From Microbacterium esteraromaticum (GTDB lineage: Bacteria > Actinomycetota > Actinomycetes > Actinomycetales > Microbacteriaceae): a stretch of 64,000 nucleotides of DNA. Position 1 is the first letter of the stretch. Each line of letters starts with the position of its first letter. The stretch spans positions 930,001 through 994,000 of the forward strand of contig NZ_JAFBBS010000001.1 in assembly GCF_016907315.1 (NCBI RefSeq), read 5' to 3'. Positions 1-64,000 of the stretch are shown piece after piece. The notes under the pieces are model-generated. The model saw only the letters and a program-made list of their open reading frames with translations. It was not told the origin of the DNA and did no database searches. Position numbers and translations under genes: made by a program.

Positions 1-2324
1 GGGCCGAAGCGACCGTTCTGAGCGGTGATCTCCTCGCCCGTCGCCGGGTCGGTGCCGACGACGCGCGGCAGGCTGAGCAGCTGCAGCGCGGTGTCGAGGT
101 CGATGGTGTCGACCGACATCGAGCGGAAGAGCGAGGCGGTGCGCGGCTTGGGCGCCGCCTCCTTCTTCGCCTTCTTCTTGGGCTTCTCGACGACCTCGCC
201 CGTCGTCTCGTCGACCGCGTCGTCATCCGACACCGGATCGTTCTCCTGCACGTACGGACCGAAACGACCGTCCTTGACGACGATGATCTTGCCGTTCTCG
301 GGGTTCTCGCCCAGAACACGGTCACCGGCGACGGGCGCGTCGATGAGTTCGCGCGCCTTCTCAGCGGTGAGCTCGTCGGGGGCGAGGTCTTCGGGCACGT
401 TCACGATGCGCGGCTTCGCCTCGGGGTTCGCCGGGTCGACGACCTCGAGGTAGGGGCCGTACTTGCCGAAGCGCAGAGTGGCGTCGTCGGTGATCGGAGT
501 CGAGTTCAGCGCGCGCGCGTCGATCTCGCCGAGGTTGTCGACGACCTGCCGCAGGCCCACCTGCTTCTCGGAGCCGTAGTAGAAGGACTTCAGCCATTCG
601 ACGCGCTTCTGCTCGCCGCGCGCGATCGCATCGAGGTCGTCTTCGAGTGCCGCGGTGAAGTCGTAGTCGATCAGGTCGGCGAAGTGCTGCTCGAGCAGTC
701 GCACGACGCTGAAGGCCAGCCAGGTGGGCACGAGCGCCTGCCCGCGCTTGGTCGCGTACCCGCGGTCGATGACCGTGCCGATGATGCTGGCGAAGGTCGA
801 TGGACGGCCGATGCCGTGCTCTTCGAGAGCTTTCACCAGCGAGGCCTCGGTGTAACGCGGCTTGGGGGTCGTGCGGTGGCCCTTGGCCACCGACTCGCTC
901 ATCGCCAGCTCATCGCCGACGGCGACGGCGGGCAGCGACTGCTCGGCCGAACTGTCCTGTGCGTTGCGCTTCTCGTCGCGGCCTTCCTCGTACGCCTCGA
1001 GGAAGCCCTTGAAGGTGTAGACGGTTCCGGATGCGGTGAACTCGACGCGCTTGCCTGCGGCCTGGGCCTCGAGCGTGACCGTGGTGGTCTCGTACTTGGC
1101 ATCCGACATCTGGCTGGCGACGGTGCGCTTCCAGATCAGGTCGTACAGGCGCAGCTCTTCGCGGTCGAGACCGGACGAGACGGACGCCGGGGTGCGGAAG
1201 GTCTCGCCGGAGGGGCGGATGGCCTCGTGCGCCTCCTGCGCGTTCTTGCTCTTCGACTTGTACACGCGGGGCTTCAGCGGCACTGCCGAATCGCCGTACA
1301 GGGCGACGGCCTGGCTGCGTGCGGCCTGGATCGCCTGCGTGCTCAGCGCGACCGAGTCGGTGCGCATATAAGTGATGTACCCCTTCTCGTAGAGCCGCTG
1401 GGCGACGCTCATCGCCTGCTTGGCGCTCATCGAGAGCTTGCGTCCGGCCTCCTGCTGCAGCGTGGAGGTGGTGAACGGGGCATAGGGGCTGCGCGTGCCC
1501 GGCTTGGCCTCGACCTTGGTGACGGTCGCGGTGCCTGCCGCGTCCACCGCGGTCGCGAGCGTCTCGGCGTCGGCCTCTGACAGCACGACGACGGCCTTCT
1601 TGAGCTTGCCTGCGTCGTCGAAGTCGGTTCCGCGCGCCAGCTGGCCGCCGTCGACGCGAACGAGACGCACGCCGAATGCGGCGCCGGCCGACGACGCCTG
1701 CGACTCGACATCCCAGTACTCGGCTGAGACGAACGCCATGCGCTCGCGCTCGCGTTCGACGACCATGCGGGTGGCGGCGGACTGGACGCGACCCGCTGAG
1801 AGGCCGGACTTGACCTTGTACCAGAGCACGGGCGAGACGTCCCAGCCGTAGAGCCGGTCGAGGATGCGGCGGGTCTCCTGAGCGTCGACGAGTGCGAGGT
1901 CGAGCTCTCGGGTGTTGCCGACGGCGGCCTGGATCGCGTCCTTCGTGATCTCGTGGAAGACCATGCGCTTGACCGGGACCTTCGGCTTGAGGGTCTCGAG
2001 CAGGTGCCACGCGATGGCTTCGCCCTCGCGGTCTTCGTCTGTGGCGAGCAGCACTTCGTCGGCGCTCTTGAGCGCACGGCGAAGCTCGGCGACCGTCTTG
2101 GTCTTGCGATCGGACACCACGTAGTAGGGGTCGAAGTCATTTTCGACGTCGATGGAGTACTTGCCGTACGCCTTCTTGTCGTCGGCGGGGATGTCCTTCT
2201 TATCGGCGAGGTCGCGGATATGACCGACCGAGCTGAGCACCTGGTACCCGTCGCCGAGGTATCCCTGGATCGACCGCATCTTCGTCGGGGACTCGACGAT
2301 GACGAGCTTCTTGCCTTCTGCCAA
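1..2324 (-). CDS. topA: DNA topoisomerase I (3' end beyond window)
   Basis: Type IA topoisomerase that relaxes negatively supercoiled DNA. The protein begins MAEGKKLVIVESPTK from a TTG preceded by GAAAGGA, the best start because no ATG lies nearby. The Toprim acidic cluster DEDREGE is at residues about 96-102, and the catalytic tyrosine is Y319 in ITYMRTDS, the same number as in E. coli TopA. Past residue 600 come glycine-rich C-terminal repeats of the RFGKYGPYLE type, typical of actinobacterial TopA, which lacks the zinc fingers of proteobacteria. The reading frame is open to base 1, so the last repeats and the basic tail are missing only because the window ends. Confidence 0.97.
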   Translation of the reverse strand, partial: MAEGKKLVIVESPTKMRSIQGYLGDGYQVLSSVGHIRDLADKKDIPADDKKAYGKYSIDVENDFDPYYVVSDRKTKTVAELRRALKSADEVLLATDEDREGEAIAWHLLETLKPKVPVKRMVFHEITKDAIQAAVGNTRELDLALVDAQETRRILDRLYGWDVSPVLWYKVKSGLSAGRVQSAATRMVVERERERMAFVSAEYWDVESQASSAGAAFGVRLVRVDGGQLARGTDFDDAGKLKKAVVVLSEADAETLATAVDAAGTATVTKVEAKPGTRSPYAPFTTSTLQQEAGRKLSMSAKQAMSVAQRLYEKGYITYMRTDSVALSTQAIQAARSQAVALYGDSAVPLKPRVYKSKSKNAQEAHEAIRPSGETFRTPASVSSGLDREELRLYDLIWKRTVASQMSDAKYETTTVTLEAQAAGKRVEFTASGTVYTFKGFLEAYEEGRDEKRNAQDSSAEQSLPAVAVGDELAMSESVAKGHRTTPKPRYTEASLVKALEEHGIGRPSTFASIIGTVIDRGYATKRGQALVPTWLAFSVVRLLEQHFADLIDYDFTAALEDDLDAIARGEQKRVEWLKSFYYGSEKQVGLRQVVDNLGEIDARALNSTPITDDATLRFGKYGPYLEVVDPANPEAKPRIVNVPEDLAPDELTAEKARELIDAPVAGDRVLGENPENGKIIVVKDGRFGPYVQENDPVSDDDAVDETTGEVVEKPKKKAKKEAAPKPRTASLFRSMSVDTIDLDTALQLLSLPRVVGTDPATGEEITAQNGRFG

Positions 2325-2347
2325 GGGGCGTCCTTTCTTCGAAGCAC

Positions 2348-2353
2348 ACCATA
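2348..2353 (-). promoter_or_regulatory. possible -10 element of topA
   Basis: TATGGT on the minus strand, 24 bases before the topA TTG. No convincing -35 hexamer is seen, so this is only suggestive. Confidence 0.3.
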
Positions 2354-2440
2354 CACACCGCCATCCAGGCGTGTGCCGAGAGATCCGCAGACGGGTTGGC
2401 TGCGAAAGACGCGCAGGGCGGTGCGAGGGGTGTCGCGCGT

Positions 2441-2771
2441 CTACCTGTTCGGGGGTCCCGCTCGGGCGCGGGCGACGGCGACCAGTCCAGAGTACGCCGA
2501 TCTGACCTCGACCGTCGCCGTGAGGCCGTCGAGATCGCAGACCCCCAGCTCTGATCCGGCTGCGCGGGCCACCAGGGCAGCCGACGCGCAGGCGTCCACT
2601 TCTGCGCGGATCGCACCTGATGCGACGTCCGCGGCGGCCAGCGCCGCGGCGTCGGCCGCTCCCGCGGCACGCTGCGCGGTGACGACTCCTGCGGCGAGCG
2701 CGGTTCCGCTCATCCCAGCCCTCCCTTCTCTCCGCCTGCTCTTTGTCGCAGTGACTCCTCGCGGCCCTCAC
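2441..2771 (-). pseudogene. Rv3654c-like (TadE-like) protein, frameshifted near its N-terminus
   Basis: Last gene of the tad cluster. The 90-residue frame starting at 2713 has the AAGAADAAALAAAD segment and the late Cys-Asp typical of the 'helicase/secretion neighbourhood TadE-like' family (Rv3654c type). The expected start is the GTG at 2771, which overlaps the tadE stop as GTGA, but that frame reads VRAARSHCDKEQAERREG and is one base out of phase with the conserved part. The N-terminal membrane segment of the family is absent. I infer a small deletion between about 2713 and 2730. The ATG at 2713 has an AGGGAGGG in front of it, so a shortened product could still be made. Confidence 0.6.
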
Positions 2772-2970
2772 AGTCCGCCGGCTGGTGCGCAGCTGGATGC
2801 GCGCAACGGCACCGAGATCAGTCGTCCGATCCGCATCTCGAGTGATGCGGTCACGCACACGAGGTCGCCGGATGTCGTGGTTGCCGATGACGCGCCGTCA
2901 ACCGCCTCGCGGACCACTCCGGCTGCCGGAGCCTGGCTCTCGCCTCGCCCGAGCAGGCGGGCCGAGTCGG
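2768..2970 (-). pseudogene. TadE-like pseudopilin, N-terminal part lost
   Basis: One minus frame, ending in TGA at 2768-2770, reads as the C-terminal two thirds of a TadE minor pilin: AADSARLLGRGES, then LVCVTASLEMRIGRLISVPL and SSCAPAGGL. The start codon, prepilin peptidase site and transmembrane helix that should precede it are missing; going upstream the sequence changes directly into the end of the DUF4244 gene. The simplest reading is a deletion that joined the DUF4244 3' end to the middle of tadE. Its stop overlaps the start of the next gene, the usual coupled arrangement. Confidence 0.65.
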
Positions 2971-3075
2971 CTGCGCCCGTCGGACAAGGCCGGTGAGGAT
3001 GCCCCTCACCTCATCTGAGCGCATGATGGCCACCAGCAGCCCCGCCAAGGCCACAGCGGTCACTATCGTGAGAAC
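2971..3075 (-). pseudogene. DUF4244 (Flp pilin-like) C-terminal remnant
   Basis: From about 3075 down, the minus strand encodes the end of a DUF4244 protein: IVTAVALAGLLVAIMRSDEV followed by RGILTGLVRRA. Family members normally begin with a basic stretch, a prepilin-peptidase site and AEYA before this hydrophobic helix. Those roughly 30 residues are missing, and the sequence beyond about 3075 belongs to the inserted element. DUF4244 proteins accompany actinobacterial tad genes (Rv3656c in Mycobacterium) and are thought to form the pilin subunit, so this tad system has probably lost its pilin. Confidence 0.65.
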
Positions 3076-3107
3076 TAGGCGTATATCAGTCTCGATATGC
3101 TCGGGCC

Positions 3108-3578
3108 ATGGACCCGACTGCCCTCGCCGTACTCTCTATCTTCGGCGGTGCCGCCCTGACCGCGCTCGCTGGCTTCATCGGAGCGTGGCTGCAGGGTCGT
3201 CGAGAGCACTCCCGCTGGCTGCGCGAGCAGCGGTATGAGGCGTTCACCCGCGCCATCGATCTGGTCAGCAACCTGCGCGGGATCGCCCAGGAGGTTGCTG
3301 AGCTGACATCTGAGATCAAGGACGGCCTGTCCGAGCCGGAGCTGGCGGACGCGACCGCGCGTCTAGTCGATCGCGTCGAGCGTCTCGACGTGCTCAACGA
3401 TGAGGCTGCCGAACGCATGGCTCCGCTCGTGCTGCTCGGCCCGGATGCTGTCTCCGATGGGTACGTCGCGCTCATTGGCGCAATGAATCCGCCCGGTGCC
3501 ATGGATGACGATCGAGTCAACGCCGCCGAGTCTGCCCTGACGATCGCGATGCGGGCAGCTCTCGGAGTCAAGGCCTGA
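3108..3578 (+). CDS. membrane-anchored hypothetical protein
   Basis: Not recognised. The product has 156 residues. Residues 5-27 form one hydrophobic helix, followed by a charged, largely helical cytoplasmic region of about 125 residues (QGRREHSRWLREQRYEAF and so on) that may form a coiled coil. This topology, a single N-terminal anchor and a soluble helical domain, recurs in the convergent neighbour at 3594-4217, although the sequences differ. It is the first gene inside the element, reading away from the DUF4244 junction. The ribosome-binding site is weak. A role in the element or as cargo cannot be told from the sequence. Confidence 0.6.
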   Translation: MDPTALAVLSIFGGAALTALAGFIGAWLQGRREHSRWLREQRYEAFTRAIDLVSNLRGIAQEVAELTSEIKDGLSEPELADATARLVDRVERLDVLNDEAAERMAPLVLLGPDAVSDGYVALIGAMNPPGAMDDDRVNAAESALTIAMRAALGVKA

Positions 3579-3593
3579 TTCGCCTGGCAGATC

Positions 3594-4217
3594 TCAGCGC
3601 CGGAATCGCCAAAAGCGCCGTCTCCGCTGCCGACGTGCGACGACCGCGGCTCCGCCCAGCTTCTCGATCTCGGCGCGCCGCTGTAGCTCGGCTTCGTCCA
3701 GCTCTGACGGGTCGACTTCCTCGCCGCCGGGGCGCACCGCTCCCGAGACGACGCCGTCGTACATCGTCTGCCAGAAGTCGACCACCTGCTGCTGGATACC
3801 TTTCGGGGACCGCTCGCCCCGGTACCAGGCGGCTACCTGCGCCGTCGTCGCCGAGACCAGCGAGTGATTGGCCGTCGACGTCGCTTTCGTCCCGTCGGCA
3901 TGGGCGTGCATTAACGCGATCTCGAGCGCACCGGCGATCTCACCCTCACCCTTCCCCAGCAGGTAACCGAGTCGGGATGTCTGAGCGACCGCCTTCTCGC
4001 GGGTATCCCACCACTCTCGTTCCGATGCGTCGCGGTTGAGCCGGAGCATCTTCATCAGGAGAGCGTCGACCTTCGCCAGGATCTCGCCGATCTCCTGGTG
4101 CGTCTCGTCCCGCCGCTTCGCTCGGCGATCGAGGCGGTCTTTAGCCAGCGGCCCGAACACACCACCGGCCAGCGTCCCGGCGACGCCGATGAGCGCAACT
4201 ATCACGACGTCGGTCAT
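3594..4217 (-). CDS. membrane-anchored hypothetical protein
   Basis: Not recognised. It has 207 residues: an N-terminal hydrophobic segment (residues 4-24, with GVAGTLAGGVFGP), then a long charged helical region containing RLDRRAKRRDETHQEIGEI, and a very basic tail (RRQRRRRFWRFRR). It converges on the gene at 3108-3578 with only 15 bases between the stop codons. Members of actinobacterial prophages and islands often carry such one-helix proteins next to the integration site. The basic tail might contact nucleic acid or phospholipid, but nothing in the sequence decides this. Confidence 0.65.
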   Translation of the reverse strand: MTDVVIVALIGVAGTLAGGVFGPLAKDRLDRRAKRRDETHQEIGEILAKVDALLMKMLRLNRDASEREWWDTREKAVAQTSRLGYLLGKGEGEIAGALEIALMHAHADGTKATSTANHSLVSATTAQVAAWYRGERSPKGIQQQVVDFWQTMYDGVVSGAVRPGGEEVDPSELDEAELQRRAEIEKLGGAAVVARRQRRRRFWRFRR

Positions 4218-4243
4218 ACGGCCAGGTTAGCGGCTCGACGTCA

Positions 4244-4290
4244 CCACATATGTGGACCACCGTCGCCTCATACGTGGAGGCCTCACATAT
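4244..4290. promoter_or_regulatory. repeated CACATATGTG-like boxes, probable operator region
   Basis: The 218-base gap between the genes ending at 4217 (minus) and beginning near 4436 (plus) has a perfect palindrome CCACATATGTGG at 4244-4255, a second degenerate copy CATACGTGG at 4269-4277 and a third half CACATAT at 4284-4290. This layout fits binding sites of an element-encoded repressor between divergent transcription units. Further on, GGGTTCCCGAAGGGAACC near 4405-4422 can form a small hairpin just before the first gene of the plus-strand chain. Confidence 0.4.
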
Positions 4291-4435
4291 TATCTCTGAC
4301 CTGGCGTTTTTCGACCCAACCGTCCGCTCAGGCTTCGCTAGTCTTTAGGCGGTCAGCATCACACCCCCATCGCCACCGATAGGTCGCCATCGTCCGATTC
4401 CGGGGGTTCCCGAAGGGAACCTGGAATGAGACGAA

Positions 4436-4647
4436 ATGGAATCTCGACCCCGCGTCGCGACCAGCCACTACGGCGCTGCTGTCCGATACCACGGGCCTGA
4501 GTCGCCCGAGGCGGTGGATGCCCGCCGGATCTCGCTGCGGCGAAGATCCGGGCCTCGATCGGCCCGGCTCTCGCCGCCTCCGGCGCGCCACTGAAGCCCG
4601 AGCACGCCGCGCAGCTCGCGGCCCGCCTGCAGGGCGACGCACGATGA
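4436..4647 (+). pseudogene. small element protein, one-base frameshift near 4527
   Basis: The frame opening with ATG 4436 reads MESRPRVATSHYGAAV then SPEAVDARR and soon leaves any sensible sequence. In the next frame the text continues as DLAAAKIRASIGPALAASG and EHAAQLAARLQGDAR, ending at 4647. Joining them at about 4527 gives a 70-residue helical protein of the kind that often opens the early operon of actinobacterial phages and islands (an ARRDLAAAKI helix is typical). Restoring one G in the GG at 4527-4528 reunites the frame. The joined gene would overlap the next start as ATGA, like the following genes. Function unknown. Confidence 0.5.
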
Positions 4648-4781
4648 ACGCCGCGCCTGCTGCTGCACCCGTCGACGACGGCACGCTCGACCGCCTGGTC
4701 GCCGCAGCTTCAGCGCTGTCGTCGGCTACCCGCGCCCGCCTCGCGGCGCTGCCCGCCGCGAGCAAGGGGGCAAAACGGTGA
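4644..4781 (+). CDS. 45-residue hypothetical protein
   Basis: Small gene, MNAAPAAAPVDDGTLDRL and on to ASKGAKR. Its ATG overlaps the preceding stop (ATGA) and its TGA overlaps the next start (GTGA), so it sits in a translationally coupled chain at 4436-5676, which is the main reason to believe it is real. It is one predicted helix (TLDRLVAAASALSSATRARL) with an alanine-rich head. No family recognised. Confidence 0.5.
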   Translation: MNAAPAAAPVDDGTLDRLVAAASALSSATRARLAALPAASKGAKR

Positions 4782-5158
4782 GTGCAAAGGAAAGCCGCCC
4801 CGACGTCACCGGGGCGGCTAGCGAGAATCGTTTCGACGGCTCCTCTGCTGCTGTCCATCTTCTCACGGGCGGGGGACATTCGTTCCTGGTGCACTACCTG
4901 TCGCAGTTCGCCGACGCCCGCCGCACGCTGCGTGGTCAGCTCGTCTGCGTCCGGTTCTCCGGGTCTGGGCTCGCCGCTGGCCTGTGCGACGTCACCGGTC
5001 GCGTGCAGGCCACCGACCGCACCGGCCTGCTGCTCGTCGCGCCCGGTCACGCGATGCTCGACGGCTCCGAGTTCGTGTCGCTGATCCCGTGGGTTCAGAT
5101 CGAGCAGGTTGTCGTCAGCCGGGCCGATGATGTTTTCCCCGAGGAGGTCGCATCATGA
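4778..5158 (+). CDS. hypothetical protein of the element's early operon
   Basis: Unrecognised protein of 126 residues starting from GTG 4778. After about 25 polar residues it is rich in short strands separated by glycine: LVCVRFSGSGLAAGLCDVTG, TGLLLVAPGHAML and WVQIEQVVVS. This suggests a compact beta-barrel domain. It overlaps both neighbours by four bases (GTGA and ATGA), so its translation is tied to the primase-like gene that follows. A replication-accessory or nucleic-acid-binding role would fit the position, but that is inference. Confidence 0.6.
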   Translation: MSAKESRPDVTGAASENRFDGSSAAVHLLTGGGHSFLVHYLSQFADARRTLRGQLVCVRFSGSGLAAGLCDVTGRVQATDRTGLLLVAPGHAMLDGSEFVSLIPWVQIEQVVVSRADDVFPEEVAS

Positions 5159-5980
5159 GCGGCAAGCGCAAGAAGCGCCCCTACGCCGATGCGGTCGCAA
5201 GCTACGTCTCGCGGGCCTGGCCTTCGGTGATTCCCGTCATCGGCAAGGGCGGCACGGGCGAGCTCCCGACCAGCTGCACCGGTCACGACGGCACCGTCTC
5301 GCGCGCCGACCGCGACGCCTGGGCCGCCTCCAAAAAGTGGGGTGGCGAGAACGTGGCGATCTGGCATGAGCTGACTCTGGCGTTCGACGAGGACACGGCC
5401 ACCGTCGACGATCTCCGCGCACTGCTGGAGGCCGAGCGCGGCGAGCCTCTGCCCGACCTCGCACCCACCTGGTCGTCAACGGCGCGCGGGAAGGACTCGC
5501 CTCGGCGTCAGCGCTTCTATCGGCTGCCGGGTGCGGTCCCGAAGGGTATGCGGATCCGGTCCGGGCCTCTTGCCGGGACGGAGATCCCGTGGCGCGGTCA
5601 CCGCTATTCGGTCGTCTCCCCGAGCGTGCATCCGGTCTCGGGGGAAGGCTTACCGCTGGTACTCGCCGACCGGTGAGCGCTGCGACGCTCCTGCCGTCTC
5701 CGACCTCCCGCCGCTGCCGATCGAGTGGTTCGAGGCGCTGCTGGAGCCGCGCGAGGATCGCTCCTCCGCGCGCTCCGTGGACTTGGACGAATGGCGCGAT
5801 CGAGGTCGCACCAAGCCGACCAAGCGCGTGCGCGCCGCGGTACGGTCCGTGCCGACCTCGGGCGTCGACAACAACGCTCTGATGTCCATCATCGGCGCTA
5901 TCGAAGACATAGCGTATCCGGGGCTCGCAGTGGGTGCTCCCGGAGAGCATGGGTGGGTAGCGCTACGCTGGGCATGCGGG
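5155..5980 (+). pseudogene. primase-polymerase (PrimPol)-like protein, frameshifted and truncated
   Basis: The first frame (5155-5676) matches the pattern of the bifunctional primase/polymerase N-terminal domain of actinobacterial phages and plasmids: an AWPSVIPVIGKGG opening, a TGHDG box, APTWSSTARGKDS, RQRFYRLP and WRGHRYSVVSPSVHP. Right after HPVSG the frame is lost in a run of five G (5640-5644). One base over, the text continues GKAYRWYSPTGERC and DLPPLPIEWFEALL to about residue 270. Removing one G restores a single frame. The part resembling primases stops near 5975, where the lower-GC cassette begins; the usual C-terminal region is absent. It is the last gene of the coupled chain. A sequencing error is an alternative to decay. 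Confidence 0.7.
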
Positions 5981-6053
5981 GTCGTGAGCCCCGCGGCCCC
6001 GGGGGGACCGTCCCGGCCTAGAATTGAAGTGGGTCTGAGGGAGGCTGATTTCG

Positions 6054-6554
6054 GTGACGATCGATGCGTCCACACTTTCGCGTTCAGCGATCTGCGACTA
6101 TGCAGAGCGTGTGGCGGATAAGCATGGCATCTTCGCGGATGGAGATTATGCCGACCTCGAGCGTCTTGTGCACGCACTCGGCGGCAGAATTGACGTCGCC
6201 GCTTCTTTCGTTGCCCCCGAAGCCTTGACCGTCCGCGGCGAACGTGACTTTACCGTGCACCTGCCGCCCGTGACTTCCCACCGACGCGACAGGTTTACCA
6301 TCGCGCACGAGCTAGGGCACTACTTCTTGCACTACCTTCAGCCGCGCGTCCAGGGAGCACGTTCGTTCGGTCGCGGAGAGCGAAACCGAGTCGAGACGCA
6401 GGCCAACTACTTCGCTGGCGCGCTGCTGATGCCTTCTGAACGCTTCAGTCGAGCTTGGAAGCGTTGCGACGGTGACGCGTGGTCGGTCGCCGACCGTTTC
6501 GGTGTCTCTGCGAGCGCTGCGGCCGTGCGCGCCCAGTCCCTTGGCCTCAGCTGA
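6054..6554 (+). CDS. ImmA/IrrE family metallo-endopeptidase
   Basis: Zinc peptidase of 166 residues. The metal site is HELGH at residues 85-89 (AHELGHYFLHY), and the third ligand is probably E114 in VETQANYFAGALLMP, the usual COG2856 signature. It starts from GTG 6054 with GGAGG ten bases upstream. There is no N-terminal XRE helix-turn-helix, unlike many ImmA partners. The next gene starts 11 bases after the stop, so the two are surely one operon. ImmA-type peptidases normally cleave a repressor to start an SOS-like or excision response. Here the partner is a cyclase-like protein, not a repressor, so the substrate is unknown. Confidence 0.88.
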   Translation: MTIDASTLSRSAICDYAERVADKHGIFADGDYADLERLVHALGGRIDVAASFVAPEALTVRGERDFTVHLPPVTSHRRDRFTIAHELGHYFLHYLQPRVQGARSFGRGERNRVETQANYFAGALLMPSERFSRAWKRCDGDAWSVADRFGVSASAAAVRAQSLGLS

Positions 6555-6565
6555 CCCTGCGCTCA

Positions 6566-7549
6566 ATGGCACCTCCACAAGCGAAGTCGGTCCTCTTCCT
6601 GTCTGCAGACTTGGTTGGATCGACCAGCTACAAGCAACAGGCGGACGGATGGCAGAAGATCTTCCTGAGCTTCTATCGCGAGTTCCCTCAAGCACTCGCT
6701 GACGCGAGCCGTGAGTATGCGAAGCAGCACTCAGTCACAGTCGACTTCGACTTGTGGAAGGCGATTGGCGACGAGCTGATCTTCAAGGTGGAAGTGCGCA
6801 GCGAAGCAGACGTAAGTAACGCGGTCCGTGTTTGGCTGCAAGCCGTGACGGCGTACGAGAACGACTCTCTAGAAGAAGTCAAGCTTGCCCTGAAGGGGGG
6901 CGCCTTCATCGCGACCTTCCCGGGGCCGGACAGCGAATCATCGATTCCTCGATCGCCAGCCGATGAGGACTCGGATGAGCCCGTGGTGATCCTGAATGAC
7001 AAGGCCCTTAGCGGAAGGCGCGCACACACTAAGTACCTCTACGACTACTTCGGGCCGAGCGTCGACACCGGTTTCCGCGTCGCGGGGCTTGCCTCTCGTC
7101 GGTACTTCACTATGACGATCGAAGTCGTATGGGCTCTGGCCTCTATCGCGCATGCGCAGGAAACTACCCCCGGCAACGGTTCCCCTCACCATGTGCGAGA
7201 CGTGGTTTTTCGGGGCCGAGAGCCGTTGAAGGGGGTATGGCGCGGTCAGGAGTATCCGGTATTCGCGGTTGACCGCGAGATCAGCTCTCCGCTGAACGAA
7301 GCGCTGGCCAAGCTCAACGGAAGCCCGATCAATGCTCAGAGCATCACGCACGTGTGCAAGGCATGCTCAGAGAGCGAGGGATGGCCCTCTCGGCTCTATC
7401 TGCCTGATGCCGCCCACGAAGCATTCAAGCACCCACCGGTGGACGCGATGCAGTCACTGCGCGAGAATGAAGCCAAGATCACCGTCGATGTTCCGACGGA
7501 GGGGGCTGACGAAGGCGAGCCGCTCCAGGAGAACGCGCCCCTGGGATAG
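6566..7549 (+). CDS. class III nucleotide-cyclase-like protein, ImmA/IrrE partner
   Basis: Protein of 327 residues with a class III adenylate/guanylate cyclase core. LFLSADLVGST carries the first metal aspartate D15. WKAIGDELIF carries a lysine (K65) and the second metal aspartate D69 in the positions used for base choice and metal binding. Where cyclases have VNxxxR, this protein has VDTGFR (D167, R171), so the transition-state asparagine is replaced. There are no membrane helices. The start ATG 6566 has no clear ribosome-binding site, which suggests coupling to the peptidase gene. The open frame upstream of 6566 is a shadow of that gene. It may make a cyclic nucleotide or only sense one; that is inference. 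Confidence 0.75.
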   Translation: MAPPQAKSVLFLSADLVGSTSYKQQADGWQKIFLSFYREFPQALADASREYAKQHSVTVDFDLWKAIGDELIFKVEVRSEADVSNAVRVWLQAVTAYENDSLEEVKLALKGGAFIATFPGPDSESSIPRSPADEDSDEPVVILNDKALSGRRAHTKYLYDYFGPSVDTGFRVAGLASRRYFTMTIEVVWALASIAHAQETTPGNGSPHHVRDVVFRGREPLKGVWRGQEYPVFAVDREISSPLNEALAKLNGSPINAQSITHVCKACSESEGWPSRLYLPDAAHEAFKHPPVDAMQSLRENEAKITVDVPTEGADEGEPLQENAPLG

Positions 7550-7610
7550 GGCTCATCGGTTAGCAGGGACCGCTCACGCTCGGGTCGTCGTCCGATTAAG
7601 GCCGCGCGCG

Positions 7611-7781
7611 TCAGCCGCCGTAGATGCTCGGCCCGTCGAAGCTCGGTGGCAGCGGCGCCTGCGTGACCGGCTCGAAGCGGCGGCATGACGGGCACGTCCA
7701 GCCGCCCCTCTCGCCGCGCATAACGACGCCGCAGTCGGGGCAGCGCGGCTCGGTGCTCCCGAGGTCGTCGGCGTAGGTCAT
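7611..7781 (-). CDS. 56-residue zinc-ribbon protein
   Basis: Short minus-strand gene beginning MTYADDLGSTEPRCPDCGVV. Two cysteine pairs (CPDC, then CPSC in GGWTCPSCRRFEP) form a four-cysteine zinc ribbon, and the end, FDGPSIYGG, is orderly. Small proteins of this build are common in actinophages and islands next to replication genes. It converges on the cyclase-like gene with 61 bases between the stops. No ribosome-binding site is striking (GGTGGGCGG before the ATG). Function unknown; nucleic-acid or protein binding is likely from the fold. Confidence 0.6.
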   Translation of the reverse strand: MTYADDLGSTEPRCPDCGVVMRGERGGWTCPSCRRFEPVTQAPLPPSFDGPSIYGG

Positions 7782-8106
7782 CCGCCCACCGTAACGTGCT
7801 CCGAAGCGCGGCCTTAGTGCGGGGGGGGTCGAGAGGGTCGCCCTTCGCGGATATTTTCAACTTCCGACCGCCGTAGTCGCCAACCTCGCGCCGTCCAACT
7901 TCCGCGTAATTCCGCAGGGTGTGCAGGGTGTGCAGGGTGTGCAGCCTCTGTATGTTGACGCGCCCACGCGCGCGCATTTCTCGTCAATGTTGAGCGCCTG
8001 CACACCCTCTTAAGGCCGCATCGGCTCGGCCCTTTAGCGACGCGCCGCGGGGGGCGGCGGCGATCCCGTCCGTGCTGGTGTCGCTCGCCTCCGGTACGGT
8101 CGGGCC
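7782..8106. other. non-coding segment with repeats
   Basis: These 325 bases hold no gene I can support. They contain the 9-bp tandem array at 7914-7944, an inverted match at 7997-8008 and, between them, the inverted pair TTGACG (7955-7960) and CGTCAA (7982-7987). The 3' part precedes the gene at 8107 and may hold its promoter. Confidence 0.5.
7914..7944 (+). repeat. tandem 9-bp iteron-like repeat (GCAGGGTGT x3 + GCAG)
   Basis: Three exact head-to-tail copies of GCAGGGTGT followed by GCAG. An inverted match, CCTGCACACCCT, lies 53 bases further at 7997-8008, making a large dyad around an AT-richer centre. Short tandem repeats beside a primase gene resemble binding sites of a replication initiator (iterons). 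A partner of the element's primase or an excision protein could bind here; this is inference. Confidence 0.6.
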
Positions 8107-9012
8107 ATGAGACTACTAACCGAGGGCTGGTGCGAGCGCGGCCCCTCCCTCTCCGAGGCCGCTGCTGCCGTCCCGCCTCCGGAGTCCGCATGGTGGGACT
8201 CGGCCGAGTTCGTCGACGGCCCCGAGGACGACCGCCGCGCCGCGATCAACCTCTGGCTGCTCACCGGCCTCACACCCGAGCGCCGCGACGTGAAGGGCGA
8301 GCGCGACGGCGACGGCCGCGTCGACCTGTTGTTGCGCCCGGCCGGCGCTCCGGTCGAGGTCGTCGAGGTGCTCACGACGCTGGACCGCGACCACTCCGAC
8401 GCCGTGCCGCGTGCCGCTGCTCTCGTCGCCGAGCTGAACGGCGCGGAGCCTCCCGCGCTGCTGTTCCCCATGCATCTCAAGCGCGGCTGGGAGCCTCCGC
8501 TGACGCGCGGCCGGAAGGGCAGGGCGGCCGGTCGCCGGTGGCGCGAGGTGGTCGAGCGGCTGCAGCACGAGGCTCATGCTGGGGCGATCAGCGCCGAGGC
8601 CGCGGCCGAGGCAGCGGCCGTGTTCCCCGGCATCGAGTTCCGCGACCCGATCGACGATCCCGAGCGAGGCGGGTTCTGGCTCAGCTCGCTCAACGCCGCG
8701 GTGCGCGACCCCGAGGACGTGCCCTACCTTGAGCGACTCTCCGCGTATCTGGCGGCCGAGGAGCGCCCCGTGCACCACGTCGTCAAACTCGCCCGCGAGG
8801 CAGCCGCGCTGGGCGCACAGCGGCGGCACCTGTATCTGCTCGTCGCCTCCGCAGGGCAATGGGGCGACCTGGTGCCGACGTCGCCGAGCTGGTTCACCGA
8901 CGGCACCTTCACCGCTCCCAACGGACTGACCGATCTGTGGCTCGACGGCGGCACCGGCTACATCATGCGCTGGCGGCGCGAGGGCGGTTGGACCTATCAC
9001 GAGACAGGCTGA
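8107..9012 (+). CDS. hypothetical protein of the element
   Basis: Protein of 301 residues, no family recognised. Noteworthy parts: an acidic-aromatic N-terminus (ESAWWDSAEFVDGPEDD); a segment GRVDLLLRPAGAPVEVVEV near residue 75-92 whose pattern (Asp, hydrophobic strand, then Glu in a second strand) recalls the core of restriction-endonuclease-like folds, though the usual lysine after the glutamate is missing; and a C-terminal half with LYLLVASAGQWGDLV and IMRWRREGGWTYH. GC is higher here (77% in the 60 bases 8281-8340) than in the cassette upstream. It converges on the integrase stub. A nuclease role is only a guess. Confidence 0.65.
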   Translation: MRLLTEGWCERGPSLSEAAAAVPPPESAWWDSAEFVDGPEDDRRAAINLWLLTGLTPERRDVKGERDGDGRVDLLLRPAGAPVEVVEVLTTLDRDHSDAVPRAAALVAELNGAEPPALLFPMHLKRGWEPPLTRGRKGRAAGRRWREVVERLQHEAHAGAISAEAAAEAAAVFPGIEFRDPIDDPERGGFWLSSLNAAVRDPEDVPYLERLSAYLAAEERPVHHVVKLAREAAALGAQRRHLYLLVASAGQWGDLVPTSPSWFTDGTFTAPNGLTDLWLDGGTGYIMRWRREGGWTYHETG

Positions 9013-9112
9013 CGCCGCCTCTCCGGGCCTGCAGCGCCTCGTCTGCGGCTTCCGGCCCCACTGCCGCCGCGCTCGGCGCTCAGCGGCCGCGATGGGCGCC
9101 GCGGCTGGCGGC

Positions 9113-9600
9113 TCAGGCGTGCCAGAGGATACTCAGGCTCTGCGCCATGGCTGCGTCTGACATATTGCGCCGGTTCCCCTGGCCGACGCTGTGCACGACG
9201 ATCGTCATCAGCGTCTCGATCACCGCGCGCTTGCGCCCGAGCGTCAGCCGTCCCACACCACGCGTACGTCCTCCGCGCCGACAAGATCACGCAGCGGCTC
9301 GACGACCGCGCCGCGCTCGAGCTTCGGTCGCACCTCCTCGAGCTTCGCGTCGACTCGCTTGAGCCGCCGCTGGTACTGGGCGCGCCCGATAAGGCCTTCG
9401 TCGCGGTCGTCGCCCAGCTCACGCCGAACGGCCTCCAGGCGGGTCAGCTCGGCGCTCAGCGCCTCGGCGTCTAGCCGCTCCCGGTCGATGAGCAGATCGG
9501 CCGCGTCCGGCGCTGCGAGGCGCGCGACGACGAGTCGCTCGATGAAGTCGTCGAGCGGGTGACCGCGGCGCATGAAGTGCGCCATCGACCCGCACCTATG
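9113..9600 (-). pseudogene. large serine recombinase (integrase), C-terminal stub, frameshifted
   Basis: The minus strand from about 9600 encodes RCGSMAHFMRRGHPLDDFIE, then VVARLAAPDAADLLIDRERL and a coiled segment, the pattern that follows the zinc ribbon in large serine integrases. This frame stops at 9244 right after VRVVWDG. One frame over, the text goes on LTLGRKRAVIETLMTIVVHS and ends SLSILWHA at 9113, a normal integrase tail. Adding one C at about 9246 joins both parts. The catalytic serine domain and most of the recombinase domain (some 300 residues or more) are missing, because upstream the sequence changes into tadB/C. The element therefore cannot excise by itself. Confidence 0.75.
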
Positions 9601-10481
9601 CGAGTGGATCCCGGCCTCTCCGCCGGTGCGACGCCGAGCAGCAGGAAGGCGGGAAGGGTGCACGCGCCCAGCGGAAGAAGCAGCTTCGACGACAGGCGGG
9701 CGGCTCGCACGCGACCCTGCACACGTGCCTCGTGGCGCTGCTGAGCCGCAGAGGCCCGCAGCAGCTCGCCCGCAGGCACACCCGCTGATCGCGAGAGCTC
9801 GAGCACAGCGTCGGTGCCGTCGCGATCGTCGGGCAGCCGGCCAGGACTGTGCTCCACGAGCCGCAGAGCACGCGGGATTCCCACGCCCCCGGCGAGCGCC
9901 ACCGCGACGAGCTCGGCGTGCATGCCCGGTGTGCCTGGTCGAGGCTGCGCCGCCCGCACCATTCGCGCCGTCCACCAGCGCGCAGCCAGCACGAGTCCGA
10001 TACCGAGACCCAGGCAGGCGATGCCGAGCGGATGGGTCACCAGCACGCCGACGGTGTCGAACCCAAGCGCGAATCCGAGCAGCAGGCCGGCGAAGGGCAG
10101 CCAGAGCAGCAGCCGTGCCGTGCCGGTGGGCTCGGCGAGCGCGATGCGCACATCGTCTGCGGCCGCCGCCGCATCCTGCAGCGATTCGGCCAGCGACCGC
10201 AGCACCACGGCGAGAGGCGCACCGACGGTCGTCGCGATCTCCCACGCAGCGGCGACGTCGGACCATGCACCACCCTCGGCATCGATCGCGCCGACCAGCT
10301 CCGATCCGGCATCCATCCGCGCCGCGATCCGGCCTGCGACCGGGTCGCCGGTGTCGACGAGGTGCCGCCACGCCGTGAGCGGCCGGGCGCCCGCCTGCAG
10401 CAGCACTGCCAGGGTGCGCACTGCGGCCGCGGTCCGCTGAGGGTCATCGTGACCGGGATGCCCCTTTCGTCGCCTCACCAC
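9471..10481 (-). CDS. TadB/TadC-type pilus platform protein, C-terminus replaced
   Basis: Type II secretion system F-family inner-membrane protein of a Flp/Tad pilus. The frame joins a TadB-like half (AVLLQAGARPLTAWRHLV, WLPFAGLLLGFALGFDTVG) to a TadC-like half (LVAVALAGGVGIPRALRLVE, LSSKLLLPLGACTLPAFLLL), with several membrane helices. After LLLGVAP, about residue 288 (near 9620), family members end within about a dozen residues. Here the frame instead runs into out-of-frame integrase DNA until 9471, adding roughly 48 unrelated residues. The start GTG overlaps the tadA stop. The last membrane helix is probably damaged, so function is doubtful. Confidence 0.75.
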   Translation of the reverse strand: MVRRRKGHPGHDDPQRTAAAVRTLAVLLQAGARPLTAWRHLVDTGDPVAGRIAARMDAGSELVGAIDAEGGAWSDVAAAWEIATTVGAPLAVVLRSLAESLQDAAAAADDVRIALAEPTGTARLLLWLPFAGLLLGFALGFDTVGVLVTHPLGIACLGLGIGLVLAARWWTARMVRAAQPRPGTPGMHAELVAVALAGGVGIPRALRLVEHSPGRLPDDRDGTDAVLELSRSAGVPAGELLRASAAQQRHEARVQGRVRAARLSSKLLLPLGACTLPAFLLLGVAPAERPGSTRIGAGRWRTSCAAVTRSTTSSSDSSSRASQRRTRPICSSTGSG

Positions 10482-11479
10482 GGCCGCACCTCCTCCACCC
10501 CGAGGCGATCGTCGACGAGCACGAATCGGCCGGCGCGCGCGATGCGCCGCTGTCCGTCCGAGCCCCGCTCGAGATGCAGCACGATCGTGAACGCGCTGAC
10601 GACCTGTCGCGCCAGCGCCGTGGCATCCATCCCCGCCAGCGCGCCCAGCGCCTCCATCCGGGCAGGCACATCGGCCAGTCCGCTGGCGTGCAGGGTGCCG
10701 GCCCCGCCGTCATGTCCGGTGTTCAGCGCCGTCAGCAGCTCGCGCACCTCTTCACCACGGCATTCCCCGACCACGAGGCGATCCGGGCGCATGCGCAGCG
10801 ACTCGCGCACCAGCATCGCGAGGGTGATGCGCCCGGCCCCCTCGAGATTCGCCTGCCGGGCCTCGAGCGAGACGTGGTGCGGATGGCGGGGGCGGAGCTC
10901 GGCGACGTCCTCGATGGTCACGATGCGCTCCCCGTCGCCGACCTGCGCGAGCAGAGCCGCGAGCAGGGTGGTCTTCCCGGTTCCTGTTCCGCCGGTGATC
11001 AGCACGTTCGCGCGGTCGCGCACCAGGCGCTCGAGCCAGATCCGCTGAGCATCGCCGAAGGTTCCCGTCGCGGCGAGCGCGGCGAGATCGGCCCCGAGCA
11101 CGCGAGGCACACGCACCGACAGCGCGGTGCCGGTCACCGAGACCGGGGCGAGCACCGCGTGCACCCTGATGCCCGAGTCGAGCCGCACGTCCACGCAGGG
11201 AGACTGGTCGTCGAGATGCCGCCCTCCCGAGGCGACGAGGGCGACCGCGAGATCGCGTACCTCGCGCTCCGACGCCCGCCACCCGGCCACCCTCTCGGCG
11301 CCGTCGCCGCGGTCGACGTAGAGTCCGCCCGCGCCGTTGACGAAGATGTCGGTGACGCTCTCGTCGCGCACGTGCTCGGCGAGCGCACCGAAGGCGGGAT
11401 CGACCGCCATCACGGGTCCGACGCCATCGACGATGCGGGCGGCGGTATGGCGTGGCAGGAGGACGAACGGTTCGGGCAT
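10475..11479 (-). CDS. tadA: TadA-type secretion ATPase
   Basis: Hexameric ATPase of the type II/IV secretion family that powers Flp/Tad pilus assembly at the inner face of the membrane. It has 334 residues with Walker A GGTGTGKTT at 163-171, an Asp box around 188-191 (TIEDVAEL), and Walker B RPDRLVVGE at 231-239. Residues 30-125 form the N-terminal sensor domain (ESVTDIFVNGAGGLYVDRG). It is the first gene of the tad operon and overlaps the tadB/C start. It is intact although the pilin genes downstream are broken, so the locus is probably decaying from its 3' side. Confidence 0.88.
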   Translation of the reverse strand: MPEPFVLLPRHTAARIVDGVGPVMAVDPAFGALAEHVRDESVTDIFVNGAGGLYVDRGDGAERVAGWRASEREVRDLAVALVASGGRHLDDQSPCVDVRLDSGIRVHAVLAPVSVTGTALSVRVPRVLGADLAALAATGTFGDAQRIWLERLVRDRANVLITGGTGTGKTTLLAALLAQVGDGERIVTIEDVAELRPRHPHHVSLEARQANLEGAGRITLAMLVRESLRMRPDRLVVGECRGEEVRELLTALNTGHDGGAGTLHASGLADVPARMEALGALAGMDATALARQVVSAFTIVLHLERGSDGQRRIARAGRFVLVDDRLGVEEVRPW

Positions 11480-11835
11480 GCGACGACGCTAGGCCGGTCG
11501 TACGACGCCGCCGCGCCTGTATCCCGGCCGATGTGGACAACGGAGGGAATGCGCCTACTGTGCAGGTCGAGACCCGACCCGGCGGAGACGAAGAGGCGGC
11601 ACCTCACGGGGGGAATGAGGTGCCGCCGACGCGCAGCCCGCAATGGGGGGTGCCGGGCGCGCGGAAAGCCGTATTCGAAATCGGCTGAGGCCAGTGTATT
11701 CACCCTCATGCGTCCGCGCCAAACCGTCCGCACTACCGACTTTCGACAGTAGGCTTCGATATCTGACCGGGCTAGATTCACCGTGTCACGGTCGTGTCCC
11801 TGCACGATCGCCCGACCGCGCAAAGGAGCGAGTGC
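11480..11835. promoter_or_regulatory. divergent intergenic region tadA/acs
   Basis: The 356 bases between the divergent tadA and acs genes should hold both promoters. On the plus strand TAGATT at 11771-11776 is a fair -10 for acs, about 60 bases before its start. The region also holds the perfect hairpin at 11595-11627, described separately. A 45-codon plus-strand ORF (11615-11752) lies here but has no other support. Confidence 0.4.
11595..11627. other. perfect 12-bp hairpin between divergent genes
   Basis: GGCGGCACCTCA (11595-11606) and TGAGGTGCCGCC (11616-11627) pair perfectly around a 9-base loop. No T-run follows on either strand and no gene ends here, so it is not an obvious terminator. 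It lies in the presumed 5' leader of tadA on the minus strand and far upstream of acs on the plus strand. It could be an attenuator, a protein site or a relic terminator of a lost gene. Confidence 0.6.
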
Positions 11836-13806
<1,971 letters not shown>

Positions 13807-13821
13807 CCCGTACACACGACA

Positions 13822-13853
13822 GCGGCCCCTCCGACTGTGATCGGAGGGGCCGC
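13822..13853 (+). terminator. terminator of acs
   Basis: Perfect 13-bp stem GCGGCCCCTCCGA / TCGGAGGGGCCGC with loop CTGTGA, 15 bases past the acs stop. It also lies just beyond the end of the converging RidA gene and may serve both strands. The T-tract is short (TTCTG). Confidence 0.8.
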
Positions 13854-13867
13854 TTCTGCGTGAGTCG

Positions 13868-14326
13868 TCAGGCGAGGATGAACGTGACCTCGACCTCGAC
13901 GGGGGTGTCGAGCGGAAGGCTGGCGACGCCGACGGCTGCGCGTGCGTGCTTGCCCGCATCGCCGAAGATCTCACCGAGAACCTCGCTCGCGCCGTTGATC
14001 ACGGCCGGCTGACCGGTGAAGGCCGGATCGGATGCCACGAAGCCGCCCACTCGGAGCACGCCGGCGATACGGTCCACGCCGCCGGCCGCCTGCGCCGCTG
14101 CTGCCAGCGCGTTCAGGGCACACGTGCGGGCGTAGGCCTGGGCATCCGCCGCCTCGATCTCGGCGCCGACCTTCCCGGTCGCCGGGAGAGCGCCGTCGAC
14201 GAATGGCAGCTGCCCGGAGGTGTAGACGAGACCGCCGTGCACCACGGCCGGAACGTAGGCCGCGACGGGGGCGGCAACGGCGGGAAGCTCGATGCCGAGC
14301 TCCTCGAGACGGGCTGCGATGCTCAC
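13868..14326 (-). CDS. RidA (YjgF/UK114) family protein
   Basis: Small trimeric enzyme family that hydrolyses reactive enamine/imine intermediates (2-aminoacrylate) released by PLP enzymes. Conserved pieces: VYTSGQLPFVDG, the VLRVGGFVASDPAF segment with the substrate-binding arginine, and the C-terminal PVEVEVTFILA holding the glutamate. At 152 residues it is slightly longer than E. coli RidA and belongs to the longer YjgF subgroup, so its substrate may differ. It starts inside the stop of the upstream gene (ATGA overlap at 14323-14326), forming a two-gene operon. Confidence 0.85.
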   Translation of the reverse strand: MSIAARLEELGIELPAVAAPVAAYVPAVVHGGLVYTSGQLPFVDGALPATGKVGAEIEAADAQAYARTCALNALAAAAQAAGGVDRIAGVLRVGGFVASDPAFTGQPAVINGASEVLGEIFGDAGKHARAAVGVASLPLDTPVEVEVTFILA

Positions 14327-14550
14327 TGCTGTACTCCCTCATCGAACTGGCGGGATGCCTGTGCTGCGGCTGCGAGGCCGGCGTTGGCCGTCGCGTCCTG
14401 CGTCACCGGACGCTTCAGGTAGGCGACGAGGCCGCCCTCAGGACCCTGGACGACCTGCACGAGCTCCCACCCCTGCTTGCCCCAGTTGTTGAGGATCGCC
14501 GCCGTGTTGTGGATCAGCAGCGGCGTGGTCAGATACTCCCACGTGGTCAT
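14323..14550 (-). CDS. DUF4177-like small protein
   Basis: Protein of 75 residues beginning MTTWEYLTTPLL, with LNNWGKQGWELVQVV in the middle. The 'WEY...LNxxGxxGWELV' pattern is that of DUF4177-type proteins, common and uncharacterised in actinobacteria. The C-terminal 25 residues are alanine/glutamine-rich and probably disordered. CAGGAGTG stands before the ATG. It is coupled to the RidA gene by a four-base overlap. No function can be given. Confidence 0.7.
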   Translation of the reverse strand: MTTWEYLTTPLLIHNTAAILNNWGKQGWELVQVVQGPEGGLVAYLKRPVTQDATANAGLAAAAQASRQFDEGVQQ

Positions 14551-14634
14551 GGCACTCCTGTGCGTCGGCGACGGACGGCACCGGATGCCGTGCGTCGAGG
14601 CTCTTATTCAGGGAACTCCCTTAACATCAAGCGT

Positions 14635-17250
14635 ATGCCTCAAACGAAACGCACGCTGAAGGGTGTGCTCGGCGGTCTGCTGGGCCTGGTGGGTCTCAGC
14701 GCAGTCGCCGGCGTCCTGGTGACCGCAGCCGTCACGCCCGCCATCGCGGTCGCCGGAGTGACGGGATCGCAGGCGCTCACGATCTTCGACAACCTTCCGA
14801 ACAGCCTCACGCCCGGGGCCCCGATGGAGCCGACGACGATCTACGCCAACGGCACCGACGGCAAGCCGTTCCAGCTCGCGAAGTTCTACGACCAGAACCG
14901 CGTGCCGGTGTCGTTCGACCAGGTGTCACCGCTGCTGTACGACGCGATCCTCTCCAGTGAGGACAAGAGCTTCTACGAGCACGGCGGCGTCAACCTCGGC
15001 GCGACCGTGAAGGCGGTCGTCGACAACGTGCGGGGCACGTCGTCGCGAGGCGCCTCGACGATCAGCCAGCAGTTCGTCAAGAACGTGCTGATCCAGGAGT
15101 GCGAGTGGGACGTCAAGCCCACGCTCAAGAACGGCGAGGCGAACCCCGAGTACGCCAACCAGCTGCAGGCGTGCTGGACCGAGGCGACCGAGGCCAAGGG
15201 CGCCGACGGCATCGAGCGCAAGCTGCAGGAGATGCGCTACGCGATCCAGATCGAGAAGGACTTCTCGAAGAACGACATCCTGCTCGGCTACCTCAACGTC
15301 GCGAACTTCGGCGGTCAGACCTACGGCATCGAGGCCGCGGCGAACCGCTACTTCGGCACGACCGCGAAGAACCTCACGCTCGGACAGGCTGCCACCCTCG
15401 CCGGCATCGTGCAGAACCCGAACCGGTTCCGCATCGATCGCGCGGAGGGCACCAACTCCAAGGCCGACGGATACGCCGACACCAAGGTGCGCCGCAACTA
15501 CGTGCTGAACCGCATGCTCCAGAACGGTCAGATCACCGAGGCCCAGTACAAGGAGGCTTCGGAAGCGCCGATCGTCGCGAACATCAAGTCGACCGCCCAG
15601 GGATGCTCGGCGGCGGGCGCTCAGGCGTACTTCTGCCAGTACGTGCGCGCGGTGATCGAGAACGACGAGGCGTTCGGCAAGACCCAGAGCGAGCGACAGG
15701 AGACGCTGCGCCGCGGCGGCCTGAAGATCTACACCTCGCTCGACATGCGCATCCAGCAGCCCGGCGTCGACGCGATGAACGAGCTCGCGCCGACCTTCGT
15801 TCCCGAGGCCACCTACGCCGCGAGCGGCGTCACGATCGAGGCGACCACCGGACGCGTTCTCGCGATCGTGCAGAACACGAAGTTCAACGAGACCTCGAAG
15901 GCCGCCGCCGGCGAGACCAGCCTCGTGTACGCCGCAGACCAGGACCACAACGGCTCCGGAGGCTTCGGTCCCGGCTCGTCGTACAAGCTGTTCACCCTGC
16001 TCGACTGGCTCGAGAAGGGGCACTCGGTGAACGAGAACCTCAACGGCGCCGTGCGCAACGGCGGCTCCTACAAGCTCACGACGTGCGGCAAGCAGTCGAC
16101 CGTCGCGGCCAAGAACGCCGGAGGAAACTTCCGGAAGAACCGGGGCTTCGCCGGCACTCCCATGAGCTTCACGGCCCAGTCGCTGAACACGGGCTACTAC
16201 GCCATGGCCGAGAAGCTCGACCTCTGCGACATCAACAAGATGGCCGAGCGACTCGGCGTGCACGAGGGCGACATGGGGTCGGTGACCTCCAGCAACGGCC
16301 TCTTCGAGTCGACGCTCGGCTCCAAGTCGATCGCGCCGCTCCAGATGGCCAGCGCGTACGCCACCGTCGCCAACCAGGGCAAGTTCTGCCAGCCGCGGGT
16401 CATCGACAAGGTCGTGAACACGGCGGGCGAGGAGATGCCCGTGCCGAAGTCGACGTGCACCCAGGTGATTCCCCCCGAGGTCGCGGCGACCGCTGCGCAC
16501 GCCCTGCAGGGCGTCATGAGCGCGACGGGACGGGATGCCCGTCTGGGCGACGGCGTGCCGCTGATCGGCAAGACGGGAACCAACGAGTCGACGGGCACCG
16601 CGATGGCGACCGCCTCGACGAAGACCGCCACGTTCATCTTCTCGGGTTTCGACAAGGACATGACGGCGGACTCGATCCCGTTCGAGAAGCGCAAGCGCAT
16701 CGAGCGCACCTACGGGCCGAGCGGCATGCAGCTCAGCCAGATCCGCTTCCCCCTCTCCCGCGCCATGCAGGGTGCGGCGAACGCGGTGTACGGTGGCGAC
16801 CGCTTCCCCCAGCCCGACCGTGACCTCACCCGTCGCGTGATGAAGGATCTGCCGGACGTCGTCGGTAAGTCGATCGACGAGGCGACGGGCATCCTCCGTG
16901 AGGCCGGCTTCTCGGTGCAGGTGGGCGATCCCGTCGACAGCGAGATCGGTCAGGGCCTGGTCGCCGAGCAGAACCCGGGCGCCGGGCGCGCGCCGGCGGG
17001 GGCGACGGTGACGCTCCGCCCGAGCAGCGGGAAGAAGCCGGGTGCTGCAGCGCCCGAGGCAGAAGGCACTGTTCCGAACGTGACGGGTGCGAAGTACAAC
17101 CAGGCGAAGGCCGCGCTCGAGAAGCTCGGCTTCGGTGTCTCGGAAGACGGCTGCAACGGCGGCTCCACGGTCAGCGGACAGGATCCTGCTGCGGACACGA
17201 AGGCGCCCGCTGGCACCGAAGTCGCCCTCAGCTGCGGAGACGACGGTTGA
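14635..17250 (+). CDS. bifunctional penicillin-binding protein (GT51 + transpeptidase + PASTA)
   Basis: Class A penicillin-binding protein that polymerises and cross-links peptidoglycan outside the membrane. Of 871 residues, about 10-40 form the N-terminal membrane anchor. The glycosyltransferase 51 motifs are SSEDKSFYEHGGVN (catalytic E109) and RGASTISQQFVKN (138-150). The transpeptidase has SSYK (active serine S448, K451), SLN and KTG at 646-648. Two PASTA domains end the protein (about 742-805 and 815-870), as in mycobacterial PonA-type enzymes. Between the GT51 motifs there is an extra stretch (ECEWDVKPTLKNGEANPEYA). I chose ATG 14635 because the open frame further upstream overlaps other genes. 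Confidence 0.92.
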   Translation: MPQTKRTLKGVLGGLLGLVGLSAVAGVLVTAAVTPAIAVAGVTGSQALTIFDNLPNSLTPGAPMEPTTIYANGTDGKPFQLAKFYDQNRVPVSFDQVSPLLYDAILSSEDKSFYEHGGVNLGATVKAVVDNVRGTSSRGASTISQQFVKNVLIQECEWDVKPTLKNGEANPEYANQLQACWTEATEAKGADGIERKLQEMRYAIQIEKDFSKNDILLGYLNVANFGGQTYGIEAAANRYFGTTAKNLTLGQAATLAGIVQNPNRFRIDRAEGTNSKADGYADTKVRRNYVLNRMLQNGQITEAQYKEASEAPIVANIKSTAQGCSAAGAQAYFCQYVRAVIENDEAFGKTQSERQETLRRGGLKIYTSLDMRIQQPGVDAMNELAPTFVPEATYAASGVTIEATTGRVLAIVQNTKFNETSKAAAGETSLVYAADQDHNGSGGFGPGSSYKLFTLLDWLEKGHSVNENLNGAVRNGGSYKLTTCGKQSTVAAKNAGGNFRKNRGFAGTPMSFTAQSLNTGYYAMAEKLDLCDINKMAERLGVHEGDMGSVTSSNGLFESTLGSKSIAPLQMASAYATVANQGKFCQPRVIDKVVNTAGEEMPVPKSTCTQVIPPEVAATAAHALQGVMSATGRDARLGDGVPLIGKTGTNESTGTAMATASTKTATFIFSGFDKDMTADSIPFEKRKRIERTYGPSGMQLSQIRFPLSRAMQGAANAVYGGDRFPQPDRDLTRRVMKDLPDVVGKSIDEATGILREAGFSVQVGDPVDSEIGQGLVAEQNPGAGRAPAGATVTLRPSSGKKPGAAAPEAEGTVPNVTGAKYNQAKAALEKLGFGVSEDGCNGGSTVSGQDPAADTKAPAGTEVALSCGDDG

Positions 17251-18191
17251 CCCAGCGCCAGGCCGCGCATCCGGCCCTCATCGCGCTCGGCGCGGTGGGG
17301 GCCGTCGGCGTCGGCGCTGCCGTCTGGGGAGTGGGCATCGAGCGCCAGCTGTTCACCGTGCGCGAGGCGACGACGGCGGCCCTCGCACCCGGCAGCGCTT
17401 CGCTGCGTGTGCTGCACATCTCCGACGCCCACATGGCACCGTGGCAGCACCGCAAGCAGCGCTGGCTTGCGTCTCTTGCTGCGCTCGGGCCCGACCTCGT
17501 GGTGAACACGGGCGACAACCTCGGACACCGCGACGGACTCGCCGGCATCCGCCGCGCCCTCTCCCCCTTCGAGGGCATACCAGGAGTCTTCGTGCACGGC
17601 TCGAACGACGTGCATGCCCCGTCCGCCCGCAATCCGCTCAAGTACTTCCGCGGACCGTCGGAGACTCCGCCCGAGGGCGGTCCCGGCGGACTGGACACCC
17701 AGGCGATGGATGCCTTCTTCACCGACGAACTCGGCTGGCGCAGCCTCAACAACACGGCATTCCGCACGGCTGTCCGCGGCAACGATCTGGAATTCATCGG
17801 CGTCGACGATCCGCACCGCGAATGGGATGACTTCGAGACGCTGCGAGCGGACATCTCCTCCCTCGGAGCGGCACGCATGAAGTCGTCGAGGATCGCGGTC
17901 GCGCACGCTCCCTACCGGCGGGTTCTCGACGGCTTCATCGACCTCGGAGCCGACGCCCTGTTCGCCGGTCACACGCACGGCGGACAGGTGTGCCTGCCCG
18001 GCTTCGGGGCGCTGGTTGCCAACTGCGACATCCCGCTGAAGCAGGCGAAGGGTCTGAGCACCTGGTCGCACAGCGGCCGCACGGTGCCGCTGAACGTGAG
18101 CGCGGGTTGCGGTCATTCGATCTACGCGCCGGTGCGCTTCGCCTGCCGGCCCGAGGCGACCCTCCTCACGCTCACGGCCCGCTCCGCCTGA
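17247..18191 (+). CDS. metallophosphoesterase (YkuE/calcineurin type)
   Basis: Membrane-anchored phosphoesterase, 314 residues. It starts at TTG 17247, which overlaps the PBP stop (TTGA), so the two are co-translated. A hydrophobic helix spans about residues 8-30. Metal-site motifs of the calcineurin fold follow in order: [22 protein letters not shown] (GNxH variant), VAHAP and AGHTHGGQ. Homologues such as B. subtilis YkuE act on cell-wall or lipid phosphates. Coupling to a penicillin-binding protein gene supports an envelope role, but the substrate is unknown. Confidence 0.88.
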
Positions 18192-18259
18192 CGCGCCCGG
18201 CGATCGCCCGCGATTCGTCGTAGCGAGTTCGGGCATGTAGACTTGAACGGTTGCAATCA

Positions 18260-18333
<74 letters not shown>

Positions 18334-18340
18334 CAGCATG

Positions 18341-18377
18341 AGAGGGGCAGATCCGCCAGTGGCGGATCTGCCCCTCT
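18341..18377 (+). terminator. terminator of tRNA-Pro
   Basis: Perfect 17-bp inverted repeat starting AGAGGGGCAGATCCGCC with a 3-base loop AGT, eight bases after the tRNA, followed by a T-rich stretch (TCTTCTC). Confidence 0.88.
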
Positions 18378-18505
18378 TCTCGCATGCCCCACGGCACCAG
18401 ACTCGGGCCCTCCCCGTCGTCGGCCGGCCTCGGACCGGCCGGCGCAGGGAGGGCGACGCCCAGCCCTCCCCCAGACCGCACGTCTACGCTCGTCGCGAGG
18501 ACTCC

Positions 18506-18979
18506 ATGACCACATCCCCGATCACCCGCCCAGGAACCCGACGCTCGTCGGCGCCGGTTCTCGCGTTCGCCGCGGTGCTCGGTCTGCCATATGTGATCGG
18601 CATCCTGGTGCTGACCCTTACGCCGCGCGGTTTCCAGAGCCGCATGCCCGAGGTGCTCGACCTCGTGCTCGGCTTCGCCCACCACACTCTCGGCTGGGAT
18701 TGGCTCGGCTTCACAAAGCTCGAGCTGATCGCCAACGTGCTGGTGTTCGCGCCGATCGGAGTGCTCGCGTTCATGCTGCTTCGCACCAGGCCGATCATCC
18801 TCGCGCTGCTCGTCGGACCCCTGCTGTCCTTCGGCGTCGAGCTGGTGCAGGCCACCCTGCTGCCCCATCGTGTGGCCTCGCTGGTCGACGTGGCCGCGAA
18901 CTCGCTGGGGGCTACGGCAGGGGTCGTGCTGGCCTGGTCGGTAGCCACGCTGGCGCGAGCTCTCAGCCGACGGCAATAG
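18506..18979 (+). CDS. VanZ-like family membrane protein
   Basis: Protein of 157 residues with about four membrane helices: VLAFAAVLGLPYVIGILVL, IANVLVFAPIGVLAFMLL, IILALLVGPLLSFGVELVQA and a last helix near the end. The VanZ signature NVLVFAPIGVL ... SFGVELVQ ... DVAANSLGA is complete. VanZ proteins are linked to low-level teicoplanin resistance and to cell-envelope stress, but most are uncharacterised. Start ATG 18506 follows GAGGACTCC. The open frame reaching back through the tRNA is not coding. It is followed 12 bases later by a HAD phosphatase gene. Confidence 0.85.
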   Translation: MTTSPITRPGTRRSSAPVLAFAAVLGLPYVIGILVLTLTPRGFQSRMPEVLDLVLGFAHHTLGWDWLGFTKLELIANVLVFAPIGVLAFMLLRTRPIILALLVGPLLSFGVELVQATLLPHRVASLVDVAANSLGATAGVVLAWSVATLARALSRRQ

Positions 18980-18991
18980 TCTGAGGACATC

Positions 18992-19765
18992 ATGACGCAT
19001 CCTCGACTGGTCGCCTTCGACCTCGACGACACCCTGGCGCCCTCGAAGGGCGAGATCGACGACCGCATCGCCGGCCTGCTGCACGAACTGCTGCGCCGGG
19101 TTGACGTGGCGATCATCTCCGGCGGCAACGAACAGCAGTTCCGCACCCAGGTGATCGCACGTCTCGCCGACATCGGAATCGCCGAGCAGTCGCGTCTGCA
19201 CCTGCTGCCCACGTGCGGCACGCGCTACCTGCGCCATGACGGCGAGGCGTTCGCCACCGTGTACGCGCACGATCTGAGCGACGACGAGAAGTCGGCGGCC
19301 ATCGCCGCGCTTCGGGAAGAGGCCGAGCGTCTGGGCCTCTGGGAGACCGAGCCGTGGGGCGACATTCTCGAGGACCGCGGCTCGCAGATCACCTTCTCGG
19401 CGCTGGGCCAGCGCGCACCCCGCGACGCGAAGCACGCATGGGATCCCACCGGCGCCCGCCGCGAAGCGCTGCGCGATGCGGTCGCTCCTCGTCTTCCTGG
19501 CCTGGAGGTGCGCTCCGGCGGATCGACGTCGATCGACATCACCCGCGCCGGCATCGACAAGGCGTACGGCATGCAGAAGCTGGTCGAGCACACGGGTATC
19601 GGGCTCGACGAGATGCTGTTCTACGGAGACCGTCTCGACGAGGGCGGCAACGACTACCCGGTGCGGGCGATCGGCGTGCTCTCGGTGCAAGTGGAGGGCT
19701 GGCAGGACACCGCCGAGAAGCTGGATGCCCTGATCGCCACCCTTCCCGCACCCATCGCGCGCTGA
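18992..19765 (+). CDS. HAD-IIB phosphatase (phosphomannomutase-like)
   Basis: HAD-superfamily hydrolase of 257 residues. Motif I is FDLDDT (nucleophile D10, acid D12), motif II IISGGN, and the motif IV acidic pair is in YGDRLDEGGNDYPV. The type IIB cap between motif II and III resembles eukaryotic-type phosphomannomutases (EDRGSQITFSALGQ), and such proteins in actinobacteria are often labelled PMM/HAD-IIB. Whether it moves or removes phosphate cannot be told. It probably shares the transcript of the VanZ gene. Confidence 0.85.
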   Translation: MTHPRLVAFDLDDTLAPSKGEIDDRIAGLLHELLRRVDVAIISGGNEQQFRTQVIARLADIGIAEQSRLHLLPTCGTRYLRHDGEAFATVYAHDLSDDEKSAAIAALREEAERLGLWETEPWGDILEDRGSQITFSALGQRAPRDAKHAWDPTGARREALRDAVAPRLPGLEVRSGGSTSIDITRAGIDKAYGMQKLVEHTGIGLDEMLFYGDRLDEGGNDYPVRAIGVLSVQVEGWQDTAEKLDALIATLPAPIAR

Positions 19766-19785
19766 TCCCCCGCAGCGGGGTCAGC
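19761..19785. terminator. short bidirectional hairpin
   Basis: GCTGA-T-CCCC pairs with GGGGTCAGC (one bulged T) between the convergent HAD and alpha-hydroxy-acid oxidase genes. It overlaps both stop codons. Weak without a T-tract. Confidence 0.35.
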
Positions 19786-21016
19786 GGGGCATGGGCGCGA
19801 GTCGGGTCAGCTGCGTGACATGACCCGGCGTGAGCTCGGCGAGAGTCGAGACGCCGAGCAGGCGCATCGTGCGCTCGATCTCGCCGCGCAGGATCGCGAT
19901 CGTCCGGTCGACGCCCTGGCGTCCTCCGGCCATCAGCCCGTACAGGTAGGCGCGGCCGATGAGAGTGAAGTCCGCACCGAGGGCGACCGAGGCGACGATG
20001 TCGGCGCCGTTCATGATCCCGGTGTCGATCATCACGGTGAAGTCGTCGCCGACGGCCTTGCGCACATCAGGCAGGAGGTGGAACGGGATCGGCGCGCGGT
20101 CGAGCTGACGCCCGCCGTGGTTCGACAGCACGATGCCGTCGACTCCCGCGTCGCGCAGGCGCAGCGAGTCCTCGACGGTCTGCACTCCCTTGATCACGAT
20201 GCGCCCCGGCCACAGATCGCGGATCACCGCGAGATCGTCGTAGCTGATCGTGGGGTCCATCGCGGCATCCAGCAGCTCTCCCACGGTGCCGCCCGTCGCG
20301 CTCAGTGAGGCGAACTCGAGCTTCGGAGTGGTGAGGAAGTCGTACCACCACCACGGCCGCGGGATGGCGTTGACGATCGTCCCGAGCGTCAGCTGCGGCG
20401 GGATGCTGAAGCCGTTGCGCTTGTCGCGCAGCCGCGCCCCAGCCACCGGCGTGTCGACGGTGAAGTGCAGGGTGTCGAAGCCGGCGGCCGCCGCGCGACG
20501 GGTCAGCTCGTACGAGATCTCCCGGTCGCGCATCACGTACAGCTGGAACCAGTTGCGACCGTCGGGATTGGCATCCCTCACCGCCTCGATCGATGTCGTG
20601 CCGAGCGTCGAGAGGGTGAAGGGTATGCCCGCCGCCCCGGCAGCGCCCGCACCCGCCACCTCGCCCTCGGTCTGCATCAGCCGCGTGAATCCGGTCGGGG
20701 CGATGCCGAACGGCAGCGCTGAGCGCCCTCCGAGGATCTCGATGCTCGTGTCGACGTCGGGGGCGGGCTTGAGGATGCCGGGATGGAACTCGACATCCTG
20801 GAACGCCTGTCGCGCGCGCGTGAGCGAGAGCTCGCCCTCGGCGGCACCGTCGGTGTAGTCGAAGGCGGCCTTCGGCGTACGGCGCTTGGCGATCAGCCGC
20901 AGATCGTCGATCGTGAGCGCGGCGTCGAGCCGACGCTTGCGCGCGTTCAGCTCGGGCTTCTTGAACTTCATCAGCTCGAGCAGCTCGACGGGGTTGGGCA
21001 GCTGGCGTGTGACCAT
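19781..21016 (-). CDS. lldD: FMN-dependent alpha-hydroxy-acid oxidase/dehydrogenase (LldD-like)
   Basis: Oxidises an L-2-hydroxy acid, probably L-lactate, to the keto acid with FMN; likely membrane-associated and feeding the quinone pool. Protein of 411 residues, TIM barrel. Conserved pieces: [39 protein letters not shown], the catalytic SNHGGRQLD (active histidine), [18 protein letters not shown] and [12 protein letters not shown]. The gene next upstream encodes a FadR-type regulator 16 bases away, the usual lldR-lldD pairing, and two palindromic operators precede both. The long insertion (residues about 215-265) is typical of the actinobacterial group. Confidence 0.9.
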
Positions 21017-21032
21017 CAGTGCGTCCTCTCGG

Positions 21033-21752
21033 TCAGTCGGCGCCGGGCACGAGCCCGGCGGCGGTGTAATAGCCGGTGATGTGGGAGTTCACGAGCGTCT
21101 TCGCCTTCGCCACGTCGCCGTGCTCGATCGCGGCGATGATGGCGCGATGCTCGGCGCGAAGGCGGGACGCCATGGCATCCCACCGCTCGATCCGCGCCGC
21201 GCCTTCGACCACGTACGACTCGATGGCGGTGCGAAGGCCCGCCATCGTCGCGGTGATGACGGTGTTGCCCGCCGCCTCGGCGAGGGCGTAGTGCAGCGAT
21301 GCGTCGAGGGCGAGGAACTCGCCGGGGGTGAGCGACTCGGCATCCATCGCGTCGAGCACGGAGTGCACCGTCGCGAGGTCCCGCTGCGGGTCTGCGCTCA
21401 ATGCAGCCACGACGGCGTCCTCCAGCACAAGGCGCGTCTGCACGACATCCGCCAGAGGGAAGCCCTGAGCGGCGACCTGCAGGCGCAGCAGGGCTGCCAT
21501 CCCGCCCGACGGCGCGGCGATGACGATCGCCCCCGCGTGGGGACCGGAGCCCGTGGAGGTGCGGATCAGCCCCATCACCTCGAGTACGCGCAGGGCCTCG
21601 CGGACGCTGGAGCGGCCGACGCCGAGGTCGGCCGAGAGGTCGCGCTCCGACGGGAGGCGATCTCCGGGGCCGAGGGCGCCGCTGAGCAGGTCGTCCTCGA
21701 TCCGCTCGAGCACCGTGCGCCACGCGCGGCCGGGCGCAACGGGTTCCGCCAT
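21033..21752 (-). CDS. lldR: FadR/GntR-family regulator (LldR-like)
   Basis: Transcription factor of 239 residues: winged helix at the N-terminus ([20 protein letters not shown] at about 33-52) and an all-helical FCD ligand domain with metal-binding histidines expected in [14 protein letters not shown] and [15 protein letters not shown]. It is the first gene of a two-gene operon with the hydroxy-acid oxidase. Two perfect TGGTC-n-GACCA palindromes directly upstream match the FadR-family operator (TNGTNNNACNA), so autoregulation with release by lactate is likely. The symbol is assigned by context, not proof. Confidence 0.85.
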
Positions 21753-21760
21753 ACGTCCTC

Positions 21761-21800
21761 CTGTGGTCTGACCACAGGTTACGCCCTGTGGTCAGACCAC
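21761..21800. promoter_or_regulatory. two FadR-type operators
   Basis: CTGTGGTCTGACCACAG at 21761-21777 and CTGTGGTCAGACCAC at 21786-21800. Each is a perfect palindrome around one base, 25 bases centre to centre. They lie immediately upstream of the GntR regulator start at 21752, where binding would block transcription of the regulator-oxidase operon. Thymidine kinase ends on the other side (stop 21821), so they belong to this operon only. Confidence 0.85.
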
Positions 21801-21820
21801 GCAAGCGGGCGGCGTCGCGC

Positions 21821-22450
21821 TCAGTCCAGGGCTCCCCCGGACTCCTCGAGGTAGCAGTTGCCGCACAGCGACTCGTAGGTCACCTCGGCGCCGTCGATCG
21901 CGACCTGGTCGCCGGAGAACACGAAACGGCCGTCGACGAGCCGGCCGTTGAAGACGGCCTTGCGGCCGCATCGGCAGATCGTCTTCAGCTCTTCGAGAGA
22001 GTGCGCGATGGCGAGCAATCGGGCCGACCCCGGGAACGCGTGAGTACGGAAATCGTTGCGGATGCCGTATGCCATCACCGGGATGCCCTCGAGCACCGCG
22101 ATGCGGAACAGGTCATCGATCTGCTCGGTCGTGAGGAACTGCGCCTCGTCGACCAGCAGGCAGGCGACATCACGCGGCTCGGCTGGCAGCAGCTCGTCGG
22201 CCGCCTCGGAGCGCACCCGGGCCCGTTCACGCAGGAACAGCTCGCGGGCGTCGTCGTCGGTCCCGATGAGGAAATCGACCTCGCGGGTCATGCCGAGCCG
22301 GCTCTCGATCTGAGAGGCGCCCTTCGTGTCGATCGCGGGCTTGGCCAGCAGCACCCGCTGTCCGCGTTCCTCATAGTTGTACGCGGCCTGCAGCAGGGCG
22401 GTGGACTTGCCCGAGTTCATCGCGCCGTAGCGGAAGTACAGCTTCGCCAC
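21821..22450 (-). CDS. tdk: thymidine kinase
   Basis: Type II thymidine kinase, salvage of thymidine to dTMP; cytoplasmic tetramer. 209 residues. P-loop GAMNSGKST at 9-17, DEAQFL box near residue 100, and a lasso/zinc domain with CRCGRKA and CGNCYLE (four cysteines, close to CxxC pairs). Start GTG 22450 lies ten bases after the mqo stop, so it is read from the mqo transcript. Confidence 0.95.
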   Translation of the reverse strand: MAKLYFRYGAMNSGKSTALLQAAYNYEERGQRVLLAKPAIDTKGASQIESRLGMTREVDFLIGTDDDARELFLRERARVRSEAADELLPAEPRDVACLLVDEAQFLTTEQIDDLFRIAVLEGIPVMAYGIRNDFRTHAFPGSARLLAIAHSLEELKTICRCGRKAVFNGRLVDGRFVFSGDQVAIDGAEVTYESLCGNCYLEESGGALD

Positions 22451-22460
22451 GGTCGCGCGA

Positions 22461-23933
22461 TCAGGCCGTCAGCGAGAGGACGGATGCCGTCGCGCTCATC
22501 GACTTCTCTGCGGAACCCGCATCGTCGTTGAGTCGCTGGCCCATCGTGGGGATGAGATCCTTGAGCTTCGGCTCCCAGCCCGCGTACTGCTCGGGGAAGC
22601 AGCGCTTGAGCAGACCGAGCATGATCGGCACGGCCGTCGACGCACCGGGCGATGCACCGAGCAGGCCGGCGATCGTGCCGTCTTCTGCGGCCACGACCTC
22701 GGTGCCGAACTGCAGGACGCCACCCTTCTCGGGATCCTTCTTCATGACCTGCGCGCGCTGACCGGCCTGGATGAGCGTCCAGTCCTCGTCTTTCGCCGTC
22801 GGCACGAAGGTACGCAGGTTGTCGACCTTCTTGCGGTGCCCCTTCACGAGCTCGCTCAGCAGGTAGGTGATGAGATCGGGGTTCGCGAAGGCGACCCGCA
22901 GCATGGGCCACAGGTTGTGCGGACGCACCTGCGTGACGATGTCGAGCAGCGAGCCGTGCTTCAGGAACTTCGGGCTGAAGGTCGCGAACGGCCCGAACAT
23001 CAGCGACGTCTCACCCTCGACCACGCGGGTGTCGAGGTGCGGCACCGACATCGGAGGTGCGCCGACGGCCGCCTGCGAGTACACCTTGGCCTGGTGCTGA
23101 GCGACGACCTCGGGGTTCGTGGTCTTCAGGAACTGCCCGCCGATCGGGAAGACGCCGTAGCCCTTGATCTCGGGGATGCCACTGTTCTGCAGCAGCTTGA
23201 GAGCCCAGCCACCTGCGCCCACGAAGACGAACCGGGCCTTGACCTGCCCAGGGGTGCGTCCGATGACGTGGCGGTACTTGACGAGCCAGCTTCCGTCACT
23301 CTGACGCTTGAGGCTGCGCACCTCGTGGTCGGTGCGCACCTGCACGCCGGAGGAGGCCAGGTGCTCGAAAAGCTGGTGCGTGAGCGCACCGAAGTCGACG
23401 TCAGTGCCCGACGGCACGCGGGTCGCCGCGAACGGCTCGCCCTTGCGGCGCTTCTGCATGAGCAGCGGAGCCCACTTGTTGATGACGCGGGAGTCCTCGC
23501 TGTACTCGATGCCCTCGAACAGCGGCTGCTTCTTGAGCACCTCGTACCGCGCCTTGAGGAAGGAGACGTCCTTCTCACCGCGCACGAAAGTCATGTGCGG
23601 AACCGAGTTGATGAACGTCGACGGCCCGTCGAGCACGCCGCGCTCGACCAGGGACGACCAGAACTCCCGACTCTGCTGGAACTGCTCGTTGATCGAGATG
23701 GCCTTCGCGGGATCGAGCGATCCGTCCTTGCCCTGCGGCATGTAGTTCAGCTCGCACAGCGCGGCGTGACCGGTTCCGGCGTTGTTCCACGGGTTGGAGC
23801 TCTCTTCGGCGACGTCGCCGAGTCGCTCGTAGGCGACGATCTTCCAGTCCGGCTGCAGCTCGTGCAGCAGGGTACCCAGCGTGGCGGACATGATGCCCCC
23901 ACCGATCAGAACGACATCGACGGTTTCGGTCAC
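22461..23933 (-). CDS. mqo: malate:quinone oxidoreductase
   Basis: FAD-dependent, peripheral-membrane oxidation of L-malate to oxaloacetate with electrons passed to menaquinone; the actinobacterial TCA-cycle entry to the respiratory chain. 490 residues, normal size. FAD-binding GGGIMSATLGTLL (residues 11-23), then NNAGTGHAALCELNYMPQGK, SVPHMTFVRGEKDVSFLKAR and SPGASTAVPIMLGLL near the C-terminus, all diagnostic of Mqo. It begins with GTG 23933 and is the first gene of an mqo-tdk unit. Confidence 0.96.
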   Translation of the reverse strand: MTETVDVVLIGGGIMSATLGTLLHELQPDWKIVAYERLGDVAEESSNPWNNAGTGHAALCELNYMPQGKDGSLDPAKAISINEQFQQSREFWSSLVERGVLDGPSTFINSVPHMTFVRGEKDVSFLKARYEVLKKQPLFEGIEYSEDSRVINKWAPLLMQKRRKGEPFAATRVPSGTDVDFGALTHQLFEHLASSGVQVRTDHEVRSLKRQSDGSWLVKYRHVIGRTPGQVKARFVFVGAGGWALKLLQNSGIPEIKGYGVFPIGGQFLKTTNPEVVAQHQAKVYSQAAVGAPPMSVPHLDTRVVEGETSLMFGPFATFSPKFLKHGSLLDIVTQVRPHNLWPMLRVAFANPDLITYLLSELVKGHRKKVDNLRTFVPTAKDEDWTLIQAGQRAQVMKKDPEKGGVLQFGTEVVAAEDGTIAGLLGASPGASTAVPIMLGLLKRCFPEQYAGWEPKLKDLIPTMGQRLNDDAGSAEKSMSATASVLSLTA

Positions 23934-23980
23934 CAGAACAGTCTAGTCGTCCGCAACGGTGCGGATTTCCGCCTGACGGA

Positions 23981-24013
23981 GTGCTGCGCGGGGCACCCGG
24001 CCCCGCGCAGCAC
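23981..24013 (-). terminator. terminator after asd
   Basis: 13-bp stem GTGCTGCGCGGGG / CCCCGCGCAGCAC with loop CACCCGG, four bases past the asd stop. No clear T-run. Confidence 0.7.
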
Positions 24014-24017
24014 GGGG

Positions 24018-25163
<1,146 letters not shown>

Positions 25164-25233
25164 TCAGGGTTGCCGTGAGTCTACCCGCTCGCATGGGCGG
25201 GCAGACCCGTCGTTTCGGCCTGCGGAGGAGGGG

Positions 25234-26520
25234 TCAGCGACCGGTGCCTGCGTGCACCACGGCTTCGATCTCGCTGTCGAGTCCGTAGGCGCTGTGCACG
25301 GTGCGCGCCGCTTCGGCGAGGTCGTCGCCGCGGAGCACGACCGAGATGCGGATCTCCGAGGTCGAGATCATCTCGATGTTGATACCGCCCGCGCTGAGCG
25401 CCTCGAAGAGGATCGCCGAGACCCCGGAGTGCGTGCGCATGCCGGCGCCGACGACCGACAGCTTGCCGATCTGGTCGTCGTGCAGCAGGCTCTCGAAGCC
25501 GACCTCGCCCTGCTCGGCCGCGAGGGCCTTGAGGGTCGCGGGGGCGTCGGCCTTGGGCAGCGTGAACGAGATGTCGGTGCGTCCCGTGGATGCCGCCGAC
25601 ACGTTCTGCACGATCATGTCGACGTTCGCGCCGGCCTTCGAGACGATCTTGAAGATCTCGGCGGCCTTGCCAGGCACATCGGGCACGCCGGCGACGGTGA
25701 TCTTTGCCTGGCTGAGGTCGGTGGCGACTCCGGCGACGATCGGTTCTTCCATGACTTCTCCCTCGGTGGCGCGAGGGTTCTTCATGCCCTCGCCCAGAAC
25801 GTAGGTGCCCTCGGACGACGAGAACGTCGAGCGGGCGTGGATGAGCACACCGTGACGGCGGGCGTACTCGACAGCGCGGATGTACAGCACCTTCGCGCCG
25901 TTGGCGGCGAGCTCGAGCATCTCCTCACTGGAGACGTGGTCGAGCTTGCGGGCGCGGGGGATGACTCGCGGGTCGGCGGTGAAGATGCCGTCGACGTCGC
26001 TATAGATCTCGCAGACGTCGGCATTGAGCGCCGCCGCGAGCGCGACGGCGGTGGTGTCGGAGCCGCCGCGTCCGAGCGTGGTGATGTCACGGGTGTCGCG
26101 GTTGAACCCCTGGAAGCCGGCGACGATGACGATCGCGCCCTCGTCGAGGGCTTCGCGCAGACGCACGGGCGTCACATCGACGATGCGCGCCGAGCCGTGC
26201 TGCGAGTCGGTGATCATGCCCGCCTGGCTGCCGGTGAACGACCGGGCCTCGAAGCCCATCGAGTGGATCGCCATCGCCAGCAGCGCCATCGAGATGCGCT
26301 CACCGCTCGACAGCAGCATGTCGAGCTCGCGCGGGGCGGGGATCGGGGCGACCTCGTTCGCGAGGTCGAGCAGCTCGTCGGTGGTGTCGCCCATCGCGCT
26401 CACCGCGACCACGACGTCATGGCCGGCACGACGGGTGTCGACGATGCGCTTGGCGACGCGCTTGATGCTCTCTGCGTCGGCGACGGACGAACCGCCGTAC
26501 TTCTGCACGATCAGGGCCAC
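25234..26520 (-). CDS. lysC: aspartate kinase
   Basis: Phosphorylates aspartate, first step of the lysine/threonine pathway. 428 residues from GTG 26520 ([19 protein letters not shown]); GGGAG stands just upstream. Kinase motifs KYGGSS (7-12), [21 protein letters not shown]. Two ACT domains follow (about 260-420) with FTLPKADA and MIVQNVSA, the sites of lysine plus threonine feedback inhibition in corynebacteria. As in C. glutamicum an internal start for a beta subunit is possible, but I see no decisive signal. The frame extends beyond the GTG without homology. Confidence 0.95.
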
Positions 26521-26642
26521 GATCACTCCCGGGGACGATGGGCGGATCCGCCCACGCACATTCTACGGATCGCCCTCATGCCGCCTTCCGCATGTGACAG
26601 GGCTGCCCGATGCGGTGCATCTCTGAAGGAGAGCCGCGATTG

Positions 26643-26692
26643 TGAAGGACTTCTAGGGCGTCTGAGTCCTTCAGAAGTACAGGAGTCCTTCA
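26643..26692 (-). repeat. 50-bp intergenic repeat, copy 1
   Basis: 47 of 50 bases match the copy at 29073-29122. It contains GAAGGACT and AGTCCTTC in inverted order twice and so can fold into hairpins. It ends ten bases beyond the stop of the response-regulator gene (minus strand), where it could act as terminator or 3' stabiliser. Confidence 0.85.
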
Positions 26693-26701
26693 AAGTCGTG
26701 C

Positions 26702-27316
26702 TCAGATCAGACCGCGCCGTCTCGCCTCGGCAGCGGCTGCGCTGCGCCCAGGCACCCCGAGCTTCTCGAGCAGGTGCACCACGTGCGTCTTGACCGTCGC
26801 CTCGGCGATGAACAGCTGCGCGGCGATCTCGCGATTGCTCGCGCCCTCGTCGACGCGCCGGAGCACCTCGAGCTCGCGCGGGGTGAGCTCGATGCGGGGC
26901 GCGCGCAGCGCCTCGACCAGTCGGCGATCGTCGGGGCCGAACACGAGGGCCCCGGCGGCGGCATCCGTGATCGCCTTGGCGATGACCTCCGTGGCGACGT
27001 CCTTCAGCAGATATCCCGCCGCCCCGGCCTCCAATGCCCGCACGATCTGCGCGTCATGGTCGAACGTGGTCAGGATGATCACCGCTGGCGGGCGCGGGGC
27101 GGAGCGCAGCGCCGCGGTCGTCTCGACGCCGTCGATCCCCTCCCCCAGCCGCAGATCGCAGAGCACGACGTCAGGGTGCAGGTCGGATGCCAGGGCGAGC
27201 GCCTCCTCGCCGCTCGCCGCCTCGGCGACGACGTCGAACCCGCGCCGTTCGATCACGCTGCGCAGACCGGCGCGGACAATCGGATGATCGTCGACGATCA
27301 GCAGCCGGATGCTCAT
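26702..27316 (-). CDS. NarL/FixJ-type response regulator
   Basis: Two-component response regulator of 204 residues. Receiver domain: acidic pair D9/D10, phosphoacceptor D54 in VVLCDLRLGE, the TTFD switch, and lysine in LLKD. C-terminal LuxR-type helix-turn-helix: LTPRELEVLRRVDEGASNRE then ATVKTHVVHLLEKLGV. It overlaps the sensor kinase gene by four bases (27313-27316) and is translated right after it. Targets are not visible; the divergent DUF2871 gene is a reasonable candidate. Confidence 0.92.
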   Translation of the reverse strand: MSIRLLIVDDHPIVRAGLRSVIERRGFDVVAEAASGEEALALASDLHPDVVLCDLRLGEGIDGVETTAALRSAPRPPAVIILTTFDHDAQIVRALEAGAAGYLLKDVATEVIAKAITDAAAGALVFGPDDRRLVEALRAPRIELTPRELEVLRRVDEGASNREIAAQLFIAEATVKTHVVHLLEKLGVPGRSAAAAEARRRGLI

Positions 27317-28455
27317 CGTCCGACCTCCGCGCGGACCGTCGTGCCTTCGCCCGGCGCGCTGTCGATGCGCAGCTCACCGCCCAGCTCCCGCAGGCGCGAC
27401 CGCATCGCGATCAGCCCGTACGAGCGCGTGCGGACCTCGAGGGCTGTCGTGTCGAACCCACGGCCGTCGTCGGAGATCTGCAGCACCGCGCGGTCGCCCT
27501 CGCCCGCGAGCACGACCCGCACGAGTTCGGCTGCGGAGTGCTGTCGCACGTTCGCCAGGGCCGACTGCGCGATGCGCAGCAGCGTCACCTCAACGGAGGT
27601 GGGGAGCGCGGGCGGCGCCTCATCGACGTCGAGTTCGGTCCGGATGCCCGTGTCCGCGGCGAGCGCATCGAGCAGGCGCTGCAGCGCGCCGGCGAGCGCC
27701 GTGCCCTCCAGCTCGGCAGGCGCGAGCGCGGCGACGATGCGGCGCAGCTCGGTCAGCGAGTGCTGGGCGAGGGCGTCGATCTGCGGCATCCGGTCGGCAT
27801 CCCCTCCCCTCGCCAGCAGCGAGACGGAGCTCAGCTCCTGCGCGATGGTGTCGTGCAGGTCGCGGGCGAGCCGGGTGCGCTCTCGGGCGGCTCCCGCGTC
27901 ACGCTGCGTGCGGGCGAGCTCGTCCTGCAGCTCGGCCATCTCCTGCTGCGCACGCAGCAGGGAGGCGATCAGCTCTTCGCGCTCCACGGCATCTCTCAGC
28001 AGCGCGTCGTAGCCGAGCGAGACGGCGAGCGCGAAGCCGCCGCCGAGCAGCGGTCCGGCGAGGTGCGCGAAGGTGACCTCGATGCCGTGCAGGTGCGGGG
28101 CCACGATAGCTGCGGCCAGGACCACGGCCGCGAACAGCGCCGACCACCGCGCCGTGAGGACGTGACCGGCGAGCAGCAGCAGCGGGAACGACAGCCAGAC
28201 GAACTCGGGCGACAGCGCCAGCATCGCCGTCCAGATCGCTCCGAGCCCGACGAGCCACCAGCTCGCGGCTCTGCCGTGCGCGAAGGCCGCGCCGGCTCCG
28301 TACCAGGCCAGGAAACCGCCGGCGGCGAGCGCGGCCGGCAGCACCTCTGCGCCGTCGACGACCGCGCGCACGGTCGTCACGACGACGAGCGCGACGGTGA
28401 TCAGGTGCAGCGCGAAGCGTGCGGCGCGCAGCAGTCGTCGGCGATCGGAGCTCAC
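27313..28455 (-). CDS. two-component sensor histidine kinase (HisKA_3 type)
   Basis: Membrane sensor kinase, 380 residues from GTG 28455 (VSSDRRRLLRAARF). About six hydrophobic helices between residues 12 and 155 form the input domain. A coiled segment (LLRAQQEMAELQDELARTQR) leads to the phosphorylation box ERTRLARDLHDTIAQEL, then the HATPase with DDGRGFD and GLIAMRSRLRELGGEL. It pairs with the NarL-type regulator behind it. The start is uncertain: the GAAGG before the GTG is very close, and the longer open frame to 28959 has no support. The signal is unknown; the membrane-buried sensor suggests an envelope or respiratory cue. Confidence 0.9.
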   Translation of the reverse strand: MSSDRRRLLRAARFALHLITVALVVVTTVRAVVDGAEVLPAALAAGGFLAWYGAGAAFAHGRAASWWLVGLGAIWTAMLALSPEFVWLSFPLLLLAGHVLTARWSALFAAVVLAAAIVAPHLHGIEVTFAHLAGPLLGGGFALAVSLGYDALLRDAVEREELIASLLRAQQEMAELQDELARTQRDAGAARERTRLARDLHDTIAQELSSVSLLARGGDADRMPQIDALAQHSLTELRRIVAALAPAELEGTALAGALQRLLDALAADTGIRTELDVDEAPPALPTSVEVTLLRIAQSALANVRQHSAAELVRVVLAGEGDRAVLQISDDGRGFDTTALEVRTRSYGLIAMRSRLRELGGELRIDSAPGEGTTVRAEVGR

Positions 28456-28551
28456 CCTTCGATTCTCACTGCTCGGCGCGTCGAGCGCAGCCGCAGAAGA
28501 TCGATCCTTCGATGGATCCTTCGGCTGCGACGCGCCGCGAGGCTTGATGCC

Positions 28552-29022
28552 ATGACAGACACCGCTCTCGCCCCTTCGGCCGCGACCTCGCCCGCCCCCT
28601 CCCAGAGGCCTGCGCTGCGGATGCTGCTCGCCGCCGTCACCGTGTACACGCTCGCCGGTCTCGCCGCTGGACTGTTCTACCGCGAGTTCACGAAGCTGAA
28701 CGGCTACACGGAGGGCATGCACGGCCAGCTGGGGCTCGCGCACACGCACATCCTCACCCTCGGCGTGATCGTGCTGCTGATTGTGATAGCACTGGAGAAG
28801 ACATTCGGCCTGTCCGACGGCCGCCTGTTCCGCTGGTTCTTCTGGATCTACAACGCGGGCGTCGTGATCTCGGCGGCCGGTCTCGTCTGGCACGGCATGC
28901 TGCAGGTGCTCGGCCAGGAGTCGTCCAAGATGATCGCCGGGATCGCAGGAACCGGGCACATGCTGCTCGGTGCAGGATTCGTTCTTCTGCTGCTCATGCT
29001 GCGCAAGGCCATCAGCCGCTGA
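28552..29022 (+). CDS. DUF2871 family membrane protein
   Basis: Protein of 156 residues with a short polar N-terminus and four hydrophobic helices (LLAAVTVYTLAGLAAGLFY, ILTLGVIVLLIVIALEKTF, FWIYNAGVVISAAGLVWHGM, HMLLGAGFVLLLLML). The GLAHTHILTLG and GIAGTGHMLLGAG motifs, each with a histidine on a helix face, are those of DUF2871. These proteins resemble haem-copper-oxidase-associated or cytochrome-like membrane proteins, but no function is proven. It is divergent from the two-component system, 96 bases apart. Confidence 0.82.
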   Translation: MTDTALAPSAATSPAPSQRPALRMLLAAVTVYTLAGLAAGLFYREFTKLNGYTEGMHGQLGLAHTHILTLGVIVLLIVIALEKTFGLSDGRLFRWFFWIYNAGVVISAAGLVWHGMLQVLGQESSKMIAGIAGTGHMLLGAGFVLLLLMLRKAISR

Positions 29023-29072
29023 AGCCTCTCCCCCGGCCTGTCGGCTTCACTGCTGAAGGACGTTCGCGCTTC

Positions 29073-29122
29073 TGAAGGACTTCTGGGGCGTCTGAGTCCT
29101 TCAGAAGTGCAGAAGTCCTTCA
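29073..29122 (-). repeat. 50-bp intergenic repeat, copy 2
   Basis: Second copy of the element at 26643-26692, three substitutions in 50. It lies ten bases past the stop of the EamA transporter gene on the minus strand, the same spacing as copy 1 to its gene. A further CTGAAGGA half-copy is found at 29053-29060, with a counterpart (CTGAAGGA) before copy 1. Confidence 0.85.
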
Positions 29123-29131
29123 GAAGCGCGG

Positions 29132-30049
29132 TCAGATCTGCGGCGGCTGCGGCTCGCGGGGTCTCAGCCTTCCGCCGGTCGCGGCGAACCAGCATCCGAT
29201 CAGCACGATCGGGAAGCCGATCAGCAGACCGGGCGTCAGCGGCTCGGACAGCACGATCGTGCCCAGCAGGATCGCGACGATCGGGTTGATGTAGGTGAAC
29301 AGCGGTGCGCGCACCGGGCCGACCTCGCGGATGAGCGCGAAGAAGGCGACGAACGCCAGCGCGGTGCAGACGACGCCGAGCAGCAGCAGCGAGACCGTCG
29401 CCCGCGCGGTGGGCACCTCATGCTGGGTGAGCAGTGCGGCGGGCAGGTAGCCGATCCCGATCGCGAAGAGCGCGAGCGTGATGGTGCCGAGCGAGGGCAC
29501 GTCCCTGAGCTTGAGAGCGATGATGAACGGCGCGATCGCGTACATCACCGCGGTGAGCAGGATCTCGCCGATCGCGAAGGCGCTGCCCGCGCCGTGCGGG
29601 AAGAGCCCCGGTCCCGCGACGACCACGGCGACGCCCGCGAATCCGAGCAGCAGTCCCCCGAGTCTGATCGGCGCGAGGGCCGAGCGGTCGCCGCGCAGCA
29701 GCGCGATGATCACGGCGAACAGCGGCACGGTCGACACGAGCAGTCCGGTGAGTCCTGAGGGCAGCTGCGTCTCGGCATGGCTGAGCAGAAGGAACGGACC
29801 GGCCATCTCGATGAGCCCGAACGCGAGCACCCACGGCCAGTGCTTCCAGGCCGCCGAGAGGGCGCCGCTGCGCAGGGCGAATGGCAGCAGAACGAGCCCG
29901 CCCAGCAGGGTGCGGCCGGCCACCACGGCGGGCGGCGAAAACGAGTGCACGGCCTCTTTGATGAACAGGTACGTGATGCCCCATACGAACGCCATCACGG
30001 CGAACAGGATCCAGCCCTTGCGGGTGAACCCTGCGTGGTGCGCGCTCAC
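29132..30049 (-). CDS. EamA/DMT-family transporter
   Basis: Drug/metabolite transporter of 305 residues with ten predicted membrane helices in two EamA repeats ([20 protein letters not shown] at residues 13-32; second repeat from about residue 160). RhaT/YdcZ-like exporters move amino acids, nucleobases or sugars; substrate unknown. Its ATG overlaps the recR stop by four bases, so it is the last gene of dnaX-recR-eamA and is probably expressed with them. The C-terminal tail is short and basic. Confidence 0.88.
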
Positions 30050-30639
30050 AGACGGCGACGTCCTTCGAAGGCCCGCCCCAGCGTCACCTCATCGGCGTAT
30101 TCGAGGTCGCCGCCGACGGGCAGACCGGACGCGAGTCGCGACACCGTGATCGCCATGCTGGTGAGCAGGCGGCTCAGGTAGCTGGCCGTCGCCTCTCCCT
30201 CGAGGTTGGGGTTGGTGGCGAGGATGACCTCCTGCACCGTGCCGTCGGCGAGCCGCGTCATCAGCTGAGCGATGCGCAGGTCGTCGGGGCCGACGCCGGC
30301 GATCGGGCTGATCGCGCCGCCGAGCACGTGGTACAGGCCACGGAACTCGCGGGTGCGCTCGATCGCCGCGACGTCCTTCGCGTCCTCCACGACGCAGATG
30401 AGCTCGGGGTTGCGGCGCGGGTCGCGGCAGATCGCACAGCGGTCCTGTTCAGACACGTTGCCGCAGACCTCGCAGAAGCGCACGCGCGCCCGCACCTCGG
30501 TGAGCAGCTCGGAGAGCCGGGCGACGTCGAACGACGGCGTCTGAAGGATGTGGAACGCGATGCGCTGCGCGGACTTCGGGCCGATGCCGGGCAGGCGACC
30601 GAACTCGTCGATCAGCTCCTGGACGATTCCGTCGTACAT
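30046..30639 (-). CDS. recR: recombination mediator protein RecR
   Basis: RecFOR pathway protein that loads RecA at gaps. 197 residues. N-terminal helix-hairpin-helix [14 protein letters not shown], zinc finger with [16 protein letters not shown], Toprim core [16 protein letters not shown], and the C-terminal [19 protein letters not shown]. The start overlaps the dnaX stop (TGATG), and the end overlaps the next gene. Confidence 0.97.
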
Positions 30640-33320
30640 CAGGAGAACCTCGATGGGGGCTGGTAGGGCTCTTCGCGGATGAACCTCGCGCCGAGCACCT
30701 GGCGGACGACGGCCTCGCCGCGGCGCTCGACGCCGTCAGAGGCCAGGGGGCGGGTGGCCGACGGCGGCACCTCACGGAGAGAGGGACGCGCGACGGGTGC
30801 GGCGGCCGGTGCGGGTGCCGCGCCGGGTGCGGCGGCGGGTGCGGGCGACGCGCCGGGTGCGGATGCGGACGCTGCGGACGGAGCGCTCTGCCGGGGCGGC
30901 TCGTCGTACTCGGGGTCGTATGGCGGCTCGTCGTCGTACGGCGGGTACTCGTCGTCGAGTGGCGGAGGAGGGGCGTCGACGTCGCCGTCGCGCGGCGGAA
31001 GCGGGGCCGATGCCGCGGCTTCGACCTCGGCCGGCTCTTCGTCGACCGGGAACTGCGGCTGGGGCGCGATCGTCGCGACGGGTGCGCCCTGCCCCGCCGG
31101 AGCGCCGGTGGGAGCCGACGACGGGATCGGCGCGACGGCCCACTCGGTGACGGACGCCGCGGCCGATCGGGTGACGGCCGCGGGAGACGATGCGGATGCC
31201 CGCGCCGCGCTGTTGGCACGTGGCTGCGGCGGCGCAGAGGAGCTCTGGCCTCCGCTCGCGCCGCCGAGATCCTGGGGCCCGCTCATCGGATTCGCCCATC
31301 CGGCGGCGGGGGCGTCATCGCCTCTCGGCGCGGGCGAGGAGGAGGCAGGACCGGGACCGGACGTCGCTGGCCCGCCGGGTGCAGGACCGGTGGGCGCGAC
31401 GGCACCCCCTCCTCCGCCAGGGGGCAGGGGCGCGGGCCGGTACTTGACCGTCACGCCCAGCTCCTGCTCGATCGCCGTTCGCAGGTGATCGGAGGTGCCC
31501 TTGCCCGGTGTGGTGCCCTTGAACTTCGGCACGTCGCTCGGGCTCGAGAAGCCGAGCGTGAGCACGTCGGAGGTGCTGTCGAAGGCCAGTGGCTGGATGC
31601 CCGTGACGACGAGCCACGAGGCGCGGCTGATCGACTCGAGACGGGTGAGCACCGCGGGCCAGGCCCCTGAGATCTGCTCGAAGGTCACGGGTCCGGCGGG
31701 CGCCGATGCGGTCGACGCCTGTTCGCCCCCGCTCCGCTTCGGCTGGGCCTGTCCGGTCGCCGCCTGCTCGGTCGACTTCTGCTGAGCCGTTGCGGGTGCG
31801 GCGGCGGGCGGCGCGGTCGAGCCCGTCGCTCCGGATGCCTCCGGCTGAGATGCCCGTGCAGCGCTCGCCTCGTGTCCCAAGGTCTCGGACGCAGGCTGCG
31901 AGTCGGATGCGGGCGGCGTCGCGGTTGCCTGCGTGAGGTTTTCGACGATCACAGGCGAGACCGCCGTGGGCTCGGCGGATGCAGCGGGCTCGGGGACGAC
32001 CGTGGGCTTCGGGGCCGCAGCCGACGACGGCGTGGCAACCGGAGCAGCAGAATCTGACGCAGTGGCCGGGGCTGCTGCGGCAGGAGCCTGTGCAGCAGGG
32101 GCCGGTGGGGCTGGGGCCGCTGAGGCAGGAGCCTGTGCAGCAGGGCGCTGGGCCGCTGTGCTCTGCGTCGATGCGCTGTGCGCCGGAGCGCCCTGCGCAG
32201 CCGCGGCGCCGGCATCCCTCGGTGCTCCGGCGAGCACCCGCGCGACCATCAGCTCCAGGTGCAGGCGGGGCGAGGTCGCGCCGCTCATGTCGTCGAGGGC
32301 CTGGCTGACCAGGTCGGCGGTGCGCGAGAGGCGAACGGCGCCGAAGGCTGCGGCCTGCGCCTGCATGCGCTCCATCTCATCGGCGGGGATGCCACGCAGC
32401 ACAGCGGACGCCCCATCGCCGACGGCCTGGATGACGATGAGGTCGCGCAGCCGTTCGAGCAGGTCGTCTACGAAGCGGCGCGGATCCTGCCCGGTCTGCA
32501 CGACCCGGTCGACGGCGGGGAAGGCGGATGCCGCGTCGCCAGCGGCGAGCGCGTCGACGATCTCATCGAGCAGTGCGGCGTGCGTGTAGCCGAGCAGGGC
32601 CACGGCCCGCGCGTAGGTCACGTTGCCCTCGTCGGACCCCGCGATCAGCTGGTCGAGCAGCGAGAGCGTATCGCGCGGCGATCCGCCGCCGGCGCGCACG
32701 ACGAGAGCCAGCACGCCCTGTTCGACCTGCACTCCCTCTTCGACGCACAACTTCTCGACGTACTCGAGCATGGCTGCCGGCGGCACGAGACGGAACGGGT
32801 AGTGATGCGTGCGCGAGCGGATCGTGCCGAGCACCTTCTCGGGCTCGGTCGTGGCGAAGATGAACTTCACGTGCGCGGGCGGCTCTTCGACCAGCTTCAG
32901 CAGGGCGTTGAAGCCCTGCGGGGTGACCATGTGGGCCTCATCGAGGATGAAGATCTTGAACCGGTCGCGGCTCGGCGCGAAGGTCGCGCGCTCGCGCAGG
33001 TCGCGCGCGTCGTCGACGCCATTGTGGCTCGCCGCGTCGATCTCGACCACGTCGAGCGATCCGCCACCGGCGCGCGACAGCTCGACACAGCTGGGGCACA
33101 CGCCGCACGGGGTGTCGGTCGGCCCCTCGGCGCAGTTCAGGCAGCGCGCGAGAATGCGCGCCGAGGTGGTCTTTCCGCAGCCGCGAGGACCCGAGAACAG
33201 ATAGGCATGCCCGACACGATCGCCGCGCAACGCGGTCATCAGCGGATCGGTCACCTGGGACTGCCCGATCATCTCGCCGAACGTCTCGGGCCGGTAGCGG
33301 CGGTACAGGGCTGTCGTCAC
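30639..33320 (-). CDS. dnaX: DNA polymerase III subunits gamma and tau
   Basis: Clamp-loader ATPase. 893 residues. Walker [13 protein letters not shown] near residue 44, zinc module [19 protein letters not shown], Walker [10 protein letters not shown], sensor ATTEPEKV. Clamp-loader domains run to about 370, then a very long proline/alanine-rich linker with two folded islands (about 560-660, containing [20 protein letters not shown]) and the tail ending in [18 protein letters not shown], the tau part that binds polymerase. No slippery A-run is visible that would make a separate gamma. First gene of the dnaX-recR-eamA unit. Confidence 0.95.
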
Positions 33321-33674
33321 CAGAACAGCCTACGGCGTACCGCCGACACGAGCCCTCTCCGAGCCGCCCCCTCCACGACCCGCTCCGTGTCCCGCTCCGC
33401 GCCCAGGCATCCGCCCTCGCCCCTCCACGCCCTCACCTTCACCCGCGCACACCCTGCGCCCCTCACCCCTCGCCGACGCACACCCTGCGGCCCCCACGCC
33501 GAGACCTGCGCCTCCCGCCGAAACCTGCGGTTGCAACTGCAGGTCTCGGCGGGAAGTGCAGGTCTCGCCGGGAAGTGCAGGTCTCGGCACAGAGGACGGC
33601 GCGGGAGGACGGCACAGAGGACGACGCGGGAGGACGACGCGGGAACGGCTCGGGGGAACGAGGGGGGGCCGGGA
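33321..33674. other. intergenic region dnaX / GH65, repeat-rich
   Basis: The 354 bases between the dnaX start and the stop of the upstream GH65 gene hold no gene I can support. They are unusually repetitive: the array at 33498-33590 and then repeats of GAGGACGRCGCGGG (33592-33643). The dnaX promoter should lie at the low end, but no clear hexamers are seen. Confidence 0.5.
33498..33590. repeat. 19-bp period array, two inverted then three direct units
   Basis: Inverted units GCCGAGACCTGCG and GCCGAAACCTGCGG (33498-33531) face three direct units CTGCAGGTCTCGGCGGGAA (33537-33555), GTGCAGGTCTCGCCGGGAA (33556-33574) and GTGCAGGTCTCGGCAC (33575-33590). Together they make a large imperfect hairpin around TTGCAA. 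Confidence 0.75.
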
Positions 33675-36167
33675 TCAGTCCTCGTAGGCGTCGATGATCG
33701 GGATCGTCGTGGTGGTCACCGGCACCGACGCCGACAGGCGCGTGCCGTCATCGCGACGGGCATCCGCGATCCCGCGCAGCGTCGGACGGCCGGGCCTCCG
33801 CGGCCCCTGACCGGCGAGCAGCACAGCGGCCGGCTTGCCCACCGCCGCGCTATGCGCCGCGCCGCGCACGGTGAACTCCACCGGGTCGCCGTCGCGCACC
33901 TCGAGATGCAGCCGATCGCGGGTGATCGTGACCTGCAGCTGCGAGCCCCGCCACTGCAGCGGGTACGACAGCTCCGGCCAGTCGGCGGGCAGTCGCGGGT
34001 CGAAGCTCAGCTCGCCGTCATGATCGCGCATGCCGCCGAAGCCGCTGACGAGCGCTGTCCAGACGCCGCCGGTCGACGCCACGTGCACGCCATCGGCGGC
34101 GTTGTGATGCAGATCGCCCAGGTCGACATACAGAGCCTGCTCGAAGTACTCACGGGCGAGGTCCTGATAGCCGACCTCTGCCGCCATGATCGACTGCACG
34201 ACAGCCGACAGCGTCGAGTCGCCCGTCGTCAGCGGGTCGTAGTAGTCGAAGTCGGCCAGCTTCTCCTCGTCGGTGAAGTGGTTGCCCTGCAGGAAGAGGG
34301 CCAGCACGACGTCGGCCTGCTTGAGCACCTGGAACCGGTAGATGACCAGTGGGTGGTAGTGCAGCAGCAGCGGCCGCATCTCGGGCGGCGTGCCCTCGAG
34401 GTCCCACACCTCGCGCTCGAGGAAGAAGGCGTCCTGCGGATGGATGCCCAGTGCCTCGCTGTACGGGATGTGGATGGCCTCTGCGGCTCGGGCCCAGGCA
34501 TCCCGCTCCCCGTCGTCGAGACCCGTGCGGTCGACGAGAGCCGCGTACGCGGCCGGGTCGTTCTCTGCCATCTCGCCGACGACCCGCGCCGCGAAGCGCA
34601 GGTTGTAGCGGGCCATGACGTTGGTGAACAGGTTGTCGTTCACGACGGTGGTGTACTCGTCAGGGCCGGTCACACCGTGGATGTGGAAGGTCGAGTCGCC
34701 GTTCGTGCCGCGCCAGAAGCCGAGGGTCGCCCAGAGCCTCGCGGTCTCAACGGCGATGTCGGCGCCTTCGCGACGCAGGAAGTCCTCATCGCCCGTGGCG
34801 CGCACGTACTTGCCGAGTGCGAAGCTGACGTCGGCGTTGATGTGGTACTGCGCGGTACCAGCTGCGTAGTACGCCGACGCCTCCTCGCCGTTGATCGTGC
34901 GCCACGGGAACAGCGCTCCTGCCTCGTTCAGCTGCGCCGCGCGCCTGCGCGCGGCGGGCAGCATCGTGACCCGCGCGCGCAGCGCGTTCTTCGCCCACTG
35001 CGGCGAGGTGTACGTGAGAAAAGGCAGCACATAGATCTCGGTGTCCCAGAAGTAGTGACCGCTGTAGCCCGAGCCCGTCAGGCCCTTCGCCGCCACACCG
35101 TGCCCGTCGGCACGCGAGGCCGCCTGCGCGAGCTGGAACAGGCACCAGCGGGTCGCCTGCTGCAGGTCGTCGTGCCCTGCGATGCGCACGTCGGAGCGCT
35201 CCCAGAACGAGGCGAGCCAGTCACGCTGAGCGGTGAACAGCGCATCGACCCCCTCGACGCCGACGCGGTCGAGCGAGCGACGGCAGCGGTCGACCAGCTC
35301 GCGCGGAGGCACGCCCCGTGACGTGTGGTAGCTGACCACCTTGCTGATGCGGATCGGCACGCCGGCCTTCGCCTGCACCCGGAACACGTTCTTCGCGATG
35401 TCGGGCTCGACGAGCGAACGCGCCGTGTAGTCGTTCTCGGTGTCGATGATGTGGTCGGCCACGACCGCCACGGTCATCCCCGAGTCGGAGACGCGGTACG
35501 ACAGCGCCGAGCGAAGGCCGTCCTGCCAGTACTCCACCGGCTGCAGCACCCGCTCGGTGATCTTCTCGGCCTTGCGGGGATCGAAGCCCGCCTTGCCCGC
35601 GGCCTTCGCCGCCATAGGGTCACCTGCGTAGATGCCCGCGCCGTCCTGGCGGTTGAGCATCTGGCAGCTCACGGTGACCGGGGCGTCTGCGTTCTCGACA
35701 GTGAGTTCGAGACGCAGCACGGCGAGGTGGCGCTCCTCGAAGCTCACCATGCGCTCGTCGCGCATGCGCACGCGCTTGCCTGACGGCGTGACCCAGACGA
35801 CGTTGCGCTCGAGCACGCCGGTGCGCATGTCGAGAGTGCGGGAGTACTGGTGCACCTCCATGTCGTCGAACGAGAGCGGCTCGTCGTCGATGTACACGCG
35901 CATCACCTTGGCGTCGGGCGCGTTCACGATCGTCTGGCCGACCTCGGCGAACCCGTACGCCTGCTCCGCGTGGCGAATAGGCCACGTCTCATGCAGGCCG
36001 TTGATGAAGGTGCCGTGCTCGTGGGCGCCGCGCCCCTCGATGTGGTTGCCGCGCAGACCGAGGTAGCCGTTGCCGACGGTGAAGAAGGTCTCGGAGACCC
36101 CCTCTTCGTCGTAACGGGTCTCGATGAGGCGCCAGGGGTCGACGGGGTAGCGGTCGCGGTCGAGCAT
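33675..36167 (-). CDS. glycoside hydrolase family 65 disaccharide phosphorylase
   Basis: Inverting phosphorylase that splits an alpha-glucosyl disaccharide (maltose, trehalose, kojibiose or nigerose) into beta-glucose 1-phosphate and a sugar. 830 residues. N-terminal beta-sandwich with FFTVGNGYLGLRGN (28-41), then the (alpha/alpha)6 barrel with KGLTGSGYSGHYFWDTEIY and the catalytic acid in HGVTGPDEYTTVVNDNL. Phosphate-binding residues follow in the C-terminal half. The next gene encodes beta-phosphoglucomutase, which turns the product into glucose 6-phosphate. The exact substrate cannot be read from the sequence; the maltose type is most common in this context. Confidence 0.92.
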   Translation of the reverse strand: MLDRDRYPVDPWRLIETRYDEEGVSETFFTVGNGYLGLRGNHIEGRGAHEHGTFINGLHETWPIRHAEQAYGFAEVGQTIVNAPDAKVMRVYIDDEPLSFDDMEVHQYSRTLDMRTGVLERNVVWVTPSGKRVRMRDERMVSFEERHLAVLRLELTVENADAPVTVSCQMLNRQDGAGIYAGDPMAAKAAGKAGFDPRKAEKITERVLQPVEYWQDGLRSALSYRVSDSGMTVAVVADHIIDTENDYTARSLVEPDIAKNVFRVQAKAGVPIRISKVVSYHTSRGVPPRELVDRCRRSLDRVGVEGVDALFTAQRDWLASFWERSDVRIAGHDDLQQATRWCLFQLAQAASRADGHGVAAKGLTGSGYSGHYFWDTEIYVLPFLTYTSPQWAKNALRARVTMLPAARRRAAQLNEAGALFPWRTINGEEASAYYAAGTAQYHINADVSFALGKYVRATGDEDFLRREGADIAVETARLWATLGFWRGTNGDSTFHIHGVTGPDEYTTVVNDNLFTNVMARYNLRFAARVVGEMAENDPAAYAALVDRTGLDDGERDAWARAAEAIHIPYSEALGIHPQDAFFLEREVWDLEGTPPEMRPLLLHYHPLVIYRFQVLKQADVVLALFLQGNHFTDEEKLADFDYYDPLTTGDSTLSAVVQSIMAAEVGYQDLAREYFEQALYVDLGDLHHNAADGVHVASTGGVWTALVSGFGGMRDHDGELSFDPRLPADWPELSYPLQWRGSQLQVTITRDRLHLEVRDGDPVEFTVRGAAHSAAVGKPAAVLLAGQGPRRPGRPTLRGIADARRDDGTRLSASVPVTTTTIPIIDAYED

Positions 36168-36205
36168 GCTGTCTCCGAAGCGGGTGAGGGGAGGCGTTCG
36201 AGGGG

Positions 36206-36946
36206 TCAGTTCTGCGCGTCGCCGAGCAGGCGCGCAAGATCATCGACGATACCGGTCGCGCCGGCCTCGCGCAGCGCATCGGGGCCGGCACCGCGATCGA
36301 CGCCGATCACCGAGCCGTATCCGGCGGCGGCGGCCGAGGCGACGCCCGACACGGCGTCCTCCACGGCGATGGACTGCGCGGGGTCGACTCCCAGCATCCG
36401 CGCCCCCTCGAGGAACATGTCGGGGGCGGGCTTCGAGGCGAGATGGTCGCGCTCGGCGACGAGTCCGTCGACGACGGCGTGGAAGAAGTCGCGGATGCCG
36501 GCGCTGCCGAGCACCTCCTCGGCATTCTTCGAGCTCGAAACGACGCCCATGGGAACGCCGGCATCGCGCAGGCTCTCGAGCAGGGCGAGGGATCCGGGGT
36601 AGGGGGCGATGCCCTCGCTGCGCAGCACCGAGATGAACGCGTCGTTCTTGCGGTTGCCGACACCGCAGACCGTCTCGGCCTCTGGCGGGTCGGTGACCTC
36701 TCCCCACGGGATCTCGATGTTGCGGCTGCGCAGCAGGCTGGCGACGCCGTCGTAGCGCTTCTTGCCGTCGACGTAGGCGAAGTAGTCGGCGTCGGTGTAC
36801 GCGGGCTGGATGCCCCAGCGGGCGAACACCTCGTCGAACACCTTCTGCCAGGCGCGCATGTGGACCTCTGCAGTGGGGGTGAGCACCCCGTCGAGGTCGA
36901 AGAGGACGCCGGGGGCGCTGTGCAGGTCGGGGAGTGCGTCAGACAT
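36206..36946 (-). CDS. beta-phosphoglucomutase (HAD superfamily)
   Basis: Converts beta-glucose 1-phosphate to glucose 6-phosphate. 246 residues from ATG 36946, which follows CAGGAGG; the longer frame to 36973 lacks such a site. HAD motif I FDLDGVL (nucleophile and acid aspartates), cap with GKKRYDGVASLL, motif II VVSSSKN, lysine SKPAPDMF, and motif IV VEDAVSGV. It stands 38 bases upstream of the GH65 gene and both are read on the minus strand, so they work as one disaccharide-phosphorolysis unit. Confidence 0.9.
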   Translation of the reverse strand: MSDALPDLHSAPGVLFDLDGVLTPTAEVHMRAWQKVFDEVFARWGIQPAYTDADYFAYVDGKKRYDGVASLLRSRNIEIPWGEVTDPPEAETVCGVGNRKNDAFISVLRSEGIAPYPGSLALLESLRDAGVPMGVVSSSKNAEEVLGSAGIRDFFHAVVDGLVAERDHLASKPAPDMFLEGARMLGVDPAQSIAVEDAVSGVASAAAAGYGSVIGVDRGAGPDALREAGATGIVDDLARLLGDAQN

Positions 36947-37051
36947 GGAACCTCCTGGATCGGACGTGCGCATCCAGCCTAGTGAGCGCAGGCGTCAGGC
37001 GGAGAGGGTTGACGGCTGGGAGCGGAACAGGTCGCTCCGGCCCGCATCGGG

Positions 37052-38272
37052 TCAGATGACCGAGAGCGTCTGACGCGCGATCTCGAGCTCCTCGTCGGTC
37101 GGCACCACGAGCACGGCGACGGCGGAGTCGTCGGCGGAGATGCGGCGGATGCCAGGGCCACGCACCGCATTGCGCCCTGCTTCCAGCCGCACGCCCAGGA
37201 ACCCGAGGGTGCTCAGCGCGTCCGCGCGGATGTCGGCCACGTTCTCTCCGACCCCCGCGGTGAAGGAGATGACGTCGACCCCGCCGAGCTGCGCGATGTA
37301 GGCGCCGATGTAGGCGCGCAGCCGATGGACGTACACGTCGTATGCGAGCGCCGCCGCCTCGTCGCCCGTCGCGCGGCCCGCGAGGATGTCGCGCATGTCG
37401 TTGCTGCCCGCGAGTCCCTGCAGCCCGCTGCGCTTGTTCAGCAGCGCATCGAGGTCGTCGATGCCCATACCCGCCCGTCGCGCGAGATGCAGCAGGACAG
37501 CCGGGTCGATGTCGCCGGTGCGGGTGCCCATCACGAGGCCCTCGAGGGGCGTGAAGCCCATGGACGTCTCGGCCGAGCGCCCTCCATCGATCGCCGTGAT
37601 CGAGGCGCCGTTGCCCAGATGCAGGACGAGCTGGCGCACATCGGCGAGGTCTCGGCCGAGGAACCTCGCGGCGGCCTCCGACACGTATTTGTGGCTCGTG
37701 CCGTGGAAGCCGTAGCGCCGGATGCGGTGCTCGCTCGCGATGGCCGTATCCAGCGCGTAGGTGTATGCGGCCGGTGCGAGCGTCTGGTGGAAGGCGGTGT
37801 CGAACACGGCGACGTGCGGCACGTCGCGGAAGGCGGCTCGCGCCGCCCGGATGCCCGCCACATTGGCCGGGTTGTGCAGCGGGGCGAGCACCGAGAGATC
37901 CTCGATGTTGATCTCGACGAGCGGGGTGATGACGGTCGGCTCGAAGAAGCGAGCACCGCCGTGCACCACCCTGTGTCCGACAGCCGCAGGCGGATGCTCG
38001 TCGAGGCTCGGCCCGTGCTCGGCGAACTGCGCGAGCATGACCGCGAACGCCTCGTCGTGATCGGCGACCGGTCGCTCCTCCTCGAAGCGCTCATCGAGCA
38101 CGGCCGGCGCGGGCACACCCGGCTCGGTGAGCGCGAACACCCTGTGGCTGACCACGCCGCCCGCGCCGATGCGCTCGATGAGGCCGCTGGCCAGCTCGCG
38201 CTCGCGCTCGACCTCGATGAGGCTGTACTTCAGCGATGACGAGCCGCTGTTGATGACCAGGACGACGCTCAC
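37052..38272 (-). CDS. ackA: acetate kinase
   Basis: ATP + acetate to acetyl phosphate (reversible), cytoplasmic. 406 residues. ASKHA signatures: VLVINSGSSSLKYSLIE (4-20), HRVVHGGARFF, FDTAFHQTLAP, GFHGTSHKYVS, LHLGNGAS and MGTRTGDIDPAV. Its start overlaps the pta stop by four bases (38269-38272), the common pta-ackA operon. Confidence 0.97.
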   Translation of the reverse strand: MSVVLVINSGSSSLKYSLIEVERERELASGLIERIGAGGVVSHRVFALTEPGVPAPAVLDERFEEERPVADHDEAFAVMLAQFAEHGPSLDEHPPAAVGHRVVHGGARFFEPTVITPLVEINIEDLSVLAPLHNPANVAGIRAARAAFRDVPHVAVFDTAFHQTLAPAAYTYALDTAIASEHRIRRYGFHGTSHKYVSEAAARFLGRDLADVRQLVLHLGNGASITAIDGGRSAETSMGFTPLEGLVMGTRTGDIDPAVLLHLARRAGMGIDDLDALLNKRSGLQGLAGSNDMRDILAGRATGDEAAALAYDVYVHRLRAYIGAYIAQLGGVDVISFTAGVGENVADIRADALSTLGFLGVRLEAGRNAVRGPGIRRISADDSAVAVLVVPTDEELEIARQTLSVI

Positions 38273-40374
38273 GACTGCTCTCCCTGTGCCTGGATCGCCG
38301 TGATGGCGACGGTGTTGACGATGTCATCGACCAGGGCTCCGCGTGACAGGTCGTTGATGGGCTTGCGCAGCCCCTGCAGCACAGGCCCGATGGCGACGGC
38401 GCCTGCGGAGCGCTGCACGGCCTTGTAGGTGTTGTTTCCCGTGTTCAGGTCGGGGAAGACGAACACCGTCGCTCGGCCTGCGACCTCGGAATCGGGCATC
38501 TTCGTCTTGGCGACGGCGGCATCCGCAGCCGCGTCGTACTGGATCGGCCCCTCCACGGGCAGTTCAGGCATCCGCTCACGCACCAGCGCCGTCGCCTCGC
38601 GCACCTTCTCGACGTCGGCCCCCGATCCGGATTCGCCGGTGGAGTACGAGAGCATCGCGACACGCGGCTCGATGCCGAATCGTCGCGCCGTCGCGGCCGA
38701 CGAGATCGCGATGTCGGCGAGCTGCGCGCTGGTCGGATCGGGGATGACCGCGCAGTCGCCGTAGACGAGCACGCGATCGGCGAGCGCCATGAGGAAGACA
38801 CTCGAGACGACATCGACGCCCGGATTGGTCTTGATGATCTCGAACGACGGACGGATGGTGTGCGCCGTGGTGTGCGTGGCGCCCGAGACCATCCCGTCGG
38901 CCAGCCCCAGGTGCACCATCATCGTGCCGAAGTACGACACGTCGGTGACCGTGTCGGCCGCCTGCCCGAGGGTGACGCCCTTGTGCGAACGAAGCCGCGC
39001 GTATTCGGCGGCGAATCGCTCCACGAGCTCGGGGTCGGTGGGGCTGATGATCTGCGCCGAGGCGATGTCGAGCCCGAGCGCCGACGCCCGCGCCCGGATC
39101 TCGCTCTCGTCGCCGAGGATCGTGAGGTCGGCGACACCCCGGGCGAGCACGATGGATGCGGCCCGGAGAATGCGGTCGTCGTCGCCCTCCGGCAGCACGA
39201 TGCGCTTTCGCGTGCTGCGCGCCCGCTCGATGAGCTGGTACTGGAACATCAGCGGGGTGACGACCGTGGAGCGTGCGAGGCCCATCTCGACCGTCAGCTC
39301 GGTGGTGTCGACATGAGCCTGGAAGAGCGACAGCGCCGTCTGGTACCGCTGGGTCGACTCGGCGGTCATGCGTCCGCGGGCGCTCATGATGCGCACGGCG
39401 GTGTCGAAGGTGCCGAGATCGGTCGCGATGATCGGCACGGGCAGCTCGAAGCCGTCGATGAGCTGCAGCACCGGTTCAGGCAGCTCGAACGGCCCGTTCA
39501 GGACGATGCCGGCGAGTTCGGGGAAGGTGCCGGAGCTCGCCGCGAGCAGAGTGGCGAGCAGGGTCTCGGTGCGGTCGGCGGCGATGATGACCACGGCGCC
39601 CTCGACGAGGCGCGGGAGCACGTTGACCATCGACATCCCGGCGATGACGACGCTGTACGCCTCGCGGTCGAGCAGCCGCTCGGCACCGCGGACCAGACGT
39701 CCGTCGACGGCCTGCATGATGGTGCCCATCGACGGGGCGACGAGCGAGCGCTCCTCGGGGATCGCCCACACGGGCGTGCGGTCGCCGGCCACGCCCTCGA
39801 CGATCTGCTTCGCCGCGGCGGGGTCGGCGCGGTTGACGATGACCGCGAACAGCTCGGCCCGCTCGGCTGCGAGCTCGGAGAGGGCGAGGGCGGCGAGCTG
39901 TCGCACCTGCGCGGGCGTGCGCGCTGTCGTGGTTCCGAGCTGCTCGGCCTGGTTCTGGCTGTCGCGGCCCGAGAGCACGAGCAGCACCGGCACGCCGAGG
40001 TTGGCGGCGATGCGCGCGTTGTAGCCCAGCTCGGCCGGGCCAGCGACGTCGGTGTAGTCGCTGCCGACCACGACGACGGCGTCGCACTGCGCCTCGACGG
40101 CCTTGAACCGCCCGACGATCGTGCCGAGCGCGCCCTCGGGGTCGCGGCGCACATCGTCGTAGGTCACGCCGATGCAGTCGTCGTAGTCGAGGTGCACGCC
40201 GTCGTGCGCGAGCAGCAGCTCGAGCACGTGGTCGCGCTCGGATTCGCTGCGCGCGACCGGCCGGAAGACGCCGACGCGCGGCGAGACGCGCATCAGGGCG
40301 TCCAGGACGCCCAGCGCGATCGTGGATTTGCCGGTGTGCCCCTCGGCTGAGGTGATGTAGATGCTCTGCGCCAC
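38269..40374 (-). CDS. pta: phosphate acetyltransferase
   Basis: Acetyl-CoA + phosphate to acetyl phosphate + CoA. 701 residues, the long form. Residues 1-220 are a BioD-like P-loop domain (SAEGHTGKSTIAL at 9-21), then a DRTGG domain (210-320), and from about 375 the PTA_PTB catalytic domain (RKRIVLPEGDDDRIL, VSGATHTTAHTIRP, DLNTGNNTYKAVQRSA). GTG start at 40374. Coupled to ackA. Confidence 0.96.
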   Translation of the reverse strand: MAQSIYITSAEGHTGKSTIALGVLDALMRVSPRVGVFRPVARSESERDHVLELLLAHDGVHLDYDDCIGVTYDDVRRDPEGALGTIVGRFKAVEAQCDAVVVVGSDYTDVAGPAELGYNARIAANLGVPVLLVLSGRDSQNQAEQLGTTTARTPAQVRQLAALALSELAAERAELFAVIVNRADPAAAKQIVEGVAGDRTPVWAIPEERSLVAPSMGTIMQAVDGRLVRGAERLLDREAYSVVIAGMSMVNVLPRLVEGAVVIIAADRTETLLATLLAASSGTFPELAGIVLNGPFELPEPVLQLIDGFELPVPIIATDLGTFDTAVRIMSARGRMTAESTQRYQTALSLFQAHVDTTELTVEMGLARSTVVTPLMFQYQLIERARSTRKRIVLPEGDDDRILRAASIVLARGVADLTILGDESEIRARASALGLDIASAQIISPTDPELVERFAAEYARLRSHKGVTLGQAADTVTDVSYFGTMMVHLGLADGMVSGATHTTAHTIRPSFEIIKTNPGVDVVSSVFLMALADRVLVYGDCAVIPDPTSAQLADIAISSAATARRFGIEPRVAMLSYSTGESGSGADVEKVREATALVRERMPELPVEGPIQYDAAADAAVAKTKMPDSEVAGRATVFVFPDLNTGNNTYKAVQRSAGAVAIGPVLQGLRKPINDLSRGALVDDIVNTVAITAIQAQGEQS

Positions 40375-40383
40375 GCGCTCAGC

Positions 40384-41034
40384 CTAGTGAGCGCCCCCTG
40401 CGCCCGGCCTGGACGCCGATGGGGTCGGGCACGGGCCCGAGAGGGCGTCGACGACATCCGCCGCGTCGTCGGCGAAGCGGGCGTAGTGCTCGCGATCGGA
40501 GTTGATCTGCACGCGGTTGATCGCGTGGGAGGGCTCGAGGCTCCGCCAGTCGGGCACGCGGCTCAGTCGCGTGAAGAACATCGACGACGCGATGGCGGGG
40601 TCCATGCGCTCGGCGGTGCTCCCCCACCACTCCTGCTGCTGGAACAGGCCGATGCTCGTGGTGCGGCTGCCGTCGGGGTTCGTCACGCCCGAGGTCTCCC
40701 AGTCGCCGTGGTCGATGTTGCGCAGCGAGCTCTCGCCCATCGCCGCCATCACGCCGATGATCTGCCCGTCGCGGGCGAACCCGAGCTCTCGGGCGGTGCG
40801 CACGATGATGGCCGCATTCTCGAGCTGCTCGCCCCGCCATCCGCTGATCCCGAAGGCGGGGTATGCCTCCGGCTGGTCGAGGCAGTATCCCTCGGGTCGG
40901 GGCGCGGTGATCAGGGCGAGGACGGCCAGCACACCGGATGCCAGGATCGCGGCGCCGACGGTGACCGCGGCGACCTCGAGCCCCCGCCGGCGGGTGCGGC
41001 GGCGTGACGGACGGCGTCGGCGGCGGGCGCTCAT
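40384..41034 (-). CDS. lysozyme-like (transglycosylase-fold) exported protein
   Basis: Protein of 216 residues: an arginine-rich N-terminus ([14 protein letters not shown]), one membrane helix at 20-43, then an extracellular domain. The stretch IIGVMAAMGESSLRNIDHGD, followed by SIGLFQQQEWWG, has the lysozyme-like pattern of a catalytic glutamate (E101) and the SxGLFQQ strand found in actinobacterial peptidoglycan hydrolases and Rpf-type proteins. It is coupled to the rhomboid gene by a four-base overlap (41031-41034). Wall-lytic activity is inferred from the motif only. Confidence 0.7.
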   Translation of the reverse strand: MSARRRRRPSRRRTRRRGLEVAAVTVGAAILASGVLAVLALITAPRPEGYCLDQPEAYPAFGISGWRGEQLENAAIIVRTARELGFARDGQIIGVMAAMGESSLRNIDHGDWETSGVTNPDGSRTTSIGLFQQQEWWGSTAERMDPAIASSMFFTRLSRVPDWRSLEPSHAINRVQINSDREHYARFADDAADVVDALSGPCPTPSASRPGAGGAH

Positions 41035-41639
41035 GGTCGCACAGCGGCGCGGCTGGCGCGAGGCGGGCGCCTGGCGCCCAGCGCCGCCACCCCGCCGCCG
41101 ATCGCGCCGAACAGATGCGCCTGCCAGGAGACGCCGGCCGCGGCTCCGAAGATGCCCGTGAGCACGGTGGTGCCGTACAGGACGATGACGATGAGGGCGA
41201 TCGCGGCGTACGCGATGCGGTGCGACACCCGCCCCGGCGCGAAGACGCGCAGCACCGTGTAGCCGAAGTACCCGAAGACCAGGACGGAGGCGCCGACGGT
41301 GAGCGTGCCCGGCGCGTTGAGGAACCAGGTGCCGGCTCCGCCCACGACCGCGATGATCCCCGTGACAGCCCAGAACCTGCTGGCGCCCTCGACGGCGACG
41401 AGGCAGCCGAGCACGAGCAGGGGAAGTGAGTTGCTGATCAGATGGGCCCAGCTCGCATGCAGCAGGGGTCCGAGCACGAGGCCGGGGAGGCTGGTGGGGT
41501 CCCACGAGCGCAGGCCCCACCCGGTGAACGATCCTGGCAGCAGCGCGTCGAGCAGCTGAATCGCCCACATCAGGGCGAGCAGCGCGACAGGCGCGAGGAA
41601 GCGTCCGGCGGAGCGGGAGCGTGTGGCGGGAGCGGTCAC
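41031..41639 (-). CDS. rhomboid-family intramembrane serine protease
   Basis: Protein of 202 residues from GTG 41639, six or so membrane helices. Rhomboid features: HASWAHLISNSLP (HxxxxHLxxN, N70), the serine in TVGASVLVFGYFGY (S118), and the histidine in SWQAHLFGAIGG (H175). The usual GxSGxxFG is GASVLVFG here, still with the active serine. It is transcribed with the lysozyme-like gene behind it, on the minus strand. Substrate unknown. Confidence 0.88.
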   Translation of the reverse strand: MTAPATRSRSAGRFLAPVALLALMWAIQLLDALLPGSFTGWGLRSWDPTSLPGLVLGPLLHASWAHLISNSLPLLVLGCLVAVEGASRFWAVTGIIAVVGGAGTWFLNAPGTLTVGASVLVFGYFGYTVLRVFAPGRVSHRIAYAAIALIVIVLYGTTVLTGIFGAAAGVSWQAHLFGAIGGGVAALGARRPPRASRAAVRP

Positions 41640-41724
41640 GGGTCGATCCTCGCAGGGCATCCGGTGAGAGAGCCGAGATCCGGGTCGCCGGTCGGAAGAG
41701 CCGGCTCCGCTCGGGAAAGGAAAA

Positions 41725-41815
41725 GACCCTCCGCGCACCCGACAGAGCCCGGTTACCCTTGCTACGTTTCCGTCCTGGGGGAATTGGCCTGGATGCCGTC
41801 ACGCGGAGAGCCGTA
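41725..41815 (-). ncRNA. ffs: signal recognition particle RNA (4.5S type)
   Basis: The minus strand reads CCCCCAGGACGGAAACGTAG followed by CAAGGGTAACCGGGCTC, the conserved helix 8 of bacterial SRP RNA with its GGAA tetraloop and the AGCA-type asymmetric loop. The flanks CTCTCCGCG and CGCGGAGGG pair, closing a hairpin of about 90 nt, and TCTTTTCCTTT follows as a termination signal. It delivers nascent membrane proteins through Ffh. Ends are accurate to a few bases. Confidence 0.85.
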
Positions 41816-41819
41816 GATC

Positions 41820-41825
41820 AGTCTA
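41820..41825 (-). promoter_or_regulatory. -10 element of the SRP RNA
   Basis: TAGACT on the minus strand, about seven bases before the first RNA base (near 41815). The same hexamer precedes tRNA-Pro at 18238-18243. Confidence 0.6.
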
Positions 41826-41919
41826 CCCGACCCGGGAGAGGGCTTCGCACGCGGCGGGTCGGGCAGGGGCCGCAGAGGGTTACGATCATCAGACGCACCG
41901 TCGCGCCGAGGGGACCCGC

Positions 41920-42897
41920 ATGCACGAGAACGCACCGTCGATCACCGCTGAGCAGTTCGCCCAGCACACGTCCCGCATCGTCGCCTCGGTGTCGTCGGTC
42001 ATCGACGGCAAGCCCGATGCCGTGCGCAGCGCCCTGGTCTGCCTTCTGGCCGAGGGGCATCTGCTCATCGAGGACGTGCCTGGTGTGGGCAAGACGATGC
42101 TCGCGCGGGCTCTGGCGGCGAGCGTCGACGCCACGGTGCGCCGCATCCAGTTCACCCCCGACCTGCTGCCAGGCGACGTGACCGGCGTCGCGGTGTACGA
42201 CCCCGTCGAGCGGGAGTTCGAGTTCAAGCGAGGCGCGATCTTCGCGCACATCGTGATCGCAGACGAGATCAACCGCGCCTCGCCCAAGACCCAGTCGGCT
42301 CTGCTCGAGGCGATGGAGGAGCATCAGGTCACGGTCGACGGCTCGAGCCACCCCCTGCCCGAGCCGTTCCTGGTGGTCGCCACCCAGAACCCGCTCGAGA
42401 TGGAGGGCACCTATCCCCTGCCCGAGGCGCAGCGCGACCGGTTCATGATGCGCATCTCGATGGGGTATCCGGATGCCGCCGCCGAGACCCTCATGCTGCG
42501 CCAGCGCGACACCGCCAATCCGCTCGCCTCGGTCACGCCCGTCACCGACGCCGCGACCGTGCGCGCGCTGATCGCGTGGGCCAGGCGCGTGCACGTCGCC
42601 GAGTCCCTCGAGGAGTACGCCGTCGCTCTCGCACAGGCCACCAGGCAGGATCCGAGCCTGCACCTCGGCGCCAGCCCGCGCGCCACGCTGCAGCTGGTGC
42701 GGGCGGCGAAGGTGGTCGCCGCCCTCGACGGACGCGAGTACGTGGTGCCCGACGACCTGGCCGATCTCGTGATCCCGGTGTTCGCGCACCGCCTTCTCGC
42801 AGCGCGGGGCGTGCACCGCGCGGGTGCGCAGCCCGTCGAGGCGGCGCTGCGTCAGATCGTCTCCCGGGTTCCCGTGCCCTTCGCCGCGCGCGTCTGA
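41920..42897 (+). CDS. MoxR-family AAA+ ATPase
   Basis: AAA+ chaperone-like ATPase of 325 residues. Walker A EDVPGVGKTMLARAL near residue 51-65, Walker B IVIADEINRASPKTQSALLE, sensor VATQNPLEMEGTYPLPEAQ with the MoxR signature, and arginine finger QRDRFMM. MoxR proteins typically activate a partner with a VWA or DUF58 domain; the next two genes encode exactly that partner and a transglutaminase. First gene of a three-gene operon; TACGAT at 41881-41886 is a possible -10. Confidence 0.93.
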   Translation: MHENAPSITAEQFAQHTSRIVASVSSVIDGKPDAVRSALVCLLAEGHLLIEDVPGVGKTMLARALAASVDATVRRIQFTPDLLPGDVTGVAVYDPVEREFEFKRGAIFAHIVIADEINRASPKTQSALLEAMEEHQVTVDGSSHPLPEPFLVVATQNPLEMEGTYPLPEAQRDRFMMRISMGYPDAAAETLMLRQRDTANPLASVTPVTDAATVRALIAWARRVHVAESLEEYAVALAQATRQDPSLHLGASPRATLQLVRAAKVVAALDGREYVVPDDLADLVIPVFAHRLLAARGVHRAGAQPVEAALRQIVSRVPVPFAARV

Positions 42898-42902
42898 GCA
42901 CC

Positions 42903-44087
42903 ATGCGCACGCGACCGCTGACAGCACGGGGAGCCGCCTGCCTGGTGCTCGGCGTGCTGCTGTGCGTGGCCGCCAATGTGCTCTCGGCCCGCCCCCTGCT
43001 CTACCTCGGCGTGCTGCTGCTGGTGCTGCCGCTGCTCTCGCTGCTGGTCGTGCGGGCGCCGCGGCGGCGCGGTGAGGTGTGGCGCCAGATCTCCACCGAT
43101 CTGCTGTCGGTCGGCGAGACCTCGAAGGTCACGGTGCGCTTCGAGCTCTACGCCCCTGGCATCCCGCACGGGCACTGGCGCGACACCCTGCCCGACGCCG
43201 TGCGCGGCCAAGCGGGTGGCGAGTACCCCGGTGAGACCCGGCTGCTGCACTACGACCTCGAGGGCGTGCGCCGCGGCACCGCGACGCTCGGCCCGCTGCT
43301 CCTGCGCACGGTCGACCCCTTCGGGCTCGCGCAGCGCGTGCAGGCGTTCGGCGAGACCCGCATGATCACGGTCGTACCGCAGGTCATCGCACTGTCGCCG
43401 CTGCCGACCAAGGTGGGGGCTGCAGGCGGTGCGGCGCAGACGAGATCGACCAGACTCGGCCAGGGCGCTGACAACCTCATCCCCCGCGCATACATGTCCG
43501 GCGACTCGCGCCGGCGGATCCACTGGCGCGCCACCGCGCACCGCGGTTCGCTGATGGTGCGGCAGGAGGAGGAAGAGGCGAGCCCAGACGCCGTGGTCGT
43601 GCTCGACCGCGCGGCCTCCCGCTGGGCGCGCCAGGGCGATGCGCCCGATCCTGCCTTCGAGGCCGCCGTCTCACTGTGCGCCTCGGTTGCACTGCGCTTC
43701 GTGCAGGACGGCTACAGCGTCGACGTGTTCGACAGCGCGGGCTCGCTGCTGGGCGCGCTGCGGGGACACGAGGACGACCGCGACGGCCTGATGGTCGCGC
43801 TGGCGACCGTGATCCCGCGCGGCGAGCCGCGCGATCTCCGGACGATCGTCGGCGGCACGCCCCCTGGCCCGCTGGTGGTCATCACCGGTGCGATCGAAGC
43901 CGATGACGCCGCTCGCCTCAGCACCGCTGGTGCGTCCGCACCGATGCTGATCGCGGCTGGTGCGAGCCCGGATGCCCTGGCCCTCGCCTCCGACCATGGG
44001 TGGAACGTGGCGTCGCTGACCTCCGCCTCCGACCCCGCCGAGGTGTGGGAGTCGGCGATGCCGCAGGCGAAGGCACCCCGTGACTGA
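42903..44087 (+). CDS. DUF58 domain protein (MoxR partner)
   Basis: Protein of 394 residues: two N-terminal helices (residues 9-26 and 32-50), then an Ig-like region and the DUF58 core, IPRAYMSGDSRRRIHWRATA followed by RGSLMVRQEEEE, with a degenerate von Willebrand A-like fold (VVVLDRAASRW). DUF58 proteins anchor MoxR complexes at the membrane. Start ATG is five bases after the moxR stop, and the gene overlaps the next by eight bases. Function is unproven; envelope remodelling is likely given the transglutaminase downstream. Confidence 0.85.
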   Translation: MRTRPLTARGAACLVLGVLLCVAANVLSARPLLYLGVLLLVLPLLSLLVVRAPRRRGEVWRQISTDLLSVGETSKVTVRFELYAPGIPHGHWRDTLPDAVRGQAGGEYPGETRLLHYDLEGVRRGTATLGPLLLRTVDPFGLAQRVQAFGETRMITVVPQVIALSPLPTKVGAAGGAAQTRSTRLGQGADNLIPRAYMSGDSRRRIHWRATAHRGSLMVRQEEEEASPDAVVVLDRAASRWARQGDAPDPAFEAAVSLCASVALRFVQDGYSVDVFDSAGSLLGALRGHEDDRDGLMVALATVIPRGEPRDLRTIVGGTPPGPLVVITGAIEADDAARLSTAGASAPMLIAAGASPDALALASDHGWNVASLTSASDPAEVWESAMPQAKAPRD

Positions 44088-46266
44088 GCGGCGGCGCTCC
44101 GAGCCCCGCCCCGGCGTGGTCGGGCCGGCCGTGCTCGCCGCCGTCGCGAGCCTGGTGGCGATGTGGCCGTACACCGGAGTCATCTTGCCGGGCCCGTGGA
44201 CGTTCGTCGTGGTCGCGATCATCGTCGCGGTGGCGGTGTCGGGAATGGCGGGACGGATGCTGTTCGCGCGGCTGCGCGAGGGCATCCGGTCTCTGCTCGC
44301 CCTGCTGGTCCAGCTGATCGCGCTGGCTCTCACCCTCACGAATCTGCTGGCCAGCGAGACGGCCGAGTTCGGCGCCGTGCCGACGCCGGCCAGCATCGAG
44401 CTGACCGGCCTGCGTCTGCAGCGTGCGGTCGACGAGATCTCGAACGGCGTCGCACCGATAGACCCGACGGTCTCGATGACCACGGCGATGGGGCTGGTGT
44501 TCACGCTGGTCGCCCTGCTCGTCGATCATCTGATCGCCCAGCGCCTGGTCGTGCTCACGGTGCTGTTCACCTCCGTCGTCGGCGCGGTGCCCATGCTGCT
44601 GACATTCGGGTCGGTGAACCTCGTGTGGTTCGTGCTGCAGGCGATCATGATCCTGGTCGTGCTGCGCTTCGGAGCGCGGCACGACCGCGACGCCACTCGG
44701 CACTCCCCCTTCGTCGCCGCCGGCCTCATCGGCACGGCAGCGATCGTCGCCACCGTGCTCGTCGCTCCGGCTCTGCCCCTCACCGACCCCAGGGGCGGCA
44801 CCGGGCAGGCGATGACCGTGAGCGCCGACCTGCGCCTGGGCGACGACCTGCGCCGCCCGAACGAGACGGAGGCGCTGACCGTCGTCACCTCGGCATCCGC
44901 TCCCCCGTACCTGCGCATGGCCACTCTCTCGCGATTCGACGGCGAGATCTGGCGGCCCGACCGCTCCGATCGCAACCCCGTCGAGGAGGGCTTCGGCTCC
45001 CGCCCGTGGAGCGATCCGATCGACACGGTCGAGCAGGAGGTGTCGATCAGGGTGGTGGGCATCTCGAGCTCGCGTCTGCCCGTGCCTTACGCTGCCGAGG
45101 AGATCAGCGGCCTCCCGGAGGGCTGGCAGGCGATGCCGCTCAACCGCACCGTGATCAGCCCGACGCGGGATGCCGCCGGCGCCGACTACACCGTGCAGAC
45201 CGCGACCCCCGCACCGAGCCTCGAGCAGATCCGCGCCACCAGCGCCGGAGGGGCGGAGCTCGTCGCCGCCCCCGCAGAGGGCCTGCCAGACATCATCAGT
45301 GATCTGGCTCGCGAGGTCACCGCCGGCGCGGACACCGACTACGACCGGCTGCTGGCGCTTCAGGACTGGTTCCGCGCCGAATTCACGTACTCGCTCGACG
45401 CACCCGTCGAAGACGGCTTCGACGGCACCGGCGCCGATGCGGTCGCGACGTTCCTCGAGGTGCGCAGCGGCTACTGCATCCACTTCGCCGGCGCATTCGC
45501 TCTCATGGCCCAGTCGCTCGACATGCCCGTGCGGATCGTCGTCGGGTACCTGCCGGGCACGTCGACCGACCAGACCCGCGGCGACGACCGGGTCTACTCG
45601 GTCACCAGCGACAAGCTGCACTCCTGGCCGGAGGTGTACTTCCGCGGCATCGGCTGGGTGCCGTTCGAGCCGACGGCGACGCTCGGCACGCCCACCGATT
45701 TCGTGTCCGAGGCGGGCGGAGGTGAAGGCGACGATCCCGATTCTCCGACGGCCTCGCCGTCGCCGACCGCAGCGCCCTCGTCGTCGTCGACCTCGGGCCC
45801 CGACCGCAGCGATGAAGACGCGGGTGCGGGCGGCGGCGCACTGCCCCGACTCGACCCGACACCGGTGATCCTCGTCACCGCCGGCATCATGCTGGTGCTT
45901 CTGCTGCCCGGACTCGGCCGCGCACTGCTCCGGATGCGGCGCATCAGTCGCGCACGGCGCGGCGACGCGATGGCCGCGTGGCGTGAGGTGGCCGACACGA
46001 TGGCCGACCTGCGGCTCCCGCTGCAGGCGTCAGAGACCGCCCGAACGCGCGCGCAATCGCTCGCCGCGACGCACGGGGTCGACGCCGAGTCGCTGCGGAT
46101 GCTGGTGGATGCCGTCGAGCGTCGGAGCTATTCGGATCGCGAGCCCGCGGAGCGGGATCTGAGTGCGCCGCTGCGCCCTGTCATCGCACAGCTCGAGGCG
46201 AGCGTCAGCGGACGGCGGCGGCTGGTCGCCTGGCTGCTGCCTGCGTCTCTCGTCAGGCGGCGCTGA
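44080..46266 (+). CDS. transglutaminase-like membrane protein
   Basis: Protein of 728 residues. Up to six helices (about 15-215), an extracytoplasmic domain with the transglutaminase core: catalytic C466 in VRSGYCIHFAGAF, H514 in SDKLHSWPEVYF, and the acidic partner near FEPTATLGTP. A serine/threonine-rich linker (PTASPSPTAAPSSSSTSG) precedes a last helix (VILVTAGIMLVLLLPGLG) and a C-terminal DUF4129-like cytoplasmic region. GTG start overlaps the DUF58 gene. The MoxR-DUF58-transglutaminase set is widespread in actinobacteria; its reaction is not established. Confidence 0.9.
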   Translation: MTERRRSEPRPGVVGPAVLAAVASLVAMWPYTGVILPGPWTFVVVAIIVAVAVSGMAGRMLFARLREGIRSLLALLVQLIALALTLTNLLASETAEFGAVPTPASIELTGLRLQRAVDEISNGVAPIDPTVSMTTAMGLVFTLVALLVDHLIAQRLVVLTVLFTSVVGAVPMLLTFGSVNLVWFVLQAIMILVVLRFGARHDRDATRHSPFVAAGLIGTAAIVATVLVAPALPLTDPRGGTGQAMTVSADLRLGDDLRRPNETEALTVVTSASAPPYLRMATLSRFDGEIWRPDRSDRNPVEEGFGSRPWSDPIDTVEQEVSIRVVGISSSRLPVPYAAEEISGLPEGWQAMPLNRTVISPTRDAAGADYTVQTATPAPSLEQIRATSAGGAELVAAPAEGLPDIISDLAREVTAGADTDYDRLLALQDWFRAEFTYSLDAPVEDGFDGTGADAVATFLEVRSGYCIHFAGAFALMAQSLDMPVRIVVGYLPGTSTDQTRGDDRVYSVTSDKLHSWPEVYFRGIGWVPFEPTATLGTPTDFVSEAGGGEGDDPDSPTASPSPTAAPSSSSTSGPDRSDEDAGAGGGALPRLDPTPVILVTAGIMLVLLLPGLGRALLRMRRISRARRGDAMAAWREVADTMADLRLPLQASETARTRAQSLAATHGVDAESLRMLVDAVERRSYSDREPAERDLSAPLRPVIAQLEASVSGRRRLVAWLLPASLVRRR

Positions 46267-46289
46267 CCGCCGGCTGTCCCCCTCTGCCT

Positions 46290-47189
46290 TCAGGCGCCGG
46301 CGGCGGCGTGATCGCCGCACGGCACGGTGACGCAGTCCGCGCATACGACGAACTGACGGCGGCACGAGGCGTCGGGGCAGTTGGCCGTGCGGCTCGTCGC
46401 CGCGCCGCAGCCGGCGCACGTGCCGATGACCGCCGCGTGGTCGCTGAAGTCGACCGAGCCGCGCTTGTCGAAGACGTAGAGCGAGCCCTCCCACAGACCG
46501 TCGTCACCGTACTTCTCGCCGTAGCGCACGATGCCGCCGTCGAGCTGGTACACCTCTCCGAAGCCTCGCGACACCATCAGGCTCGACAGCACCTCGCAGC
46601 GGATGCCGCCCGTGCAGTAGGTCACGACCGGCTTGCCTTTGAGGTCGTCATAGGCGCCCTCGTCGAGCAGGCGCACGAAGTCTCTCGTGGTGTCTGTGTC
46701 GGGCACCACGGCGTTCTTGAACCGCCCGATCTCGGCCTCGAGCGCATTGCGCCCGTCGAAGAAGACGACGTCGTCGCCGCGCTCGGCGACCAGGCGGTGC
46801 AGTTGATCGGGGTCGAGGCGCACGCCGCCCCCGACGACTCCGCGCTCGTCGACCCGCAGCTCATCGGGCGCGCCGAACGACACGATCTCGTCACGCACCT
46901 TGACGCTCAGCTTCGGGAAGTCGGCGCTGAATCCGTCGGCATCGATCGCGGTGCCTTCGCTCCACTTGACGTCGGCGTCCGTGAATGCCGGATGCTCGCG
47001 GAACCGGCGCAGCCACTTCTTCACGGCGGGCAGGTCGCCCCCGAGCGTGCCGTTGATGCCGTCCTTCGAGATGATGATCCGCCCGCGCAGCTTGAGCGAC
47101 TCCGCGAGATCGCGCTGCCAGAGCCGGATCGCCTGAGGATCGGCCAGCGGCGCGAACGCGTAGAACAGCACGATCTTCGGAGTGGGCAC
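46290..47189 (-). CDS. trhO: tRNA uridine(34) hydroxylase (TrhO/YceA, rhodanese fold)
   Basis: Oxygen-dependent 5-hydroxylation of wobble uridine. 299 residues. N-terminal ferredoxin-like domain ([26 protein letters not shown]), then the rhodanese domain with [13 protein letters not shown] and the reactive cysteine in [14 protein letters not shown], and a C-terminal cysteine-rich part ([20 protein letters not shown]). The family signature DGRN and YCTGGIRCE is complete. Starts at GTG 47189 nine bases after the DeoR gene, so the two form an operon. Confidence 0.93.
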
Positions 47190-47198
47190 CAGGAGATT

Positions 47199-47927
47199 CT
47201 AGGCCGTGGGCAGCTGGGCGATAAGCGGGTTCTGATCTTGCGGATCGACCACGATGCCGGTGATCTCGTCGAGCCCGACCACCGGGAAGCGGGAGGCGGC
47301 ACCGATCTTCTCGGCGCTGCCGAGCACGTAGGTGTCGGCGCTGCGCGCCGCGAGCGCGCGTTTGGTGACGGCGTCGTCGAGCTCACCGGTGGTGAGCCCG
47401 TGGTCGGGATGGATGCCCGTGACGCCGAGGAAGAAGGCATCTGCCGCGATCCGGGTGATGGCCTCGTGGGCCAGTCCGCCGCCGGCGACCGCGGAGTGGC
47501 GGCTCAGTTCGCCGCCGATCATCACGACTCGGGCCTTCGTCGAATCCAGCGCCTCGACCGCCACCGCCGGACTGGGCGTGATGAGAGTGATGTCGTCAGG
47601 CAGCATCGTCGCCATCGCGAGCGCCGTCGTGCCGGCGTCGAGGATGACGGTCATCCCGGGGCGGATCAGCGCGGTGGCCGCCTGTGCGACGCGGTGCTTG
47701 CTGTCGACAGCGACGCCGAGGCGGCGCTGCACCGGCGCATCGGCGAGCGGCACGGGCAGGGCTCCGCCGTAGACGCGGATGCACAGCCCCGCCTCTGCGA
47801 GCTCTCGCAGGTCGCGACGGACCGAGTCTTCGGAGATGCCGAGTTCAGCGGCGACCGACTTCGCCACCACCCGGCCCTCGGCCGCGAGCAGAGTCAGCAG
47901 GTGCTCGCGTCGTTGGGCACTCAGCAT
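47199..47927 (-). CDS. DeoR-family transcriptional regulator
   Basis: Repressor of 242 residues: N-terminal helix-turn-helix (RREHLLTLLAAEGRVVAKSV then GISEDSVRRDLRELAEAG) and a C-terminal sugar-phosphate-sensor domain with ILDAGTTALAM and the FFLGVTGIHPDHGLTT loop. Start ATG 47927 follows AAAGGAAAG; the open frame further up is not used. It is divergent from the DUF4406 gene, and 10-bp direct repeats in the 67-base gap are probable operators for both. It likely senses a phosphorylated sugar or nucleoside product. Confidence 0.9.
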   Translation of the reverse strand: MLSAQRREHLLTLLAAEGRVVAKSVAAELGISEDSVRRDLRELAEAGLCIRVYGGALPVPLADAPVQRRLGVAVDSKHRVAQAATALIRPGMTVILDAGTTALAMATMLPDDITLITPSPAVAVEALDSTKARVVMIGGELSRHSAVAGGGLAHEAITRIAADAFFLGVTGIHPDHGLTTGELDDAVTKRALAARSADTYVLGSAEKIGAASRFPVVGLDEITGIVVDPQDQNPLIAQLPTA

Positions 47928-47953
47928 GGTCTTTCCTTTCCCGTTCTTCGCTA

Positions 47954-47983
47954 TTCTTGCACGTTCCTGCATGTTTCAGGCTA
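47954..47983. promoter_or_regulatory. 10-bp direct repeats, probable DeoR operator
   Basis: TTCTTGCACG TTCCTGCATG TTTCAGGCTA: three successive decamers sharing the frame TTCnTGCA. They fall between the DeoR regulator start (47927) and the DUF4406 start (47995). DeoR/GlpR repressors commonly bind such short direct repeats, so the pair is probably co-controlled. Confidence 0.55.
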
Positions 47984-47994
47984 CGCTGTCTCTC

Positions 47995-48381
47995 ATGGAC
48001 AGACCACTTCTCATTCTCATCGCAGGCCCCTACCGCTCGGGAACCGGGGGCGACCCCGACGCGATCGCCGCCAACCTCGAGCGGCTTGAGCAGGCCGCCG
48101 CTCCGATCCATCGCCTAGGCCACGTGCCGATGATCGGCGAATGGGTCGCGCTCCCGGTGCTTCGCGGACTCGCTCCGGAGGAGGCCGCCGAGACGGACGT
48201 CATGTACCAGACCGCCGATCGGCTGCTGATGCACTGCGACGCGGTGCTCCGCCTGCCCGGAGAGTCCGCCGGCGCCGACAACGACGTGCGACTCGCACGC
48301 GAGCGCGGGCTGCCCGTCTACCACTCGGTCGACGAGATCCCCTCGGCTGAGCGTGCCGAGGCACCGTCGCCGATCGGATAG
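47995..48381 (+). CDS. DUF4406 protein (deoxyribosyltransferase-like)
   Basis: Protein of 128 residues of the nucleoside 2-deoxyribosyltransferase-like fold: LLILIAGPYRSGTGGDPDAI (Rossmann start with AGPY), then IHRLGHVPMIGEWVALPVL, DAVLRLPGESAGADNDVRLA and LPVYHSVDEIP. DUF4406 members probably cleave or transfer nucleoside sugar bonds. A DeoR regulator sits divergently, in line with nucleoside or pentose metabolism. Start ATG 47995; the open frame that reaches further back overlaps the regulator. It ends 19 bases before tRNA-Ser. Confidence 0.75.
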   Translation: MDRPLLILIAGPYRSGTGGDPDAIAANLERLEQAAAPIHRLGHVPMIGEWVALPVLRGLAPEEAAETDVMYQTADRLLMHCDAVLRLPGESAGADNDVRLARERGLPVYHSVDEIPSAERAEAPSPIG

Positions 48382-48400
48382 GATGGACAGGTTGTTCCCT

Positions 48401-48488
48401 GGTGACGTGTCCGAGCGGCCGAAGGAGCACGCTTGGAAAGCGTGTGTTGTGCAAGCAACCGCGGGTTCGAATCCCGCCGTCACCGCCA
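48401..48488 (+). tRNA. tRNA-Ser (anticodon GGA), CCA encoded
   Basis: Acceptor GGTGACG/CGTCACC, anticodon loop TTGGAAA (GGA) in stem CACGC/GCGTG, long variable arm TTGTGCAAGCAA as in class II serine tRNAs, T-arm GCGGG-TTCGAAT-CCCGC, discriminator G at 48485 and encoded CCA at 48486-48488. TAGGAT at 48379-48384 is a possible -10. Confidence 0.97.
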
Positions 48489-48490
48489 GA

Positions 48491-48531
48491 AGCCCTGAGG
48501 CCCGCACGAAGTGTGGGCCTCAGGGCTTTTT
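48491..48531 (+). terminator. intrinsic terminator of tRNA-Ser
   Basis: 17-bp stem AGCCCTGAGGCCCGCAC with loop GAA and one G-T pair, directly followed by TTTTT. Clear Rho-independent terminator. Confidence 0.93.
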
Positions 48532-48694
48532 CCGATGACGGTTGGCCCTTCGCCACCCCAGGGCGCGACGACGCCCGAGGCTCCACTCGGCGCCCCTGCA
48601 CCCAACCCGAATCCACCCGCACACGCGCGCCGCGTGGAGTCGCGTCGAGGGATCGAATCACGCCGTCACCCGCCCCGCGCGGAATCCCGCCGGG

Positions 48695-49300
48695 CTATAC
48701 GTCGAACCGCACGCCGTACATCGTCGTGTCGGGTCCGGAGTCGAGCCGGTGCATTCCGAGGCGCTCGTAGAACGCACCCGCGCCGGTGTTCGTCGGGTTC
48801 ATGCCCAGGTGCAGGCCGCGCACGCCGCGGGTCTTCAACTCGGCGAACAGGGTCTCGATCAGACGCCGGCCGAGACCCTGCCCCTGCGTCTCGGGCAGGA
48901 GGTCGATATGCAGGTGCGCCGGGTACTCGGCCGCGTGCTTCTCGCTGCCGGGCGCGCGGCGGCTGGCGTAGCCGATGATGCCGTCCTGGCGGGTCGGCTC
49001 AGCCGCACCCGAGAGCGGGTACAGGCTCTGCTTCGAGGGCCACCACTCCTCGCGGAACCACCGCTCGAAGGCATCCGTGTCGTCCGTCGCGACGATGTAG
49101 CCGATCGTCCGCCCGTCAGCGGACTCGACCACCCACGCGAGGTCCGGATGCCGCACGGCGTACGGCGCGGCGAAGACGTCGCCCCACAGCCGGTCGTCGG
49201 TGAGGATGCCGGTCGCGTCGCCGCCGGCATCCGCCGTCTTCACGCAGATGTCGTACAGGGCGTCGCGGTCGGCGTCACGATACGGGCGGATCTGCGTCAC
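48695..49300 (-). CDS. GNAT-family N-acetyltransferase
   Basis: Acetyl-CoA-dependent acetyltransferase, 201 residues. Acetyl-CoA loop LLPETQGQGLGRRLIETLF (motif A, QGxGxG), strand IRPYRDADRDALYDICVKTA at the N-terminus and the C-terminal HLGMNPTNTGAGAFYERLGM. The closest type acts on amino groups of sugars or proteins; the substrate is unknown. It overlaps the PAP2 gene upstream by 26 bases, so both are read from one minus-strand transcript. Confidence 0.85.
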   Translation of the reverse strand: MTQIRPYRDADRDALYDICVKTADAGGDATGILTDDRLWGDVFAAPYAVRHPDLAWVVESADGRTIGYIVATDDTDAFERWFREEWWPSKQSLYPLSGAAEPTRQDGIIGYASRRAPGSEKHAAEYPAHLHIDLLPETQGQGLGRRLIETLFAELKTRGVRGLHLGMNPTNTGAGAFYERLGMHRLDSGPDTTMYGVRFDV

Positions 49301-49940
49301 GGGTGCTCCTCTGTGCGGGCTCGGGGGTCGGCAACCAGCCTAGTGACGCCCACGAGAGCACGAACGCGCCGACGATCAGGGCCGCCGAGGCACCCACCAG
49401 AGCCCCGCCCAGCGTGTCGGTGATCCAGTGCACGGCGAGAAGGGTGCGTGACAGAGCCATCAGGACGACCCACACCACGCCGGCGATCGCCATCCAGACG
49501 CGGGGGAAGACGAGCCAGAGCACCATCGCGATGGTGGCCGCATTCGACGTATGCCCGGACGGGAATGAGCCGAAGTCGGAGGTCACGAGCATGTCGTCTG
49601 GCCGCGCCCTGGCGAAGATCTCCTTCAGCAGCTGGGTGAGCCCGGCGCTCACCACGAAGGACAGAGCCGCGAACACGGCCCCTCGCCATCGACGCAGCAG
49701 CACGAGCAGCAGCACGATAAGCAGCGGCACGAGGGCGATCGCCACCCATCCCCCTCCGACCCAGTTCAGCGCATACGCCGCAGACAGCATCCAGTCCTGG
49801 CGCACCTGAGACATCAGATGGTTCCAGAACGCGTCGAGGCCGATGGTCGCACCCCGAGGCAGCAGCACCACGAGCACGCCCAGCAGCGCGGCGAGGGTCA
49901 GCATCGCGCTTCCGGCGATCAGCAGCTTCCGTCTCGTCAT
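49275..49940 (-). CDS. PAP2-family lipid phosphatase
   Basis: Membrane phosphatase of 221 residues, about six helices. Triad motifs KEIFARARPDD (KxxxxxxRP), SFPSGHTSNA (PSGH) and SRTLLAVHWITD (SRxxxxxHxxxD) are complete, so it should hydrolyse a lipid phosphate such as undecaprenyl diphosphate or phosphatidate on the outer face. Start ATG 49940; the longer frame to 49997 has no ribosome-binding site. Its 3' end overlaps the acetyltransferase start. Confidence 0.9.
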   Translation of the reverse strand: MTRRKLLIAGSAMLTLAALLGVLVVLLPRGATIGLDAFWNHLMSQVRQDWMLSAAYALNWVGGGWVAIALVPLLIVLLLVLLRRWRGAVFAALSFVVSAGLTQLLKEIFARARPDDMLVTSDFGSFPSGHTSNAATIAMVLWLVFPRVWMAIAGVVWVVLMALSRTLLAVHWITDTLGGALVGASAALIVGAFVLSWASLGWLPTPEPAQRSTRDADPPVS

Positions 49941-50002
49941 CGTCCCATTGTGCCCCTGCGCCTCGCCAAGCTCGGGATATGAGCGCCGCGCCCTCACGCG
50001 TC

Positions 50003-50036
50003 GACGCCCTCCCGGTCTGCGATCCGGGAGGGCGTC
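50003..50036 (-). terminator. terminator of the agl ABC operon
   Basis: 13-bp stem GACGCCCTCCCGG / CCGGGAGGGCGTC, loop TCTGCGAT, 16 bases after the last permease gene (stop 50053). No strong T-run. Confidence 0.75.
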
Positions 50037-50052
50037 GGCGGAGCGGCCGGGT

Positions 50053-51021
50053 TCAGCCCTTCGTCGCGCCGGCCAGCAGGCCGCGCACGAAGAAGCGCTG
50101 CAGCGCGAAGAAGACGATCAGCGGAACGATGATCGAGATGAACGTTCCCGCCGATTGCAGGAACCAGCGGTTGCCCCAGGTGCCGGACAGCGAGTTGAGA
50201 GCCTGCGTGATCGGCAGGGCTCCCGGCGAGGCGAAGATCGTCGCCACCAGCAGGTCGTTCCAGACCCAGAGGAACTGGAAGATGCCGAACGACGCGATCG
50301 CCGGCATAGCCAGCGGCAGGATGATCCGGAAGAAGACCTGCCCGTGACCAGCGCCGTCGACGCGAGCCGCCTCGACGATGTCGCCCGGGATCTCGGAGAT
50401 GAAGTTGTGCAGCATGAACGTCGCGAGCGGCAGCGCGAAGATCGCGTGCGCGATCCACACGCGGGCGAAGCTGAACTCGACGTCGTTGAGCGTGAGTCCA
50501 GGGAAGATCATCACGTCGTTGATCGTGAGACCTTCCGAGAACAGGCTCAGCAGGGGCACGAGGGCCATCTGCAGCGGCACGATCTGCAGGGCGAACACGA
50601 ACACGAACAGCATGTTGCGGCCCTTGAAGTCGATCCACGCGAACGCGTACGCCGCGAGTGCGGCGATCACGATCGGGAAGACCGTCGCGGGGATCGTGAT
50701 GGCGAGCGAGTTCACGAACGCGGTCGCGAGGGTGGTGGACGTGCCACCGGAGTTGAGCGCCTCGACGTAGTTCTCGAATGTGAACTCGGGGTTCGTGAAG
50801 GCCGTCCACCAGCCGGAGGACTGCGTGTCGGCACCGGGCCGGAACGAGGTGACGAACAGGCCGAGGGTGGGGATGGTCCAGAACACCGCGATGATGGCGG
50901 CGGCGATGGTCGCGCCCTTCGAGGTGAGCTTCTTGTGCGCGATCGCCTCGTTGCGGCGCGTGTCGCGGGCGACCTGGCGCTTGGTGCGCGTGTCGCGGAC
51001 GATGGCTTCCGTGGCGCTCAT
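50053..51021 (-). CDS. sugar ABC transporter permease (AglG-like)
   Basis: Inner permease of a carbohydrate importer, 322 residues, about six helices from residue 36. The ABC-coupling loop is EAARVDGAGHGQVFFRIILP (EAA motif), followed by QFLWVWNDLLVATIF. Start ATG 51021, which overlaps the stop of the other permease gene. No ATPase gene is in this operon; as usual in actinobacteria, a shared MsiK-type ATPase elsewhere would serve. Part of the alpha-glucoside-type operon. Confidence 0.9.
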   Translation of the reverse strand: MSATEAIVRDTRTKRQVARDTRRNEAIAHKKLTSKGATIAAAIIAVFWTIPTLGLFVTSFRPGADTQSSGWWTAFTNPEFTFENYVEALNSGGTSTTLATAFVNSLAITIPATVFPIVIAALAAYAFAWIDFKGRNMLFVFVFALQIVPLQMALVPLLSLFSEGLTINDVMIFPGLTLNDVEFSFARVWIAHAIFALPLATFMLHNFISEIPGDIVEAARVDGAGHGQVFFRIILPLAMPAIASFGIFQFLWVWNDLLVATIFASPGALPITQALNSLSGTWGNRWFLQSAGTFISIIVPLIVFFALQRFFVRGLLAGATKG

Positions 51022-52361
51022 CAGCGGATCTCCCTCTGCTTGGTCATCGATCGGGCGTTGTAGATGATCAGCGGCAGCACGAAGATGAACAGCACGACGG
51101 CGAGCGCCGACGAGTGCCCGTAGCTCTGGAAGCGCTGCTGCTGATTGACCATCTCGAAGCCGAGGACGGTGGTGTCGTCGCGACCGCCGGTCATCACCGC
51201 GACGATGTCGTAGACCTTCAGCGACATGATGGTGATCGTCGTGAGCACGACGATCAGCGACGACCGGATGCCTGGCACCGTGACGTTCCAGAACCGCTGC
51301 CACGCGTTCGTGCCGTCGAGCTCGGCCGCCTCGAGCTGCTCGGCCGGGACGGCCTTGATCGCCGCCGAGAGGATCACCATCGCGAAACCGGTCTGGGTCC
51401 AGATGAAGACGATCAGCAGCATGAAGGTGTTGATCAGCGGCTTCACCGCGAGCCAGCTCACCGGATCGCCGCCGAACATGGTCACCACGGCGTTGAGCAG
51501 ACCGATCTGGTCGCCCTGGCGGTAGTCGTACATGAACTTCCAGATGATGCCGGCGCCCACGAACGAGATCGCGACGGGCATGAACACCAGCACCTTGAGC
51601 AGCTTCTCGCCGCGCGCACGGTCGATGAACACGGCGTACGCGAGGCCGAACGCGACCGAGATCGTCGGGGCCAGCAGCGCCCAGATCAGGGTGTTGATCA
51701 CCGACCACGTGCCGACCGGGTTGGTGAAGACCCATACGTAGTTCTCGAGGCCGACGAACTCATCCCCGCTCTTGTCGAAGAACGACTTCACGAAGGTCGC
51801 GACGGCCGGGTAGATCAGGCCGAGCAGCAGCATGATCGCGGCCGGCGCCATGAACAGCACGAGCTGGAACAGGTAGCCGGCGCCCTGGCGCGAGCGGTAG
51901 TCGGCGAAGAAGAGCAGCGCGCCGGAGAGAAGCGCGATCGCGACGACGTAGAGCACCGCGTTCGAGTACGGGCGCAGCAGCATGAGCGCCAGCACCGGGA
52001 TGACGAGGCACGCGACCAATCGCATGATGAAGTAGCCCCGGCCGGGACGGGGCGCGAACTCGATCAGGACGAGCACGATGCCGACGACCAGTCCGAAGAC
52101 GATCAGCACGGCGGGGATCTGCGCCAGGGGATGCAGGCCACCCAGCCACAGGAAGAAGTTGTTGAGAGACGCCGGGCCCAGGGCGATGCGCGCGGGGTCT
52201 TCGACCGGTGCCGAGATGATGAGCAGGAACAGCATCGCGGCGATGAGGATGAAGCCGGCGGCGACCACGATCTTCGTGATGCGGCGCCCCTTGGCATCAA
52301 CCCCGTGCGTCGTCTTCGGCAGTTCCGCCGTTTCCTTGTCGTCGACTGTCAGCAGTGACAT
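51021..52361 (-). CDS. sugar ABC transporter permease (AglF-like), long form
   Basis: Second permease, 446 residues. The first 190 residues add about four helices to the usual six-helix core, an N-terminal extension known from AglF/MalF-type proteins. The coupling loop is QLEAAELDGTNAWQRFWNVT (EAA motif), and VFMPVAISFVGAGIIWKFMY is characteristic. The gene overlaps the AglG-like gene. A hairpin at 52385-52414 separates it from the upstream binding-protein gene and may lower its expression. Confidence 0.9.
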   Translation of the reverse strand: MSLLTVDDKETAELPKTTHGVDAKGRRITKIVVAAGFILIAAMLFLLIISAPVEDPARIALGPASLNNFFLWLGGLHPLAQIPAVLIVFGLVVGIVLVLIEFAPRPGRGYFIMRLVACLVIPVLALMLLRPYSNAVLYVVAIALLSGALLFFADYRSRQGAGYLFQLVLFMAPAAIMLLLGLIYPAVATFVKSFFDKSGDEFVGLENYVWVFTNPVGTWSVINTLIWALLAPTISVAFGLAYAVFIDRARGEKLLKVLVFMPVAISFVGAGIIWKFMYDYRQGDQIGLLNAVVTMFGGDPVSWLAVKPLINTFMLLIVFIWTQTGFAMVILSAAIKAVPAEQLEAAELDGTNAWQRFWNVTVPGIRSSLIVVLTTITIMSLKVYDIVAVMTGGRDDTTVLGFEMVNQQQRFQSYGHSSALAVVLFIFVLPLIIYNARSMTKQREIR

Positions 52362-52384
52362 GGGATCCCCTTCTGAGTACGGAT

Positions 52385-52414
52385 GCGGGGTCGGGCATCG
52401 CTGCCCGACCCCGC
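52385..52414 (-). terminator. intra-operon hairpin (attenuator)
   Basis: 13-bp stem GCGGGGTCGGGCA / TGCCCGACCCCGC with loop TCGC between the binding-protein and permease genes. No T-run, so it probably protects or partly terminates the upstream mRNA, giving more binding protein than permease. Confidence 0.7.
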
Positions 52415-52451
52415 TTTCACCAGCGGATTGCGCTCAGACTAGCGCCACCGG

Positions 52452-53786
52452 CTAGTTCTCGTAACCTGCCTGGATGTCCTTCAGGACCTGGTCGGTCGCC
52501 TTGCCGTCGACCCAGTCGACCATGCCCTTCCAGAACGAGCCGGAGCCCACGGTGGACGGCATCAGGTCGGACGCGTCGAAGCGGAAGACGGTCGCGTCGT
52601 CCTGGAGGATGCCCATGGCCTCCTGCAGGAACTCGCTGCCGGCGAGGCTCGGGTCGGCCTTCTTGTTCGCCGAGATCACGCCGCCGAGCTCGACGCGCGC
52701 GTCGGCGAACTCGGGCGAGGCCATGAACTCGAGCACCTTGACGGTCGCCGCGTCGTCGTTGAAGCCGGCGACGAACTCGCCGCCACCCTCGACCTGCAGC
52801 TCCCCCTCGGTCATGCCAGGCGTGATGAACGCGTACACGTCACCATCGGGGCCGACCTCCGGGGTCTCGCCGTCGGCGTTCTTCACGTCGAGGAAGTTCG
52901 CCGAGAGGAACGACGCCTGGTGGGTCAGCGCGCAGCTGCCGTCAGCGACCTTGGCCGCGACGTCGCCGAAGGCGGTCGAGTTGATGCTCTTCACGTCGCC
53001 GAAACCGGCGTTGACGTAGTCGGGGTTGAGGATGATCGAGCCGACGGCGTCGAAGGCTTCCTTGATCTCGGGGTCGGTGAACTTGACGTCGCCGGACACC
53101 CACTTGTCGTAGACCTCGGGACCGGCCTGGCGGAGCACGAGGTCCTCGATCCAGTCGGTGCCGGGCCAGCCGGAGGCGTCACCCGAGGCGAAGCCGACGC
53201 ACCACGGCGCCTGACCCGACTTCTCCTTGATGGTGTCGGTGAGCGTCATCATCTCGTCCCACGTCTTGGGAACCTCGACGCCCCACTCCTTGAACTTGGC
53301 GGGCGAGTACCAGATGTAGCCCTTCAGGTTCGCGAGCATGGGAGCCGCGTAGAACGTGTCGTCGAACGTGCCGTACTTCTTCCAGTCCTTCGACCAGTTC
53401 TCGTCGACCGCCTTGGCGACACCCTCAGGAGCCTCCATGACCTTGCCGGTCTCGACGAGGGTCTTGAGCAGACCGGGCTGAGGGACGACGGCGATGTCGG
53501 GGGCGTCGCCACCGGTCACCTTGGTGACGATGTTGCCCTCGAAGCTCTTGTCGCCGGTGTACTCGACCTTGATGCCGGTCTCCTTCTCGAAGGCGGCGAA
53601 GCTCTCGTTGAGGTCGTCGGCCTCCGTGCCGGTGATGCCACCGGAGATGCGGACGGTCGCGCCCTTGACGTCGCCGTCTCCGCCTCCTTCTCCGGGGGTG
53701 GCCTCCGCGCATCCGGTCAGGGCGATCGCAGTCGCTCCGACCAGGGCGAGGGGAGCAAGCAGGCGGTATCGCTGTGACAGAGCCAT
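52452..53786 (-). CDS. sugar ABC transporter substrate-binding lipoprotein (AglE-like)
   Basis: Extracellular binding protein, 444 residues. Signal peptide with lipobox IALTGC (C26), then VRISGGITGTEADDLNESFA and a type I solute-binding fold; DIAVVPQPGLLKTLVETGKV and WCVGFASGDASGWPGTDWIE are typical of alpha-glucoside-binding AglE. Start ATG 53786 follows AGAGGAG. First gene of the operon; four dyads lie between it and the divergent LacI gene. Confidence 0.92.
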   Translation of the reverse strand: MALSQRYRLLAPLALVGATAIALTGCAEATPGEGGGDGDVKGATVRISGGITGTEADDLNESFAAFEKETGIKVEYTGDKSFEGNIVTKVTGGDAPDIAVVPQPGLLKTLVETGKVMEAPEGVAKAVDENWSKDWKKYGTFDDTFYAAPMLANLKGYIWYSPAKFKEWGVEVPKTWDEMMTLTDTIKEKSGQAPWCVGFASGDASGWPGTDWIEDLVLRQAGPEVYDKWVSGDVKFTDPEIKEAFDAVGSIILNPDYVNAGFGDVKSINSTAFGDVAAKVADGSCALTHQASFLSANFLDVKNADGETPEVGPDGDVYAFITPGMTEGELQVEGGGEFVAGFNDDAATVKVLEFMASPEFADARVELGGVISANKKADPSLAGSEFLQEAMGILQDDATVFRFDASDLMPSTVGSGSFWKGMVDWVDGKATDQVLKDIQAGYEN

Positions 53787-53846
53787 GTGTTTTCTCCTCT
53801 TCCAGGGTGTTCCGGGCCTCTTCGGCGGAGAATTCCGCAGCGTTGA

Positions 53847-53982
53847 GGAACCGATTCCAGGACAACCTACTTGCCCCGGGCGCCCCGGCACAATGCCACG
53901 CGGAGACAATCTCACAACCGTTGTGCAGACGTGACCCCGCGGGTGGGAGCGCTCCCACAGCGTAACCTGTGGAACCGGTTCC
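53847..53982. promoter_or_regulatory. LacI-family operator cluster
   Basis: Between the divergent aglE-like and lacI-type genes: GGAACCGATTCC at 53847-53858, CACAACCGTTGTG at 53913-53925, the perfect TGGGAGCGCTCCCA at 53944-53957 (the CebR/MalR box of actinobacteria) and GGAACCGGTTCC at 53971-53982. All have a central CG, the LacI-family hallmark. They would let one repressor shut both the importer and its own gene until sugar binds. Confidence 0.8.
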
Positions 53983-54032
53983 CTTCTACGCGCGATCTCG
54001 ATAATCTGACTGCGCCCGATCCGAGGAGCATC

Positions 54033-55040
54033 ATGAGCACGATCGCCGACGTCGCCGCGAGAGCCGGCGTGTCCAAGGCCACGGCCAGCCGTGCGCTGAG
54101 CGGCGGCGGCTACGTCTCCACCGGCACACGCGAACGCGTGCGCGCCGCCGCCCGCGAGCTGCACTACGTCGCCCACTCGTCGGCCACCAGTCTCGCCACA
54201 GGGCGATCGCTGTCGGTGGGCGTGATCATGCCCGCCCTCGACCGGTGGTTCTTCGCGGAGCTGCTCGCGGGCATCCAGGAAGGGCTCCTCGCCGCCGGGC
54301 AGGACCTGGTGCTCTACGGAACCCAGGAGGGCTCAGCCGAACGCGAGCGGCTCTTCTCCGATGTGCTCCCCCGCCGCCGGCTCGACGGGATCATCGCCGT
54401 CGGGATCCAGCCGAGCACGCATGAGCTCGAACGGCTCGTGCAGGTCGGTTCACCCCTGGTCAGCGTCGGGGCCTATCACGACGAGAACAGCTCTGTCTCG
54501 ATCGACGACGAGGCCGCCGCGCGCATCGCGACCGAGCACCTCATCGACCTCGGACACCGCGACATCGCCTTTCTCGGCGGGCGCGAGGATGCCGCGACGC
54601 ACGCCTACGGCGACGAGCAGCGACTGCGCGGATACCGCTCGGCCATGTCCGCCGCGTCGCTGCAGTCTGCGATCCGGCATGCGCCGGGTGATCCGACGAC
54701 GCCAGGCGGCTACGAAGCCGGAGTGCGGATGCTCGGCGACCGGCAGAATCGTCCGACCGCTTTCGTGGCGGTCTGCGACGAAGCCGCGATCGGCGGCATC
54801 ATCGCCGCGCGGCGCCTGGGACTGTCCGTACCGGCCGAGCTCAGCGTGGTCGGGATCGACGATCATGCCCACGCGGAGATGTTCGCGCTGACGACCGTGC
54901 GTCAGCATCCCCGGGCGCAGGGGCTGGCCGCGGTCGAGCTGCTGCGGTGCCGGATGGATGCCCCCGACGCGCCACCCGAGCAGCGGGCGCTTCCGCTCGA
55001 GCTGGTCGTGCGCGCGTCGACCGCAGTGCCGAAGCCCTGA
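54033..55040 (+). CDS. LacI-family transcriptional repressor
   Basis: 335 residues. N-terminal LacI helix-turn-helix IADVAARAGVSKATASRALS (residues 4-23) and hinge, then the periplasmic-binding-like domain with ALDRWFFAELLAGIQEGLLA and LSVVGIDDHAHAEMFALTTV. Start ATG 54033 follows CGAGGAG. It is divergent from the ABC-import operon and shares its operators, so it is the likely sugar-responsive repressor. Confidence 0.93.
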   Translation: MSTIADVAARAGVSKATASRALSGGGYVSTGTRERVRAAARELHYVAHSSATSLATGRSLSVGVIMPALDRWFFAELLAGIQEGLLAAGQDLVLYGTQEGSAERERLFSDVLPRRRLDGIIAVGIQPSTHELERLVQVGSPLVSVGAYHDENSSVSIDDEAAARIATEHLIDLGHRDIAFLGGREDAATHAYGDEQRLRGYRSAMSAASLQSAIRHAPGDPTTPGGYEAGVRMLGDRQNRPTAFVAVCDEAAIGGIIAARRLGLSVPAELSVVGIDDHAHAEMFALTTVRQHPRAQGLAAVELLRCRMDAPDAPPEQRALPLELVVRASTAVPKP

Positions 55041-55068
55041 CCGCCGAGCGCGTCAGGCCGGAACGGCA

Positions 55069-55098
55069 GAAGGCCCCCGGTCGGAACCGGGGGCCTTC
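55069..55098. terminator. bidirectional terminator lacI / rplL
   Basis: Perfect 13-bp stem GAAGGCCCCCGGT / ACCGGGGGCCTTC with loop CGGA between convergent genes: 28 bases past the lacI stop and 19 bases past the rplL stop. Confidence 0.88.
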
Positions 55099-55117
55099 GC
55101 TACGCAGTGAAGCGTGA

Positions 55118-55501
55118 TTACTTGAGGGTGACCGTGGCGCCGGCGGCCTCGAGGGCCTCCTTCGCCTTCTCGGCGGTCTCCTTGTTGGCGCCCTCGAGGA
55201 CGGCCTTAGGAGCACCGTCGACGACGGCCTTGGCCTCGCCGAGGCCCAGCGAGGTGAGCTCGCGGACGGTCTTGATGACCTGGATCTTCTTGTCGCCGGC
55301 AGCCTCGAGGATGACGTCGAACGAGTCCTTCTCCTCCTCGGCCTCAGCAGCGCCAGCGCCACCGGCAGCACCGGCAACGGCGACCGGGGCGGCCGCGGTG
55401 ACGTCGAACTTCTCCTCGAACGCCTTCACGAAATCGCTGAGCTCGACGAGGGTGAGGCCTGCGAACTGCTCCAGCAGCTCCTCAGTGGAAAGCTTCGCCA
55501 T
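55118..55501 (-). CDS. rplL: 50S ribosomal protein L7/L12
   Basis: Stalk protein of the large subunit, 127 residues, binds elongation factors. Family text: [20 protein letters not shown] at the N-terminus, an alanine-rich hinge, then [20 protein letters not shown] and [16 protein letters not shown]. Follows rplJ by 51 bases; end of the operon. Confidence 0.98.
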
Positions 55502-55552
55502 GATGTATCTCCTAGATAAAGGTGTGGTTGTTGTGAGGGGATCGCCGGTCGC

Positions 55553-56041
55553 TCACGCGGCCTCGGCGGTCTCCAGCTTTTCGCGAAGCGCGTCGATGGT
55601 GGCGGCAGCCTTGCCCATCGTCGCCTTCATCATGCCCGCTGCCTTCGCCAGCAGAACCTCACGGCTCTCGAGCGAGGCGTACTTGTTGACCTCGTCGGCG
55701 TCGAGGGCCTTGCCCTCGAAAACGCCGCCCTTGATCACGAGAAGCGGGTTGGCCTTGGCGAAGTCACGCAGAGCCTTGGCAGTGGCGACGAAGTCACCGT
55801 GCACGAACGCCACGGCCGAGGGACCCTTCAGGTCCTCGTCGAGCGACGTGATCCCCGCGTTGTTCGCGGCGATCTTGGTCAGCGTGTTCTTCACCACGGC
55901 GTACTCCGCGTCCTGACGGATGTTGCCGCGCAGCTCCTTGAGCTGGGCAACCGTCAGACCGCGGTACTCGGTCAGCAGGACGGCGTTCGAGTTCTCGAAA
56001 GACTTCGTGAGCTCGGCAACCGTTGCATCCTTCTGCGCCAT
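55553..56041 (-). CDS. rplJ: 50S ribosomal protein L10
   Basis: Stalk base protein, 162 residues ([15 protein letters not shown] and [16 protein letters not shown]). I chose ATG 56041 with GGAG five bases upstream; the GTG two codons earlier (56047) lies inside that site. It autoregulates its own operon through the leader upstream. Confidence 0.98.
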
Positions 56042-56059
56042 GGTCACTCCTTACGTGTA

Positions 56060-56235
56060 CGGACGCCACGCGGATGCGGGACGTCGACCTCGACCGCCCC
56101 ACGACATGAGAAAAGCTCCGGCGCAAGCGCACGGAGCTTCGAGAAGAAATTCGCACACCTGCGCGGGCCCCTGCTGAGCAGTGCTTCGATCGTCACGTTC
56201 GCACACGACGATGACCGGCGGTCTTCGGTTATGAC
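56060..56235 (-). ncRNA. L10 (rplJ) leader RNA
   Basis: The minus-strand leader contains GAAGACCGCCGGTCATC (complement of 56210-56226), the conserved start of the ribosomal L10 leader that L10(L12)4 binds, followed by pairing segments. Closer to the gene, AAGCTCCGTGCGC / GCGCCGGAGCTT (56113-56139) forms a hairpin followed by TTTTC, a likely attenuator. TACAGT (minus, 56238-56243) is a probable -10. The 347-base gap to the next gene is otherwise the 78-bp repeat. Confidence 0.75.
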
Positions 56236-56301
56236 CAACTGTACGGCATCCGCCCCCCTCCCCCAAATCCGGGGCTCCCGTGAGGGCGCCCGACCCGCTC
56301 C

Positions 56302-56379
56302 CGCCCCTGCTGAGCTACCCCGCCCCCGTTCATCTGCGTAACTGAGCAGGGGCGAGGCAGCTCAACGGGGGCGAGGACG
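56302..56379. repeat. 78-bp intergenic repeat, copy A
   Basis: Matches 57485-57562 along its full 78 bases with a few substitutions (CGCCCCTGCTGAGCTACCCC start, GGGGGCGAGGACG end). It can fold, because CTGAGCTACC and the GGCAGCTCA segment nearly pair. It ends nine bases before the stop of the AbiEi-like gene. Confidence 0.85.
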
Positions 56380-56388
56380 CAACGCTGG

Positions 56389-57372
56389 TCACCCGGGCGG
56401 ACGGATGCCGAACGAGGCGAGCCTCGCGCCGAGAACGGACGCGCTCCTGATGTCGGCCGAGCCCCAGCGAACGGTGCGCCACCCGGTGACGCCCCGGATG
56501 TCATCCTCACGTCGCTTCTCGGCGAGAACGACCTCTTCCGCGGTCCGGCGTCCTCGCATTCCGTCATCGAGGTACTTATCCCGGCCGTCGAACTCTCCGA
56601 AGCAGCGCGACCGTCGAAATCCGAAGTCGAGCCAGTAGTCCTGCCCAGCCGAGCCGACCACGTGCAGCTGGAGCTCGGGCTCGGCGAAGCCCAGATCGAG
56701 AAGATGCAGACGGCTCACACTCTCGCCCGGAAGCTGCGCGCGTCCGTCGGCGAGGTCGATGATCCGCCTCGCGCTCCTGATGCCAGGCCTACGAGGATGC
56801 GCGGCGCGGGCCAGCATCCGGTCCTTCCACGCGCCGACGGCATCGGCATCCTGCACGTGCCCGGACACGGCGACGCTCCGCAGGGCGGCGTCTGCAGCCG
56901 AGAGCGCGACGGGCGGCGAGCTCACACAGGCGAGGTCGAGCACCGTGCGCTCGAGCGAGGTGCAGCGGATCCCATCGCGCTCGACGATGTCGGCGGAGTC
57001 GAGCGGAACCCCGTGCCACATGACCCCGGCCACGGTCCTTCCGTGACGGGCAGCGCGGATCGCGGCGTGCACCGACGTGGGGACGAGCCGATACAGGGGC
57101 AGGCCGTGCAGGACCGCAGCGGAAGGCCCCCAGAACACCGGTCCGGGCGAGGCGGAGTTGAGATGTGTCGACACCACCTCGACGAGGTGCCGGCCCTCAT
57201 TCCACAGTGCAGCCCACGCTGCGGCCTCGAGGTACCGGTTGTGGCGCACGCGACGCAGCGCCCCGTCGGTCACCAGGCGCTCGATCTGGCGCTCGGAGTG
57301 CCCACGAGAACGCAGCTCCGCTCGAGTGATGATGAGCGCTCGGGCTCCTGCGATGTCGATGTTCTTCGGCAT
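56389..57372 (-). CDS. AbiEi/DUF559-like protein (winged helix + PD-(D/E)xK-like)
   Basis: Protein of 327 residues from ATG 57372 (MPKNIDIAGARALIITRAEL). The N-terminus is an AbiEi-antitoxin-like winged helix (RSRGHSERQIERLVTDGALR, RHNRYLEAA), the middle has an AbiEi ligand-like region (SLERTVLDLACVSSP), and the C-terminus resembles DUF559/Vsr nucleases: YWLDFGFRRSRCFGEFDGRD, then EKRREDDIRGVTGWRTVRW. Such two-part proteins are frequent in Microbacteriaceae and stand alone, without an AbiEii toxin. A nuclease or regulator role is inferred. Two 78-bp repeats bracket it. Confidence 0.75.
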   Translation of the reverse strand: MPKNIDIAGARALIITRAELRSRGHSERQIERLVTDGALRRVRHNRYLEAAAWAALWNEGRHLVEVVSTHLNSASPGPVFWGPSAAVLHGLPLYRLVPTSVHAAIRAARHGRTVAGVMWHGVPLDSADIVERDGIRCTSLERTVLDLACVSSPPVALSAADAALRSVAVSGHVQDADAVGAWKDRMLARAAHPRRPGIRSARRIIDLADGRAQLPGESVSRLHLLDLGFAEPELQLHVVGSAGQDYWLDFGFRRSRCFGEFDGRDKYLDDGMRGRRTAEEVVLAEKRREDDIRGVTGWRTVRWGSADIRSASVLGARLASFGIRPPG

Positions 57373-57484
57373 CCAGCGATCCTGTCTTCCTGCCGTCCCC
57401 GAACCGACGCTCTCCACAGCCTGATCCCGATCTCGCGCCGAACGCTGTGCTGTGGAAGACGGATGGCACCTGCCCATCCCGTTC

Positions 57485-57562
57485 GCGCCCCTGCTGAGCT
57501 ACCCCACCCCTGTTCAGCTGCGTAACTGGGCGGGGGCGAGGTAGCTGAGCGGGGGCGAGGAC
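57485..57562. repeat. 78-bp intergenic repeat, copy B
   Basis: Second copy of the 56302-56379 repeat in the same orientation, between the AbiEi-like start and the YqaJ-like gene. GCGTAACTGGGCGGGGGCGA here versus GCGTAACTGAGCAGGGGCGA there. Confidence 0.85.
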
Positions 57563-57657
57563 GAGCGGCGCGAGAAGACAGAAAGACAGGGGGACAGGGA
57601 CCCGCGGGGCGGCGTGTGAGAGAAGGGATGCCCGGGGGCGAGCGTTAGGCTCTTGGG

Positions 57658-58335
57658 GTGACTCCCGAACTCCAAGCGCGCATCCTCGCGGACTCCCGCG
57701 ATCGCGTCGCATGGCTTCGCGCGCGAGCTCGCGGGATCACCGCGACCGACGTCGCCGGGCTCTCGGGAGAGGCCTCGATATCGCGGGCGGCGGATGCCAA
57801 GCTCGGAGCAGGTCCGCGCTTCGGCGGCAACGCCTACACCGACCACGGGCGCCGACGCGAACCGGAGATCGCGGCGTGGGTCGCGGCGACGCACGGCATT
57901 CTCCCCTCCTCCGCACTCTTCCACGCCGAGATCGAGAAGCGCCACCTCGCAACGCCGGACGGCATCTGCGTCGACGGAGAGGGGCGTGTGCTGCTCGCCG
58001 AGATCAAGACGACAAACAAGTCGTGGCGCACCATCCCCCGCACCTACCTGCGTCAGGTCTGGTGGCAGCAGCACGTGCTCGGCGCCGAGCGCACGCTGTT
58101 CGTGTGGGAGGAGCACGACGACTTCAACCCGATCCACGACGAGCCGCGCTCGGTGTGGATCGACCGCGACGAGAAGGAGATCGGCCAGCTCGTGGCCCTC
58201 GCGACCCGGCTGATCGACGAGCTCTACCGGCGCACGACCGGTCAGGCCCCTCCTACTCGCGCCCCGCTGGCGCCGAGCCGGCGCAACGCGCTGCGCGAGC
58301 GCGACATGTTCCGCGCACTGGCCCTGTCGGAGTAG
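57658..58335 (+). CDS. YqaJ-like (lambda-exonuclease fold) nuclease
   Basis: Protein of 225 residues of the YqaJ viral recombinase family. The N-terminal part has RARARGITATDVAGL, then EPEIAAWVAATHG (catalytic-type E70), the metal-binding D101 in TPDGICVD and LLAEIKTTNK with E115 and K117 (ExK), and LRQVWWQQHVLGA. Such 5'-3' exonucleases belong to phage recombination systems (with RecT-like annealers); none lies nearby, so this is a stand-alone copy, perhaps of old phage origin or for repair. Start GTG 57658. Confidence 0.85.
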   Translation: MTPELQARILADSRDRVAWLRARARGITATDVAGLSGEASISRAADAKLGAGPRFGGNAYTDHGRRREPEIAAWVAATHGILPSSALFHAEIEKRHLATPDGICVDGEGRVLLAEIKTTNKSWRTIPRTYLRQVWWQQHVLGAERTLFVWEEHDDFNPIHDEPRSVWIDRDEKEIGQLVALATRLIDELYRRTTGQAPPTRAPLAPSRRNALRERDMFRALALSE

Positions 58336-58339
58336 TCGC

Positions 58340-59227
58340 TCACATCGGAGCGAGCACCAGTGCCGCTTCGGCGGCGACCTCTTCAGCGATCGCATCGAGC
58401 AGCGGCGACCGCAGGTTCCACTGCTGCCAGTAGAGCGGCACGCGGATGCGCGGCTCGCCCAGCGACACGAGAGCATCCGAGAGGTGCGGCGCCGGGATCA
58501 GACCCCAGCCCAGCCCGAGGCGCACGGCCTCGGAGAAGTCGTGCGATGCGGGCACGTAGTGGCGCGGCACCTGCCACGGGTCCACTCCCCTGGCGCGGAG
58601 CCAGCCCTGCTGCAGCGCGTCTCGCCGATCGAAGTCGACGAAGGGCGCGCGGGCGAGTGCCCCTGCGGTGACGCCATCGGGAAACCAGCGCTGCACGAAA
58701 TCGGCGGTCGCCATCGCGCGGTATTCGAGCACGCCGAGCGGGGTGACGGCGCTGCCGCCGACCGGGTCGGCCTCGCTGGTGACGGCCGCCATCACCTCGC
58801 CCGACTCGAGCATGCGCGCGGTGTAGTCCTGATCGTCGCGGTGCAGGTCGACGTCGATCGGATGCTGTCGCGCGACGCGCGCGAGCGGGGCCAGGAACCA
58901 CGTGGCCATCGAGTCGGCGTTGACGGCGAGCGGCACACGGACGCGCGGGGCATCGACCCCGGCGGCGTCGCCGAGCCCGAACGCCGCGACCGTGTCGTGC
59001 TCGAGAAGGGCCACCTGGCGCGCGAGGCGGACGAGTGCCTCTCCGGCCTCGGTGGGCCGGACGGGCCGCGAGCGCACGACGACGGCGCGACCGATCTGCT
59101 GCTCGAGCGTCTTGATCCGCTGGCTCACCGCCGACTGCGTGACATGCATCCGTCGGGCGGCAGCCTCGAAGCTGCCCTCATCGACGACCATCGCCACGGT
59201 CGCCGCCAGCTGAGCGTCGATCTTCAT
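58340..59227 (-). CDS. LysR-family regulator (LysG/ArgP-like)
   Basis: 295 residues from ATG 59227. Helix-turn-helix GSFEAAARRMHVTQSAVSQR (residues about 18-37), followed by a type II ligand-binding domain (VRVPLAVNADSMATWFLAPL). It is divergent from the lysE gene by 70 bases, like lysG-lysE of Corynebacterium, and should activate the exporter when lysine or arginine builds up. It ends four bases from the YqaJ-like gene, which converges. Confidence 0.9.
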   Translation of the reverse strand: MKIDAQLAATVAMVVDEGSFEAAARRMHVTQSAVSQRIKTLEQQIGRAVVVRSRPVRPTEAGEALVRLARQVALLEHDTVAAFGLGDAAGVDAPRVRVPLAVNADSMATWFLAPLARVARQHPIDVDLHRDDQDYTARMLESGEVMAAVTSEADPVGGSAVTPLGVLEYRAMATADFVQRWFPDGVTAGALARAPFVDFDRRDALQQGWLRARGVDPWQVPRHYVPASHDFSEAVRLGLGWGLIPAPHLSDALVSLGEPRIRVPLYWQQWNLRSPLLDAIAEEVAAEAALVLAPM

Positions 59228-59297
59228 ATAAGTCACGCTAATGCAATGCCAGATATCTTCGCTGGAACTGATCAATGATCGGTTCTAACGTTGATCC

Positions 59298-60032
59298 GTG
59301 CTCACCTTCCTCTCCGGCCTCGGACTCATGTACTCGCTCATCGTCGCCGTCGGCGCTCAGAACGTCTTCGTGCTGCGTCAGGGCCTGCGCCGTGAGCACG
59401 TGCTGCCGGTGGTGCTCATCTGCGCCGCGTCGGATGCGGCGCTCGTGCTCGTCGGCACGGCGGGCCTCGGATTCCTCATCGCCGAGCTGCCCTGGCTCAT
59501 CATCGCCGCACGGTGGCTGGGAGGGATCTCGCTGGTCCTCTACGGCATCCTCGCCGCACGGCGCGCGTGGCGGGCAGAGGGCGAGACGCTCGTGGCCGAC
59601 GCAGCACAGGCATCCGGACCAGCACAGGCATCCGGACCCGCACAGGCATCCGGGCCAGCACAGGCATCCGGACCAACCCAAGCATCCGGATCAGGATCAG
59701 CGGCCGGCGGCGGCACGGCCACGCTCTCGCGCTCCCGGCTCGCCCCCGTTCTCGCCGCGACGCTCGCGTTCACGTTCCTCAACCCGAACGTCTACCTCGA
59801 CACGGTGCTGCTGATCGGGTCGATCGCCGCGACGCACGGCCCCGCACGCTGGGTCTTCGCCGCCGGCGCCATCCTCGGCAGCATCACCTGGTTCTTCGCC
59901 CTGGGCTTCGGTGCCCGCCATCTGGGCCGCTGGCTGCGCACGCCGCGGGCATGGCGCATCCTCGACACGGTCATCGCGGCGCTGCTGGTCGTCATGGGCG
60001 TGCTGCTCGTGCTGCCCGTCTTCACCGCCTGA
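59298..60032 (+). CDS. LysE-family amino-acid exporter, with repeat loop
   Basis: Basic-amino-acid exporter (lysine/arginine) of 244 residues, GTG start. Helices start with FLSGLGLMYSLIVAVGAQN (residues 4-22), which holds the family GAQNVFVLRQG signature. The loop after the third helix is expanded by five tandem six-residue repeats (AQASGP) encoded by 18-bp repeats at 59604-59693. Later parts (AFTFLNPNVYLDTVLLIGSI) are normal. Regulated by the divergent LysG-like gene. Confidence 0.9.
   Translation: MLTFLSGLGLMYSLIVAVGAQNVFVLRQGLRREHVLPVVLICAASDAALVLVGTAGLGFLIAELPWLIIAARWLGGISLVLYGILAARRAWRAEGETLVADAAQASGPAQASGPAQASGPAQASGPTQASGSGSAAGGGTATLSRSRLAPVLAATLAFTFLNPNVYLDTVLLIGSIAATHGPARWVFAAGAILGSITWFFALGFGARHLGRWLRTPRAWRILDTVIAALLVVMGVLLVLPVFTA
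59604..59693 (+). repeat. 18-bp coding tandem repeat in the LysE loop
   Basis: GCACAGGCATCCGGACCA in four near-exact copies, then ACCCAAGCATCCGGATCA. Each encodes AQASGP or TQASGS and stays in frame. Copy number is likely variable between strains. Confidence 0.85.
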
Positions 60033-60059
60033 CCGCGCCGAGCCGGAGGGAGTTGCCGC

Positions 60060-60842
60060 TCAGGCCCCGTCGAGCGGGCGCAGGATGCGGGTGAGGAACC
60101 GCTGCGTGCGCTCCTCGCGGGGCGCGCCGAAGATCTGCGACGGATGCCCCTCCTCGACCACCACGCCGGCATCCATGAACAGCACGTGGTCGGCCGCCTC
60201 CCTGGCGAAGCTGAGCTCATGCGTCACGACGACCATGCTCCAGCCCTCATCCGCGAGCTCCTTGATCACCAGCAGCACCTCGCCCACGAGTTCGGGATCG
60301 AGGGCGCTCGTGGGCTCGTCGAAGAGCAGCAGATCGGGGCGCAGGGCCAGCGCGCGCACGATGCCGACCCGCTGCTGCTGACCGCCCGAGAGCTCGTGCG
60401 GTCGGGCGTCGGCCCGGTCACCCAGGCCGACCCTCTCGAGCAGCCCGCGGGCCTCGGCGACCACCTCGGCCTTGGGCCGCCCCTGCACGCGCCACGGCCC
60501 CTCGATCACGTTCTCGAGCACCGTGAAATGCGGGAACAGGTTGTGATGCTGGAAGACCATAGCCGAGCGATCGCGCAGCGCCAGGCGCTGCCGCGGCGTC
60601 ACCCGCTCGGCGAAGTCGATCTCGGGCCCGCCGTCGACGACGATCGATCCGGCATCCGGCGTCTCGAGGCCGTTCAGCGATCTCAGCACCGTGGTCTTGC
60701 CCGAGCCGCTCGGCCCGATGAGCACGACCACCTCGCCACGGTGCAGGGTCAGATCGATCCCCCGCAGCACCTCGTTGTCGCCGAAGCGCTTGTGCAGCCC
60801 GCTCGCCGTCAGCAGCGGCGGAGACGAATCAGTGCGCGACAC
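60060..60842 (-). CDS. amino-acid ABC transporter ATP-binding protein
   Basis: Polar amino-acid importer ATPase, 260 residues. Walker [12 protein letters not shown] near residue 43, Q-loop FQHHNLFPH, signature LSGGQQQR, Walker [15 protein letters not shown]-loop VVTHE. It overlaps the permease gene by 14 bases and ends the SBP-permease-ATPase operon. The type resembles cystine/glutamine systems. Confidence 0.95.
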
Positions 60843-61491
60843 GTTGATCGAGCCTCCTCTCGACGGCGCTCTGCCCGAACGACAGCACCAGGCAGAAGAC
60901 CCAGTAGACGAGCGCCGCCGCCAGATACAGCACCATGAACTCGTACGTGGTCGACGCGATCTGCTGGCTGACCTTGAACAGGTCGGTCACGAGGATCAGC
61001 GAGGTGAGCGACGTGTCCTTCACCAGGGAGATGAAGGTGTTCGACAGCGGCGGCACCGAGACCCGAGCAGCCTGCGGGAGCACGACCCTGGTCAGGGTGC
61101 GCGTGCGATTCATGCCGACCGTGTACGCGGCCTCCCACTGCCCCTTCGGCACCGACAGGATCGCGGCCCGCACGACCTCGGCGCCGTAGCCGCCGACGTT
61201 CAGCGACAGGGCGATGATCGCGCTGGGCCACGAGTCGATCGTGACGCCGATCGACGGCATCCCGTAGAAGATGACGAACAGCTGAACGAGCAGCGGCGTG
61301 CCGCGGATCACCGAGATGTAGAACCGCGCCAGATTCGACAGCACCGGGTTCACCGAGATGCGCATCAGCGCGATCCCGATGGCGATGAGCAGTCCGAACG
61401 CGAACGAGACCAGCGCGAGCGGCACCGTGGCCGTGAGACCTGCGAGTGCGATCGGGCCCAGTGAGTTCAGGAAGAGCTGCCAGGCATCCAT
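60829..61491 (-). CDS. amino-acid ABC transporter permease
   Basis: 220 residues, about five helices; His/Glu/Gln/Arg/opine family loop ([20 protein letters not shown], then [20 protein letters not shown]). Cystine-type permeases (TcyB/YtmL) look alike. Ten bases downstream of the binding-protein gene. Confidence 0.93.
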
Positions 61492-61501
61492 CGACGCGAG
61501 C

Positions 61502-62314
61502 TTACTCGGTGACGTCCTCGCCGAAGTACTTCTCGCTGATCTCCGCGAGCGTGCCGTCGGCCCGCAGCTCGTCGAGCGCGCCGTCGACGGCCTTCACGAG
61601 GGCGTTCTTGTCCTTGGTGAACGTGAACGCCTGCTCGCCTGCCTCGTCGGTCTCGGCGGCGATCTTCAGGCCCGTGGGACCGTCGGTGGTCTCGTAGTCG
61701 AGGAAGGTGAGCTTGTCGTTGATGGTGGCATCGACACGCCCCTGACGCAGCAGCGCCACGGCCTGCGCCCAGCCCTCGACAGCCTCGATCTTCGCGCCCG
61801 ATTCCTTCGCGAGCTCGTTCCAGTTGCTCGTCAGCGACTGCGCTGCGGTCTTGCCCTCGAGGTCGTCGAACGAGCTGATCGAGTCGTCATCGTCCTTCAC
61901 GACGATCACGCCGGGCGAGACCGTGTACGGCTCGCTGAAGAGATACTTCTCTTCGCGCTCGTCATTGATGGTGACCTGGTTCGCGATGACGTCGAAGCGT
62001 CCCGCGTCGAGGCCGGCGAAGATCGCATCCCACTGCGTCTCCTGGAACTCCACCTTCAGGTCGAGCTTGTCGGCCACAGCCTGGATGATCTCGACGTCGT
62101 ATCCGGTCAGCGCACCGGTGCCGCCGTCGCCGTGGAAGCTGAACGGACGGTACGTGCCCTCCGTCGCCACGGTGAGGGTGCCGTCCTTGACCAGCCCGAG
62201 CTCGGCGCCGGACTCCGCCGAGCCGCTGGAGGCGGGTGCCGTCGAGCCGCTGCAGGCGGTGAGCGCTGCGGCTGCGATGACCAGTGCGGTGGCGGCGATG
62301 AGACGACGGGACAT
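61502..62314 (-). CDS. amino-acid ABC transporter substrate-binding lipoprotein
   Basis: 270 residues from ATG 62314, which follows AGGAGG. Lipobox ALTAC (C21), then the family 3 solute-binding fold: TLTVATEGTYRPFSFHGDG, LTGYDVEIIQAVADKLDLKV and WDAIFAGLDAGRFDVIANQV. The GYDVEI pattern and following text resemble cystine binding proteins; the true ligand is not decided. First gene of the operon. Confidence 0.93.
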   Translation of the reverse strand: MSRRLIAATALVIAAAALTACSGSTAPASSGSAESGAELGLVKDGTLTVATEGTYRPFSFHGDGGTGALTGYDVEIIQAVADKLDLKVEFQETQWDAIFAGLDAGRFDVIANQVTINDEREEKYLFSEPYTVSPGVIVVKDDDDSISSFDDLEGKTAAQSLTSNWNELAKESGAKIEAVEGWAQAVALLRQGRVDATINDKLTFLDYETTDGPTGLKIAAETDEAGEQAFTFTKDKNALVKAVDGALDELRADGTLAEISEKYFGEDVTE

Positions 62315-62408
62315 GAGTACCCTCCTGGGGTGTGCGGTGCGGTGACGCGGTGATCTCACACTATGCGCGCTCACCTGGGCAAAGGGCGTGCGTGACGCCG
62401 TATGACAT

Positions 62409-62448
62409 GCAGAACGCCCCCGCCGGCGAACCGGCGGGGGCGTTCTGC
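62409..62448. terminator. terminator of rplA
   Basis: 18-bp stem GCAGAACGCCCCCGCCGG with loop CGAA and perfect complement, 12 bases past the rplA stop on the minus strand. Confidence 0.85.
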
Positions 62449-62460
62449 GGTCACTCGGAC

Positions 62461-63150
62461 TCAGATGGAGTTGACGTCCAGCGGGATGCCGGGGCCGAAC
62501 GTGGTCGACACGGCGCCCTTCTGGATGTAACGGCCCTTCGAGCTCGACGGCTTGAGGCGGACGATCTCCTCGAGCGCTGCGCCGATGTTCTCGTCGAGCT
62601 GCTCAGCCGTGAACGAGGCCTTGCCGACGATGAAGTGCACGTTGGCGTGCTTGTCGACGCGGAACTCGATCTTTCCGCCCTTGATCTCCTCGACGGCCTT
62701 GGCCGGGTTGGGGGTCACGGTGCCGGTCTTGGGGTTGGGCATGAGGCCACGGGGGCCGAGCACCTTACCCAGACGACCGACCTGGCCCATGAGCTCAGGG
62801 GTCGAGACGGCTGCGTCGAAGTCGGTCCAGCCTGCGGCGACCTTCTCGATGAGCTCGGTGCCACCGACCTCGTCTGCACCGGCGGCGATGGCGGCCTCAG
62901 CGGCAGCGCCGTTCGCGAACACGATGACGCGAGCGGTCTTGCCGGTGCCGTGGGGCAGCATGACGGTGCCGCGCACCATCTGGTCTGCCTTGCGGGGGTC
63001 GACCGAGAGCTTGAGCGCGACCTCGACGGTCGAGTCGAACTTCGACGAGCCGGTCTCCTTCGCGAGGGCGACGGCCTCGGTCGGGGTGTAGAAACGGTCT
63101 GCCTCGATCTTGGCGAGGGCAGCCTGGTATGCCTTGGACTTGGTAGCCAT
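62461..63150 (-). CDS. rplA: 50S ribosomal protein L1
   Basis: 229 residues; [59 protein letters not shown] and [18 protein letters not shown] identify L1, the L1-stalk protein and translational repressor of its own operon. It follows rplK by 11 bases. Confidence 0.98.
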
Positions 63151-63161
63151 TGTTATCTCCC

Positions 63162-63593
63162 TCAGCCCTCGACCGTGATGCCCATCGAGCGCGCAGTGCC
63201 CTCGATGATCTTCGATGCGGCGTCGATGTCGTTCGCGTTCAGGTCAGCCTGCTTGGTCTCGGCGATCTGACGGACCTGGTCCTTGGTGATCTTGCCGACC
63301 TTGACGGTGTGCGGGGTGGCCGAAGCCTTCGCGACGCCTGCGGCCTTCTTGATCAGCTCGGCGGCCGGCGGGGTCTTCAGGACGAACGTGAAGCTGCGGT
63401 CCTCGTAGACGGTGATCTCCACGGGGATGACGTTGCCGCGCTGCGACTCGGTCGCGGCGTTGTACGCCTTGCAGAACTCCATGATGTTCACGCCGTGCTG
63501 ACCGAGCGCCGGGCCGATCGGCGGCGCCGGGTTGGCTGCACCGGCGTTGATCTGAAGCTTGATCAGGCCGGTCACCTTCTTCTTGGGTGCCAT
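63162..63593 (-). CDS. rplK: 50S ribosomal protein L11
   Basis: 143 residues from ATG 63593: [20 protein letters not shown], then [20 protein letters not shown], the proline-rich factor-binding domain, and [20 protein letters not shown]. The longer frame to 63683 is not used. First gene of the rplK-rplA unit. Confidence 0.98.
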
Positions 63594-63705
63594 GATTCTC
63601 CTTTCATCGAGCGGATGCCGAGGCATCCCTCTCCCGCATCCCCGGCGTCTCCGGGGCGCGGTGCTGTCTGTGCTCGCGCACAAACCACAACAGTCTACCG
63701 CATGC

Positions 63706-63741
63706 AGAACGCCCCGCCGGACGGAGCCGGCGGGGCGTTCT
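63706..63741 (-). terminator. hairpin between nusG and rplK
   Basis: 15-bp stem AGAACGCCCCGCCGG / CCGGCGGGGCGTTCT with loop ACGGAG, 14 bases beyond the nusG stop. It suggests that rplKA have their own promoter in the gap. Confidence 0.75.
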
Positions 63742-63755
63742 CATGACGCGGGGCG

Positions 63756-64000
63756 TCAGATCATCTTGGTGACCTGCTCGAACGACAGCTCGACCGGGGT
63801 CTCGCGCTCGAAGAGCGAGACGAGCACGGTGAGCTTGCCGCTGGCGGCGTTGATCTCGCTGATCGTTCCAGGCAGACCCGCGAACGAGCCCTCCTTGATC
63901 GTGATGGTCTCGCCGACCTCGAAGTCGACCTCGGCCGCCATCGGACGAGCCACGGCGACGCCGCCCTTGGCCGCGATCGACTTCGCGGTGGGGACGTCCT
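63756..64000 (-). CDS. nusG: transcription termination/antitermination protein NusG (C-terminal part)
   Basis: The open frame runs beyond base 64000; only the C-terminal KOW domain is seen: [20 protein letters not shown] then [20 protein letters not shown] and [13 protein letters not shown]. NusG binds RNA polymerase and Rho or ribosomal protein S10. Position before rplK-rplA is the universal order. Confidence 0.96.

Follow-up and report, generated by a model that had tools for sequence, protein, structure and literature searches.

Introduction

The M78 (ImmA/IrrE-type) zinc peptidases described to date act on a dedicated partner protein: in the parts of the literature on which we draw, CapP is activated by ssDNA and cuts CapH (PMC13373217), PprI cuts DdrO (PMC10904395), and ImmA inactivates ImmR (PMC2701414). 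Makarova and others also report that the phages LE1 and phiC2 carry COG2856 peptidases with helix-turn-helix (HTH) partners, and the portion of that paper used here names no class III cyclase (PMC2701414). Here, we analyze a two-gene locus in a 64,000-nucleotide stretch of the Microbacterium esteraromaticum genome (hereafter, the window) that joins an M78 peptidase to a homologue of class III nucleotide cyclases.

The pair resembles ImmA/ImmR and IrrE(PprI)/DdrO in that an M78 peptidase has a dedicated partner, but this partner is no repressor, and HTH genes seldom adjoin the pair. The likeness to CapH+CapP also lies in the M78 peptidase: capP is its best PADLOC model (5.6e-26, over model positions 6-152 of 242), and CapP 7t5t is its top PDB sequence match (E 1.2e-9). 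However, at 166 aa against 291 aa for CapP 7t5t, the window peptidase lacks the rest of CapP, and its fixed partner is a cyclase rather than an HTH repressor; where CapH would call for an adjacent HTH repressor gene, the ORFs upstream of the window pair (5155-5676, 5531-6121 and 4328-5047) contain no HTH family. The partner shares with class III adenylyl cyclases (CyaB, CyaC, Rv1900c, Ma1120) the fold, the metal-binding Asp residues, the Lys/Asp base contacts and the Arg, along with a C-terminal LKG motif. It differs from them in carrying VDTGFR in place of VNxxxR, in further near-invariant residues (K23, W29, W64 and K110), and in its coupling to a peptidase.

Pycsar systems are like the pair in their class III cyclase fold and mobile location, and the Pycsar effector PycTM adjoins 4 of 40 loci of the pair. 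In contrast to Pycsar, the pair has a near-obligatory M78 peptidase, Asp replaces the catalytic Asn, 93 of 104 aligned members keep adenine-type Lys/Asp contacts, and no PADLOC cyclase model matched the 104 members. With a peptidase as its fixed partner and no PycTM, the window pair is not filed as Pycsar here, although it may work like Pycsar in part. It differs from CBASS in having no CD-NTase, its domain being assigned to the class III fold.

Results

The gene pair and its insertion

Both genes lie on the forward strand, within DNA that is specific to this strain:

6054..6554, + strand: M78 (ImmA/IrrE-type) zinc peptidase; GTG start, 166 aa, HELGH 85-89, E114
6566..7549, + strand: class III nucleotide cyclase homologue; ATG start, 327 aa
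3072..9623, ends approximate, no strand: strain-specific insertion carrying the pair; missing from each of 4 genus relatives compared

The first gene encodes a clear Peptidase_M78 domain (PF06114, E 1.3e-21 in a Pfam scan) in which the HExxH motif and the third ligand Glu are all present. A sequence-only reading of this DNA had named a zinc peptidase with HELGH 85-89 and E114, had placed the two genes 11 bases apart, and had pointed to low local GC. Each of these descriptions is borne out, the spacing by ORFs 6054-6554 and 6566-7549 and the composition by values of 58.3% (6661-6720) and 55.0% (6721-6780) against 70.0% (5161-5220) and 76.7% (8281-8340). Over its full 1496 nt the pair has a GC content of 61.0%, the lowest of 626 segments of the same length in a window of 69% GC.

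The same reading had put the pair on a mobile element. In its favor, the pair lies on an insertion absent from all four relatives examined, out of 28 found in the genus search, and in each of them the two flank matches are only 179-845 bases apart. The right flank begins at 9624; the left-flank match ends at 2684 in one relative and at 3057-3071 in three. Window positions of about 2973-3071 form the 3' end of a small gene cut by the insertion, which has a BLAST match in three of the four relatives and runs on in two; by sequence likeness, we take the cut gene to be pilin-like and the adjoining genes to be tad-type pilus genes. Against the mobile-element claim, no integrase was recognised among the insertion ORFs scanned with Pfam (all but 3108-3578 and 4778-5158). 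The insertion also carries no tRNA or Rfam family. Since it is missing in relatives, with no integrase recognised among those ORFs, it is mobile or once was, on a vehicle that looks decayed.

Upstream of the pair, at 5155-6121, two overlapping frames (5155-5676 and 5531-6121) have no significant Pfam match and resemble fragments of a decayed replication primase-like gene. Two small proteins (3108-3578, + strand, and 3594-4217, - strand) each have an N-terminal hydrophobic stretch, and the second has no Pfam match at E <= 0.01. No effector gene was recognised beside the pair. Across the window's genome, PycTM is absent at E <= 0.001, none adjoins the pair, and there is no PF00211 cyclase.

The cyclase-like protein

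The second gene has the following parts:

6572..7285, + strand: cyclase domain, residues 3-240
6608..6610, + strand: D15, first metal Asp; D in 101 of 104 rows with 3 gaps, and in 38 of 38 paired loci; register by hhalign
6758..6772, + strand: KAIGD, from K65 (base contact) to D69 (second metal Asp); position 65 is K in 94, R in 9 and E in 1 of 104 rows, and D69 is found in 104 of 104
7043..7078, + strand: DYFGPSVDTGFR, with D160 (base contact), D167 at the catalytic Asn position and R171 (transition-state Arg)
7286..7546, + strand: C-terminal helices and a tail of lower model confidence that includes P325; a candidate for docking or cleavage

Residue counts refer to a 104-row family alignment (A5), and those for actinobacterial members to a 30-row alignment (A1). 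The AlphaFold2 model of the 327-aa protein is confident (pLDDT 94.7, pTM 0.90), and the 50 Foldseek matches listed against the PDB are all class III cyclases; PycC structures are absent from these 50, which is evidence neither way. Structure and profile comparison together place the domain in the cyclase homology fold, with both metal-binding Asp residues of class III present. By hhalign, DYFGPSVDTGFR aligns with DVFGPSVNLASR from a class III cyclase of the same order; the canonical comparison set comprised 8 hand-chosen domains of 14 extracted from 30 loci. Within this segment, VDTGFR spans residues 166-171, and position 160, the second base-contact position of adenylyl cyclases and one that the sequence-only reading overlooked, is conserved as D in 95 rows and E in 9. 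The class III motif VNxxxR is incomplete: R171 is present in 104 of 104 rows, yet Asp (D167) stands at the Asn position in 104 of 104 as well. It is because of this Asp that we call the protein a class III homologue and not a proven cyclase.

Sequence libraries place the protein less readily. Its only clear match is PHROG 18024, of unknown function (E 1.5e-26); Pfam, NCBIfam and PADLOC scans gave no family above chance level, and weak Pfam matches to Prismane, RhoGAP, Nup54_57_C and baeRF fell below cut-off and were rejected. PDB sequence searches with the cyclase or its alignments returned designed TIM barrels as best matches and no class III cyclase, so the homology rests on fold and profile comparison. 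When PADLOC models were run against all 104 members at E <= 0.01, the cyclase domain was unmatched except by one REase_II at 0.0098; PycC models are expected to be among those of this library. PDC-S07, considered as a prior PADLOC listing of the domain, was rejected, since its 8 matches among the 104 members all fall in the C-terminal Nudix-like part alone (residues ~335-469). A viral scan with the single cyclase sequence gave no matches, and among 269 other proteins there was no fused peptidase-cyclase protein with an HExxH-type motif.

C-terminal to the cyclase domain, members of the family differ. In the window protein the last three blocks of the model have pLDDT values of 80, 67 and 73, and P325 is conserved in 30 of 30 rows of A1 and in 72 of 104 rows of A5, where 21 have gaps. 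Clostridium-type cyclases add a Nudix-like part (weak MutT/NUDIX matches; PDC-S07 model 9.2e-12 at best). One such protein is the phiCD27 gp37-type cyclase (L026, 5839-7425), whose relatives match PDC-S07 in that domain. A representative of this type, P0183, has the class III fold too (pLDDT 81.8, pTM 0.61, Foldseek E 1.1e-9), and its clade is the one holding three PycTM-linked loci. A distant class III cyclase (L168, 637-1872, - strand) with GSTAYKQ and VDLAKR also has Asp at the Asn position and is a possible outgroup; no peptidase match lies within its short flanks.

Conservation and carriers of the pair

At E <= 0.001, 328 proteins match the cyclase, its own sequence included. From genome contigs (16 loci), viral contigs, and annotated phage and plasmid records, we drew 120 cyclase ORFs, under a 120-bit score limit and without the class III controls; at 90% identity they reduce to 40. 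In 38 of these 40 non-redundant loci an M78 gene lies directly upstream of the cyclase on the same strand, and this pairing, with the 328 matches, makes the observation more than chance. The two cyclases without a peptidase are L029, on a Sphingomonas plasmid, and L054, beside an integrase; at a further locus with no separate row among the 40 (L036), the peptidase ORF is cut by the contig start, with its tail visible. In the paired loci the nominal gaps, taken from the longest ORF start, run from -100 to +24 bases, and in 12 of the 38 the two genes share exactly 1 or 4 bases. The peptidase site is preserved: H85 and E86 are kept in 37 of 38, and H89 and E114 in 38 of 38. Distances among the peptidases correlate with those among the cyclases (r 0.92, a value reached in 0 of 999 permutations); part of this figure reflects common descent.

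Among bacteria related to the host the pair is patchily distributed. It occurs in 1 of 297 genomes of the order, which is the window's own, and in 5 of 394 genomes of a class sample, again including the window's; the other four loci all keep the peptidase, and three of them are strains already among the earlier relatives, leaving one new. Of 396 genomes sampled across the phylum, 2 gave a match: the window's own and, weakly, that of L168 (E 6.2e-5). Elsewhere, the pair is carried by Leptospira phage LE1 and C. difficile phages phiC2 and phiCD27, and by Leptospira plasmids, a Mycolicibacterium plasmid and a Tistrella plasmid. On the Mycolicibacterium plasmid (L028, 4623-5974), two ImmA/IrrE peptidase genes stand in tandem before the cyclase. 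The sequence-only reading had described a cyclase fold with D15, D69 and K65 kept and VDTGFR replacing VNxxxR, and had named a failed fold prediction, or a pair not conserved in other genomes, as grounds for refutation; the residues are all present, the fold prediction succeeded by AlphaFold2, Foldseek and profile comparison, and the pairing persists in the 38 of 40 loci and in all four other loci of the class sample.

Neighbouring genes and base-contact residues

For the neighbour scan we chose 40 loci by hand, a set that differs from the 40 non-redundant loci above. It gave 161 neighbour ORFs, of which 142 were scanned after 19 overlapping or doubtful ones, including all 4 of the orphan L029, were dropped by hand. 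No third gene is common to the loci at large; the widest neighbour cluster is integrases, found at 7 of ~46 loci; integrase families match 8 of the 142 neighbour proteins. HTH_3 matches 4 and the capH model 3 of the 142. Upstream of the peptidase, 61 ORFs from 33 of the 38 loci include HTH_19 once and Peptidase_S24 twice among the best 25 of 33 families. Downstream of the pair in two viral contigs, one-TM proteins that look alike by eye (L036, 2429-3265, and L038, 7011-7550, both - strand) are candidates for an alternative effector. In another locus, the gene directly after the pair (L010, 9027-9698, + strand) looks sce7726-like.

PycTM (PF18967, a membrane effector of the Pycsar type) matches 4 of the 142 neighbours at 39-47 bits against a cut-off of 27.2, and PycTIR is not among the matches listed for them. 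As a rough yardstick, since it concerns other hosts, PycTM exceeds the cut-off in 5 of 198 genomes from the order to which the window belongs, and reaches E <= 0.001 in 7. The PycTM gene follows the cyclase with a 4-base overlap in L050, directly precedes the peptidase in L056, and is convergent directly after the cyclase in L062 and in the phiCD27 type (L026/L064). None of the four loci is actinobacterial, and 36 of 40 have no PycTM. The cyclase tree places the four in two separate clades with good support, where they make up 3 of 5 and 1 of 3 rows; L050 and other distant rows sit on long branches, the tool warns on their placing, and the change count compares the PycTM loci only with the two orphans. 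PADLOC matches the same four neighbours to 2TM effector models, the best of which (7.3e-36) is better than PycTM (2.9e-31), so the signal they respond to may be a nucleotide of a different kind.

The base-contact positions 65/160 read K/D in 93 of the 104 rows, R/E in 8, and R/D, E/D and K/E in 1 each. Among the 38 paired loci R65 occurs in three, all PycTM-linked (L050 R/D, L062 R/D, L064 R/E), and L056, the fourth PycTM locus, keeps K/D. By hand arithmetic that ignores relatedness, the chance that three R65 loci would all fall among four PycTM loci is 4/8436, or ~0.0005; two of the three share one clade, and the count concerns the 38 paired loci, with nine R65 rows in the 104-row alignment. 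The cytidylate cyclase EaPycC contacts CTP through R142, four residues before its metal-binding D146 (PMC11224242). The spacing of residue 65 to D69 is the same, such that the three loci share with Pycsar an Arg at the spacing of the CTP contact. Judged from these residues, the comparison suggests that the product of PycTM-linked members may differ from the nucleotide that the window's cyclase would make.

Discussion

Three observations underlie our interpretation of the pair: a cyclase fold with its metal, base-contact and Arg residues, near-obligatory pairing, and a PycTM gene adjoining it in some lineages. We tentatively read the two genes as a mobile module for nucleotide signalling, probably directed against phage, whose M78 peptidase and class III cyclase work as a unit; taken with the mechanism proposed below, we put the chance of this reading somewhat short of even. 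The sequence-only reading had proposed a cyclase that senses or makes a nucleotide signal and so switches on the peptidase during phage attack or element induction. Its nucleotide-signalling, defence-like role draws support from the viral contigs, plasmids and islands that carry the pair and from the PycTM-type neighbour at four loci; its assignment of the cyclase as switch and the peptidase as executor is supported by no result. Since the partner is the substrate in CapP/CapH, PprI/DdrO and ImmA/ImmR, a peptidase that gates the cyclase is at least as likely as the reverse. We favor the former, because the M78 peptidases described act on their partner, the fixed partner here is the cyclase, and the peptidase stays in place beside PycTM.

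By analogy, we propose that switching falls to the peptidase, with the cyclase as its substrate. Infection or DNA stress would lead the peptidase to trim the cyclase, or to stop trimming it, and the freed cyclase would then make a cyclic mononucleotide; the C-terminal tail of actinobacterial cyclases, with P325 and lower pLDDT, is a candidate docking or cut site. Members of the K/D type, the window's included, would use ATP as substrate. In PycTM-linked members, three of four of which have Arg at the base position, another and perhaps pyrimidine nucleotide would act on PycTM. In the window strain, because no effector gene was recognised beside the pair, the signal may instead reach a receptor of the host or cause direct harm to the cell. 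A wider proposal, of which we are more doubtful, is that the family represents a class of protease-gated cyclase immunity not described before, in which a variant class III cyclase, with Asp for the catalytic Asn, is under the control of an M78 peptidase and lineages shifting from K/D to R/E or R/D have, largely in step, adopted PycTM, so that one scaffold yields purine or pyrimidine signals.

These proposals have to be weighed against other roles for the two proteins. The original arrangement, with a nucleotide sensed or made by the cyclase switching on a peptidase that cuts a host, phage or element protein, would explain why the peptidase is short and without the rest of CapP, as the cyclase could be its sensor, and why no consistent third gene was found as a possible effector; the peptidase is nevertheless kept even where the nucleotide effector PycTM is present, and no conserved neighbouring gene offers itself as a target, and we regard this arrangement as unlikely. 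The pair could otherwise regulate mobile elements, with the peptidase removing a repressor and the cyclase serving as stress sensor. M78 proteins of ICEBs1 and prophages do so in the account consulted (PMC2701414), and the pair of phage LE1 lies near a gene annotated Repressor protein CI, with HTH_3 and capH matches among the scanned neighbours as given above. Yet the gp38-gp37 pair of phiCD27 is found between lysis genes and integrase, with another metallo-protease encoded separately beside the repressor and integrase, the pair of Leptospira plasmid pLiSL40 is a few genes from baseplate J/gp47, and HTH_19 and Peptidase_S24 are scarce upstream of the peptidase, all of which makes such a role improbable.

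A toxin-antitoxin-like addiction pair, with the cyclase as toxin (through nucleotide drain or signal overload) and the peptidase as an antitoxin that destroys it, would suit a small, tightly coupled two-gene unit of patchy occurrence (1 of 297 order and 5 of 394 class genomes, own included), and COG2856 peptidases have been proposed in toxin-antitoxin-like pairs in the part of the survey used here (PMC2701414). A repressor domain is recognised in neither protein, however, and an added PycTM is unexpected for a simple toxin-antitoxin pair; we give this explanation little credence. Finally, with Asp for the catalytic Asn in all 104 rows, the protein could be a weak or dead cyclase, and in the latter case its domain might serve the peptidase as a subunit that senses a bound nucleotide. 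D69 and R171 are invariant, however, and D15 is D wherever the position is present, a conservation not required of a domain that only binds, and the PycTM linkage suggests a product, which leaves this the least probable of the readings considered.

A peptidase that gates a signalling cyclase remains our preferred reading. Among the titles and abstracts listed as matches in the open-licence literature, the pair is undescribed. Its constancy on phages, plasmids and genomic islands from widely differing bacteria, in some cases beside an effector known from phage defence, suggests that it is an undescribed defence switch using nucleotide signals. If so, it would add a protease layer to nucleotide-based immunity and provide a ready system for asking how an infection signal turns on a cyclase, a step that to our knowledge is not known for the majority of Pycsar systems. 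As K/R and D/E changes occur naturally at both base-contact positions, and some loci have PycTM while others lack it, the choice of base can be tested directly. The pair would also give a function hypothesis to PHROG 18024 and 6174, two families of unknown function carried by the long-known phages LE1, phiC2 and phiCD27.
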